Source of the DNA: Thermoplasmatales archaeon SW_10_69_26
GTDB taxonomy: Archaea > Thermoplasmatota > SW-10-69-26
Length of the DNA stretch: 41,302 nucleotides
Assembly: GCA_003009755.1 (NCBI GenBank)
Contig: PXUB01000048.1
Location: forward strand, 1-41,302
Direction: 5' to 3'
The first letter of the stretch is position 1. The number at the start of each line of letters is the position of its first letter. Positions 1 to 41,302 of the stretch are shown here, piece after piece. The position numbers and the translations under genes are program-made. The notes below the pieces were generated by a model. That model was given only the letters and a program-made list of their open reading frames with translations, did not search any database and was not told the DNA's origin.

Positions 1-17
1 TCTCGGCTCCGCGCTTT

Positions 18-47
18 CACCGCCTGAGGCCGAGCGAGAGCTTAACC
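18..47 (-). promoter_or_regulatory. Possible leaderless promoter and start of a gene leaving the window
   Basis: On the minus strand a GTTAAG box (41-47) lies about 25 bases before a GTG at 20-18, the spacing used by clear leaderless genes in this window. If real, a gene starts here (V-K-A-R-S-R...) and runs off the left edge. Only six codons are visible, so this is weak. Confidence 0.25.
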
Positions 48-96
48 CAAGCACAGCCGGCAGTCTAGGGGGCCTCCTCCCGCGGGGAGCAGAGCC

Positions 97-700
97 TCAA
101 CCGATTGTGGCGTGCTTGCTCATCGGCAACCGATCTCGATCGGTGTCGACGACGAGCACCGTTCCCGTCGGCCCGTCGAAGAACGCCACGTCGGGGATCC
201 GGAGGCTCGATCGCTCCCCGCTCGCCTCTCCGCTGTCGTAGCACGAGACCACGGTGCATCCGTCGGCTCGAGAGGCGTCGGGCCGCCAGGTGCCGCCGGG
301 CCGTTCGAAACGAGTCCCGACAGGGCCGTCTCGTCGATGGTGCGATCCGTGAGCTTCGACCGAGATCGAGCGCCTCAGCAACGTCAGCCTGACGCGAGGA
401 GAACGTGTCCGTGCTCGGCACGCGCTCGGCCTGGGACCGTGAAACACCGTTCACGTCGTAGCTGAGCTCTGTCCCCCGACCGGGGACTCCGCTCTCCCGG
501 ATCGTCTTCTCGACTGTCGCGTCGATGCCGTCGGTCGAGTTCCCGACGGCCGGGCAAACACGGCACCGAACTCCCGCAACGCCAGACGGCCGAGCCGGAC
601 GCCGAGACCCAACGCCAAGACAGCCAGTCGCGGGCGCGTCCGCGCGCGAGAGCAACGCGCATCCGCGCAGGGACGTGCAGTGGTACCGCCGATTATCTCC
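97..700 (-). pseudogene. Decayed gene of unknown function, at least two frameshifts
   Basis: Three reading frames on the minus strand carry coding-like, GC3-biased sequence one after another. One runs about 540-358 and contains TELSYDVNGVSRSQAERV. It switches to a second frame about 359-310 (KLTDRTIDETALSGLVSN), then to a third that ends at the TGA at 97 (PDVAFFDGPTGTVLVVDTDR). Further upstream (about 690-590) another frame encodes a hydrophobic stretch (LAVLALGLGV), which could be the relic of a signal peptide or membrane segment. No frame spans the whole region. I recognise no family. It could be a real pseudogene or a gene broken by assembly indels; the housekeeping genes around it are intact, which favours decay. 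Confidence 0.5.
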
Positions 701-797
701 CTGCCAGCGTTCCCTGACCGCTTGCGGTCGATCCTTGGCGCGGCAAGACCTGATGTCCACCGGCTAGAGATGTTCTACGGGAAGGTCCCGCGGAAAC

Positions 798-805
798 CTT
801 TATGC
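798..805 (+). promoter_or_regulatory. TATA box of the transketolase operon
   Basis: CTTTATGC is centred about 29 bases before the ATG at 831, giving a leaderless or nearly leaderless transcript. Confidence 0.6.
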
Positions 806-830
806 AAGCGAGGATGGTCCAAGCGGAACG

Positions 831-1685
831 ATGGCTTCGGTTTCCCTGGCCCAGGCCCGCCGGGAGCTCGACGACGACCAGCTAGAGCAGATGGCGCGGC
901 GCGTGCGTCGCGACGTCCTCAAGATGACGCATCTGGCAGGCAGCGGCCATCCGGGCGGCTCGTTCTCGATGACCGAGCTGCTCGTCACGCTCTACACTCG
1001 CTTCCTCGACGTCGATCCCGACGACCCGGACGACCCCGAGCGCGACCGCTTCATCCTCTCGAAGGGCCACTGCTGCCCCGGGCACTACGCGCTGCTGGCC
1101 CGCATGGGCTTCTTCGACCGGGACGAGCTGTGGAACCTCCGCCGGTTCGACAGCTTCCTGCAGGGCCACGAGGACCTCAAGGTCCCCGGCTGCGACGTCT
1201 CCACCGGGTCGCTCGGCCAGGGCCTTTCCTACGCCAACGGGTGCGCGCTCGCCGCCGACCAGGACGAGCGCGACTTCCACACCTGGGTCATGCTCGGCGA
1301 CGGCGAGGTCCAGGAGGGCCAGGTCTGGGAGGCCGCGATGACGGCCGCCCACCGCAAGCTCGACAACCTCACGGCGATCGTCGACTACAACAAGATCCAG
1401 ATCGACGGCTTCGTCAACGACGTCAAGGGCGTCGAGCCGCTGGCCGCCAAGTGGCGAGCCTTCGGCTGGCACGTCATCGAGATCGACGGCCACGACCTCT
1501 CCGACATCGAGTCCGCCTACAACGAGGCCCTCGACACGGAGGGCAAGCCGACCCTGATCCTCGCGCACACGGTCAAGGGCAAGGGCGTCTCCTTCATGGA
1601 GAACAAGGCCGAGTTCCACGGCCGCGCCCTCAGCGAGGAGGAGATGGAGCAAGCGCTTCAGGAGCTCGGCGAGGAGGTGGCCTGA
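831..1685 (+). CDS. Transketolase, N-terminal (ThDP-binding) subunit
   Basis: First half of a split transketolase, the two-gene form common in archaea. It should transfer two-carbon ketol units between sugar phosphates in the cytoplasm, in the non-oxidative pentose phosphate and aromatic precursor routes. The 284 residues contain the ThDP-domain signatures: GSGHPGGSFSM near residue 37, SKGHCCPGHYA near 77, STGSLGQGLS near 121, and the diphosphate-binding GDGEVQEGQVWEA near 154 followed by DNLTAIVDYNKIQIDG. The ATG is chosen because a TATA box lies about 29 bases upstream. The stop overlaps the start of the C-terminal subunit by one base (TGATG), implying coupled translation and stoichiometric assembly. 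Substrate range cannot be read from sequence; archaea often use this pair without a complete oxidative branch. Confidence 0.95.
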   Translation: MASVSLAQARRELDDDQLEQMARRVRRDVLKMTHLAGSGHPGGSFSMTELLVTLYTRFLDVDPDDPDDPERDRFILSKGHCCPGHYALLARMGFFDRDELWNLRRFDSFLQGHEDLKVPGCDVSTGSLGQGLSYANGCALAADQDERDFHTWVMLGDGEVQEGQVWEAAMTAAHRKLDNLTAIVDYNKIQIDGFVNDVKGVEPLAAKWRAFGWHVIEIDGHDLSDIESAYNEALDTEGKPTLILAHTVKGKGVSFMENKAEFHGRALSEEEMEQALQELGEEVA

Positions 1686-2674
1686 TGGGCAAGAACCCGG
1701 TCGCCCCCGACAAGAAACGCGAGGGTGGCCAGCGCCTGCCCGAACCGATCCGCAACGGGTACGGCCACGGCCTGCTGAAGGCCGGCCGCGAACGCGAGGA
1801 GATCGTCGCCCTCGACGCCGACCTCGCCGGATCCACGCGCTCGCAGTGGTTCGGCGAGGAGTTCCCCGACCGCTTCTACCAGATGGGGATCAGCGAGCAA
1901 GACATGATGGTGACCGCCGTCGGCATGGCCTCCGCCGGCAAGCACCCGTTCGCTTCCACGTTCGCTATCTTCAGCGAGCGCGCGTTCGAGCAGGTGCGCA
2001 ACTCCGTGGCCCGCATGGACGCCAACGTCAAGATCGTCGGCAGCCACGGCGGCGTGCTCACCGGCCAGGACGGCTCCTCCGCCCAGTGCATCGAGGACCT
2101 GGCCGTCTACCGCGCGATCCCGAACATGACGGTGCTTTGCCCCAGCGACGTCGTCGAGTCCGAGGCCGCCACGCTGGCGCTCGCCGAGTACGAGGGCCCG
2201 GCCTACATGCGGACCACGCGGCGCAAGACCCCGATCCACCACGACGAGGACACGACGTTCGAGATCGGCGAGGGCGAGATCCTGCGCGAGGGCGAGGACG
2301 TCGCCCTCGTCGGCACCGGCTCGATGACCGGCCGCGCCATGCAGGCCGCCGAGCGGCTCGAGGCCAAGGGCGTCAGCGCGCTCGTGGCCAACATGCCGAC
2401 GATCAAGCCGATCGACCGCGACCTCGTCGCCGAGATCAGCCAACGCACCGGCCACGTCGTCACCTGCGAGGACCACAACGTGATCGGCGCCCTCGGCAGC
2501 GCCGTCGCCGAAGCCCTGGCCGAGACCCGGCCGGCCAAGATGGCCCGCGTCGGCATCGACGACCACTTCGGCCGCTCGGGCACCCCCGACAAGCTCTACG
2601 AGGCCTTCGGCCTCACGCCCGACCACATCGTCGAGGAAGCCGAGCGCCTGGTCGGGAACAGAGTGCGGGCGTAG
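1685..2674 (+). CDS. Transketolase, C-terminal (pyrimidine-binding) subunit
   Basis: Second half of the split transketolase, 329 residues, carrying the Pyr domain and the C-terminal domain. The Pyr domain shows YQMGISEQDMMVTAVGMA near residue 62, where the glutamate activates the ThDP aminopyrimidine ring. It also has the conserved FASTFAIF and GSHGGVLTGQDGSSAQ segments. The C-terminal domain begins around residue 190 (GEDVALVGTGSM) and ends with DHFGRSGTPDKLYEAFGL. It partners the preceding gene to form the active site at the subunit interface. The ATG overlaps the upstream stop by one base. The first 20 or so residues are charged and poorly conserved. Function is secure; whether it also acts in a DXS-like or other ketol transfer cannot be told. 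Confidence 0.95.
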   Translation: MGKNPVAPDKKREGGQRLPEPIRNGYGHGLLKAGREREEIVALDADLAGSTRSQWFGEEFPDRFYQMGISEQDMMVTAVGMASAGKHPFASTFAIFSERAFEQVRNSVARMDANVKIVGSHGGVLTGQDGSSAQCIEDLAVYRAIPNMTVLCPSDVVESEAATLALAEYEGPAYMRTTRRKTPIHHDEDTTFEIGEGEILREGEDVALVGTGSMTGRAMQAAERLEAKGVSALVANMPTIKPIDRDLVAEISQRTGHVVTCEDHNVIGALGSAVAEALAETRPAKMARVGIDDHFGRSGTPDKLYEAFGLTPDHIVEEAERLVGNRVRA

Positions 2675-2738
2675 GCGAGAGGCTTCCGAGATCCGGAGAG
2701 ACGGCCCACCATCGGGTACCTCGCGGGAGCAGATCGTC

Positions 2739-2918
2739 GTCTCCGGAGACCACGCCTGACCGCAGACACCGCTGACAGCGTGCGAACTGCCAGCATCGCT
2801 GGTTCGGCCCCATCGCGCGGCCCGATGCTGGCGGAAGGACGGACCGGCAACCACCGATCGGTCCCTCCGAACTCCGAGCATCCTTGACCGGCGCAGACGC
2901 GCGGTCGGATGCTCGGAG
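2739..2918. repeat. Cluster of dyad-symmetric sequences after transketolase
   Basis: The stretch 2675-2943 has no gene I can support but is rich in palindromes: GTCTCCGGAGAC (2739-2750), a 10-base inverted pair GCCAGCATCG/CGATGCTGGC (2789-2798 and 2823-2832), ACCGATCGGT (2853-2862), and a 12-base pair CTCCGAGCATCC/GGATGCTCGGAG (2872-2883 and 2907-2918, 23-base loop). They could be terminators or hairpins, or operator sites; the sequence does not say which. Confidence 0.5.
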
Positions 2919-2943
2919 GAAACGGGAGAACGCCTCGCCATCG

Positions 2944-3085
2944 GAGACTTCGGGGGACAGCGGCGAGACGATCGAGGCGTTCGTCGGGGTGGCCCGCCGA
3001 CGGGCTCGCTTCGGAGCTGTGCGCCGACCACTCCGTCATCGAGGTGCCCGCCGTCCAGGGGGCCTACGTCGCCGAGCGCTGCTGA
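2944..3085 (+). pseudogene. Coding remnant, frameshifted gene end
   Basis: Two adjacent frames on the plus strand look coding. The first reads GDSGETIEAFVGVA from about 2944. The second reads ADGLASELCADHSVIEVPAV and ends at the TGA at 3083-3085, with nearly all third positions G or C. A single frameshift near 2995 would join them. No start codon or promoter is evident. The 3' end overlaps the end of the convergent gene at 3064-3417. I do not recognise the protein; it is probably the last part of a decayed gene. Confidence 0.4.
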
Positions 3086-3417
3086 CCCTGCAGGAACCGT
3101 TCCAGCTTCAGGCCTTCCCGGATGTCTTCTTGCATGCCTTCGGGGCCCTGCATCGTGAACTCGATCGGTTCCCCGGTGCCGGAGAGCGCCAGCTCGTAGT
3201 CGGCCATCGGGCAGCAGCGACGCTCGTTGCGGATGAACGAGGTGACCATCGCCAGCGTCTCGTGGTCGCCGGGGAACGTGAACCGGTAGCCGCCCTCGAC
3301 CGGGTCGGCGGCTTCGAGCCGCTCCATCATGGCGATCACGTTCGGCTTGCGCTGCTCGAGCTCTTCCTCACTCAGACCGCAGTAGTCCGGGATCGCGACG
3401 TCGATGTCTTTCGTCAT
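3064..3417 (-). CDS. Small Cys-Cys motif protein, function unknown
   Basis: A 117-residue cytoplasmic protein with no membrane segment. The central motif FIRNERRCCPMADYEL (about residues 61-76) followed by a predicted strand and the end GPEGMQEDIREGLKLERFL resembles small proteins found alone or beside heavy-metal (MerR/ArsR-type) genes in bacteria and archaea. That resemblance is from memory and weak, and no metal gene is adjacent here. The vicinal cysteines could bind a metal or a redox partner; this is inference. A weak CTTCAAGG box about 28 bases before the ATG suggests its own leaderless promoter. The stop lies inside the coding remnant that converges on it. Confidence 0.7.
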   Translation of the reverse strand: MTKDIDVAIPDYCGLSEEELEQRKPNVIAMMERLEAADPVEGGYRFTFPGDHETLAMVTSFIRNERRCCPMADYELALSGTGEPIEFTMQGPEGMQEDIREGLKLERFLQGQQRSAT

Positions 3418-3478
3418 GCAACTCCAGATGCGGCTCCCTCACCCTTGAAGCCGGCGGTGAAACAGCCTGAAGCGGGTC

Positions 3479-4852
3479 TCACTCGAGCGCGAGCACGTCG
3501 ATCCCGTCGTAGCGGTCGCCGACGAACACGTACCCGTTGTAGTACCAGGAGTCCATCGAGTCCTTGCCCGTCCAGCGGTCCTGGATGTAGGGGTCCTCGG
3601 GGTTCGTGAAGTCGATCAGCATCGTGCCGCCGGTGTAGAACGTCATCACGAGCTGGTCGCGGTCGGCGTCGGGGATCATGCGCCCGATGTGGCCGGTGCA
3701 CTCGCCGGGCCGCTGTTCCTCGGTCACGTGGGTGCTGGGCGAGATCCAGCTCAACAGCTCGGGGTTCTCCTCGTCGCTGATGTCGTAGAACCACACGTTG
3801 GCGAAGGGTCCGGAGGCGCGAGCGTCTCCAGCGTCGACGTGGGCATCGCACACGGGCGCGGCCCCACCGCCGGTCTCGTCGGCGACGGCCATGACCGAGG
3901 CGTCCTCGTTGACGACGACCCAGTGGCTGACGGTGGCCAGGATCGGCAGGCCCGGCGCCGGCTGTTGGTTGTGCGGCATCGGGGAGGTCGAGACGACCTC
4001 GGGGTCGAGCGGGTCCTCGATGTCCCAGATCTGCGTGGCGTCGACGCCCGCGCAGTAGGCCCGCTGCTTGTCCTCGGTCATGTGGAAGCTGATCGCGTGG
4101 CACCCGTAGCCGTTGACCCAGTCGCCGACGACCTCGGGGTTCCGCGGGTCGGAGAGGTCGATGAACTCGGTCTTGCCGCCCTCCTCGGTCGCCGGGTTGT
4201 AAGCGTAGCCGGGGTAGCCGCCCTCGCTGTTGGCGTTGTAGATGTAGGGCGTGCCGGGCGGGTTGGCGAGCGTGTGGCCGGGGGCGTCGACCTCGATCGT
4301 GGACAGCAGGCGCGGGTCCTCGGGGTCGGTGATGTCCCAGACCGGGTACTCGCCGGACGAGCTGGCGATCACCGTGACGAGCGTCCCGTCCGTGTAGGGG
4401 ATGATGAGGGATTGGCGACCGTTGACACCCGTGTCGAACGTGGTCAGGACCTCGGGGCTCGTGGGGTCGCTGACGTCGAAGATCTCGCCGTCGGGGTTGA
4501 CGGCCAGGCTGCCGAAGATGGCGAACCCGTCGCCGGCCCAGCCCTCGCCCTGCTGGGAGAGGTGCTCGAAGCCCTCGACCTCGTCGGGCAGCTCCCGCTC
4601 GTCGATCGGTTGCCACCACTCGGGCGCGTCCTCGGGGACGTGGGTCAAGGTCGGCTGGTCGAAGTCGGGGTGCGGCGCCAGCTGCGGATCCGACCACAGG
4701 GCTTGCTCGCTGGGCGGTGCCAGCACCTCCTCGACTGCCCCCGTGTCGGGCGTCTGGGCGGACTGTGTGTCGACCTCGTCTCGAGCGGTACCGATGCATC
4801 CTGCAACCGCCGCCAGGGCAGCCAGCAGGACGATCCATCTTCCCCGTCGCAT
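3479..4852 (-). CDS. LVIVD-repeat lipoprotein, probable surface beta-propeller
   Basis: A 457-residue exported protein. The N-terminus has an Arg-rich start, a hydrophobic segment and the lipobox AVAGC with Cys19, so it should be lipid-anchored outside the cell. From about residue 110 to the end it consists of repeated units with the phrase D(I/L)(S/T)DP.(N/D)P.(V/L), as in FDVSDPTSPEVLTTFDTG, WDITDPEDPRLLSTIEV and IDLSDPRNPEVVGDW. This is the LVIVD repeat type, expected to fold into a beta-propeller. Residues 20-110 are a variable linker. A CTTATCC box (minus strand, 4876-4884) about 27 bases before the ATG marks a leaderless promoter. Ligand unknown. Confidence 0.85.
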   Translation of the reverse strand: MRRGRWIVLLAALAAVAGCIGTARDEVDTQSAQTPDTGAVEEVLAPPSEQALWSDPQLAPHPDFDQPTLTHVPEDAPEWWQPIDERELPDEVEGFEHLSQQGEGWAGDGFAIFGSLAVNPDGEIFDVSDPTSPEVLTTFDTGVNGRQSLIIPYTDGTLVTVIASSSGEYPVWDITDPEDPRLLSTIEVDAPGHTLANPPGTPYIYNANSEGGYPGYAYNPATEEGGKTEFIDLSDPRNPEVVGDWVNGYGCHAISFHMTEDKQRAYCAGVDATQIWDIEDPLDPEVVSTSPMPHNQQPAPGLPILATVSHWVVVNEDASVMAVADETGGGAAPVCDAHVDAGDARASGPFANVWFYDISDEENPELLSWISPSTHVTEEQRPGECTGHIGRMIPDADRDQLVMTFYTGGTMLIDFTNPEDPYIQDRWTGKDSMDSWYYNGYVFVGDRYDGIDVLALE

Positions 4853-4875
4853 GCGAGGGAAGGCGCCGGCTGGAC

Positions 4876-4884
4876 GGATAAGGG
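4876..4884 (-). promoter_or_regulatory. TATA box of the LVIVD lipoprotein
   Basis: CCCTTATCC on the minus strand is centred 27-28 bases before the ATG at 4852. Confidence 0.6.
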
Positions 4885-4910
4885 TTCTTGGCCGCGCCTA
4901 TGTCAGGCGC

Positions 4911-6239
4911 TCAGTTCTCCAGCGCCTCGCGCAACGTTTCGCGTGTCTCTTTCGGGTCGGCTCGCCCTTGCGTGGCTTGCATGACCTGCCCGACGAGGTA
5001 GTTGACGGCGCCCTCCTCGCCGGCCTCGTAGTCGTCGACCGCGCCCGGGTTGGCCTCGATCGCTTCCTCGACGGCGGCCTCGAGGTCGACGCCGCCGTCG
5101 CGCTCGGCGGCCAGCTGATCGCCGATGGCCTCGCCGTCGAGGTGGGCGCGCAACAGACGCGTGAACACGTGCTTGGTGATCTCGTCTGCGTGCCAGGCGA
5201 GGGCCAGCTCCGCGACCGTGTCCCGGCGGGCGGGGCTCTCGGCCAGCCTCGTGTCGCGGTAGTCGAGCTCGCCCCGCAACCGGTGCAGCACGACGTCGAC
5301 CGCCATCCCGTCGTCGGTGCGCTCTCGGAGCTCGGCGAACAACTCCTCGAGTTCAGGCTCCTCGAGCAGAGCCAGAGCCTCGCCGAGCTCGACGTCGACC
5401 TCGGCCCGCAGCTCGCGCACCCTGGAGGGCACGTCGGCCGGCGGATCCAGACGCTGGGCGGGCGCGGAGAGATCGATGGGGCGCAGGTCGGGCTCGTCCA
5501 TGTAGCGGTAGTCGCCGACGGTCTCCTTCTCCCGGCTGGGCTGGGTCGTGTGCTTGGCCTCGTCGTAGTGGCGGGTGCTCATGCCGACCTCGCGACCGGC
5601 GTCCCGTTCGCGGCGTTGGCGGTCGATCTCGAACCTGGCGGCGCGCGCGGCGTTGCGGGCGCCGACGACGTTCTTGACCTCGACGCGGTCCCCGCCATCG
5701 GTGGAGACGTTGACGTCGGCCTTCAGCTCGGCCTCGGGCCGGGCCACGCCGGCTCGCTCCAAGGCTAGCCGGAGCACGCGGAACCACGTCGTCACCTCCT
5801 CGGGCGAGGACAGGTCCGGCTCGGTGACGATCTCGACCAGCGGCCGCCCCGAGCGGTTCAGGTCGACGGTGCCCTCGCCTGGATCGAAGGCGCCGGGGTC
5901 CTCCTCGAGGTGGACCTCGCGGATGCCGACCTCCCAAAACGAGCCCTCGCGCCCGACCGGCGTCGTCGTGCGCTGGTAGTTGTTCGGCAGATCCGGGTAG
6001 ACGTAGTGCTTGCGCAGCACCGTCGACCGCTCCTCCCGATGACAGTCGAGCACGCGGGCCGCCTGGACCGCCAGCTCGACGGCCCGCTCGTTGACGCCGC
6101 GGGGACGAGCCCCGGGTTGCCCGGTGCAGGTCGGGCACACGTGCGCGTTCGGCCGCTGGGCCTCGCCGGCCGGGCACCGGCAGTACAGCTTGGCTGCGGT
6201 GTCGAGGGGGACGTGCACCTCGAGCCCGATCCGGGTCAC
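4911..6239 (-). CDS. gatB: Asp-tRNA(Asn)/Glu-tRNA(Gln) amidotransferase subunit B
   Basis: tRNA-binding kinase/transamidase subunit of GatCAB. It activates the side chain of mischarged Asp-tRNA(Asn) or Glu-tRNA(Gln) with ATP and accepts ammonia from GatA. The 442 residues open with IGLEVHVPLDTAAKLYCRC and have the zinc-type cysteines C20, C22, C35 and C38 (CPTC). DLNRSGRPLVEIVTEPD and ADVNVSTDGG belong to the catalytic cradle, YRYMDEPDLRPI closes it, and the C-terminal YqeY-like tail (YLVGQVMQATQGRADP) binds the tRNA elbow. The GTG start at 6239 overlaps the gatA stop by four bases (GTGA) and matches the family N-terminus; the open frame upstream of it is only the shadow of gatA. It is slightly shorter than typical bacterial GatB. 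Confidence 0.95.
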   Translation of the reverse strand: MTRIGLEVHVPLDTAAKLYCRCPAGEAQRPNAHVCPTCTGQPGARPRGVNERAVELAVQAARVLDCHREERSTVLRKHYVYPDLPNNYQRTTTPVGREGSFWEVGIREVHLEEDPGAFDPGEGTVDLNRSGRPLVEIVTEPDLSSPEEVTTWFRVLRLALERAGVARPEAELKADVNVSTDGGDRVEVKNVVGARNAARAARFEIDRQRRERDAGREVGMSTRHYDEAKHTTQPSREKETVGDYRYMDEPDLRPIDLSAPAQRLDPPADVPSRVRELRAEVDVELGEALALLEEPELEELFAELRERTDDGMAVDVVLHRLRGELDYRDTRLAESPARRDTVAELALAWHADEITKHVFTRLLRAHLDGEAIGDQLAAERDGGVDLEAAVEEAIEANPGAVDDYEAGEEGAVNYLVGQVMQATQGRADPKETRETLREALEN

Positions 6240-7531
6240 GCGCTTGCCTCCTCGTGCAGGCTCATCGCCTCGAGCACGCGCGCATCCTCGCCGCTTGGAG
6301 CGGTGATCTGCAGCCCGACGGGGCCGCCCGGCAGCGGCTCGGTCGGCACGGTACCGGCCGGCAGCCCGGCCAGGTTGGCGTGCACGGTGAGCACGTCGGC
6401 GGCGCTCTCCTCCAGCGGCGAGGGATCTTGGCCGCGCTCGGGCGGCACGGTCGGCATCGTGGGCGTGAGCACGAGATCGACGTCGGCGAACAGCCCCTGC
6501 CAGTCGCGGACGAGGCGGTGGCGGGCCCCGCGGGCGCGGTCGTACCAGGCCGAGCGGTTCTCGCGGGCCGTGATGAACGTGCCCAGCAGGATGCGGCGTT
6601 TCACCTCGCGCCCGAGATCGCGGCGGCTGGCCTGACCGGGGGTGCCGAACACGGTGCCGTCGAACTTGTGCATCGCGCTGGCGAACTCGGCATAGCAGGT
6701 CACGTAGTAGGCCGACAGCGCGCGCTGGCTGTCGGGCATCGCGATCTCGCGCACGTCGGAGACCTCGTCCCTCAGTCGGTCGACGGCCGCCTGGAAGCGC
6801 TCGCGCACGCCCTCGGAGACCGCCTCGGGCAGCTCGTCGGGTACGCCGAGCCTGGCGTCCCTCAGGTCCGGTGACCTGACCCGCTCGAGGGCGGGCTCGG
6901 GTTCGTCCTCGATCGTGGTCGGGTCCTCGGGGTCGGGGCCGGCGATCGCATCGTACAGGCGGGCGAGCCCCTCCGTGGTGGCGGCCATCGGGCCGGGCTG
7001 GTCGAGGCTCATCGCCAGGTCCACCAACCCCCATCGCGACATCCGACCGCGCGTCGGCTTGAGGCCGGCGACCCCGCAGTAGGCGGCCGGGCAGCGGACC
7101 GAGCCGCCCGTGTCCGTGCCCAGCGCGAGGTCGACGTGACCGGCCGCGAGGGCGGCGGCGCACCCGCTGCTGGACCCGCCCGGGACGGTGCCGGGCTGGG
7201 CCGGGTTGTCGGTGGCGCCGTAGGCCGACCGCTCGCCGCGGGACCCGCAGGCGAACTCGTCCATGTTCGCCTTCGAGACGATCGCGGCCCCGGCCCGCCC
7301 GGCCCGCTCGACGACCGTGGCCGTGAAGGGCGCCTGGTGGTCGGCCAGGATCCGGGAGGCGCAGGTCAGCGGCTGGCCGGCCAGGGCCAGGTTGTCCTTG
7401 ACGGCGAGGCTGTGCCCGGTCAGCGGGCCTTCCTCGGCGTCGACGATCGGCTCGTCGAACACGGTCACGTGGGCTGTGGGTCGATCCTCGCCGATGGCCG
7501 CAAGCGCCTGCTCGCCGGCGGCCCGGCTCAC
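6236..7531 (-). CDS. gatA: Asp-tRNA(Asn)/Glu-tRNA(Gln) amidotransferase subunit A
   Basis: Glutamine amidohydrolase subunit of GatCAB, supplying ammonia to GatB. It belongs to the amidase-signature family, 431 residues. The Ser-cisSer-Lys triad is visible as Lys45 (LAVKDN), Ser120 (PGGSSSG) and Ser144 (GTDTGGSVR). Their spacing (75 and 24 residues) equals that of the K79/S154/S178 triad described for the staphylococcal enzyme. The GTG start overlaps the gatC stop (GTGA, 7528-7531), and its own stop overlaps the gatB start the same way, so the three subunits are translationally coupled. All catalytic positions are present and I see nothing odd in it. Confidence 0.95.
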   Translation of the reverse strand: MSRAAGEQALAAIGEDRPTAHVTVFDEPIVDAEEGPLTGHSLAVKDNLALAGQPLTCASRILADHQAPFTATVVERAGRAGAAIVSKANMDEFACGSRGERSAYGATDNPAQPGTVPGGSSSGCAAALAAGHVDLALGTDTGGSVRCPAAYCGVAGLKPTRGRMSRWGLVDLAMSLDQPGPMAATTEGLARLYDAIAGPDPEDPTTIEDEPEPALERVRSPDLRDARLGVPDELPEAVSEGVRERFQAAVDRLRDEVSDVREIAMPDSQRALSAYYVTCYAEFASAMHKFDGTVFGTPGQASRRDLGREVKRRILLGTFITARENRSAWYDRARGARHRLVRDWQGLFADVDLVLTPTMPTVPPERGQDPSPLEESAADVLTVHANLAGLPAGTVPTEPLPGGPVGLQITAPSGEDARVLEAMSLHEEASA

Positions 7532-7800
7532 GGGTGAAGCGACCTCCCGTCGCGGTCGGGGAAGGCCCGCACGATCGCCTCGATGCCATCCTCGGGCCAG
7601 GGCTCGGGCTCGTCGGCGAACGTGCGCACCGGCGCCGGGGCCTGGGTCTCGTCGCCGAGGTCCTCGAGCTGGAAGGCCGACAGGACCTCTCGGCAGGCCT
7701 GGGCCATCTGCTCGCGCTCGTCCTCGTCGAGCTCGAGGTTCGCCAGCTCGGCCAGGTGGTCGACGTCCAGCGAGCCGGGGTCGGTCTCGTCTGCGGGCAC
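7528..7800 (-). CDS. gatC: Asp-tRNA(Asn)/Glu-tRNA(Gln) amidotransferase subunit C
   Basis: Small belt subunit that wraps GatA and GatB together, 90 residues. The N-terminal helices (LDVDHLAELANLELDEDE, then QACREVLSAFQLEDL) match the GatC pattern of a DHLAxLAxLxL helix. The C-terminal half is the extended segment ending in VRAFPDRDG. An in-frame ATG further upstream would put the start beyond the promoter and into the divergent tRNA region. The GTG at 7800 sits 28 bases from the palindromic TATA-like element and gives the family-typical length, so it is preferred. It is first in the gatC-gatA-gatB operon and diverges from tRNA-Asn, the likely substrate tRNA. Confidence 0.88.
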   Translation of the reverse strand: MPADETDPGSLDVDHLAELANLELDEDEREQMAQACREVLSAFQLEDLGDETQAPAPVRTFADEPEPWPEDGIEAIVRAFPDRDGRSLHP

Positions 7801-7823
7801 CAACGGGTGAGAAAGGATGACGG

Positions 7824-7833
7824 TTCTTAAGGA
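7824..7833. promoter_or_regulatory. Palindromic TATA-like element shared by gatCAB and tRNA-Asn
   Basis: TTCTTAAGGA, with the perfect core CTTAAG at 7826-7831, lies midway between the gatC GTG at 7800 (28.5 bases) and the tRNA-Asn 5' end at 7858 (29.5 bases). Both distances fit archaeal TATA-to-start spacing, so one box may serve both directions. Confidence 0.55.
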
Positions 7834-7857
7834 CCGGGCCGCGTGGTAGCCCATCGA

Positions 7858-7929
7858 GGCCCTGTAGTCTAATTGGTAGGATACGGCGCTGTTAACGCCG
7901 TGGTGCTGGTTCGAGTCCAGCCGGGGCCG
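7858..7929 (+). tRNA. tRNA-Asn (anticodon GTT)
   Basis: A full cloverleaf of 72 nt. The acceptor GGCCCTG (7858-7864) pairs with CGGGGCC (7922-7928) with one wobble. The anticodon stem CGGCG/CGCCG closes the loop CTGTTAA (anticodon GTT, Asn). The T arm is GCTGG-TTCGAGT-CCAGC, and the discriminator is G7929. No intron is present and no CCA is encoded. It sits head-to-head with gatCAB, whose enzyme could make its aminoacylated form from Asp-tRNA(Asn). Confidence 0.95.
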
Positions 7930-7932
7930 TTG

Positions 7933-8035
7933 CGAGAGGCCGGTGGAGGTCGATCGGCCTCTCGTAAGAGCACGACCCGAGCGAAGCGAGGGTCGTGCGA
8001 ACTCCGAGATCGGCATCGATCGCGCGGTCTCGGAG
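7933..8035 (+). terminator. Three consecutive hairpins after tRNA-Asn
   Basis: Three inverted repeats follow the tRNA: CGAGAGGCCG/CGGCCTCTCG (7933-7942, 7955-7964), CACGACCC/GGGTCGTG (7971-7978, 7990-7997, loop GAGCGAAGCGA) and CTCCGAGA/TCTCGGAG (8002-8009, 8028-8035). No strong T-run follows, so termination or processing is inferred from position only. The rest of the 7930-8204 gap shows nothing else apart from a weak TATA-like CTTTTGC near 8173. Confidence 0.45.
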
Positions 8036-8204
8036 CCCTCTGCGCGACGAGCCCCCGAGCGCCCGCGGTCTCGCGGTTGCCAAGCTCTCTCCCTTGCTCC
8101 ACGTCCACCGCTCTCGCGTCGAAGCGCCGACCCCGCCCTGGTTGCGAAGCTCTCGTCGCTATCCCAGGCCTTTTGCGTTCCGGCGCCGTTCGGTTGGCTC
8201 GGCG

Positions 8205-8843
8205 ATGGAACGGAACCTTGGGGGGTCGGCTGGGGTCGCGCTCGTGGTTGGGATCGCGCTCGTGCTCAGCATGGGGATCTCGCCCACCGTGGCCGCAGAC
8301 CACGATCCGCCGAACAACAAGTTGACGATCGACCTCAGCTCGCTTTTCATCGATCCGATCGTGGCCTGCTTCACGCCGTTCGAGGGCGTCCACGTCGACG
8401 AGGAGGTCCGCGTGCAGGAGGACCGCCAGCTCGTCCCCGAGGGCTTCGAGGCCGAGGCGGGCGGCGGCGAGCGCGAGGTCGCCGGCGAGCAGGTCGACGT
8501 GCCCGGCGTATCGGCAGGCGTCGGCGATCTGAACCGGACGGCCACGTTCGATATCGACGAGGAGAGGTCTGCGCACGCGAACTCGTCCCAGACCCGGCAA
8601 CAGGTCGGCGGCGACCGCGTCTTCGTACCGGGTGTCTCGATCGTCGTCGGCGACGAGGAGGTCTTCGCCGCCGGCGGCGAGTGGGTCGAGCTTCCGGGCG
8701 AGGAGCTGGGGATCGGCGTCGACCGGAACGTGACGGTCGGCGTCCAACAGGGGTTCGACGGCAACGTCACCGTGGACGAGACGGTCACCATAGATCAGAC
8801 CGTGAACGGCCTCACGGTTTGCATCGAGCTCCCGCAGCTATAG
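8205..8843 (+). CDS. Secreted protein of unknown function with repeated strand motifs
   Basis: A 212-residue exported protein. Residues 1-30 form a signal peptide ending near TVAA, and there is no C-terminal membrane segment, so it is probably released or held by a partner. The mature part has two cysteines, C55 (IVACF) and C206 (TVCIEL), near its two ends, which could form a disulfide. The middle is repetitive: VDVPGVSAGVGD recurs as VFVPGVSIVVGD, each followed by acidic text, and the end alternates T and V residues (GNVTVDETVTIDQTV), suggesting a beta-helix or sandwich. Several N-glycosylation sequons occur (NRT, NSS, NVT). The ATG is chosen because it begins the signal peptide; a weak TATA-like CTTTTGC lies about 31 bases before. 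No family recognised. Confidence 0.75.
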   Translation: MERNLGGSAGVALVVGIALVLSMGISPTVAADHDPPNNKLTIDLSSLFIDPIVACFTPFEGVHVDEEVRVQEDRQLVPEGFEAEAGGGEREVAGEQVDVPGVSAGVGDLNRTATFDIDEERSAHANSSQTRQQVGGDRVFVPGVSIVVGDEEVFAAGGEWVELPGEELGIGVDRNVTVGVQQGFDGNVTVDETVTIDQTVNGLTVCIELPQL

Positions 8844-8889
8844 ACCGCCGCTAGGTTCGTGTACCCCATCTCGCAGAGGGAGGGGAGCG

Positions 8890-9039
8890 ATGCGCCGGAT
8901 CCCGCTGCGAGGCGACGACTCGGACGACGCCGTCCGGGAGGTGGACGAAGCCGACGCTGGGGTCTTGTTCGCGATCATGGATCGGCTCGCCGAGGTCGTC
9001 CCCCAGGTAGGCGACGACAGCGAGGGTGATCCGAGCTAG
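8890..9039 (+). CDS. Small acidic protein, 49 residues
   Basis: A short reading frame encoding MRRIPLRGDDSDDAVREV and continuing to the TAG at 9037-9039. Nearly every codon ends in G or C, as in the neighbouring genes, and a Shine-Dalgarno-like GGAGGGGAG sits just before the ATG. The protein is strongly acidic except for its first six residues, with one amphipathic helix-like stretch (AGVLFAIMDRLAEVV). It lies 46 bases after the secreted protein gene and may be co-transcribed. Its last four bases overlap the end of the convergent gene. Function unknown. Confidence 0.6.
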   Translation: MRRIPLRGDDSDDAVREVDEADAGVLFAIMDRLAEVVPQVGDDSEGDPS

Positions 9040-9350
9040 GCCTCCTCCCCGATCTGTTGACGGAGCTCGTTGGGCTCGACCTGGACGACGCGAGCCCGCA
9101 CCATGAAGAGGACGTGCTCCCAGGCGGCGTCCGGGACGTCCAGGATGTTGTTCTCGATGGCTTCCAGGCCCTCCAGGTCCGCGTCTCGGAGGGCGATGAT
9201 GTCGTTCACGGTCAGGAACGGCAGCCGGGACATGTCCGACCCGGTGGACCCTCGGATCGACTCGACGGAGCTACCGGTGGCCAGGTCGATCGGTTCCTCC
9301 TCGAGGGCCTGTTCGATCTGGCGGATCCGCTCGGGCGCGTCCGGGGACAC
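9036..9350 (-). CDS. Hypothetical acidic protein, 104 residues
   Basis: A soluble, acidic protein with an N-terminal helix (ERIRQIEQALEEEPIDL), a middle motif LPFLTVNDIIALRDADLEGLEAIENNILDVP, and a C-terminal hydrophobic segment (WEHVLFMVRARVVQVE). The middle motif suggests a helix-rich fold, perhaps a helix-hairpin-type interaction domain, but I recognise no family. The start is a GTG placed 26-27 bases from a TTCATAAG box on the minus strand. It converges with the small acidic gene and is divergent from the large surface-protein operon starting at 9481. Confidence 0.7.
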   Translation of the reverse strand: MSPDAPERIRQIEQALEEEPIDLATGSSVESIRGSTGSDMSRLPFLTVNDIIALRDADLEGLEAIENNILDVPDAAWEHVLFMVRARVVQVEPNELRQQIGEEA

Positions 9351-9372
9351 GTCAGCCCAACGGTCACTGACC

Positions 9373-9381
9373 CCTTATGAA
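9373..9381 (-). promoter_or_regulatory. TATA box for the hypothetical at 9036-9350
   Basis: TTCATAAGG on the minus strand, 26-27 bases before the GTG at 9350. Confidence 0.6.
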
Positions 9382-9448
9382 CGTTCCCGCCGGGGGACGG
9401 TGCCGAGCCCCGCCGGGAGGCTCACGTTTCGACGGTCGCCGGATAACC

Positions 9449-9459
9449 GGTTTATTTAC
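9449..9459 (+). promoter_or_regulatory. TATA box of the 9481-13725 surface-protein operon
   Basis: GGTTTATTTAC is centred 26-27 bases before the ATG at 9481; it is one of the best boxes in the window. Confidence 0.7.
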
Positions 9460-9480
9460 CCAACCGGCCAAGTCGACGTG

Positions 9481-11409
9481 ATGATGCGACGACGATGGCT
9501 CGTGTTCGCCGTGGCGGCCCTGCTGATCACGCCGGCAGGCGCCGTGCTCGCCCAGAACGACACGAACGAGACGAACGAGACGGACGGCGACGGCTTCGAC
9601 GCCAACGAGAGCGCCAACGCCTCCGACGACGAAGCCGACGAGGACGACGAGGAGGCCGAGGACGCCGACCAGGCGGACGAAGCCGAAGAAGCCGACGAGG
9701 ACGAGGCCGACGACGACGAGGCCGAGCAGGCTCGGGCCCGCGGCAGCTCGTCCAGCTGGACCGAGGACAACGGCACCTACACCGGCGAGTTCCTCCAGGT
9801 CACCGTCGACGAGGAGCTGCCCGGCCTCCGCGAGGTCACCTACGTCGAGCACGACGCGACCGTCTTCGCGTCCGTCGCGCTCTCCGGCGAGGCGTTCACC
9901 CACCACGCCAACCAGCACGTGCTGTCCGGGGAGACCGACGCCAACGAGTTCGCCGCGGTCGACGACGACGGCGGCCACCTGACCCTCGAGGGCGACGACG
10001 GCAACGCCACTCTCGAGGCCGCCGTCGCCGACGGCGTCGACGTCAACGCCAGCGACCGCTACAGCGACGACTCCTCCGCCTACCAGCTCCACCTCGGCAA
10101 CGAGACCTTCTGGGTCTACGGCGAGGACCTCGCCTACGACAACGGGACGTTCGCCGTCGACGACGAGGCTCGCCTCTCGCAGACGTTCCCCGCCGAGGAG
10201 GCCGAAGCCGAACGCGCCGGGGAGGACGAGGACGAGCGCGAGGACCGCCGCGAGGCGGGCTCGCAGTGGGATCGCTCGAACGACACCTTCGAGGGCGACC
10301 ACGTCTCGTTCACGCTCGACGCCAACCAGACGCGCATCCTCGACTACGCGCTGACGGGCTCCGCGACGCCGGTGTTCACCGAGGCCGACATCCCCGAGGG
10401 CAACGAGTCCCAGTGGCGCGCCCACGGCAAGGCCTTCGAGATGCGCACGGACGAGGAACGCATCCGCGTCGTCGACGTGCCGCCGGCCATCCTCGAGATC
10501 CGCGCCGACGACGAGACCGAGGCCCACCTCGCGCTCGCCGACGGCGTCAACGCCACCGTGGTCGAGGCCGACGACGACGAGGCCGTCTACGAGCTGCAGC
10601 TCGACGGGAACCGGACCGCCTGGGTCTTAGGCGAGGACCTCACGCTCGCCAACGGCACGTTCACCGTCGGCGACCGCGCGATGTTCCGCGCCATGCCGAC
10701 CGACCCCAGCGCCTCCGCCAACCAAGGCCCCGGCAGCATGCCCGAGGCCGGCGACGAGCGCGGTCCGCCCGAGGACCGCGGCCCGCCGGAGGAGGCCGGC
10801 CCCGAGGACGAGGCTGAGGACGAGGACGAGGAGGAGCGCGGTCCCCCCGCTCACGCGCTCAACAACAGCGTCCGAACCCAGGTCGAGCAGGCCAAGGCCG
10901 CCGGCCAGGTCGGCGCCGAGGTCCACGTCGGCGACAACGGCTCCCAGCCCGTCGCCGTCGAGATGGGCGAGGTCCGCGTGACGAATACCTGGAGCCCCGC
11001 CGAGAACGGCTCGGCCGGCATGCAGATCCAGGCGCCCGACGACGCCCCGGCCACGACCGTGACGATGAACCTCGAGAAGGGCGCGCTCGGCAACGTCTCC
11101 ATCACCGACGCCCCGCAGAAGCTCAGCGTCGAGTACGACAACGAGACGATCGCGATGGCCGACAGCCTCGACGACGTGCTGGAGCCGACCGACGACGAGG
11201 GCGAGCCCGAGTACCTGCTCCTCGTCGGCGGCGAGGAGGTTCAGGTCCTCGTCAGCGTCCCCCACTTCAGCCCGCACCAGATCGAGGTCGTCGAGACGCA
11301 AAGCAGCCAACAGGTCGACAGCAGCCAGGTCCCCGGCTTCACCGCCGTCTCGCTGGCCCTCGCTAGCGGCCTGGCCGCCGCCGTCGCCGGCATCCGCCGC
11401 CACGGCTGA
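9481..11409 (+). CDS. Large acidic surface protein with PGF-CTERM-like anchor, unknown function
   Basis: A 642-residue exported protein. Residues 1-24 are a signal peptide (VLAQ). Residues 25-90 are a Thr/Asn/Asp/Glu-rich linker with many N-glycosylation sequons. Two related beta-rich modules follow, about 92-235 and 260-400; each ends with a matching phrase, WVYGEDLAYDNGTFAVDDEA and WVLGEDLTLANGTFTVGDRA. A charged disordered stretch (about 415-460) leads to a domain ending VLVSVPHFSPHQIEV. The C-terminus has PGF at 618, a hydrophobic segment and IRRHG, the layout of PGF-CTERM signals cleaved by archaeosortase A. I infer anchoring in the envelope. Two adjacent ATGs start it; the first fits the TATA spacing. 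The next gene carries the same kind of modules. Confidence 0.8.
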   Translation: MMRRRWLVFAVAALLITPAGAVLAQNDTNETNETDGDGFDANESANASDDEADEDDEEAEDADQADEAEEADEDEADDDEAEQARARGSSSSWTEDNGTYTGEFLQVTVDEELPGLREVTYVEHDATVFASVALSGEAFTHHANQHVLSGETDANEFAAVDDDGGHLTLEGDDGNATLEAAVADGVDVNASDRYSDDSSAYQLHLGNETFWVYGEDLAYDNGTFAVDDEARLSQTFPAEEAEAERAGEDEDEREDRREAGSQWDRSNDTFEGDHVSFTLDANQTRILDYALTGSATPVFTEADIPEGNESQWRAHGKAFEMRTDEERIRVVDVPPAILEIRADDETEAHLALADGVNATVVEADDDEAVYELQLDGNRTAWVLGEDLTLANGTFTVGDRAMFRAMPTDPSASANQGPGSMPEAGDERGPPEDRGPPEEAGPEDEAEDEDEEERGPPAHALNNSVRTQVEQAKAAGQVGAEVHVGDNGSQPVAVEMGEVRVTNTWSPAENGSAGMQIQAPDDAPATTVTMNLEKGALGNVSITDAPQKLSVEYDNETIAMADSLDDVLEPTDDEGEPEYLLLVGGEEVQVLVSVPHFSPHQIEVVETQSSQQVDSSQVPGFTAVSLALASGLAAAVAGIRRHG

Positions 11410-11433
11410 ACCACGACGAAGGAGGAACGAACC

Positions 11434-13725
11434 ATGCACAAGTCGGCCGTCGTCCTGATCGGGCTCGCGCTCACGCTCGCCCCCGCCATCCCCAGCCTCG
11501 CCCAGGGGCAAGCCGGCGAGGGGCCGCCCGGTGAGGGCTGCTCGGCCGCCCCCTTCGAAGGCGAGCACTGGACCCTCGACGTCGATCGGGCCCTGCCCGG
11601 CGCCGTCGACCTCACCCTGACCGCGAGCAACGCCACCCTCGCCGACGAGATCGGTCTCCCCGGCGAGGAGATCGACTGCGGCATCGAGGACGACCGCGTG
11701 CGCCTGTCCACCGACGCCGGCGAGCTCCGCATCCGCGACCGCGCCGAGCTCCGCCTGGGCCTGGCGACCGACGACGAGGCCCCCGCGAGCATCGCGCTCG
11801 CCTCCGCGGTCGCCGTCGAGGACGCGGCCGACGACGAGGGCGAGGACCGCTACCGACTGACGCCCGAGGACGGACCCACGCTCGTCCTCACCGGCGAGGC
11901 GATCAGCCTCTCCGAGGACGGGACCACGCTGACGGTCACCGGCGACGCCCAGCTGTTCCGCGACCCCTCCGACGAGGGAGACGACCGCGAGCAGGCCCGC
12001 GGCGGCTCGGACGAGGCCTCGGCCAACCGGACCGACCGCGGCCAAGCCGACGACGGGAACGAGACCGACGACGGACCCGAGACCGAGGACGGGACCGACG
12101 ACGAGCGCGAGGCCTCGGACCGCGGCCGCGAGCGCGGCCCCCCTCGGTCGACCGTGAGGCAGGCTACCTATGCGGTCGGCGCCGCCGAGCTGCGGCTCGC
12201 CGACGACACGCTGCACGAGGTCTCCTGGCGCAACGCCACCCTGTTCCGATCCATCGAGGTCCCCGGCCTCACCCCGGCCGAGGAACGCCGCCAAGGCCCC
12301 CAGCTAGAGCTCGAAGGCGAGGACGCCCGGATCCGCCTGGCGGCCGCCGGCGGCTTGATGGGCCGCATCGACGCCGACGAGACCCTCGAGGTGCGCCTGT
12401 CCGAGGAGGTCGAGGCCCAGCGAGAGGGCGAGCACGTCTTCCTGTCGACCGACAACCTGCTCGTCGTCGTCGAAGGCGACGAGCTCGTGCTCGACGATCG
12501 CAACCTGACCGCCGGGGAGCTGCGGTTCCACGCCCGGTCCCCCCAACAGAACGACGGCCCGGTCTGGCGCGGCCAGGACACCCAGGCCGCCGAGCTGCCC
12601 TACACGTTCGAGGGCCGCAACGTCGCCTTCGAGCTGCACGAGGACGGGCTCCGCAACGCCAGCGTCCACGGCACGCCGGTCGGCGAGGTCAGCTTCGACC
12701 CGATCGCGATCGAGGAGCTCGAACGCCGAGGCGCCAGCTTCGCCGTGGAGGGCGAGAGCTTCGAGCTGCGCCTCCAGGACACGCCCGCCGTCCAGCTGCA
12801 CCTCGAGGCCGACAACCTCACCGCCGACCTGCCGGCCGAGACCACGCTGCCCTCCGGCGCCCAGGTGACCACCGACGTCGAGGCGGACGAGCTCGGGCTG
12901 CGCGTGAACCGACCCGCGGACGCGCTCGCCAACGAGACCAGCGTCGACCACCGCCCCGCCGAGCAACCGGTCGAGCGGACCGAGGGACCCCAGCCCGGTC
13001 TCGAGACGAGCAGTGACGAGGGCCGCCTGGGCGTGGAAAGCCCCAGCCCGAACACGATCACGACGCGCTTCGACAGCAGCGACGAGCTGGCGCCGAACGT
13101 CAGCGTCGAGCTGGGCCTGGCTCGGGCGATGCTGATCGACGACACCAACGGCAACAACCGCGTCGACGTCGGCGAGCCCGCCCTAGCCGAACGCCCGCTG
13201 GCCAACGGGACCGCCCGGGTCGAGGGCGACGAGCTCGTGCACCGGTTCGCGCTGTGGTCGGGCAACCTGACCGTGACCGTCGAGCCGGGCAACGAGACGG
13301 CCAAGGTCACCTACGTCGCCGAGAACCTCTCGGCCCCGCCCGGGACGCTGTTCGTGCTCGAGACCAGCGTGCAGGCGCCGCCCGACGCGAACCTGACGCC
13401 CACCGACACCGGCGTGATCGTCGAGAACGGCACGACCAGCGCCGCCTACAGCGCCACCGGGCCCGTCACCGTCGACGGCGAGGAGGCCTGGGCCCAGCGC
13501 TCGATCTTCGTCGACGGCGACGACCGCGTCCGCGTGCTCGTCGCCTACCCCGCCGGCGACGACATCGTGCACGATCCGACCGTGTCGGTGCAAAGCAGCG
13601 CGAGCGAGGTCGCCCAGCAGCTGGCCGCCAGCCCCTACGCCATCCTCGTCGGGGCCGGCCTGGCCGCCATCATGGTCGTGGCCACCGTCGCCTACCGGCG
13701 CCGCCAACGCCCGCCGCGACCCTGA
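11434..13725 (+). CDS. Large modular surface protein with C-terminal membrane anchor
   Basis: A 763-residue exported protein in an operon with the previous gene; GGAGGA at 11421-11426 is a clear ribosome binding site. Residues 1-23 are a signal peptide. About 28-185, 245-375 and 385-510 look like three copies of the same beta-rich module as in the preceding protein, separated by acidic sequon-rich linkers. From about 540 a different domain begins: it has an EF-hand-like loop DDTNGNNRVDVGEP at 569 and the phrase YPAGDDIVHDP at 705. That domain recurs in the 20185-21273 gene. The end is a membrane helix (about 730-750) followed by YRRRQRPPRP inside the cell. No PGF motif is present, so this protein is anchored by its own helix. 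Role unknown. Confidence 0.8.
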   Translation: MHKSAVVLIGLALTLAPAIPSLAQGQAGEGPPGEGCSAAPFEGEHWTLDVDRALPGAVDLTLTASNATLADEIGLPGEEIDCGIEDDRVRLSTDAGELRIRDRAELRLGLATDDEAPASIALASAVAVEDAADDEGEDRYRLTPEDGPTLVLTGEAISLSEDGTTLTVTGDAQLFRDPSDEGDDREQARGGSDEASANRTDRGQADDGNETDDGPETEDGTDDEREASDRGRERGPPRSTVRQATYAVGAAELRLADDTLHEVSWRNATLFRSIEVPGLTPAEERRQGPQLELEGEDARIRLAAAGGLMGRIDADETLEVRLSEEVEAQREGEHVFLSTDNLLVVVEGDELVLDDRNLTAGELRFHARSPQQNDGPVWRGQDTQAAELPYTFEGRNVAFELHEDGLRNASVHGTPVGEVSFDPIAIEELERRGASFAVEGESFELRLQDTPAVQLHLEADNLTADLPAETTLPSGAQVTTDVEADELGLRVNRPADALANETSVDHRPAEQPVERTEGPQPGLETSSDEGRLGVESPSPNTITTRFDSSDELAPNVSVELGLARAMLIDDTNGNNRVDVGEPALAERPLANGTARVEGDELVHRFALWSGNLTVTVEPGNETAKVTYVAENLSAPPGTLFVLETSVQAPPDANLTPTDTGVIVENGTTSAAYSATGPVTVDGEEAWAQRSIFVDGDDRVRVLVAYPAGDDIVHDPTVSVQSSASEVAQQLAASPYAILVGAGLAAIMVVATVAYRRRQRPPRP

Positions 13726-13774
13726 GGTGAAGGACGCTCGCCTCGGCGGGCCGTGGCCGAGGCGAACCCGCCGG

Positions 13775-13784
13775 TTCATTTAAC
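13775..13784 (+). promoter_or_regulatory. TATA box of the membrane protein/regulator pair
   Basis: TTCATTTAAC is centred 27 bases before the ATG at 13806. This decides against an in-frame GTG at 13800. Confidence 0.6.
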
Positions 13785-13805
13785 CAGCGGCGCTGTTCGG
13801 TGGCC

Positions 13806-14078
13806 ATGGCGAGCGTGGCCGACGTGGCCGCGGGGGCCGCCGGCGCCGGTGCCCTGCTGGGGTTGGCGTTGACGGTGATCGCCGCCATCGCCTACCGGCG
13901 CACCCGCGGTTCGCGCAACCTGTACCTCTCCGTTGCCTTCCTGCTGTTGTCCGTGCAGGCGGGCCTGAGCGCCTACCTGCTCCAGCTGCGCGCCGATCTC
14001 CCCCCGCTGTGGTTGGCCGTACCGATCGCGAAGACGGCCGCGCTCGTGCTGATGTACCTCGCCTTGCTCCGGGTGTGA
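13806..14078 (+). CDS. Small three-helix membrane protein
   Basis: A 90-residue integral membrane protein with three predicted helices (about residues 8-27, 38-58 and 66-87) separated by a short basic loop YRRTRGSRN and a loop LRADLPPLW. It has no recognisable motif beyond topology. Its stop overlaps the ATG of the following winged-helix regulator by one base (TGATG). A small multi-helix membrane protein encoded with a DNA-binding protein is a recurring archaeal arrangement, and the membrane protein may sense a signal for the regulator; this is inference. A TATA box 27 bases upstream makes the transcript leaderless. Confidence 0.75.
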   Translation: MASVADVAAGAAGAGALLGLALTVIAAIAYRRTRGSRNLYLSVAFLLLSVQAGLSAYLLQLRADLPPLWLAVPIAKTAALVLMYLALLRV

Positions 14079-14683
14079 TGGTGCTGAGCTGCCATCGTGG
14101 TCGACCGACCGGCGTCCTCGTGCTCCTCGTCGCCCAGTCCGGCGAGGACCCCACGGACCTGGAGAAGCGCCGGCGCGTCTTCCTCACCGTGAACCGCTAC
14201 CCCGGCCTCACGCTGGCACGCCTGGCCCGCGAAGCCGACGTCGACGAGTCGCTGGCCCGCTACCACGTTCGCATCCTCGAGGACGCCAAGCTCGTCCGAT
14301 CCGAGGAGGAGGGCGGCCACCGCCGCATCTTCCCGCTCGAGAAGACCAAGGCCGGCGCGGCCGACCCACTCGACGAGCGAGACCGGCAGTGGCTGGCCTT
14401 GCTGCGACGACCGCCGATCCTGCGCGCCGTCGTCGCCCTGTTGCACGAGGAACCGATGAACGCCGGCGGGCTCGCGGAGGCCTGCGGCGTCTCCCGTTCG
14501 ACGGCCAGCCACCACATCTCCCGCATGGAGGAGGGCGAGATCGTCGCCATCGAGCGCGATGGACGATCGCGCATGATCTCGTTGGCCGACCGCGAGCGCG
14601 TCGTCGGCCTGCTGGCCGAGCACCCGCCCCCGCCCGACATGGTGCAGGGCTTCATCGAGGCCTGGGACGACCTGGGGTTGTGA
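14078..14683 (+). CDS. Tandem winged-helix transcriptional regulator
   Basis: A 201-residue protein with two winged-helix DNA-binding domains. The first, about residues 30-90, contains PGLTLARLAREADVDESLARYHVRILED and a wing LVRSEEEGGHRRIFPL. The second, about 108-180, contains MNAGGLAEACGVSRSTASHHISRMEEGEIV and a wing AIERDGRSRMISL, an ArsR/MarR-like pattern. The N-terminus has a hydrophobic stretch (GVLVLLVAQ) that might dock to the membrane protein encoded just upstream, or the true start could lie later. The one-base overlap with that gene favours the ATG at 14078. It probably regulates genes in response to a membrane signal; targets are not evident. Confidence 0.8.
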   Translation: MVLSCHRGRPTGVLVLLVAQSGEDPTDLEKRRRVFLTVNRYPGLTLARLAREADVDESLARYHVRILEDAKLVRSEEEGGHRRIFPLEKTKAGAADPLDERDRQWLALLRRPPILRAVVALLHEEPMNAGGLAEACGVSRSTASHHISRMEEGEIVAIERDGRSRMISLADRERVVGLLAEHPPPPDMVQGFIEAWDDLGL

Positions 14684-14756
14684 GGGCTACTCCTCGCGGG
14701 CTCCCTCGCTCAGGCCTCGCTCGCGTCGTCGGGTCCTTCCCGGTCGTGAGGGGGGT

Positions 14757-15428
14757 TCAGGTTCGCGGCGGCTTGCCCGGCTTGGCCGGGATCACGTCGA
14801 GCACGTCCTCGACGTCGGCGAGCACGAGATCGGCCTCGGCGACCTCGCCGGCCGCCAGCGTCGTGGCGACGCCGACGACGACCATGCCGGCCTTGCGAGC
14901 GCTCTGGATGCCGCGCGGCGCGTTCTCGACCGCCAGGCAACGCTCGGGCTCGACGCCCAGCCCCTCGGCCGCCGTCTCGAAGGCCTGGGGATGGGGCTTG
15001 TCGTGCTCGTAGGTCTCCTCGCTGGCCACGAAATCGAACCGGTCGGCCAGCTCGCCGGCGATGCCCGGCACGTTCTCGCGCCGCGTGCCGGTGCAGATCG
15101 CCAGCGGGTACCCGCGCTCGTCGATCGTCTCGACGACCTGGCGCGCCCACGGATACAGGCCCGGCTCGCCGATGCGCTCGAAGACGCGCTGCTTGATCGT
15201 GGCCAGGCGTCCGACGAGCTCCTCGTCCGGGTCGCGGCCGGCCTCCTCCATGAACGATCGGATGATCGTCTCCGAGCGCGCGCCCTCGCGCAAGTACACC
15301 TGATGGACGTCGACCGGGACGCCCAGCGGTTGCAGCGTCAGCTGGTAGGCGACCGCGTGGACCTGGATGGAGCTGGCCAGCACGCCGTCGAAGTCGAACA
15401 CGACGGCATCGATCGGGCGCTCGGACAC
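14757..15428 (-). CDS. HAD-superfamily hydrolase, beta-phosphoglucomutase/phosphatase-like
   Basis: A 223-residue cytoplasmic HAD protein. Motif I is VVFDFDGVL with nucleophile Asp12 and Asp14. A helical cap follows (about 20-90). Motif II is AICTGTRR, the conserved lysine is in HDKPHPQ, and motif III is LAVENAPRGIQSARKAG. The cap type and the KPHPxxF and ENAPxGI phrases place it with beta-phosphoglucomutase and phosphoglycolate phosphatase relatives, where the substrate is a small phosphorylated sugar or acid; which one cannot be told. A TAAAGCC-type box on the minus strand about 26 bases upstream supports the ATG. It stands alone, convergent with the regulator gene, and the 73-base gap between them holds nothing notable. 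Confidence 0.88.
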   Translation of the reverse strand: MSERPIDAVVFDFDGVLASSIQVHAVAYQLTLQPLGVPVDVHQVYLREGARSETIIRSFMEEAGRDPDEELVGRLATIKQRVFERIGEPGLYPWARQVVETIDERGYPLAICTGTRRENVPGIAGELADRFDFVASEETYEHDKPHPQAFETAAEGLGVEPERCLAVENAPRGIQSARKAGMVVVGVATTLAAGEVAEADLVLADVEDVLDVIPAKPGKPPRT

Positions 15429-15451
15429 GGCCCGGGATACCGCTGCGCGGT

Positions 15452-15461
15452 AAGGGCTTTA
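15452..15461 (-). promoter_or_regulatory. TATA box of the HAD hydrolase
   Basis: GTAAAGCCCT on the minus strand is about 26-29 bases before the ATG at 15428. Confidence 0.45.
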
Positions 15462-15527
15462 CCCCCAGAGAGGAAGCCGAGGACGGGGAGGCTGGAACCC
15501 GACCGGAGAGCCGTCGACCGAGCGCGA

Positions 15528-15537
15528 AGCTCTTGAG
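15528..15537 (+). promoter_or_regulatory. Weak TATA-like box of the B3/B4-domain gene
   Basis: AAGCTCTTGA is centred about 26 bases before the GTG at 15559. The sequence is a poor match, but the spacing fits. Confidence 0.35.
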
Positions 15538-15558
15538 TCACGGTCGCGATGGACGGCC

Positions 15559-16221
15559 GTGGTCTCCGCAACCGACGACGTGCGCCAGCGGTTGCCCGAC
15601 GTCCAGCTCCGGTGGGCGATCCTCGCCCGTGAGGACCCGCCCGCCGAGGCCGGAAAGCCGGCCCCGGCCGCGATCGAGCAGGCTCGCCAGCGCTCGTTGG
15701 ACGAGGTGGGCGCCGATCCGATCGCCGAGACCTACCGCTCGTTCTTCTGGGCCGTCGACGTCGACCCCACCAAGCGCCGGCCAGCCGGCGAGGCGCTAGC
15801 GCGACGCTCGAGCGAGGGGGGTCTGCCCGAGATCCACCCGCTCGTCGACGCCTACAACCGGGCCTCCGCCGCCACGCTGGTGGCCCTGTCCGCCTTCGAT
15901 CGCGACGCGTTAGCGGGCGAGCTGACCTTGGACGTGGCCGACGAGGACGAGGCCCTGGACGCGCTCGGGGAGGCCGATCCGGTGCAGCCGGTCGGCGACC
16001 AGCCCGTGTGGCGCGACGACGAGGGGCTGGTCGGCCTGAGCGCCTACCGCGATGGCCAGCGCACCGCGCTGTCCGCCGACAGCAGGCAGGCGATCGTCGT
16101 CGCGCTCGCGCCCGACGAGGTCTCCAGCGAGCGCGTCGCGGAGGCGTTCACGCTCACGGAGCAGCTGGCCGAGCCGGCCGGTTGGCACGTCGACGAGGCC
16201 ACGACGCGGCGCCTCGGATGA
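15559..16221 (+). CDS. B3/B4 tRNA-editing-like domain protein
   Basis: A 220-residue cytoplasmic protein. Residues about 50-190 match the stand-alone B3/B4 domain (COG3382), related to the editing module of the phenylalanyl-tRNA synthetase beta chain. Supporting text includes YRSFFWAVDVDPTKRRPAGE (55-75 region), LPEIHPLVDAYNRASAATLVAL, and QPVWRDDEGLVGLSAYRDGQRT near the end. Stand-alone members are proposed to clear mischarged tRNA or bind a small ligand; the role of archaeal ones is uncertain. The GTG start is supported only by spacing to a weak TATA-like box; a short alternative start cannot be excluded. It converges with the arginase gene. Confidence 0.8.
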   Translation: MVSATDDVRQRLPDVQLRWAILAREDPPAEAGKPAPAAIEQARQRSLDEVGADPIAETYRSFFWAVDVDPTKRRPAGEALARRSSEGGLPEIHPLVDAYNRASAATLVALSAFDRDALAGELTLDVADEDEALDALGEADPVQPVGDQPVWRDDEGLVGLSAYRDGQRTALSADSRQAIVVALAPDEVSSERVAEAFTLTEQLAEPAGWHVDEATTRRLG

Positions 16222-16316
16222 GGTCCGCGAGCCGCTCGCGAGAGTGGACAACCCGCGTCATCGGCCTACAGAGGGTCATCGCGGTTGAGGGGGGGGGATC
16301 GCAGATACTGCTCCGC

Positions 16317-16381
16317 CTCTTTTTGACGAAAATTTCCTCGGCGATCGCTCCTACGGGAACACCGCAGAACCGGAAATTTTC
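16317..16381. terminator. T-run and inverted repeat between convergent genes
   Basis: After the B3/B4 gene comes TTTTT at 16320-16324, then GAAAATTTCC (16328-16337) and its perfect inverted copy GGAAATTTTC (16372-16381), loop 34. The right arm covers the arginase stop codon. The patch is far more AT-rich than its surroundings and probably ends transcription from both sides. A run of nine G residues lies at 16289-16297. Confidence 0.5.
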
Positions 16382-17273
16382 ACAAGATGCGTTTGCCGAA
16401 GGCGCTGCCGGCCAGGCCCACGGCCAGGTCGGCGGTCCGGTTGCGCTCGTCGAGGATCGGGTTGACCTCCACGACCTCCATCGACCCCATCGAGCCGCTG
16501 TCGTTGACGATCTCCATCGCCAGGTGCGCCTCCCGGTAGGAGATCCCGCCGGGCACGGGCGTCCCCACGCCGGGCGCGATCTCGGGATCGACCACGTCCA
16601 TGTCGAGCGAGACGTGCAGCCAGTCGGTGTCGGGGTCGATGTCCTCGATCGCGGCCTCCATGACCGAGCGCATGCCTTGCTCGTCGATGTCCCGCATCGT
16701 GTGCACCGAGATGTCGGACTCGCGCAGCGCCTCGGCCTCGGGTGGATCCAGCGAGCGCGTCCCGACCATCGCGACGTCCTCCTCGCGGACCTTGGGCGCG
16801 ACGCCGCCGATCTCGCACAGCCGCGGGTCGCCGCGTCCGACGATCGAGGCCAGCGGCATGCCGTGCACGTTCCCGCTGGGCGTCGTCTTCGGCGTGTTGA
16901 AGTCACCGTGCGCGTCGATCCACAGGATGCCGACGCGGGAGTCCTCGGTGGCGATCCCGGCGGCGGTCCCCATCGCCAGCGAGTGGTCGCCGCCGATGAC
17001 GAGGGGGACCTCGTCCTCGAGCTTGGCGCGGCGCACGCGGCGAGCCACGGCCTCCGACGTGCGGACGATCTCGTCCACGAACCGCATGCCGGCCTCGTCC
17101 ATCGCCTGGGTCTCGGGTTCGTGGGCGAACACGTTCCCGCCGTCCTCGACGTCGTGGTCGAGATTCTCCAGCCGCGAGGCCAGGTCGGCGGCTCGGAGCG
17201 CCGAGGGGCCCATGTCGGTCCCGCGCCGGTTGCTGCCGAGGTCCATCGGCACCCCGATGATCCGGACGTTCAT
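16380..17273 (-). CDS. Arginase
   Basis: Ureohydrolase that converts arginine to ornithine and urea, 297 residues, cytoplasmic, expected to hold two Mn ions. Metal ligands are visible at His97 (GGDHS), Asp120/His122/Asp124 (DAHGD) and Asp223/Asp225 (SLDMD). The phrases DAHGDFNTPKTTPSGNVHGMPL and GVGTPVPGGISYREAHLAME are typical of true arginase (RocF-like) rather than agmatinase, in particular the SGNxHGMP signature and EVNP near 268. A TTTAAC box on the minus strand 26 bases before the ATG indicates a leaderless transcript. It is monocistronic here with no urea or arginine genes nearby, so its use (catabolism or polyamine/proline supply) is open. Confidence 0.9.
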   Translation of the reverse strand: MNVRIIGVPMDLGSNRRGTDMGPSALRAADLASRLENLDHDVEDGGNVFAHEPETQAMDEAGMRFVDEIVRTSEAVARRVRRAKLEDEVPLVIGGDHSLAMGTAAGIATEDSRVGILWIDAHGDFNTPKTTPSGNVHGMPLASIVGRGDPRLCEIGGVAPKVREEDVAMVGTRSLDPPEAEALRESDISVHTMRDIDEQGMRSVMEAAIEDIDPDTDWLHVSLDMDVVDPEIAPGVGTPVPGGISYREAHLAMEIVNDSGSMGSMEVVEVNPILDERNRTADLAVGLAGSAFGKRIL

Positions 17274-17295
17274 CGGGCGGCCAGAGCCGTGCCAG

Positions 17296-17304
17296 CGTTA
17301 AAGC
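17296..17304 (-). promoter_or_regulatory. TATA box of arginase
   Basis: GCTTTAACG on the minus strand, centred 26 bases before the ATG at 17273. Confidence 0.6.
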
Positions 17305-17366
17305 CTTGGCTCAGCCGCCTCCGGGGTCGGCTGTGGCCGGCCGAGCCCACCGGCGCCTGGCCCGAA

Positions 17367-17375
17367 CGTTTTAAT
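17367..17375 (+). promoter_or_regulatory. TATA box of queE
   Basis: CGTTTTAAT is centred about 29 bases before the ATG at 17401. A near-palindrome GGTTAAACC (17385-17393) lies between the box and the start and could be an operator. Confidence 0.6.
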
Positions 17376-17400
17376 CAGACGCAGGTTAAACCGGGGTCCG

Positions 17401-18039
17401 ATGCGCATCACGGAGATCTTCTACAGCCTGCAGGGCGAGGGCCTGTTGGCAGGCGTGCCTACGGTCTTCGTCCGCACGACGGGCTGCCATCTGCGATGTT
17501 CGTGGTGCGACACCGCCTATTCCTTCTACGGCGGCGAGGAGCTCTCCGTCGACGAGATCCTCGACGAGGTCCGCCAACACCCCACCGACAACGTCTGCTT
17601 CACCGGCGGCGAACCCCTCATCCAAGACGAGGCCCCCGAGCTCGTCGAGACGCTGCTGAACGAGGACTACGAGGTCGTGATCGAGACCAGCGGCTCCCTG
17701 GACCTCTCCGCGTACCGCGAGATGCAGCCCCGCGAGAACCTGCGCCTCAGCGTCGACGTCAAGCTGCCCAGCTCGGAGATGACCGACGAGAACGAGCTCG
17801 GCGAGCTCGAGCACCTGCAACCCCACGACCAGGTCAAGTTCGTCGTCGCCAGCCAGGAGGACTACGACTACGCCAAGTCCGTCATCGACAAGGTCTCCAC
17901 CCAGGCCCCCATCGTCGTCCAACCCGTCTGGGGCAAGAACGAGACGTGGCTGGCCGAGCAGATCCTCGAGGACGGGCTCGACGTGCGCTTCTCCATGCAG
18001 ATGCACAAGCTCCTCTGGGGCGAGAAGCCCGGCGTGTGA
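17401..18039 (+). CDS. queE: 7-carboxy-7-deazaguanine synthase
   Basis: Radical SAM enzyme that rearranges 6-carboxy-tetrahydropterin to 7-carboxy-7-deazaguanine, an early step towards archaeosine (and queuosine in bacteria). The 212-residue size and the N-terminus EIFYSLQGEGLLAGVPTVFVR are characteristic. The [4Fe-4S] cluster ligands are Cys29, Cys33 and Cys36 (CX3CX2C, in GCHLRCSWCDT). The SAM-binding FTGGEPLIQ and the VIETSGSL strand follow. The C-terminus QMHKLLWGEKPGV is family-like. No other deazaguanine genes (queC, queD, arcTGT) are seen in the window. The stop overlaps the GTG start of a small membrane protein gene by four bases. Confidence 0.93.
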   Translation: MRITEIFYSLQGEGLLAGVPTVFVRTTGCHLRCSWCDTAYSFYGGEELSVDEILDEVRQHPTDNVCFTGGEPLIQDEAPELVETLLNEDYEVVIETSGSLDLSAYREMQPRENLRLSVDVKLPSSEMTDENELGELEHLQPHDQVKFVVASQEDYDYAKSVIDKVSTQAPIVVQPVWGKNETWLAEQILEDGLDVRFSMQMHKLLWGEKPGV

Positions 18040-18296
18040 CCCAACGCTTTGTACCGCCGGTCGCCTTCTCGCTCGTGGCCAGCGACGAGGTCGAAGCCTC
18101 GGTCCGACGCTTGGGGACGAGCCTGTGCACCGTCGGCGTGCTGGCCGCGCTCGTCGGTGTCGCTTGGCTAGCATTCGGTTCCAGCCAGCGTGCCGCCCAG
18201 CTCGCCATCGGCGGCCTGGTCACGGGGCTCGTCGGCGCGATGGTGCTGCTGTTCGTGCCGGACCGGTTGCCGCCCGAGGAACGCGACGAGCGGTGA
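18036..18296 (+). CDS. Small two-helix membrane protein overlapping queE
   Basis: An 86-residue protein starting with GTG inside the queE stop (GTGA, 18036-18039). Two predicted membrane helices (about residues 28-48 and 55-77) are flanked by an N-terminal soluble segment VASDEVEASVRRLG and an acidic tail VPDRLPPEERDER. The tight overlap implies translational coupling with queE, but the protein has no motif linking it to deazaguanine metabolism. Function unknown. It converges with hisS; only 16 bases separate the two. Confidence 0.7.
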   Translation: MTQRFVPPVAFSLVASDEVEASVRRLGTSLCTVGVLAALVGVAWLAFGSSQRAAQLAIGGLVTGLVGAMVLLFVPDRLPPEERDER

Positions 18297-18312
18297 GGCT
18301 GGGTCGCCGTCG

Positions 18313-19671
18313 CTAATCCGACGACAGCTCGCCGACGAGCTCGTCCAGCGCGACCTCGGTCTGCTCGCCGCTTGCCATGTCCTTGACGGTCGCGACGCCT
18401 TGCTCGAGCTCGTCCGGGCCCAGCAGGATCGCCTTCGGGACGCCCAGGCGGTCGACGTAGTCGAGGTTCTTGCCGATCGAGCGGTCGCGAAGGTCGACCG
18501 TGGTCGGGATGCCGGCCGCGCGCAGGTCGGCGGCCACGCTCGTGGCCTCGTCCAGCGTGCCGGCGATCGGGACGACGTGGGCCCGCGCTGGGGCCTCCTC
18601 GGTCTCGACGTCGGCGGCCAACAGCAGCCGGTCGAACCCGAGCCCGAAGCCGGTCGTGTCCGTCGGCTGCCCACCCAGCGTCTCCGCCAACTGGTAGCGG
18701 CCGCCGCCGGCGACCTGGCTTTGGGCGCCCAGCTCGGGCGCCTCGACCTCGAACACGACGCCCGTGTAGTAGTCCAGGCCGCGCGCGACGCCGAGGTCGA
18801 CGTGCACCTCGTCGACGCCGTGCCCGGCCAGGTGGCCGAGGGTGGTGGCCAGCTCGTCGAGGGCTGCCTCGATCGCCTCGGCCGTCGCCTCGTCGAAAGC
18901 CTCCCGCAGGCGCTTGTCCAGGTGCGGGGCCTCGTCCGAGAAGCCGCGCACCTCGGCCAGCAGCTCGCCGAACCGCTCGCGCAGCTCGTCCTCGTCGCCG
19001 GCGAGCGCGATCGTCGGGTTGGCGCCGACGGCCAGGTCCTCGATCGCCTCGGCCAGCACGGGCTCGGCGTCGACCTCGTCCAGGCGCTCGGTCAGCTCCT
19101 CGCCGCCCTTGTCGACGAGGCGGTACAGCTCGCTGTGGGTGTCTTCGTCGGTGTCGACGGCCTCGATCAGGCGGTCGAGGATCCCGATGTGGCCGACGTG
19201 GAGCTCGGTGGCGGCCCCGGCGGCCTGCACGCACTCCTCGGCCAAGGCGATAATCTCGGCGTCGCCGGCCGGGCCGGGCGCGCCCACGAGCTCGGCGCCG
19301 AACTGCCAGAACTCCCGGTAACGGCCGGACTGGGGCCGCTCGTAGCGGAAGCAGTTGCCGAAGTAGAACAACCGCAGCGGCTTGGGGCGGGCCCGCAGCT
19401 CCTCGTTGTAGAACCGCATCACGGGCGCGGTCAGCTCGGGCCGCAGCGTGAGCTCGCGCTCGCTTTTGTCCTCGAAGGCGTACAGCTGCTCGACGATCTC
19501 GGGGCCGCTCTTGGCGGTGAACAGGTCCAGATGCTCGAAGGTCGGCGTGCCGATCTCCCGGTAGCCGAACGTCTCGAACGCCTCGCGCAGGCGCGTTATC
19601 AGCGCGTTGCGGTCGGCCATCTCCTCGGGATCGAAGTCCCGCGTGCCCCGCGGTCGGTCGAACGACGCCAT
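18313..19671 (-). CDS. hisS: Histidyl-tRNA synthetase
   Basis: Class II aminoacyl-tRNA synthetase charging tRNA-His, 452 residues. The start region is FDRPRGTRDFDPEEM. Motif 2 is YFGNCFRYERPQSGRYREFWQFGAELVG. The histidine-specific signatures are GLDYYTGVVFEVE and GGGRYQLAE, motif 3 is the GFGLGFDRLLLA region, and the C-terminal anticodon-binding domain spans about 355-450 (IPTTVDLRDRSIGKNLDY). A TTG twelve bases further out is in frame, but the ATG at 19671 is chosen because the TATA box lies 28 bases from it and only 16 from the TTG. It also matches the usual family N-terminus. A cluster of Ala/Asp/Glu residues reflects the acidic proteome. Confidence 0.95.
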   Translation of the reverse strand: MASFDRPRGTRDFDPEEMADRNALITRLREAFETFGYREIGTPTFEHLDLFTAKSGPEIVEQLYAFEDKSERELTLRPELTAPVMRFYNEELRARPKPLRLFYFGNCFRYERPQSGRYREFWQFGAELVGAPGPAGDAEIIALAEECVQAAGAATELHVGHIGILDRLIEAVDTDEDTHSELYRLVDKGGEELTERLDEVDAEPVLAEAIEDLAVGANPTIALAGDEDELRERFGELLAEVRGFSDEAPHLDKRLREAFDEATAEAIEAALDELATTLGHLAGHGVDEVHVDLGVARGLDYYTGVVFEVEAPELGAQSQVAGGGRYQLAETLGGQPTDTTGFGLGFDRLLLAADVETEEAPARAHVVPIAGTLDEATSVAADLRAAGIPTTVDLRDRSIGKNLDYVDRLGVPKAILLGPDELEQGVATVKDMASGEQTEVALDELVGELSSD

Positions 19672-19694
19672 CGCGCCCGCCAACAGGCAAGGGG

Positions 19695-19704
19695 GATAAA
19701 AACC
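19695..19704 (-). promoter_or_regulatory. TATA box of hisS
   Basis: GTTTTTATCC on the minus strand, about 28 bases before the ATG at 19671. Confidence 0.65.
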
Positions 19705-19802
19705 GGCCGCCCGGACCCCACGGCCGGGCCCTCGACCGCCGCGGAGCTCGGTGCGCGTCGAAAGGTTGAAACCGGTCGCCCCGTTCCTCGCGTCTTGCCG
19801 AT

Positions 19803-19875
19803 GCCGGCTTAGCTCAGTCGGTGGAGCACCTGATTCGTAATCAGGAGGCCCGGGGTTCGAATCCCCGAGCCGGCT
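19803..19875 (+). tRNA. tRNA-Thr (anticodon CGT)
   Basis: A 73-nt cloverleaf: acceptor GCCGGCT (19803-19809) pairs with AGCCGGC (19868-19874), discriminator T19875. The D arm contains AGCTCAGTCGGTGGAGCA. The anticodon stem CCTGA/TCAGG closes the loop TTCGTAA, anticodon CGT (Thr). The T arm is CGGGG-TTCGAAT-CCCCG. No intron and no encoded CCA. A TTGAAAC box near 19766-19772 could be its promoter. Confidence 0.95.
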
Positions 19876-20184
19876 TCCTCGGTCACTGGGCGAGCCCAGC
19901 CTCGCCTATCGCAGGAGATCCGGCGGCGGCTGACGGTGTCGCTGTGCATTCCAAGCCCACGAGGGGATCGCTGCTTCGAGCTCCTTGCCAGCCGCGGCTC
20001 CCGGCGCGATCGAGGATCGGATGCTGCTGCCGTGTCTGCGTCGAGCGCCACGATCCGCGCGTGCCTCGTTCCTCGGCTGGGGCCCCTCAGCCGAAGATGT
20101 GTGGGCGGATGGCGTCCTCCGGGCCAACCTCCATCCCCGAGCGCCCGCCAGTGCCTGGAGGGTCGGCTTGCCCTGGAGTTGGTC
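19876..20184. other. 309-base stretch without a supported gene
   Basis: No convincing reading frame or TATA box is seen between tRNA-Thr and the next gene. It contains one hairpin, TCGGCTG/CAGCCGA (20073-20079 and 20088-20094), around GGGCCCCT. Confidence 0.4.
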
Positions 20185-21273
20185 ATGCGAACGCGAACGC
20201 TGATCGTCGTGACCCTCGCCGCGCTCCTCCTCGGCGCGGGCCTGATCGTCCAGGCCCAAGACGCCAACGACACCGACGGCGAGTCCGCGCCCGACGAACA
20301 CGAGCGCACCGTAGCCATCGAGCGCGAGGGCTCGACGGTGACGCTCGCCCTCGAGCGCCGCGGCGAGCCCGACACCGACCCCGTCACGGTCGGGTTCGAC
20401 CCCCCGAACGCGACGCTGGACGTCGCCTACGGCGCCGGCGAGACCACGATGACAGTGGCGTTCGAGGCGATCGTCGAGTACACCGACGACAACGGGAACG
20501 GGACCTACGACTTCGGGGAACCGATCGTCTCGTCGGCGCGGCTCAGCCCGACGTCCGGGGAGGCCAACGCCTCCGAGGGCAACCAGACGCGCTGGGCGGC
20601 CCCGATCGTGACGAACGCCACCTCGGGCCAAGCCGAGGGCAAGCGCGTCGTCGCCCCGGCCGAGATCCCCAGCAACGGCACCTTCACGATCGAGATCGAA
20701 GCCTACGGGGAGCGCGCCCAGGTCCGCAATGTCACCCTGAGCCCCGCGAGCGTCCGCGTCGGGCTCACCACCCGAGGCTACGACTTCCAACGAGAGGACA
20801 CCGAACTGGCCCTGTTCCTCGCCGTCGTCATGGGGGACGACCAGACAGGCGACCAGTACCGAGCCCGGGGGGAACGCCAGCGCGGGTTCCTGACCGCCGA
20901 GGACGTCGACGACGGGTCCGTGAACCTCCTGTTCGCCTGGGGCACGACCGCCACCGTCGACGGGGAGCAGCTCATCGCCCAGACCACGCAGTTGGGGATC
21001 GAGGAGGCCCGCCGGGGCGAGGAGACGCAGGGCGAGGAGGGTCGGCGGACCGCCGAGGGGGAGCCTGAGACGCAGCCCTGGCGGCAGCCCGACGACGAGG
21101 AGGACACCGAACGCTACGTGCTCTCCTACCCCCGAGGGGATCGGATCGAGCACGCCGCGGAGGTCGAGGTGGGGCTCGACGGCGCCGACACCACCGACGA
21201 TGCGCCGGGGGTCGGCCTGGCCCTCACGGCCTCGATGCTCCTGGCTGCAGCCGCGCTCCGTCGGGACCGGTGA
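20185..21273 (+). CDS. Anchored surface protein sharing a domain with the 11434 gene
   Basis: A 362-residue exported protein. Residues 1-25 are a signal peptide (IVQAQ). About 45-190 form a beta-rich domain with an EF-hand-like loop DDNGNGTYDFGEP from residue 101. About 230-325 holds LFAWGTTATVDGEQLIAQ and, after an acidic glutamine-rich insert, YPRGDRIEHAAEVEV from 315. These two elements match, in order, DDTNGNNRVDVGEP and YPAGDDIVHDP in the 763-residue protein. The C-terminus is APGVGLALTASMLLAAAALRRDR, a short PGF-CTERM-like or simple helical anchor. The ATG begins the signal peptide and has GGAG eight bases upstream. No family recognised. Confidence 0.75.
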   Translation: MRTRTLIVVTLAALLLGAGLIVQAQDANDTDGESAPDEHERTVAIEREGSTVTLALERRGEPDTDPVTVGFDPPNATLDVAYGAGETTMTVAFEAIVEYTDDNGNGTYDFGEPIVSSARLSPTSGEANASEGNQTRWAAPIVTNATSGQAEGKRVVAPAEIPSNGTFTIEIEAYGERAQVRNVTLSPASVRVGLTTRGYDFQREDTELALFLAVVMGDDQTGDQYRARGERQRGFLTAEDVDDGSVNLLFAWGTTATVDGEQLIAQTTQLGIEEARRGEETQGEEGRRTAEGEPETQPWRQPDDEEDTERYVLSYPRGDRIEHAAEVEVGLDGADTTDDAPGVGLALTASMLLAAAALRRDR

Positions 21274-21311
21274 CGTCGCCGGTACCCCGGGCTGTCTGGT
21301 ACCCGAAAAGA

Positions 21312-21320
21312 GTTTATGAA
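21312..21320 (+). promoter_or_regulatory. TATA box of the pop5 gene
   Basis: GTTTATGAA is centred about 25 bases before the GTG at 21340. The ATG inside this box is therefore unlikely to be a start codon. Confidence 0.55.
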
Positions 21321-21339
21321 AGGGTCCGCTGGCGTGAGC

Positions 21340-21597
21340 GTGGGCTCGACCAGCGAACGGGACCGCTACATCGCCTTCCGGCCCCCAGAGCCCCGGCCCA
21401 GCCGTCACGACCTCAACGTCCGGCTGGGCGAGAGATCCTGGCGGCTGACCGTCTACGACGACGAGGTCGGCATCCTGCGCGTCCCTCACACCGAAGCCGG
21501 CGACGCCCGGGATGCATTGACCCAGGAGGGCGCCGAACCCGTGACCACGAGCGGCACCATCGCAGCCGCCAAGAAGCGAGCGGGTGTCGGATCGTGA
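21340..21597 (+). CDS. rnp2: Short Pop5-like RNase P protein subunit (Rnp2)
   Basis: Probable protein subunit of archaeal RNase P, which trims tRNA 5' leaders. The 85 residues begin near ERDRYIAFR, like the Pop5 start RERxRYIAF, and end with GILRVPHTEAGDARDAL and VTTSGTIAAAKKRAG, like the Pop5 phrases GI(V/L)R and VSGTIKAARR. Position agrees: rnp2 usually precedes psmA in archaeal exosome superoperons. Pop5 normally has 100-140 residues, and here the middle helices are reduced, so the call is moderately secure. The GTG at 21340 is chosen from TATA spacing; GTG at 21334 and ATG at 21316 are alternatives. The usual partner rnp3 (Rpp30) is not upstream. Confidence 0.65.
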   Translation: MGSTSERDRYIAFRPPEPRPSRHDLNVRLGERSWRLTVYDDEVGILRVPHTEAGDARDALTQEGAEPVTTSGTIAAAKKRAGVGS

Positions 21598-21641
21598 GCC
21601 GCCGACCGATACCGGCCGCCCACCGACCGCGCCATACCTCA

Positions 21642-21651
21642 CTTACAAATA
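21642..21651 (+). promoter_or_regulatory. TATA box of the psmA operon
   Basis: CTTACAAATA would start transcription near 21672, leaving a leader of about 100 bases before the psmA ATG. The leader holds GAGGAC/GTCCTC (21675-21680, 21691-21696) and a longer bulged stem about 21710-21756. Confidence 0.5.
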
Positions 21652-21774
21652 CCGACCCCTCCATCCGCCAAGCAGAGGACGCGATCGATCGTCCTCGGTT
21701 CGGGGAGTCGGGGACGAGACTTCCCGCCGGAGGGGACCGGTCTTCCCCAGCGACAAGCAGGACAGAGTGGTAGG

Positions 21775-22548
21775 ATGCAGCAACCTTCGCAGATGTACGA
21801 TCGCGCGATCACGGTCTTCTCGCCTGACGGGCGCCTGTTCCAGGTGGAGTACGCCCGAGAGGCGGTCAAACGCGGCACGACGACCGTCGGCGTCAAGTTC
21901 GACGGCGGCGTCGTCCTCATCGTCGACAAACGGATCAGCTCGGAGCTCGTCGATCCCGAGAGCATCGAGAAGATCTTCCGCATCGACGATCACATCGGGT
22001 GCGCCACCTCGGGTCTCGTGGCGGACGCCCGCGTGCTCGTGGACCGGGCACGGATGGACTCCCAGATGAACAAGCTGTCCTACGAGGAGGACATCAACGT
22101 CGAGACCCTCGTCAAGCGGACCTGCGACTTCAAGCAGAATTACACGCAGTACGGCGGCGTTCGACCCTTCGGCACCGCCCTGCTCATCGCCGGCGTCGAC
22201 GACACGGGCGCCCACCTCTTCGAGACCGATCCCTCCGGAGCGCTCATGGCCTACAAGGCCTCCGCCATCGGTGCGGGCCGCCAAACGGTCATGGACCACT
22301 TCACCGAGGACTTCGAAGAGGGTTGCACGCAGGACGAGGCCCTCGAACTCGGTCTCGAAGGCCTCGACCGCGCCACCGAGTCGGCCCTCGAACCCGCCGC
22401 GATCGAGATCGGCGTCGTCACCGACGACGCCCGGTTCCGCAAGTTCGAGCGCGAAGAGGTGGAGGACGCCGTCTCCTCCGTCGACACCAGCGCCGGCCCG
22501 TCGACCGATACCGACACCGGCCCCGACAGCGACGAAGACGAAGCATAG
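21775..22548 (+). CDS. psmA: Proteasome alpha subunit
   Basis: Forms the outer rings of the 20S proteasome, gating entry of unfolded proteins; 257 residues, cytoplasmic. The alpha signature FSPDGRLFQVEYA lies at 15-27 after the gate region YDRAIT. The subunit core continues through GTTTVGVKFDGGVVL, SGLVADARVLVDRAR and YGGVRPFGTALLIAGVD. The last 30 residues are a Ser/Thr/Asp tail (DTDTGPDSDEDEA), longer than in most archaea, in which a conserved tail normally binds AAA regulators. No catalytic threonine is expected; the beta subunit is not in the window. The SBDS start directly abuts the stop codon. Confidence 0.97.
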   Translation: MQQPSQMYDRAITVFSPDGRLFQVEYAREAVKRGTTTVGVKFDGGVVLIVDKRISSELVDPESIEKIFRIDDHIGCATSGLVADARVLVDRARMDSQMNKLSYEEDINVETLVKRTCDFKQNYTQYGGVRPFGTALLIAGVDDTGAHLFETDPSGALMAYKASAIGAGRQTVMDHFTEDFEEGCTQDEALELGLEGLDRATESALEPAAIEIGVVTDDARFRKFEREEVEDAVSSVDTSAGPSTDTDTGPDSDEDEA

Positions 22549-23259
22549 GTGAGCCCATTGGTCAGCCTCGACGACGCCGTCACCGCGCGCCTGGAATCCC
22601 ACGGGACCAAGTTCGAAGTGCTCGTGGAACCCGAGCGCGCCCAACAGGTACACGGCGATCCCGAGGAGCACAGCCTCGAAAGCGGCGATCTCGCCGCCGA
22701 CAAGGTCTTCAAAGACGCCAACAAGGGCAAGGCGGCGGCCGACGAGAACATCGAGGAGGTGTTCGGCACCACGGACGTCGTCGAGGCGGCCAACCGCATC
22801 GTCGCCGAGGGGGACATCCAGCTCACCACCGAGCAGCGGCGCGAGATGCGGGAGAACAAGCGCAAAGCGATCATCTCCTACATCTCCCGCCACGCGCTCA
22901 ACCCCCAGACCGGCAACCCTCACCCTCCCCAACGCATCGAGAACGCGATGGAGAACGTGCGCTTCCACGCGGACCCGTTCGAATCGACCGAGGCGCAGGT
23001 CGAGGAGCTCATGGACAAGCTGCGCCCGATCATCCCGATCAAGATCGAGCGGGTCCAGGTCGTCGTGACCATCCCGGCCGAACACACCGGCGCCGCGTAC
23101 GGCGTCGTCCGCGAGAACGGGAAGCTCGTCCGAGAGGAATGGCGATCGGATGGCTCGTGGGAGGGAACCGTCGAGATCCCCGCCGGGATGCAGACGGAGT
23201 TCTACGAGAAGCTCAACGAGCGCACCCAAGGCAACGTTCAGACCACACTGAAACGGTGA
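22549..23259 (+). CDS. Ribosome maturation protein SBDS
   Basis: Orthologue of the Shwachman-Bodian-Diamond protein, which acts with an EF-2-type GTPase in late 60S/50S subunit maturation. It has 236 residues. The N-terminal FYSH domain (about 1-95) includes VTARLESHGTKFEVLVEPE and AADKVFKDANKGKAA. The middle three-helix domain contains the family motif TTEQRREMRENKRKAIISYISRHA followed by PQTGNPHPPQRIENAM. The ferredoxin-like C-terminal domain begins near IPIKIERVQVVVTIPAEH. The GTG start is the base after the psmA stop codon, so the two are coupled without a gap. Linkage to psmA and the exosome genes is conserved in archaea. Confidence 0.96.
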   Translation: MSPLVSLDDAVTARLESHGTKFEVLVEPERAQQVHGDPEEHSLESGDLAADKVFKDANKGKAAADENIEEVFGTTDVVEAANRIVAEGDIQLTTEQRREMRENKRKAIISYISRHALNPQTGNPHPPQRIENAMENVRFHADPFESTEAQVEELMDKLRPIIPIKIERVQVVVTIPAEHTGAAYGVVRENGKLVREEWRSDGSWEGTVEIPAGMQTEFYEKLNERTQGNVQTTLKR

Positions 23260-23261
23260 TC
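23255..23261 (+). promoter_or_regulatory. Ribosome binding site GGTGATC containing the SBDS stop
   Basis: GGTGATC is complementary to the expected 16S rRNA 3' end (GATCACC) and contains the upstream TGA stop. It justifies the TTG start of rrp4. Confidence 0.55.
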
Positions 23262-23265
23262 ACAC

Positions 23266-23952
23266 TTGTCAAGAGAAGTCGTCGTACCCGGTGATCTGCT
23301 CGACGATTCAGGGCAGAAAGAGGCCGGGTCCAACGCGTACAAAGAAGGTTCCGAGGTTTACGCCGAACGCGTCGGGCTCAAGAAGGAGGGCTCCAACCAC
23401 GTCGAGGTCGTGGCCCTCAGCGGCAAGCGCTACGAGCCCCAACGCGGTGACCTCGTCATCGGGACGATCATCGAGGCCAAGCCCTCGATCTGGTTCCTCG
23501 ACATCAACGGACCCAGCGACGTCGGTATGCACGTCAACGAGGTCCCCTGGCGCGTCGATTTCGGCGAGACCACGAAGTACCTGGACATCGGCGAGACGGC
23601 CCTGATGAAGGTCTACCACGTCGACGAGCAGCGCGAAGCCCAGGTCACGATGAAGGACCGGACCTGTCGCAAGCTCGAAGGCGGAACCACCATCACCGTC
23701 CCGCCCAGCAAGGTGCCCCGCATCATCGGACGCCGGGGCTCCATGATCAAGACCATCAAGAACAACACCGACTGCCGGCTCTTCGTCGGCAAGAACGGGG
23801 TCATCTGGTTCGACGGCGAGCCCGAGGAGGTCAGTCACGTGCGCGACGCCATCCACATGATCGTCGACCAAGCGCACACCTCGGGTCTCACCGAGCGGGT
23901 CGAGACCTTCCTGGACGAAGGCCCCGAAGCAGTCGATCCCCCTACGGAGTGA
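23266..23952 (+). CDS. rrp4: Exosome RNA-binding cap subunit Rrp4
   Basis: Cap subunit that feeds RNA into the Rrp41-Rrp42 hexameric ring; 228 residues. It has an N-terminal domain (VVVPGDLL start), an S1 domain about residues 55-125 ([20 protein letters not shown], then a [15 protein letters not shown] strand), and a KH domain about 135-205 with the GxxG loop in [13 protein letters not shown]. The start is TTG at 23266: the preceding GGTGATC (23255-23261), which includes the SBDS stop, is a strong match to the archaeal anti-Shine-Dalgarno, and the text [11 protein letters not shown] is family-like. The C-terminal 20 residues are acidic. Confidence 0.95.
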
Positions 23953-23957
23953 TCCTC

Positions 23958-24734
23958 ATGGCGAAAGCTGATGCCCCTGACCTGTTGAACCACGAGGGGT
24001 TGCGCATCGCCGAGCGCGACCCTGTCAACGATGAATACACCTACGGTCGCGGCAAGGACGAGCTCCGGCCCATCGAGATCGAGGCCGGCGTCCTCAACCG
24101 CGCGGACGGTTCCGCCTACCTCGAGTGGGGCGAGAACAAGGTCCTCGCCGCCACCTACGGCCCCCGCGAGTGCCATCCCCGCCGCGACCAGGACCCGGCC
24201 GAGGCCGTGGTCCGCGTCACGTACAACATGGCGCCGTTCAGCGTGTCCGACCGCACGCGCCCGGGCCCGTCCCGGCGCGACCGCGAGATCGGCAAGGTGA
24301 CGAGCGAGGCCCTCGAGCCCGCCGTCCTCACCCAGCTGTACCCCGGCGCCGCCATCGACGTCTTCATCGAGATCATCGAAGCCGAAGCCGGCACCCGCTG
24401 CGCCGGCCTCACCGCCGCCAGCGTCTCCATGGCCGACGCCGGCATCCCGATGAAGGGCCTGGTCACCTCCTGCGCGGCCGGCAAGATCGAGGACGACGTC
24501 GTGCTCGATCTCAGCCGCGAAGAGGACTTCCACGGCGAGGCCGATCTTCCGATCGCCGTCGTGCCCAAGACCGGCGACGTCGTTCTGCTGCAGATGGACG
24601 GCGACCTCTCCGCCGACGAGTTCGACGAGGCGATCGACAAGGCCTACGAAGCCTGCTACGACATCCACGACCTGCAGAAGCAGGCCCTCGTCGACCGGTA
24701 CCAAGGCTCTGCCACCAACGGGGGGAACCGCTGA
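23958..24734 (+). CDS. rrp41: Exosome catalytic subunit Rrp41
   Basis: Phosphorolytic RNase PH-type subunit that degrades RNA 3'-5' and can add tails; 258 residues. It shows [29 protein letters not shown], then [24 protein letters not shown] carrying the arginines that bind RNA and phosphate. The catalytic acid region is [14 protein letters not shown], with a conserved pair of aspartates six apart. It forms a trimer of dimers with Rrp42, which is encoded next and overlaps it by one base. The ATG at 23958 follows GGAGTGATC, which includes the rrp4 stop; an in-frame GTG nine bases earlier lies within that stop region and is less likely. Confidence 0.97.
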
Positions 24735-25522
24735 TGTCCGACGACGTCGTCTCCGACATCCAGCGCCAGTACCTCGTGGATCTGGCCGACAAGGGCCGCC
24801 GCTTCGACGACCGAGGCCTCGACGAGTACCGTGACGTCTCGATCGAGACCGACGTCATCAACCAAGCCGAGGGCTCGGCCCACGTCCGACTGGGCGGGAC
24901 CGAGGTCTACTGCGGCGTCAAGATGGAGATGGGCGACCCCTACTCCGACAGCCCCAACCAGGGCGTCATCACGACGACCGCCGAGCGGAACCAGATGGCC
25001 TCCCCCGACTTCGAGGGCGGCCCCCCGCGCGGCCCGTCCGTCGAGGTCTCCCGCGTCATCGACCGTGGCATCCGCGAATCCGACGCGGTGCCCCTGGAGT
25101 CGCTGTGCATCGAACCCGGCGAGAAGTGCTGGGTCGTGTACCTCGACGTTCACTGCGTCGACTTCGACGGGAACCTCTTCGACGCCGGATCCCTGGGTCT
25201 GCTGGCCGCCCTCATGACGGCTCAGATCCCCAACCACCGTCACGATCTCGGGGAGCCCGAGCCCCTCGAGATCCGCTCGCAACCGATCATGACCACCGCG
25301 GTCAAGATCGGCGACGAGATCCTGTTCGATCCGACGGACCTCGAGGAGAAGGTCTCCTCGCCGCGGATCTCCGTCTCCACCGACGAACACGGCCGCATCC
25401 GCGCGGCCCAGAAGAGCCTGGCCGGCGGCTTCCAGCCCGAAGAGATCCAGGAGACCATCCGGCGGTCACGCCGAAAGGCTGAAGAGCTCCGGTCCAACGT
25501 ACTCGAGACCGTCAAGAAGTGA
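24734..25522 (+). CDS. rrp42: Exosome structural subunit Rrp42
   Basis: Non-catalytic RNase PH-type partner of Rrp41, contributing RNA-binding and ring structure; 262 residues. Recognisable stretches are GRRFDDRGLDEYRDVSIETDVINQAEGSAHVRLG, EVSRVIDRGIRESDAVPLESLCIEPGEKCW, and DFDGNLFDAGSLGLLAALM. In keeping with Rrp42, the catalytic aspartate pair of Rrp41 is not preserved; the equivalent region reads GDEILFDPTDLEEKV. The ATG overlaps the rrp41 stop (TGATG), which should keep the two at equal amounts. Its stop is followed by eL43. Confidence 0.96.
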   Translation: MSDDVVSDIQRQYLVDLADKGRRFDDRGLDEYRDVSIETDVINQAEGSAHVRLGGTEVYCGVKMEMGDPYSDSPNQGVITTTAERNQMASPDFEGGPPRGPSVEVSRVIDRGIRESDAVPLESLCIEPGEKCWVVYLDVHCVDFDGNLFDAGSLGLLAALMTAQIPNHRHDLGEPEPLEIRSQPIMTTAVKIGDEILFDPTDLEEKVSSPRISVSTDEHGRIRAAQKSLAGGFQPEEIQETIRRSRRKAEELRSNVLETVKK

Positions 25523-25529
25523 GATCAGC

Positions 25530-25967
25530 ATGAGCCAAGGAACAGAAGACGTCGGCTCGTCCGGCCGATTCGGTCCCCGCTATGGTACCTCCGTCCGTCG
25601 CCGCATCCAAGCGATCGAGGAGGTCCAGCACGACGAGCACCGATGCCCGCAGTGCCTCACCGGTGACCTGGAGCGCGTCTCCACGTCGATCTGGCAGTGC
25701 CGCAAGTGCGACCACAAGTTCGCCGGCGGCGCCTACCAGCCCCAGACCTCCGCCTTCGGCAAGGCCCAAGCCTCCGCCGACGAGCTCGAAGAGGTCGAGG
25801 AAGCCTTCGAGACCGACGAAGAGGAGGAAGAGGCCGAGGAGATCGAGCCCGAACCGGAGACCGAGACGGTCGAGGAGCCCGAACCCGAGCCCGAGGAGGC
25901 CGAGCCCGAGCCGGCCGCCGAGGACGAGGACGACGAGCCCGACTCGATCGAATCCCTGTTCGAGTAG
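25530..25967 (+). CDS. rpl37ae: Ribosomal protein eL43 (L37Ae) with long acidic tail
   Basis: Zinc-binding protein of the large ribosomal subunit. The normal domain is residues 1-80: a basic N-terminus GRFGPRYGTSVRRRIQAIE and a zinc ribbon with Cys39, Cys42, Cys57 and Cys60 (CPQC, CRKC), then HKFAGGAYQPQT. Archaeal eL43 usually ends near here at 70-95 residues. This protein continues for about 64 more residues that are almost all Glu, Asp, Pro and Ala (EPEPETETVEEPEPEPEEAE), ending in SIESLFE. The tail keeps high GC3, and no internal start or stop separates it. The ATG has GTGAGATC before it, overlapping the rrp42 stop. Confidence 0.93.
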   Translation: MSQGTEDVGSSGRFGPRYGTSVRRRIQAIEEVQHDEHRCPQCLTGDLERVSTSIWQCRKCDHKFAGGAYQPQTSAFGKAQASADELEEVEEAFETDEEEEEAEEIEPEPETETVEEPEPEPEEAEPEPAAEDEDDEPDSIESLFE

Positions 25968-26111
25968 CGCGCCGGTCCCTCGGGCCGGTCCGCCCGGGCC
26001 AAGCGCCCCCGCTAAGTTGACCGCCGCCGCGGACCGGTCCCCCTCCCTCCCGCTTTCCCCCCGACCGCGACCCTAGGGTTGAAGGCAGGCGCCCGTTTAG
26101 GTGGGGATAGC

Positions 26112-26246
26112 ATGTACACGTGTGGCGGCTGCGGTCGCAGCATCGAGCTGAGCCAGAGCAACCTCGGCATCCGGTGCACGTACTGCAACAAGAAGGTCTT
26201 CTACAAGGAGCGCCCCACGATCGCCAAGAGCCTCGAGGCTCGCTGA
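26112..26246 (+). CDS. rpoP: DNA-directed RNA polymerase subunit P (Rpo12/Rpc10)
   Basis: Small zinc-binding subunit of archaeal RNA polymerase, 44 residues, equivalent to eukaryotic Rpb12. The sequence begins MYTCGGCGRSIEL and has Cys4, Cys7, Cys22 and Cys25 (CX2C-X14-CX2C), then NKKVFYKERP, all characteristic. It lies 144 bases after eL43 in the conserved order. The leader contains GGTGGGG as a likely ribosome binding site eight to ten bases before the ATG. The intervening stretch is C-rich with no other feature beyond a weak TTGAAG that could be a promoter. The gene is below most gene-finding length cutoffs. Confidence 0.95.
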   Translation: MYTCGGCGRSIELSQSNLGIRCTYCNKKVFYKERPTIAKSLEAR

Positions 26247-26394
26247 AGCGGCCATCGCGGAGCGAGAGGCTGGCACGGTGTGAAGAAGGGAGAGCTGTCT
26301 TGGGTCTGCCAGCCGCCAGGCGCACGGGTGGTCGAAAGGTTCGTTCAACCATCCATCCCCAAGGCTTGCCACAGTCCGAAGGGCCCGCCCGCCG

Positions 26395-26955
26395 ATGAGC
26401 CAATCGCTTATCCTCGTGGCCCTCCTCGTTTGCACAGTTGGGCCCTCACAGGGTGCGTGACCGACGACCCAGCCTCTCCCGCCACTGAGCCATCCAACGC
26501 AACCAGCTCCGAGACGCTGGTCCCCTGGGAGTCCTCGACCACGACGCAGATCGGCTGCCTCGTCGGGGCGGGGCACCACACGGCTGGCGTGTACTCTTAC
26601 GCCTGTCTACCGACGAAGACCTGGAGCCGTGCGCGGAAACGACCCTCCCCGATCGAACGAGCGCGCTCTCCGTCACGGTGACGCCGGAGGCCGTCGACAC
26701 AGACGAACCCGGCGTGGGGGAGTACGCGATCTCGGTCTTCGGTCCGCCCGACGAGGATTGGAAGCAAACCTGGACAGCTCCCATCGAGGAAGCCACCTAC
26801 GAGGTCCAGGACCCGACATCGGGGGTTTGGGGGTCGACGCTATCTCCTAGGGCGTGACCGTCTCCCAGTCGTGGGATGTGCGCCTCGAAGCGACGGGTGA
26901 AGCCCCGCCGGGCCAGTCTCCCGATCTCGAGCTCGGCAGCTGGACCTATGCTTAG
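26395..26955 (+). pseudogene. Frameshifted lipoprotein gene inside the superoperon
   Basis: Consecutive frames read as pieces of one exported lipoprotein. An ATG at 26395 begins a signal peptide (MSQSLILVALLVCTV). The frame then shifts near 26440 to ALTGCVTDDPASPATEPSN, whose LTGC is a lipobox. A second shift near 26603 leads to STDEDLEPCAETTLPDRTS and VTVTPEAVDTDEPGVGEYAI, ending at the TGA at 26855-26857. A third shift near 26850 gives VSQSWDVRLEATGEAPPGQS, ending at TAG 26953-26955. At least three indels are needed, so it is a broken gene (or an unusually error-rich assembly patch). It sits between rpoP and pcc1. No family recognised. The remaining gaps 26247-26394 and 26956-27055 hold nothing I can support. 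Confidence 0.6.
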
Positions 26956-27056
26956 CGGCTTCCGGCCCGGCCCACGTCTGGTCCCCGCCGTTTCCCCGTG
27001 TTCCGGAGCCTCTCTCCAACTGTCGATCGCGGGTGAGCCGTTCGGCAACCACCCAA

Positions 27057-27066
27057 CACTTTTAGC
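27057..27066 (+). promoter_or_regulatory. TATA box of pcc1-pfdB
   Basis: CACTTTTAGC is centred 26-27 bases before the GTG at 27088, giving this distal part of the superoperon its own leaderless promoter. Confidence 0.55.
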
Positions 27067-27087
27067 TGGCGCGGGACTGCCTTCGAT

Positions 27088-27357
27088 GTGACGCGGCTCG
27101 AGCTGACCGTCGACGTCGCCGGCGATGCCGACGACGTGGACGTGCTCGTCGACGCACTCGCCCCCGAACACGCCGAGGAGTTCCCCGGCGTCGAGACGGG
27201 GATCGAGACCGTCGACGAGGACCGGGCTCGCCTCCGGTTCGGAAGCGAGACGGTCACCGACATGCGAGCCGCCGTGAACGCTCATTTGCGCTGGGTGGGC
27301 ACGATCGAGGACACCCTCGACGTCGACGCCCAGGGCACGGATCCCGAGGTGCATTGA
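27088..27357 (+). CDS. pcc1: KEOPS complex subunit Pcc1
   Basis: Small subunit of KEOPS, the complex that makes the t6A modification at position 37 of ANN-decoding tRNAs. It has 89 residues with a strand-helix-strand pattern: LELTVDVAGDADDVDVLVDALAPE, then GVETGIETVDEDRARLRF, then the long helix ETVTDMRAAVNAHLRWVGTIEDTL, which in Pcc1 forms the dimer and Kae1 contact. The GTG start fits the TATA spacing; an overlapping ATG two bases earlier is in another frame and hits a stop at once. Location between rpoP and prefoldin beta is the conserved archaeal order. The stop TGA is followed by TC and then the pfdB ATG. Confidence 0.85.
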   Translation: MTRLELTVDVAGDADDVDVLVDALAPEHAEEFPGVETGIETVDEDRARLRFGSETVTDMRAAVNAHLRWVGTIEDTLDVDAQGTDPEVH

Positions 27358-27359
27358 TC

Positions 27360-27725
27360 ATGGCAGCAGGCGACGTCCCCCCGCAAGTTCAGAACCAGCT
27401 CCGTCAGTACCAGGAGACCCAGCAGAAGCTCCAGCAGCTGACGGAGCAGAAGCAGCAGATGGAGATGAAGGTCCAAGAGCTGGAGCGCACTGTCGAAGCG
27501 CTCCAAGACGTCGAAGGTGACACGCCCGTCTACCGCAACGTCGGGCGCGTCCTCGTCGGCGTCGACGAGCCCGAGGACCTCCTCGGCGAGCTGGCCGAGG
27601 AGAAGGAGACGCTCGAGGTCCGGCTCAACTCTCTCGAGGACCAGGAGGACGGTCTCCGTGACCGCATGGAAACCCTCCAGGAGACCCTCGAGGACATGAT
27701 GGGCGGCCAGGCCGCACAGGCCTGA
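27360..27725 (+). CDS. pfdB: Prefoldin beta subunit
   Basis: Chaperone subunit that, with prefoldin alpha, forms a jellyfish-like hexamer delivering unfolded proteins to the thermosome; 121 residues. The N-terminal coiled coil (about 10-55: QNQLRQYQETQQKLQQL) and C-terminal coiled coil (about 75-118: LAEEKETLEVRLNSLEDQ) flank the beta-hairpin region TPVYRNVGRVLVGVD, the classic beta-subunit layout. The ATG lies two bases after the pcc1 stop; a TTG six bases earlier is in frame but overlaps that stop. The last residues MMGGQAAQA are typical of the group. Confidence 0.95.
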   Translation: MAAGDVPPQVQNQLRQYQETQQKLQQLTEQKQQMEMKVQELERTVEALQDVEGDTPVYRNVGRVLVGVDEPEDLLGELAEEKETLEVRLNSLEDQEDGLRDRMETLQETLEDMMGGQAAQA

Positions 27726-27821
27726 CGGTTCGACCCCCTCAGACCTCCGTCCCTCTGCCGGCCGAGCCCACGGTCCGATCGCCCCAGACGCTCTCATGCA
27801 ACGATCATCGGCCGGCCGGAC

Positions 27822-27854
27822 CTTTCGAGGGTCAATCGAAAGTAGTTAAATAAG
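27822..27854 (+). promoter_or_regulatory. TATA box with adjoining inverted repeat, surface-protein triad
   Basis: GTTAAATAAG (27845-27854) is the promoter of the gene starting at 27888. Just upstream lies the inverted repeat CTTTCGA/TCGAAAG (27822-27828, 27836-27842), whose right arm covers the BRE position and could bind a regulator. Otherwise the gap 27726-27887 shows nothing. Confidence 0.5.
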
Positions 27855-27887
27855 GCCCGGGCATAGGTTCGGGACGGTGAATCCTGG

Positions 27888-30284
27888 ATGGGGTCCCGCA
27901 GACTATCGGCTCTCGCAGCGTTAGCGGTCGTCGTCATCGCATCTGCCCCGCTGGCGATGGCCCAAGGCGGGAATCCAAACCCCGACCAGCTGTGGAGCTT
28001 CGGGGCTGACGAGGCAGCCACCGTCAACGACGTCGCGATCGACGCGGACGGCAAGATCCCGACGGCCGTGCAGGCCGACGGCAGCGCCGTCTCCACCGAC
28101 GACGAAGAGGTCTTCGCGTGGAACGTCCAACGCTCCCCCGACAGCTCCACCCCGGTCCTCCGCGTCGACCCCAGCCCCGGCATCGGCGACCCCGAAGGCC
28201 TCGGCGTCGTCGCCATCGAAGCCAACCCCGGCGGCAAGGGCGACTTCATCGCCGTCGGCAACGAGGGCTCGAGCGACAACACGGAGAACAACGTCCACGT
28301 CTACCGACGCTCCAGCGGCCCCGGCTCCGGGTCCAACGTGACCTACGCCGGCGACCGAGCGGCCCCCGACGGCGCCGTGCAGGAGATCTGGTTCCTCGAC
28401 CGCGACACGATGCTCGTCGAGCACGAGGACGCTTTGTCCCTGTTCGAGAGCCAACGCAGCACCGTCTACGAGGAGGTCTCCGAGGGCCGATGGACCGACG
28501 CCGACGAGACGATCCTCGACGTCGACGCCTCCCGCACCTCCGACCGCATCGCCCTGCTGACCGGCGAACAGGAGGACCAAACAAGCGACGTCGAGGTGAC
28601 CCTCCGGCTGTTCGAGACCAACAACGGGGCCCTCGAGTCGATCGCCGGCACCTGGACGGTCACCCAGAACGAGATGGAGGGCCACGTTGCCCTCTCCGAC
28701 GACGGCGACAACGTCCTCGTCGGCACCAGCGGCAACACGATCTACTACACGGGCCTCCACGACAACGGCGGCGACGAGCCCGGGCTGCGGTTCTCCGAGT
28801 TCCCCTGGAGCACCAACGGCCCCGCCGACGTGAGCGAGGTCGCGACCGGTCCCGACGGCGCGGTTTTCGCGGCCGGGTTCGACAACGCTCAGATGTTCGT
28901 CTACGAGCGCACGAACCGCACCGACGACGGCCCCCGCGCCGAACGTGCCTTCGATCGACCGATCGACACCGGCCAACCCGTGCAGGAGGCCGCCTTCGCC
29001 GACGGCAGCCGGACGCTGTACGCCCTCGGCGCCGGGCTCATGGCCTTCCACGAACAGCAGTTCCAGCCCGGCGAGGAGGTCCGCCCGCTGTGGATGCTCC
29101 CCAACGTGAACGCGTTCGCCGCCAGCGAGGACGCCCAGCGCATCACCGTCGCCAGCGACGAAGGCGGCGACGGCGTCGTCAACACGTACGAGCGCTCCTA
29201 CGGGGCCGACGTCTCCGTCGACGTCCCCGACTCCGTCGAACCCGGTCGCTCGTTCAACGTCTCCGCGACGATCCAGAACCAGGGTAGCTCGCTGGATCGC
29301 TACCGCCTGTCGATCCCCGACCTCGACGGCTCCTGGACCGTCGAGGCTCCCGAGGACCCGCTCGAGCTGCTCCCTGGCGAGACCGGGAACACGACCCTTA
29401 CCGTGACCCCGAGCTCGACGCAAGCCCCGGGCGAGGTGACCTTCACCGTCGACGCCGTCAGCCAGGAGAGCCCCGCGAAGACGGCCGTCGGCAGCCAGCA
29501 AGCCACCCTCACGGTGCGCGAGCTCCACGCCGCCGGCCTCGAGGTCGACACCAGCCAGCGGTCGATCGGCCAAGGCAACTCGATCACGCTGGAGCCCGAG
29601 GTCACCAACGCCGGCAACACGCGAGAGCCGATCACGCTCCGCGTCGGTCAGGACGCCGCCTGGACCGTCAGCATCGACGGCGACGAGACGAGCCGGTCGT
29701 CCACGACGCTCGACGCCGGCGGATCCCAGGATCGCACCGTCACGGTCTCGGCGCCCAGCGACGCCGCCAAGGGCACGCGGAACACGTTCACCCTCTCCGC
29801 CCAGCCCCAGGACGGCGGCACCTCCGAGCGCGCCGACGTGGCGGTGGTCGTCGAACCCTCCTACGGCGCCGCGTTCCAGGTCCCGACCGAGACGGTGGAC
29901 GTCGACCCCGGCCAGACCGTCAACACCGAGGTCACGATCGTCAACGACGGCAACACGCGCGACACGTTCACCGTGAACGCCGCCTCCGAGGCCTCCAACC
30001 CCCAGAACCTCTGGGGCACCGACCTCTCGTCGACCTCCATCACCCTCGACGGCGACGGCGAGGAGACGATCACCGTCACCACGGACGTCCCCCGGCAGGC
30101 CCAACCCGGGGAGACGGCGACCGTGACCCTGGAGGCGACCAGCTCGGCCACCGGTGACCAGGTCGGCGAGGCCAGCTACGAGCTCGCCGTCCCCGAGGAG
30201 ACCGAGGACTCGCCCACGAGCTTGGCCCTCGCGCTCGCCGCCGTCGGCCTCGCTGCCGTCGCGCTGCGGAGGCGGACCCGATGA
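27888..30284 (+). CDS. Secreted beta-propeller plus NEW3-like protein, membrane-anchored
   Basis: A 798-residue exported protein. A signal peptide (residues 1-25, APLAMAQGG) leads into about 400 residues of WD40/PQQ-like repeats, e.g. VALSDDGDNVLVGTSGN and FAASEDAQRITVASDEGG, likely a beta-propeller. Three sandwich domains of the NEW3/CARDB type follow, starting about 440, 546 and 658. Each has a phrase like VDVPDSVEPGRSFNVSATIQNQG, then a Trp, then PG(E/D)T..TTLTV. The C-terminus (about 775-798) is one hydrophobic helix ending in RRRTR, an anchor without a clear PGF. GGTGA seven bases before the ATG is a likely ribosome binding site. It overlaps the next gene by four bases. I infer a surface role; ligand unknown. 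Confidence 0.82.
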   Translation: MGSRRLSALAALAVVVIASAPLAMAQGGNPNPDQLWSFGADEAATVNDVAIDADGKIPTAVQADGSAVSTDDEEVFAWNVQRSPDSSTPVLRVDPSPGIGDPEGLGVVAIEANPGGKGDFIAVGNEGSSDNTENNVHVYRRSSGPGSGSNVTYAGDRAAPDGAVQEIWFLDRDTMLVEHEDALSLFESQRSTVYEEVSEGRWTDADETILDVDASRTSDRIALLTGEQEDQTSDVEVTLRLFETNNGALESIAGTWTVTQNEMEGHVALSDDGDNVLVGTSGNTIYYTGLHDNGGDEPGLRFSEFPWSTNGPADVSEVATGPDGAVFAAGFDNAQMFVYERTNRTDDGPRAERAFDRPIDTGQPVQEAAFADGSRTLYALGAGLMAFHEQQFQPGEEVRPLWMLPNVNAFAASEDAQRITVASDEGGDGVVNTYERSYGADVSVDVPDSVEPGRSFNVSATIQNQGSSLDRYRLSIPDLDGSWTVEAPEDPLELLPGETGNTTLTVTPSSTQAPGEVTFTVDAVSQESPAKTAVGSQQATLTVRELHAAGLEVDTSQRSIGQGNSITLEPEVTNAGNTREPITLRVGQDAAWTVSIDGDETSRSSTTLDAGGSQDRTVTVSAPSDAAKGTRNTFTLSAQPQDGGTSERADVAVVVEPSYGAAFQVPTETVDVDPGQTVNTEVTIVNDGNTRDTFTVNAASEASNPQNLWGTDLSSTSITLDGDGEETITVTTDVPRQAQPGETATVTLEATSSATGDQVGEASYELAVPEETEDSPTSLALALAAVGLAAVALRRRTR

Positions 30285-32614
30285 AGCCGGCCCCCCGATA
30301 CGGATTCCTCGCCCTCGCGACGGTGGTCGGCCTCCTGGCCGTGACCGCCACCGCCAGCGCGGCCCCGCCCGAACAGGCCGACTGGGGCACGCTCACGCTC
30401 GAGGGCGACCCGGTCGACGCCGGCTTCCTCGACGATGGGCTCGTCTACGCGACCACCGCGGCCGGACCCGCCGGCACCGCCGAAACCACCTGCACCACCG
30501 ACACCGGCGACGCCGACCTCTTCCTCGTGTCCTTCCCCGAGGAACCCGGCTGTCTCGACGCGATCGACGCTCCCGGGACTGCCGACGGCGTGCAAGCCCT
30601 GGCCACCGCCGAACGCGGTGACCTGGCGCTGGTCGCCCTCCCGGGCGACACCCAGCTGTCCGGCCCCAACCTCGTCATGTACGAACGCTCGGACGAGAAC
30701 CTCACCGAGCGATGGACCGAGACCGTCGACGGACGCATCCTCGCCGTCGAGATGGACGCCGAGGGCCAACGTGGCGCCGTCGCCGTCCGCACCGCAGACG
30801 GCAACCATCGCCTGATCGTCGTCTCCGCCGGCGGCGACCGCCAACACGAGGCCTCGCTGCCCGGCCACCCCCGCGATCTCGGCTTCTCCGACTCGGCCCG
30901 CTTCCTCGCGGCCGGCGGGAACACCACCGACGACGACCGGACGGTGGGATGGGTGAACCTCTACGACCTCGCCTCCGAGAACGACGAACCGGTGATCGAA
31001 CGCACCATCCCCCGATCGCGGGCCGGCATCGTGACCTCGACCGCCCTCACCGACGAGGGTCAGCTGTACGTCGGCCTGCTCGACGGGACGGCCCGCCTCG
31101 AACGCCAGGACGGCTTCAGCGAGGTCTCCGTCGGCACCGACCCGGCCCACGTCGACGTCGACGCCGACGGTGACGTCGCGTTCGCCGCCGCCGGCAACAC
31201 GACGGCGCGCCTGGCGTCGGGCCAGGACCGACTCGAAGCGAGCTGGTTCGCCACCGTCAACGGGACGAGCCAGGACGCGATCGTCCGACCCCCGCACCTC
31301 TTCGCCGTCGCCGAGACCGTCGACGGCTTCGGACCGAACGGCGACCGGCTTTGGGAGATGCGCGCCGGCCCCGTCGTCTCGTTCAACGCGACCGGTCTCG
31401 GCGCGGCGATCGCAACCGAGGCCGACGAGGGCGGGCCCAGCGGGACCCAAACGTCGGTCCTCGAAGGCCGGGTCCTCCACCGCGAGGTCTCCCTCGAGGC
31501 CGACGCCGTCACCGTCTCCCCGGGCAGCATCGTCCGATCCAACACCACCCTCGCCAACACCGGGGCCGCGATCGTGAACGTCACGCCCACGGCCACCGAC
31601 CAGGGCCTGCGCGTGCACACCGAGCCCGCCAGCCTGGATCTGCTACCCGGCACCGACACCGACACCGCGCTCGTGGTCGACGCCCGCCCGGACGCCGCGG
31701 CCGGCCAGCGATCGGTCCCCGTCGACCTGCAAGCCCGCCCCAGCGCCGACGGGAACGCGACGCTCGCCGTCAACGTCACCTCGGCCCCCAACGTCACCGT
31801 CGGGCTCGCCGGCGGCGAGGTCGCCGACCGCACCGTCACGCAGGGACAGACGGTGACCCTCCGTCTGGACCTGAAGAACCGCGGCAACGCGGAGACCGAC
31901 GTCGAACTCGACCTCCAGCAAACCGTGGACCGGAACTGGGCCTTCCGCGTGCAACCCGACGACACCGTGAGGGTCCCCGCCGGCGCAGCCACGACCGCTC
32001 GCGTCGCGATCGACGTCCCGCCCGGGGCCGAGAACGGAACCGAGAACCGCATCCTCGTGCAGGGGACGAGCCAGGACCGCGTCTCCTCCCTCCAGGTCAA
32101 CCTCACCGTCAACCCGTTCGAGGTCATCCGCCTGCGGCCCGATCAGATCAGTCAGGAGATGGCTCCCGGCGAGACGCGAGCCTACGACGTCACCGTCGAG
32201 AACCTCGGCAGTGTCGACGCCGTGACCGACCTCAGCGTCCGCGCCATCGATAGCGAGGGCGAGCCCTGCGTCCCGACCGTGTGGGGCCTCACCCTGGGCG
32301 CCTCCCAGGTCAACGTGCCCTCCCGCGGCAGCCAACCGGTCCGGGTCGAGATCACGGCCCCGGCCGAGATCCCGGTCCCCGAGGTCGAGAACGGGACCGC
32401 CGGCTGCACCGACGACGCCCAACGACCGAGACTCCGCGTCGAGCTGCACGGCATCTCGCAAGGCGGCTCCGAGGATCGCAGCCTCCTGTTCGCCAACGCC
32501 GACCCGAACCTCGCCGAGGAGCCCGAGACCAACGACCAACCCGCCCCCGGCCTGGCCGTGCTCGCCGGGGTCCTCACCCTCACAGCGACCGCTTCCCGGG
32601 GGGCGAAGCCATGA
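30281..32614 (+). CDS. Paralogous beta-propeller plus NEW3-like surface protein
   Basis: A 777-residue protein with the same plan as the previous one. It has a signal peptide (1-27, ATASAAPP), a propeller-like region to about 400 (VRTADGNHRLIVVSAGGD, FSDSARFLAAGGNTT), and sandwich domains starting near 403, 502 and 612. The second and third contain VTQGQTVTLRLDLKNRGN and MAPGETRAYDVTVENLGS, the usual NEW3 phrase. C-terminal PAPGLAVLAGVLTLTATASRGAKP looks like a PGF-CTERM variant. The ATG lies in the upstream stop (ATGA, 30281-30284), so the pair is co-translated. One cysteine pair lies near the N-terminus (TTCTTDTG, PGCLD) and another in the last domain (GEPCVPT, TAGCTDD). Paralogy with its neighbour is judged by architecture only. 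Confidence 0.82.
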   Translation: MKPAPRYGFLALATVVGLLAVTATASAAPPEQADWGTLTLEGDPVDAGFLDDGLVYATTAAGPAGTAETTCTTDTGDADLFLVSFPEEPGCLDAIDAPGTADGVQALATAERGDLALVALPGDTQLSGPNLVMYERSDENLTERWTETVDGRILAVEMDAEGQRGAVAVRTADGNHRLIVVSAGGDRQHEASLPGHPRDLGFSDSARFLAAGGNTTDDDRTVGWVNLYDLASENDEPVIERTIPRSRAGIVTSTALTDEGQLYVGLLDGTARLERQDGFSEVSVGTDPAHVDVDADGDVAFAAAGNTTARLASGQDRLEASWFATVNGTSQDAIVRPPHLFAVAETVDGFGPNGDRLWEMRAGPVVSFNATGLGAAIATEADEGGPSGTQTSVLEGRVLHREVSLEADAVTVSPGSIVRSNTTLANTGAAIVNVTPTATDQGLRVHTEPASLDLLPGTDTDTALVVDARPDAAAGQRSVPVDLQARPSADGNATLAVNVTSAPNVTVGLAGGEVADRTVTQGQTVTLRLDLKNRGNAETDVELDLQQTVDRNWAFRVQPDDTVRVPAGAATTARVAIDVPPGAENGTENRILVQGTSQDRVSSLQVNLTVNPFEVIRLRPDQISQEMAPGETRAYDVTVENLGSVDAVTDLSVRAIDSEGEPCVPTVWGLTLGASQVNVPSRGSQPVRVEITAPAEIPVPEVENGTAGCTDDAQRPRLRVELHGISQGGSEDRSLLFANADPNLAEEPETNDQPAPGLAVLAGVLTLTATASRGAKP

Positions 32615-32617
32615 CAA

Positions 32618-32627
32618 TCTTTAAGGG
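32618..32627 (+). promoter_or_regulatory. TATA box of the 1725-residue protein
   Basis: TCTTTAAGGG would start transcription near 32649. The ATG at 32691 is preceded by the ribosome binding site GAGGTG (32678-32683), so this mRNA has a leader of about 40 bases. Confidence 0.5.
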
Positions 32628-32690
32628 AGAGCTTCGTCCCGCTCGGCTGAAGCCCCGCCCGACCGTCCCTCGAAGAGACGAGGTGTTCCG

Positions 32691-35600
32691 ATGACACGAA
32701 CCAACCCGCGCCTGGCCCTGCTGTTGACGATCGTCCTCGCCGTCAGCGGTGTCGCACTCTTCGCCGCGAACGTCGGCGGTCAATCCTCCGACACCGTGCC
32801 CGTGGACTTCCAGTCCTCGGGCCTCGGGAAGACGGCACTGCACTTCGACCGCGAAGGCGGCGGAGCCGACTGCACGCCGACCGCCGAGCCCATCGACGCC
32901 GGTGGTGAGGAAGAGGCTGACGTCAACCCGCTCTGTCAGCTCCGCATCCAACCGCCCGGGGACCAAGGCTCCCCGGACAGCGAGCGCCGCAGCGTCCAAT
33001 CCGGGGACCCCAGCGGCGAGGCCGGGGCCGAGGCCGAGGATCCGATCCGATTCGCGCTCGACGCCGACCCTGACGACGGCTTCTCGCCGGACCGCATCCC
33101 CGATGGAGCCGCGTTCAACTTCTCCATCCGATCGACCGCTTCCTCCCTGACGACCGTCTTCTACTACTCCTCCGACGCCGTGTGCCAGGAGGGGGTTCCC
33201 TTCGGCGCCGGCGAACAGCAACCGATCGACTTCGTCGTCCGCTACCACAAGGTCACCGAGGACGAGCTCCAGAACGACGAAGCCAGCTTCGAGGATCCCT
33301 TCGCCTCGACGTCGAAGACCGTGTGCGGCAACGGCGCCTCCCAGATCTCCGCCGCCAACGCCGACCGCGTCTCCGTTGACACCACCCTCGATCAACCGGT
33401 CTCGTTCGCGCAGGACGAGGCGATCGTCACCGAGATCGTGGCCGTCAACTCCGACGCCGACGACCAGAACTTCGAGTGGGAGATGTACTTCGGTGACCGC
33501 GACTACGATACCCGTACCGAGGTCCGCTCGCCCGAGTCCGTCCAACACGCCGTCTGGGCGGCCGACCGCACGGGCACCGTGAGGGACAACTTCGACCCCG
33601 ACAGCCCCGACGGCCTGGTCCCGCACCTCGCGCTGCGGAGCCCCTTCGGCAGCGACGCCATCCTCAGCGGCGTCTACGACGCCCAGATCCGCGACCCCGA
33701 GGGAGACCTCGTGGACCTCGTCACCGACGACGAGGACACGACGACCGCCCTCGGCCTGACCGAGAAGGAGGACCTCACGATCCGCGGCGGCGCACAGAAG
33801 ATCTTCGAGATCGAGACCCCCGAAGATCAGACCCAGCCCTGGGACTACCCCTCCGACGTCCAACCCGGCGCCTACACCATCGAGATCGAGGGCGAGGTCA
33901 TCCAGGACACCGACAAGACGTTCACCCGCTCCGTCGCCATGGGCGCCTTCGCGTTCGATCTGGCGCCCGAGGACGGCGAGAGCACCGATCACCGTCTCAA
34001 GCAGGGCAGCTCGACGACCTACCTGCTCGAGGTCGCCAACCGCGGCACCGAGTCCGACAGCTACGCGATCGACGCCTCCTTCGAGTTCAGCGAGGGCGGC
34101 GACACGTGGGCCGTCGACCTCGTCGGCGTCGACCAGAACGACCGCGTCACCGTCGACGGTGGCGACGTCGCGCTGCTCCGCGTCACGATCACGCCGCCCG
34201 ACGGCGTCTCGCTGGGCGATCGCGCCCGCGTGCTCGTCACTGCCGACAGCACGACCAGCGACGCCCAACAGAACGTGACGCTCGAAGCCCAGGTCACCGA
34301 CCGCACCGTCCGCGACGTCGGCGGCTTCGCGCTCTCCGACGAGGACAACCGCAAGCAGATCCGCGTCGGCCAGACCACGAGCCTGCGCGCGTTCGCCTGG
34401 AACCAGGGCACCGCCCAGGACGGCATCAGCGTGCAGGTCGATCAGAACTCCACGCCCGAGGAGTTCGACGTCTCCGTGCCCCAGGCCGCCGTGACGGGCG
34501 TCTCGCCCGGGAACGTCGGCTCGTTCACGATCGACGTCACCCCCTCGGACGTGCAGGAGGGCGACGAACACACCTTCGACGTCGAGGTGCAAAGCCGCGC
34601 CGAACCGCAAGCCGTCGACACGTTCACCGTCCACACCATCGTCACGGCCGAACGCTCCGTCGAGATCGTCGGCCTGGACCACCAGAACGACGAGTCCCTC
34701 GACAGCCTCCGCTTCTCGCGGTTCAACCGCAGCAACGAGGACGTGAACGGCGACGAGCGATCCGGCTACTGCGAGCCGGGGGTCCGCGACGAGGTCCAAC
34801 GGCCCGACGAGTGCGACGAGTTCCACAACTTCACCTACCACCGGGCCGTCGTGACCAACACCGGCGACCAGCCGGAGGTCGTCGACCTCTCGCTGCTGCC
34901 CGAGGACGGCCGCACCGAGTCGATCCCGAGCCCCAACGACTGCCAGCCGCTGCTCGACACCCGCATCCAGCGCATGGAGGAGGACCGCGGCATCGACCCG
35001 GTCGCCATCGTCGACGGCATCGACACCGACGCCCCGGGCACCGAGTCCACCGTATCCGACGTCCAGCTCGACCCCGGTGAGAGCCAGGTCGTCTACCTCC
35101 GCCTGGGCTACGACGGCAAGACGTCGATCTGGGAGGATCTCGGCGAGTTCAGCGAGTGCAGTCAGGAGAGCTTCCACGCGACGATCCTCGCCTCGCTCGA
35201 CAACGGCGAGACCAAGACCCTGTCCACCGAGACGCGGTTCCCCTACGAGAACACGCAGGACATGGACGAGGACGCGCAAGCGCGCCTCGCGCTGCTCGAC
35301 AGCTTCACCCGCGAAGACGGCACCGTGGCCGAGCTGCCCGGACGCACCGGGCTCGAGCTCGGCGAGACGACGACGATCAACTTCACCCTCTCGCTCCAGC
35401 AGGGCCACCACGACCAAGCCCAGGTGGAGCTCGCCAACGACAACGAGATCCAGGACCTCCTGGCGGACGGGTGGGAGATCCGGCTCGACGGCGTCGACGT
35501 GCCGGTCGACCGCGAAGGCCCCCGCGAGATCACCGTACCGGGCGACGTCGCTTTCGCGGACAACGACTCCGCCGAGCGATCCGTCGGGTACGTCAGCGGC

Positions 35601-37868
35601 GGCGATGTCACGCTCGGTCTCGAGCTGACGCCCCCCGAAAGCGGTGCCCAGGAGAACGAGCGGTTCGGGTTCACCGTGCTCGCCAAGTCCGACGAGGTAC
35701 CCGACGAGGACGACTCGATCGGCATCGCCACCCAGATCGGACGGACCTTCGGCTTCGAGCTCGACCGCGGCACGCAGACGATCCGCGCCCACCCCGGTGA
35801 CGAGGTCGCCTTCGGGCTCGCGATCGCCAACTCCGGCGCCACGCGCGACGGCTTCGCCGTCGAAACGTCCAGCGACAACGCCGACCCGACCGCGCAACCC
35901 GACAGCCCGACGATCTCCTCGACCTCCGAGAAGACCAGCTCGATCCGCGTCGACGTGCCCACGAGCGCCCAAGCCCGCAACAGCATCGACCTCTCCGCGT
36001 CCGTCAGTGCCGAACGCGGCACCCCAAGCGACCCCAGCGACGACCTCGGGCCCAAGACCGCCGACTACACGATCAACGTGGTCGAGGCCAAGCAGCTGAC
36101 CATGGAGGCCGAACGCTCGATCGCCAGCGTCTCCCCCGGCGGGCAGACCGCGCTGAACTTCTCGATCACCAACCAGGGCTCCACGACGAAGGAGCTGCAG
36201 ATCACCCAGCCCGTGGGCCCCAGGGACTGGGACACCTCGCTGCGGACCGCCGACGGCGAACCCAGCCCGGACAACGTGACGATCGGTCCCGAGGAGACGA
36301 TCACGCAGACCGTGCTCGTCGAGGCCCCGTCCTCGGTCACGGAGGGCTCGACGTACCCGTTCGTGATCGAGGCGACCAACCTCGACGACAACGACGAGTT
36401 CGCCGTCGCCCGCGCCGAAGCGATCGCGCAGGGCGAGACGGCGATCGCCCTCGAGATCGACCGGAACCAAACCGAGGTCGTGGACGCCGGCGAGACGACG
36501 GAGTTCCCGATCCTCGTCCGCAACCCCGGCACAAGCCCGACCAGCTACAAGCTGGGCGCCACCTTCGAGTCCGAGGACTGGATCGCCCAGTTCGTCGACG
36601 CCAGCAGCGGCACCGTGCTCGGCAACGACACGATCAACGTCCCCGAGGACGAGTTCCGCCGCGTCGTCGTCGAGGTGCAAGCCCCCAACGACGCCGAGCA
36701 AGGCCACGTCGAGACGATCGACGTCGGCGCGTTCGCGCGCGGCCAACGCTCCGTCGAGGACCAGGTGACCTTGACCGCCGAGATCCACCGCTACGGTGTC
36801 GAGATCGACGTCACCGGCGCCCAAGCCAAGGACGTGGCGCCCGGGGACGCGACCACCTTCCAGGTGGACCTCACGAACACCGGCAACGGCGAGGACCAGA
36901 TCCAGCTCGCCTTCGACGAACCCGAGGGCCAGGACGCCGGCTACGAGGTCACCAGCTCGCTCACCGACGACACCACGCCGACCCTCGAGGCCGGCGAGAC
37001 GCTGGAGAACGTGACCGTCGAGGTCCACATCCCCAGCCCCAACCCCGAGGACGCCCCGGTCGCCCGCGAGGGCGGCGTCACGACGCTGATCGAGGCCCGA
37101 TCCAGCGTCGACGGCTCCGGCGGGAACGTGCCCACCTCGACCGCCGAGGTCACGACCCGCCTCGTCGACTACGTGCTCGACGATATCGACGGCGACAGCG
37201 CCTTCGAGGTCGCGCTCGACCTCAACCGTGATCTGAGCGACGGGTACGAGATCTTCCGCGATCAGGACACCCAGCTCATCGAGCGCGGCGAGCTGAACGC
37301 GACCCAGAGCACGGCCTCGTCCAGCCTGTACGTCATCGACGGTGACGACGACGGGCGCGCCGAGCACGTCATCGACACCGACGACGACGGCGTCGGGAAC
37401 GTCTACTTCGACCCCGACCGTGCTCGGACGTTCGACATCCCGTTCACGTTCGACGCCACCGGTGACGCGCAAAGCGAGCACCCGATCGACGTGGACTTCG
37501 ACGGCGTCATCGACCGCGTGTTCGACCCCGCCAACGAGGAGCTGCGCAAGACCGCGAACCTGGACCTCAGCGGGGACGGGCGAGCCGACGTGCTCGTGGA
37601 CACGAACGGCGACACCCGGTTCGACAAGTACGTCAACCCGCACCGGGACCCGGTCGTGGTCACCGAGGTCGAACGCGACGGGGATCTGTACAAGGTCGAC
37701 ACCGACGGCAGCGGCCAGATCGACACGCACTACGACGTGTCCACGCAGAGCGTGCAGGACGCCGAGACCGCGAACCTGCAGACCTTCCTCGGCTCGTACT
37801 GGTACGTGATCGTGGCGTTCCTGGCCGTCGTGGTCGCCTTCGGCGTGATCTTCTACCGTCGACTGTGA
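32691..37868 (+). CDS. Giant multi-domain surface protein with Ca-loop repeats
   Basis: A 1725-residue exported protein, the largest in the window. After a signal peptide (about 1-25) come an N-terminal region with five cysteines (about 30-240) and then a long series of NEW3/CARDB-like sandwiches. Each begins with a phrase such as LKQGSSTTYLLEVANRGTES, VSPGGQTALNFSITNQGSTT, VDAGETTEFPILVRNPGTSP or VAPGDATTFQVDLTNTGNGE. From about 1493 to 1690 there is a run of Asp/Gly-rich loops (DGDDDGRAEHV, DTDDDGVGNV, DVDFDGVIDR, DLSGDGRADV, DTNGDTRFD, DTDGSGQID), likely calcium-binding. The end is a helix (about 1703-1722) and RRL, with no PGF motif. It probably spans or decorates the cell envelope. Function unknown; it follows the two propeller proteins. 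Confidence 0.82.
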   Translation: MTRTNPRLALLLTIVLAVSGVALFAANVGGQSSDTVPVDFQSSGLGKTALHFDREGGGADCTPTAEPIDAGGEEEADVNPLCQLRIQPPGDQGSPDSERRSVQSGDPSGEAGAEAEDPIRFALDADPDDGFSPDRIPDGAAFNFSIRSTASSLTTVFYYSSDAVCQEGVPFGAGEQQPIDFVVRYHKVTEDELQNDEASFEDPFASTSKTVCGNGASQISAANADRVSVDTTLDQPVSFAQDEAIVTEIVAVNSDADDQNFEWEMYFGDRDYDTRTEVRSPESVQHAVWAADRTGTVRDNFDPDSPDGLVPHLALRSPFGSDAILSGVYDAQIRDPEGDLVDLVTDDEDTTTALGLTEKEDLTIRGGAQKIFEIETPEDQTQPWDYPSDVQPGAYTIEIEGEVIQDTDKTFTRSVAMGAFAFDLAPEDGESTDHRLKQGSSTTYLLEVANRGTESDSYAIDASFEFSEGGDTWAVDLVGVDQNDRVTVDGGDVALLRVTITPPDGVSLGDRARVLVTADSTTSDAQQNVTLEAQVTDRTVRDVGGFALSDEDNRKQIRVGQTTSLRAFAWNQGTAQDGISVQVDQNSTPEEFDVSVPQAAVTGVSPGNVGSFTIDVTPSDVQEGDEHTFDVEVQSRAEPQAVDTFTVHTIVTAERSVEIVGLDHQNDESLDSLRFSRFNRSNEDVNGDERSGYCEPGVRDEVQRPDECDEFHNFTYHRAVVTNTGDQPEVVDLSLLPEDGRTESIPSPNDCQPLLDTRIQRMEEDRGIDPVAIVDGIDTDAPGTESTVSDVQLDPGESQVVYLRLGYDGKTSIWEDLGEFSECSQESFHATILASLDNGETKTLSTETRFPYENTQDMDEDAQARLALLDSFTREDGTVAELPGRTGLELGETTTINFTLSLQQGHHDQAQVELANDNEIQDLLADGWEIRLDGVDVPVDREGPREITVPGDVAFADNDSAERSVGYVSGGDVTLGLELTPPESGAQENERFGFTVLAKSDEVPDEDDSIGIATQIGRTFGFELDRGTQTIRAHPGDEVAFGLAIANSGATRDGFAVETSSDNADPTAQPDSPTISSTSEKTSSIRVDVPTSAQARNSIDLSASVSAERGTPSDPSDDLGPKTADYTINVVEAKQLTMEAERSIASVSPGGQTALNFSITNQGSTTKELQITQPVGPRDWDTSLRTADGEPSPDNVTIGPEETITQTVLVEAPSSVTEGSTYPFVIEATNLDDNDEFAVARAEAIAQGETAIALEIDRNQTEVVDAGETTEFPILVRNPGTSPTSYKLGATFESEDWIAQFVDASSGTVLGNDTINVPEDEFRRVVVEVQAPNDAEQGHVETIDVGAFARGQRSVEDQVTLTAEIHRYGVEIDVTGAQAKDVAPGDATTFQVDLTNTGNGEDQIQLAFDEPEGQDAGYEVTSSLTDDTTPTLEAGETLENVTVEVHIPSPNPEDAPVAREGGVTTLIEARSSVDGSGGNVPTSTAEVTTRLVDYVLDDIDGDSAFEVALDLNRDLSDGYEIFRDQDTQLIERGELNATQSTASSSLYVIDGDDDGRAEHVIDTDDDGVGNVYFDPDRARTFDIPFTFDATGDAQSEHPIDVDFDGVIDRVFDPANEELRKTANLDLSGDGRADVLVDTNGDTRFDKYVNPHRDPVVVTEVERDGDLYKVDTDGSGQIDTHYDVSTQSVQDAETANLQTFLGSYWYVIVAFLAVVVAFGVIFYRRL

Positions 37869-37872
37869 CACG

Positions 37873-39117
37873 ATGCAGGGGACGTTCCTCGGAGGCGCCG
37901 GGGAGGTCGGCCGCCTGGGCCTGGTCCTGGGCCGAGCCGGCTCCCGGCTGCTGCTGGACTACGGGCTCGCGCCGGAGGACCCACCCCAGTACCCCAAACC
38001 GGCCCCCCCGGTCTCGGCCGCGCTCGTCACCCACGCCCACCTCGACCACGCCGGCATGATGCCGGCGATCGCCCACGAGTCCCCGGCCCCGATCTACGGG
38101 TCCGGGCCCACCCTGGACACGGCCGAGCTGCTGTGCCAGGACTGCCTCAAGGTGCACCGCATCGAGGGCTATGGCACCCCCTACAAGGACGTCGCCGTCG
38201 ACCAGATGGCGGCCGATGCCCGCCCGATCCGGATGCGCAGCCCGTTCACCGTCGAGGACTGGGAGATCCAGGCCGAAAACGCCGGCCACATCCCCGGCTC
38301 GTGCATGTACCGCCTGCAGGCCGGCGGCTCCAGCCTGATGTTCACCGGCGACCTGAACACGACGGAGAGCCAGCTCGTCGACCCGGCCGAACCGATCGCC
38401 TGCGACACGCTGATCATGGAGGGCACCTACGCCGGTCGCGAGCACCCGCCCCGCCGCCAGACCGAGAACGAGTTCACACAGGCCGTGCGAGCCACGGTCG
38501 AGGCCGGCGGCACCTGCGTCATCCCCGCCTTCGCCGTCGGGCGCACGCAAGAGGTGCTGCTCGTGCTCGACGAGATGGACATCGACCGCCCGGTGTACAT
38601 CGACGGGATGGGCGCCCGCGTCACCGAGCTGTTCCTGCGCCACCCGTACTTCCTCAAAGACGCCGACCGCCTGGAACGCGTCTACAACGACGCCCACCGC
38701 ATCCGCGGCCACCGCATGCGCCAGCAGGCGACCGAGCCCGGCAACATCGTGGTCACGACGAGCGGCATGGTCGAGGGCGGCCCGGTCATCACGCACCTCA
38801 AGCACACCCACGACGACCCGAACAACAGCGTGCTGCTCACCGGTTACCAGGTCGAGGGCACCGGCGGCCGCCGCCTGCTCGACGAGCACCGCGTCGACCT
38901 CGACGGCGAGGTCGTCAACGTGAACGCCACGGTCGACCACTTCGACTTCAGCGGGCACGCCGGCCACAGCGAGCTCGTGGACTTCGCCGAGGGCTGCCGC
39001 CCGGAGACGATCGTGCTCTGCCACAGCGACGAGCCCGAGCTCCTCGTCGACGATCTGGAAAGCGTCGCCGAGCGCGTGATCGCGCCGAACACCGGCGAGG
39101 TCTTCACCGTGCCGTGA
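37873..39117 (+). CDS. Beta-CASP metallo-beta-lactamase RNase (CPSF2/RNase J-like)
   Basis: Zinc-dependent nuclease of the beta-CASP family, cytoplasmic, 414 residues. The metal site is HAHLDHAG (His54, His56, Asp58, His59), with His139 in GHIPGS, Asp160 in TGDLN, and late histidines in SGHAGHSEL (His362 region) and LCHSDEPE. The beta-CASP insert is about 190-330 (FAVGRTQEVLLVLDEM, TTSGMVEGGPVITHL). It lacks the N-terminal KH domains of archaeal aCPSF1, so it resembles aCPSF2 or a short aRNase J; which of these cannot be decided by eye. The start lies four bases after the preceding stop, so it may be co-transcribed with the surface protein, although their functions look unrelated. Confidence 0.9.
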   Translation: MQGTFLGGAGEVGRLGLVLGRAGSRLLLDYGLAPEDPPQYPKPAPPVSAALVTHAHLDHAGMMPAIAHESPAPIYGSGPTLDTAELLCQDCLKVHRIEGYGTPYKDVAVDQMAADARPIRMRSPFTVEDWEIQAENAGHIPGSCMYRLQAGGSSLMFTGDLNTTESQLVDPAEPIACDTLIMEGTYAGREHPPRRQTENEFTQAVRATVEAGGTCVIPAFAVGRTQEVLLVLDEMDIDRPVYIDGMGARVTELFLRHPYFLKDADRLERVYNDAHRIRGHRMRQQATEPGNIVVTTSGMVEGGPVITHLKHTHDDPNNSVLLTGYQVEGTGGRRLLDEHRVDLDGEVVNVNATVDHFDFSGHAGHSELVDFAEGCRPETIVLCHSDEPELLVDDLESVAERVIAPNTGEVFTVP

Positions 39118-39225
39118 CGGTCGGGACGTCCACTGGCGGACAGTCAAGCCATCGTACGGCAAAACATACAACGGGAGGGGAACTCATACACGGGTTGATG
39201 ATCCCGACGAACGGGAGGCTCTCCG

Positions 39226-39825
39226 GTGACGGATCCTGACGCAGACCCCGGGGGCTGTTGCCCCCGGGTCCTTCCGTTCTTCGTGGTCGCCGCCGTCGTC
39301 CTGCTGACCGCCGGCTGCCTCAGCGGCGGTCCATCGAGCCCTTCGAACGCGTCCGAGGACGTCGGTCCCACGAGCGATTCCCCGTCGACGGCCCACGCCG
39401 AGCCGACGAAGATCGTCGATATTCACAACGACGACGAAGCCAAGGAAGCGGACGTGGCTTGCCTCGCCGGGGGTGCTCCGAGCTTGCCTCGGGAATCCGG
39501 CGCCTACGTTGCCGCCGGTACCTCGCAACTGCGGGTCGAGGTTTCCCTGGCTCTCACGTACACGTCCACCCAGGTCGGCTACGTGCTCGACAGCAACGCG
39601 GCCGACCACGCCGACGACAACAACCGATCGATCACGTGGCTCACCCAGGTCGGGCCCGGCGAGGAGGCCACGTTCACGGTGAACGTCTCCAGCGACCAGT
39701 TGGAGGAACCAGGCGAGAACCGCTGGACGTTCTATCAACGGATGCAGCCGCCCGGTGTGGACGACGTGTGCTACACCGGTGGGGGGATGGGGGAGAAGGA
39801 CACCGTGATCGAGGCGGTGCCCTGA
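39226..39825 (+). CDS. Small lipoprotein of unknown function
   Basis: A 199-residue protein with a signal sequence and lipobox LTAGC (Cys31), so lipid-anchored. A Ser/Pro/Asn-rich linker (32-60) leads to a beta-rich domain with KIVDIHNDDEAKEADVACLA, VGYVLDSNAADHADDNNRSI and TFTVNVSSDQLEEPGENRWTF. Two late cysteines (VACLAGG, DVCYTGG) could pair. The GTG start is supported by GGGAGG (39213-39218) seven bases upstream. Codons 7-15 encode a strong RNA hairpin (see the separate entry). Third codon positions are less GC-biased than in the housekeeping genes. Upstream, 39161-39192 has two copies of a CATACA(A)CGGG phrase and AT-rich text that may hold its promoter. No family recognised. Confidence 0.7.
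   Translation: MTDPDADPGGCCPRVLPFFVVAAVVLLTAGCLSGGPSSPSNASEDVGPTSDSPSTAHAEPTKIVDIHNDDEAKEADVACLAGGAPSLPRESGAYVAAGTSQLRVEVSLALTYTSTQVGYVLDSNAADHADDNNRSITWLTQVGPGEEATFTVNVSSDQLEEPGENRWTFYQRMQPPGVDDVCYTGGGMGEKDTVIEAVP
39244..39270 (+). promoter_or_regulatory. Very stable hairpin just inside the lipoprotein gene
   Basis: GACCCCGGGGGC (39244-39255) pairs with GCCCCCGGGTC (39260-39270) around the loop TGTT, with a single C bulged. The stem begins 18 bases after the start codon and could control translation or transcription elongation. Confidence 0.5.
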
Positions 39826-39835
39826 ACCACCCGGC

Positions 39836-40108
39836 TTGAGCGAAGAGGAAGGCGGCGCTCGTCAGGCCGAGCTCTCCCGGCCGCGGATCGTGGACTCGAC
39901 CGTTCCCGTGGCCGGCGAGGCTGGCGGGTCGGGCCTGTTTCGGTGTCCGCGTCGCCCCGGGCGGTCGAACCCGGCCGAGGTCGAGCTCATCCCGCCCGAG
40001 CAGGGGTCCTCGCAGTCGGCCGACGCCACCGAGGGCGTCCCCGGTCCGTCCCCCCTCGCGGGCGTGTCCGCGCACGCGGGCGAAACCGTCCCCCGGGCAC
40101 GGGACTGA
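39836..40108 (+). CDS. Possible disordered 90-residue protein
   Basis: A reading frame starting with TTG eleven bases after the lipoprotein stop. It encodes a low-complexity, Pro/Ser/Glu/Gly-rich protein (SRPRIVDSTVPVAGEAGGSG, AEVELIPPEQGSSQSADATE) with no hydrophobic core. Third positions are mostly G or C, but no ribosome binding site or TATA box is visible. The fold and start are unconvincing; it may be a remnant or a chance frame in GC-rich DNA. Confidence 0.3.
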   Translation: MSEEEGGARQAELSRPRIVDSTVPVAGEAGGSGLFRCPRRPGRSNPAEVELIPPEQGSSQSADATEGVPGPSPLAGVSAHAGETVPRARD

Positions 40109-40144
40109 ACGCGCGGGACGACCGTTCAAATCATCCATCCACAC

Positions 40145-40154
40145 GCCTTATCTT
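40145..40154 (+). promoter_or_regulatory. TATA box for the 40177 gene
   Basis: GCCTTATCTT is centred 27 bases before the ATG at 40177. Confidence 0.65.
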
Positions 40155-40176
40155 CCCACGCGGCCCTCGGCCGTCG

Positions 40177-40860
40177 ATGGAGGAAACCGTGTGGTGGATC
40201 GCGGCTGGGCTGCTGGTCGTCGCCGGTCTGAGCGGCCCCGTCGCGAGCGCGCAGCAGACCGTCACGACGACCGTCACCGGGAGCGTCCAGGAGGCTCCCG
40301 ACGAACTCCCAGGCGTGTACCGGGCGAACCTCGAGGTCACCGTCGAAGCCAGCGGCGGGCAGTGCCTGTGTCAGCAGACGGCCGTCGTGCTGCACGCGAG
40401 CGATCGGTCCGACCCGGTCGACGAGGTCGCCTTCTCGCCGCGAGGTTTCGCCGTCGACTGGACGAGGAACGCCGACGAGGTCGGTCGCGCCGAAGAGACG
40501 AACGTGCGGGTCGCGATCGGGGTCTCCGAGGTGCCCGAGAACGCCTCGCTGCTCAGGGTGACGGTCGTCCCCGAGGCCACGTCGAGCAGCCAGCTCGTTC
40601 ACGACCGGACGAACCCGACCCAGTTGGCGTTCGCGATCCCCGACGGCAACACCAGCCAGGCCGACGAGGCCAGCGCGGACGCCTCCCAGGACGGCGGGGG
40701 CGACGAGGGGCCCGACGACGGCGGCGACGGGCTGGACGTCGCGACGGACAGCGCCGAGCCGGTCTCGGAGGCCGGCTTCGACGGGACGGCGATCGGCACC
40801 GGCACCGCGGCGGCCAGCCTCGCCCTGCTCGGCTTGGCCGTGCGTCGATTCGGTGGGTGA
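40177..40860 (+). CDS. Small anchored surface protein of unknown function
   Basis: A 227-residue exported protein with a leaderless start. Residues 1-25 are a signal peptide (VASAQQ). A beta-rich domain follows (about 26-155) with TVTTTVTGSVQEAPDELPGVYRANLEVTVE and a close cysteine pair in GGQCLCQQ. About 160-200 is a Gln/Ser/Asp/Gly-rich acidic linker (DASQDGGGDEGPDDGGDGLD). The C-terminus is one hydrophobic helix (about 203-220) and RRFGG. The plan (signal, one beta domain, acidic stalk, anchor) matches the other surface proteins of the window, and the domain may be a CARDB-like sandwich, but I cannot assign it. Confidence 0.75.
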   Translation: MEETVWWIAAGLLVVAGLSGPVASAQQTVTTTVTGSVQEAPDELPGVYRANLEVTVEASGGQCLCQQTAVVLHASDRSDPVDEVAFSPRGFAVDWTRNADEVGRAEETNVRVAIGVSEVPENASLLRVTVVPEATSSSQLVHDRTNPTQLAFAIPDGNTSQADEASADASQDGGGDEGPDDGGDGLDVATDSAEPVSEAGFDGTAIGTGTAAASLALLGLAVRRFGG

Positions 40861-41101
40861 GCCTCCGAGGAGCCCCCGTCACCGGCTCTCGGGCCGCCAT
40901 GCTGGTGAGGCCGAGGCACTCGAGGGCCGGTTCCATCACCCGGTCACACGGCTTCGGGGGACGGCAGGCGCAGGCCTCGCCGCAGCGGGTGTGGGCAGAC
41001 TCGAGAGCTAGCATTTGGGGGGTCCAGCCCCGACCAAAGGCTCAGGCGTGGCCCGCACAAATGCCGCCAGTGCCGTAACTTCATCAGAGGAGATCGACAC
41101 T
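40861..41101. other. Gap with no supported gene
   Basis: No gene with a credible start is seen. On the minus strand a Cys-rich frame (about 40870-41014, CGEACACRPPKPC) has GC-ending codons but continues as the mirror of the 40177 gene; it is not called. Composition falls towards lower GC after about 40990. Confidence 0.3.
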
Positions 41102-41110
41102 TCCTTACCT
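41102..41110 (+). promoter_or_regulatory. TATA-like box for the gene at the right edge
   Basis: TCCTTACCT is centred about 25 bases before the GTG at 41131. Confidence 0.45.
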
Positions 41111-41130
41111 GAGCATGAGTCTATGGAACT

Positions 41131-41302
41131 GTGCGACGAAAGACCATCACTATCGCACTCTGCATAGTAGCTTTGACCGGTTTGTCGGGGGCCGCCCAAG
41201 CCGCAGGCAACTCTGGGGTATCCGATTCTTGCCAGATTGTTTTGAATCATCTCTCAGCAAAGTATAGCGGGGATGAGATGTCCGCAGACGAGTTCCGGCA
41301 AG
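41131..41302 (+). CDS. Start of a secreted protein gene, cut by the window edge
   Basis: Only the first 57 codons are present. They begin GTG and encode a signal peptide (RRKTITIALCIVALTG, cleavage near AQA/AG), then SDSCQIVLNHLSAKYSGDE. Codon use differs sharply from the rest: 24 of the 57 codons end in A or T, against a few per cent in neighbours. The start is supported by the signal peptide and by TATA spacing. The gene may be a recent arrival. No family can be named from so short a piece. Confidence 0.6.
   Translation, partial: MRRKTITIALCIVALTGLSGAAQAAGNSGVSDSCQIVLNHLSAKYSGDEMSADEFRQ

Follow-up and report, generated by a model that had tools for sequence, protein, structure and literature searches.

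The closest described systems to the locus analyzed here are archaeal promoters that work in both directions and enzymes that amidate amino acids on tRNA. In P. furiosus, sense and antisense transcripts start about 50 bp apart, with a BRE-TATA-BRE motif lying between the two, and in vitro transcription from one TATA box gives both products from starts that are 49 bp apart (PMC6640164). The same study reports that archaeal TBP binds the TATA box symmetrically (PMC6640164). Divergent transcription is, moreover, widespread from symmetric bacterial and archaeal promoters according to Warman et al. (2021), as cited in PMC10268837. As for tRNA-dependent amidation, GatDE handles glutamine in archaea and leaves GatCAB for tRNA-Asn (PMC9499178). 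Bdellovibrio has AsnRS, one AspRS and GatCAB but no AsnB, and asparagine is believed to be synthesized on tRNA by GatCAB in this organism (PMC4206432).

Here we describe a locus that resembles both kinds of system and departs from each of them. As in the P. furiosus bidirectional promoters, a near-symmetric TATA core sits between divergent starts with an expected spacing of about 50 bp. The second transcript in P. furiosus is, however, usually an antisense by-product, whereas both sides would here be genes from a single pathway, including a tRNA gene, and the starts are predicted. The locus likewise shares a direction-neutral core behind divergent transcription with the promoters of Warman et al. 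(2021), but a conserved gene pair takes the place of general noise. TATA symmetry, a statistical property of archaeal promoters that is usually taken as antisense noise, would here serve a conserved divergent pair having two useful products. With respect to the pathway, AsnRS and GatCAB occur and no AsnB was found, a set that would match Bdellovibrio, Deinococcus and Thermus, and there is a single AspRS as in Bdellovibrio (PMC4206432); unlike these bacteria, the archaeal clade has a second, structurally different tRNA-Asn tied to gatCAB. GatCAB is expected to be limited to tRNA-Asn, as is the Methanothermobacter-type archaeal enzyme that occurs with GatDE (PMC9499178), but its GatB belongs to a clade apart from the Thermoplasmatota GatB proteins that go with an ordinary tRNA-Asn, and it has a linked tRNA-Asn of its own.

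Results and Discussion

The gatCAB/tRNA-Asn locus

The window, the whole 41,302-nt stretch of DNA that was analyzed, is contig C48 of a Thermoplasmatota genome (labeled G000) of 2.82 Mb in 49 contigs that is 95% complete and has a GC content of about 69%. The genes gatC, gatA and gatB stand together at the locus (Table 1). Our likeliest start for gatC is the GTG codon at position 7800 on the minus strand, with TTG at 7803 as an alternative. The gatC counterpart in G001, a genome from the same family but another genus, is 41-43% identical, and GatA shares 45-64% identity with the GatA proteins of relatives.

Table 1. Positions in the window of the features discussed in the text
Feature	Position	Strand	Remarks
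gatB	4911..6239	-	Above the cut-offs of TIGR00133 and NF004012
gatA, amidase subunit	6236..7531	-	TIGR00132, strong (423 bits) but below the cut-off of 481
gatC	7528..7800	-	TIGR00135, weak (21 bits; cut-off 47); operon position
Gap between gatC and tRNA-Asn	7801..7857	.	57 bp, divergent; putative bidirectional core promoter
Near-palindrome CGGTTCTTAAGGACCG	7821..7836	.	16 bp, 7 of 8 pairs, one mismatched pair
CTTAAG	7826..7831	.	Centre 7828.5; symmetric TATA core proposed for both directions
tRNA-Asn(GUU)	7858..7929	+	Second type (linked to gatCAB); variable loop of 4 nt, A15-U48

The gap between the divergent genes measures 57 bp rather than the 58 bp given in the first-pass annotation. It is the smallest among 200 divergent pairs sampled over 1.22 Mb of the genome, the next being 60, 62 and 62 bp and all further ones at least 77 bp. 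Several of the pairs with gaps of 77-80 bp hold two back-to-back promoters, which places about 57-60 bp near the floor at which a shared core would be forced.

A second type of tRNA-Asn

The tRNA in the window has a complete fold, a GUU anticodon and G73 (ARAGORN and the Rfam tRNA model, 67.6 bits). It has the anticodon and G73 in common with the canonical archaeal tRNA-Asn, but lacks the five-nt variable loop, G15-C48 and GCTC-type D-stem of that molecule; it represents instead a second type in which the variable loop has four nucleotides, position 15 pairs as A15-U48, the D-stem is of the GTCT type and the acceptor stem is different. Mean identity is 72% inside the second type and 74% inside the ordinary type, as opposed to 52% across the types, a value that puts the second type no nearer to the ordinary one than to unrelated tRNAs of G000. 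The second type also forms a clade of its own in a tRNA tree (local support 0.993).

A pattern search of 293 genomes of the phylum shows that G001, G002, G003 and G006 have two tRNA-Asn genes each, one usual and one of the second type. The tRNA that adjoins gatC is of the second type in every case. Searching G000 with the canonical tRNA-Asn of G001 gives only pieces of 14-23 bases, and the second type is the only type of tRNA-Asn found in this genome. Two possible origins of the tRNA were considered and rejected. No other isoacceptor of G000 is closer than about 58%, tRNA-Asp not being among the closest, which speaks against derivation from one of them, and a plasmid or phage origin finds only plasmid matches of about 75% identity at best, a bacterial tRNA-Asn and a tRNA-Met included, and no phage match. 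We found no description of such a tRNA-Asn type in the open-licence literature, and this linked type is the part of this work likely to surprise specialists. It points to archaeal cells that contain two sorts of tRNA-Asn, of which one is tied to the transamidation enzyme. As a separate observation, the 41 tRNA genes found in G000 include no tRNA-Trp, which may be intron-split or may be encoded in the portion that the assembly lacks.

Linkage of the second-type tRNA-Asn with gatCAB

Among 390 genomes of the phylum, the second-type pattern matches six, five from the class of the window's genome and G331, which is of the same phylum and carries locus L168. All told, the second-type tRNA-Asn is present in nine genomes from two archaeal groups and adjoins gatCAB in eight of them; in G002 it lies elsewhere in the genome, away from gatCAB. 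A set of 80 loci collected by GatB similarity includes four at which a tRNA-Asn adjoins gatCAB, namely L165 and L168 (Thermoplasmata), L166 (DPANN) and L155 (Aenigmatarchaeota), and the tRNA is of the second type at all four. The layout of the linked genes varies. Head-to-head pairs are separated by 54, 57, 94, 103 or 144 bp, while a gene for an AsnC/Lrp-family regulator, which might sense asparagine for the operon, lies between tRNA-Asn and gatC, in the direction of gatC, at L165 (about 637-1071) and L168 (3943-4377). At L155 (4329-4437), the tRNA is predicted to contain a 34-nt intron and its CCA end is encoded; it lies 11 nt ahead of gatC in the same orientation and may be co-transcribed with gatCAB.

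A tree built from 55 GatB proteins groups all nine that belong to genomes carrying the second-type tRNA in one clade (support 100/98), whose sole extra member comes from G004. The other 26 Thermoplasmatota rows make up a clade apart, and the exact position of the DPANN row, a fragmentary sequence on a long branch, is unsure. In G004 itself, a perfect G+C-rich inverted repeat at the end of contig C108 (L058, about 11029-11057) closes the gat contig about 125 bp before gatC, and the contig end falls where the second-type tRNA-Asn would be expected. The G004 assembly yields no second-type tRNA-Asn.

The simplest account of these observations is that the second-type tRNA would be the substrate on which GatCAB makes asparagine, with linkage keeping the supply of both together. 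The main rival is a neutral, transferred cassette, that is to say that the tRNA does ordinary decoding and has no special relation to GatCAB, and that the linkage has been passively inherited or transferred. Transfer is suggested by deep divergence and by a patchy distribution. In addition, the second type is the only tRNA-Asn matched in G000, G331 and G391, and so must serve translation in these three genomes and cannot be reserved for GatCAB. On the other hand, the linkage survives changes in spacing, in orientation and in the intervening gene, and five genomes (G001, G002, G003, G006 and the genome of L166) retain an ordinary tRNA-Asn beside the second type. On balance, we regard the cassette as somewhat unlikely. 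Returning to the substrate reading, we hypothesize that AspRS or GatCAB prefers the second-type tRNA. We also put forward, tentatively and as a possibility that we would not yet favor, the wider proposal that a GatCAB clade owns a dedicated tRNA-Asn, structurally apart from the one charged by AsnRS, that would act as a scaffold for asparagine. Such a module would have moved or survived across Thermoplasmatota and DPANN, and in one family a single symmetric TATA box would express both enzyme and tRNA.

The probable asparagine pathway

GatD and GatE are encoded adjacently on contig C19 of G000. Given the archaeal division of labor (PMC9499178), GatCAB should then act on Asp-tRNA(Asn), and the suggestion in the first-pass annotation that tRNA-Asn is the likely GatCAB substrate becomes very probable. 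That annotation had also proposed to look for an AsnRS gene, and had set a full-length one, if combined with a head-to-head arrangement that is not conserved, against its reading of the locus. The AsnRS of G000 is indeed full length and scores above two family cut-offs, and a full-length gene is present in all seven genomes sampled from the class, which excludes GatCAB as the sole route to Asn-tRNA. The arrangement, however, is conserved in relatives, including G001, G003 and G006.

Only partial, sub-threshold matches to asparagine synthetase B (AsnB) were obtained in G000, the assembly being 95% complete, and we found no third AspRS/AsnRS-like gene in this genome that might be an archaeal AsnA. 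The single AspRS scores 520 bits to aspS_nondisc, which is a family name only. At the positions equivalent to W26 and K85 of the Thermococcus AspRS, which we take to be residues that matter for specificity, the G000 enzyme has Q and then E, giving no clear pointer to specificity.

With AsnRS present, AsnB not found and GatDE expected to handle glutamine, GatCAB plausibly makes asparagine on the second-type tRNA-Asn. AspRS, which would have to be non-discriminating, would load aspartate on this tRNA and GatCAB would convert it to asparagine; the route would provide both asparagine and Asn-tRNA, and AsnRS would recharge the free asparagine. A two-tRNA system of this kind makes it directly testable how a cell combines the direct route to Asn-tRNA with the indirect one, and for what reason GatCAB is retained beside AsnRS.

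The predicted promoter between gatC and tRNA-Asn

CTTAAG is the sole well-placed TATA-like core within the gap. As the first-pass annotation had noted, all three pairs of the hexamer match, and its centre lies 28.5 nt from the gatC start and 29.5 nt from the 5' end of tRNA-Asn. As many TATA boxes in G000 are TTAA-centred, the palindrome alone says little, and its position was consequently compared with promoter statistics from 1.22 of the 2.82 Mb of the genome, using genes predicted with a home-made gene finder. For 1,032 predicted genes, the motif YTTAW ([CT]TTA[AT]) shows a sharp peak 28-34 nt ahead of the start codon, and 72 genes have it at -35 to -27 compared to 11 in an equal control window. 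A matrix learned without reference to position consists of 'AA' (BRE), two nucleotides and then YTTAW; it gives a site to about 65% of 819 genes, and the commonest sites start 37-40 nt before the start codon. This placement of TATA and BRE suggests that transcripts in G000 are mostly leaderless. CTTAAG begins at -31 from the gatC GTG codon, which is the modal position, and at -32 from the tRNA 5' end, so that both distances are inside the genome-wide peak.

The matrix scores are only moderate, at 4.9 in the gatC direction and 5.9 in the tRNA direction (95th and 99th percentiles for random windows, 4.6 and 6.8), because the BRE 'AA' is absent on both sides. Moreover, the value of 5.9 belongs to a register shifted by two bases, and CTTAAG as such scores -1.3 in that direction. 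Within the window alone, the case for a shared core thus leans more on where the motif lies than on how strong it is.

Comparison with the other genomes of the class, in which G003 and G006 represent another family, adds to this case. The gap in G001 is 54 bp and CTTAAG is kept in register, at a suitable distance from both genes as in the window. When the two gaps are anchored on the tRNA, TCTTAAG is the longest identical run, a result matched by 0.26% of shuffles. The G001 core is also the stronger one, with scores of 11.4 for tRNA and 8.9 for gatC and 'AA' BRE-like elements on both sides, as against the weak BREs of the window. The head-to-head genes of G003 (94-bp gap) and G006 (144-bp gap) have separate promoter-like sites, scoring 10.1 and 8.4 for gatC and 12.6 and 11.1 for tRNA, respectively, all of which begin at -40 or -41; in G006, an additional site on the gatC strand lies over the TATA box of the tRNA (score 9.2). 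Apparent sharing of a single TATA box is confined to two genera, both from the family of the window, and the shared core probably arose there through compaction.

We propose that the 57-bp gap contains one bidirectional archaeal core promoter. TBP would bind the symmetric CTTAAG and TFB would dock on either side, so that RNA polymerase would start about 26-29 bp away in either direction. The products would be a leaderless gatC-gatA-gatB mRNA from the minus strand and, from the plus strand, a tRNA-Asn precursor whose leader would not exceed a few nucleotides, with predicted start sites at about 7800-7803 and 7853-7857.

Three other interpretations of the gap were weighed. In both G000 and G001, the top-scoring matrix registers for gatC and for the tRNA lie a few bases apart, as might be seen if two overlapping and mutually exclusive core promoters, each with its own TBP and TFB, used the same AT-rich core. 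The registers overlap almost fully, however, and binding of TBP is reported to be symmetric (PMC6640164). Since both registers cannot be occupied at once, this arrangement, which we consider unlikely as a distinct alternative, differs little from a single shared site. It is rather improbable that CTTAAG serves the tRNA only, with gatC being weakly expressed or transcribed from elsewhere, for example from the minus strand in or beyond the tRNA gene. Such an arrangement would be in line with the score of just 4.9 for gatC in G000, and the need of the tRNA for a promoter could by itself conserve the core. Nevertheless, the core is at the genome's modal position relative to gatC, the gatC direction scores 8.9 in G001, and gatC in G003 and G006 has its own leaderless promoter at -40/-41. 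This last finding argues that gatC, like the tRNA gene, depends on a promoter within the gap, where G000 and G001 offer only the core used by the tRNA. Finally, the symmetry of CGGT[T]CTTAAG[G]ACCG, together with the AsnC/Lrp gene ahead of gatC in two relatives, might suggest an operator for a regulator of both genes, for example one of the AsnC/Lrp family. The window has no adjoining regulator gene of this type, though, and the outer part of the near-palindrome, past TCTTAAGA, is not conserved in G001. We therefore dropped this very improbable interpretation.

Taken together, these findings incline us toward the view that one symmetric core drives both gatCAB and tRNA-Asn and that this distinct tRNA, co-inherited with gatCAB, is most likely the substrate of the enzyme. 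The promoter itself would be a neat instance of a known mechanism, and the first-pass annotation was right in outline on this point and incomplete as to the biology. It had suggested that a shared promoter ties the levels of enzyme and tRNA together, but two-way use of one TBP site could equally set the two transcripts competing. The idea of a shared promoter can be tested in vitro with the 57 bp of the gap.

Another divergent pair in G000, on contig C19 (L111:2032-2091), has a 60-bp gap with a single TTTAAG core that is likely a second shared TATA box; it separates the gene of a small unknown protein from that of a protein resembling aspartate carbamoyltransferase, as judged by eye.
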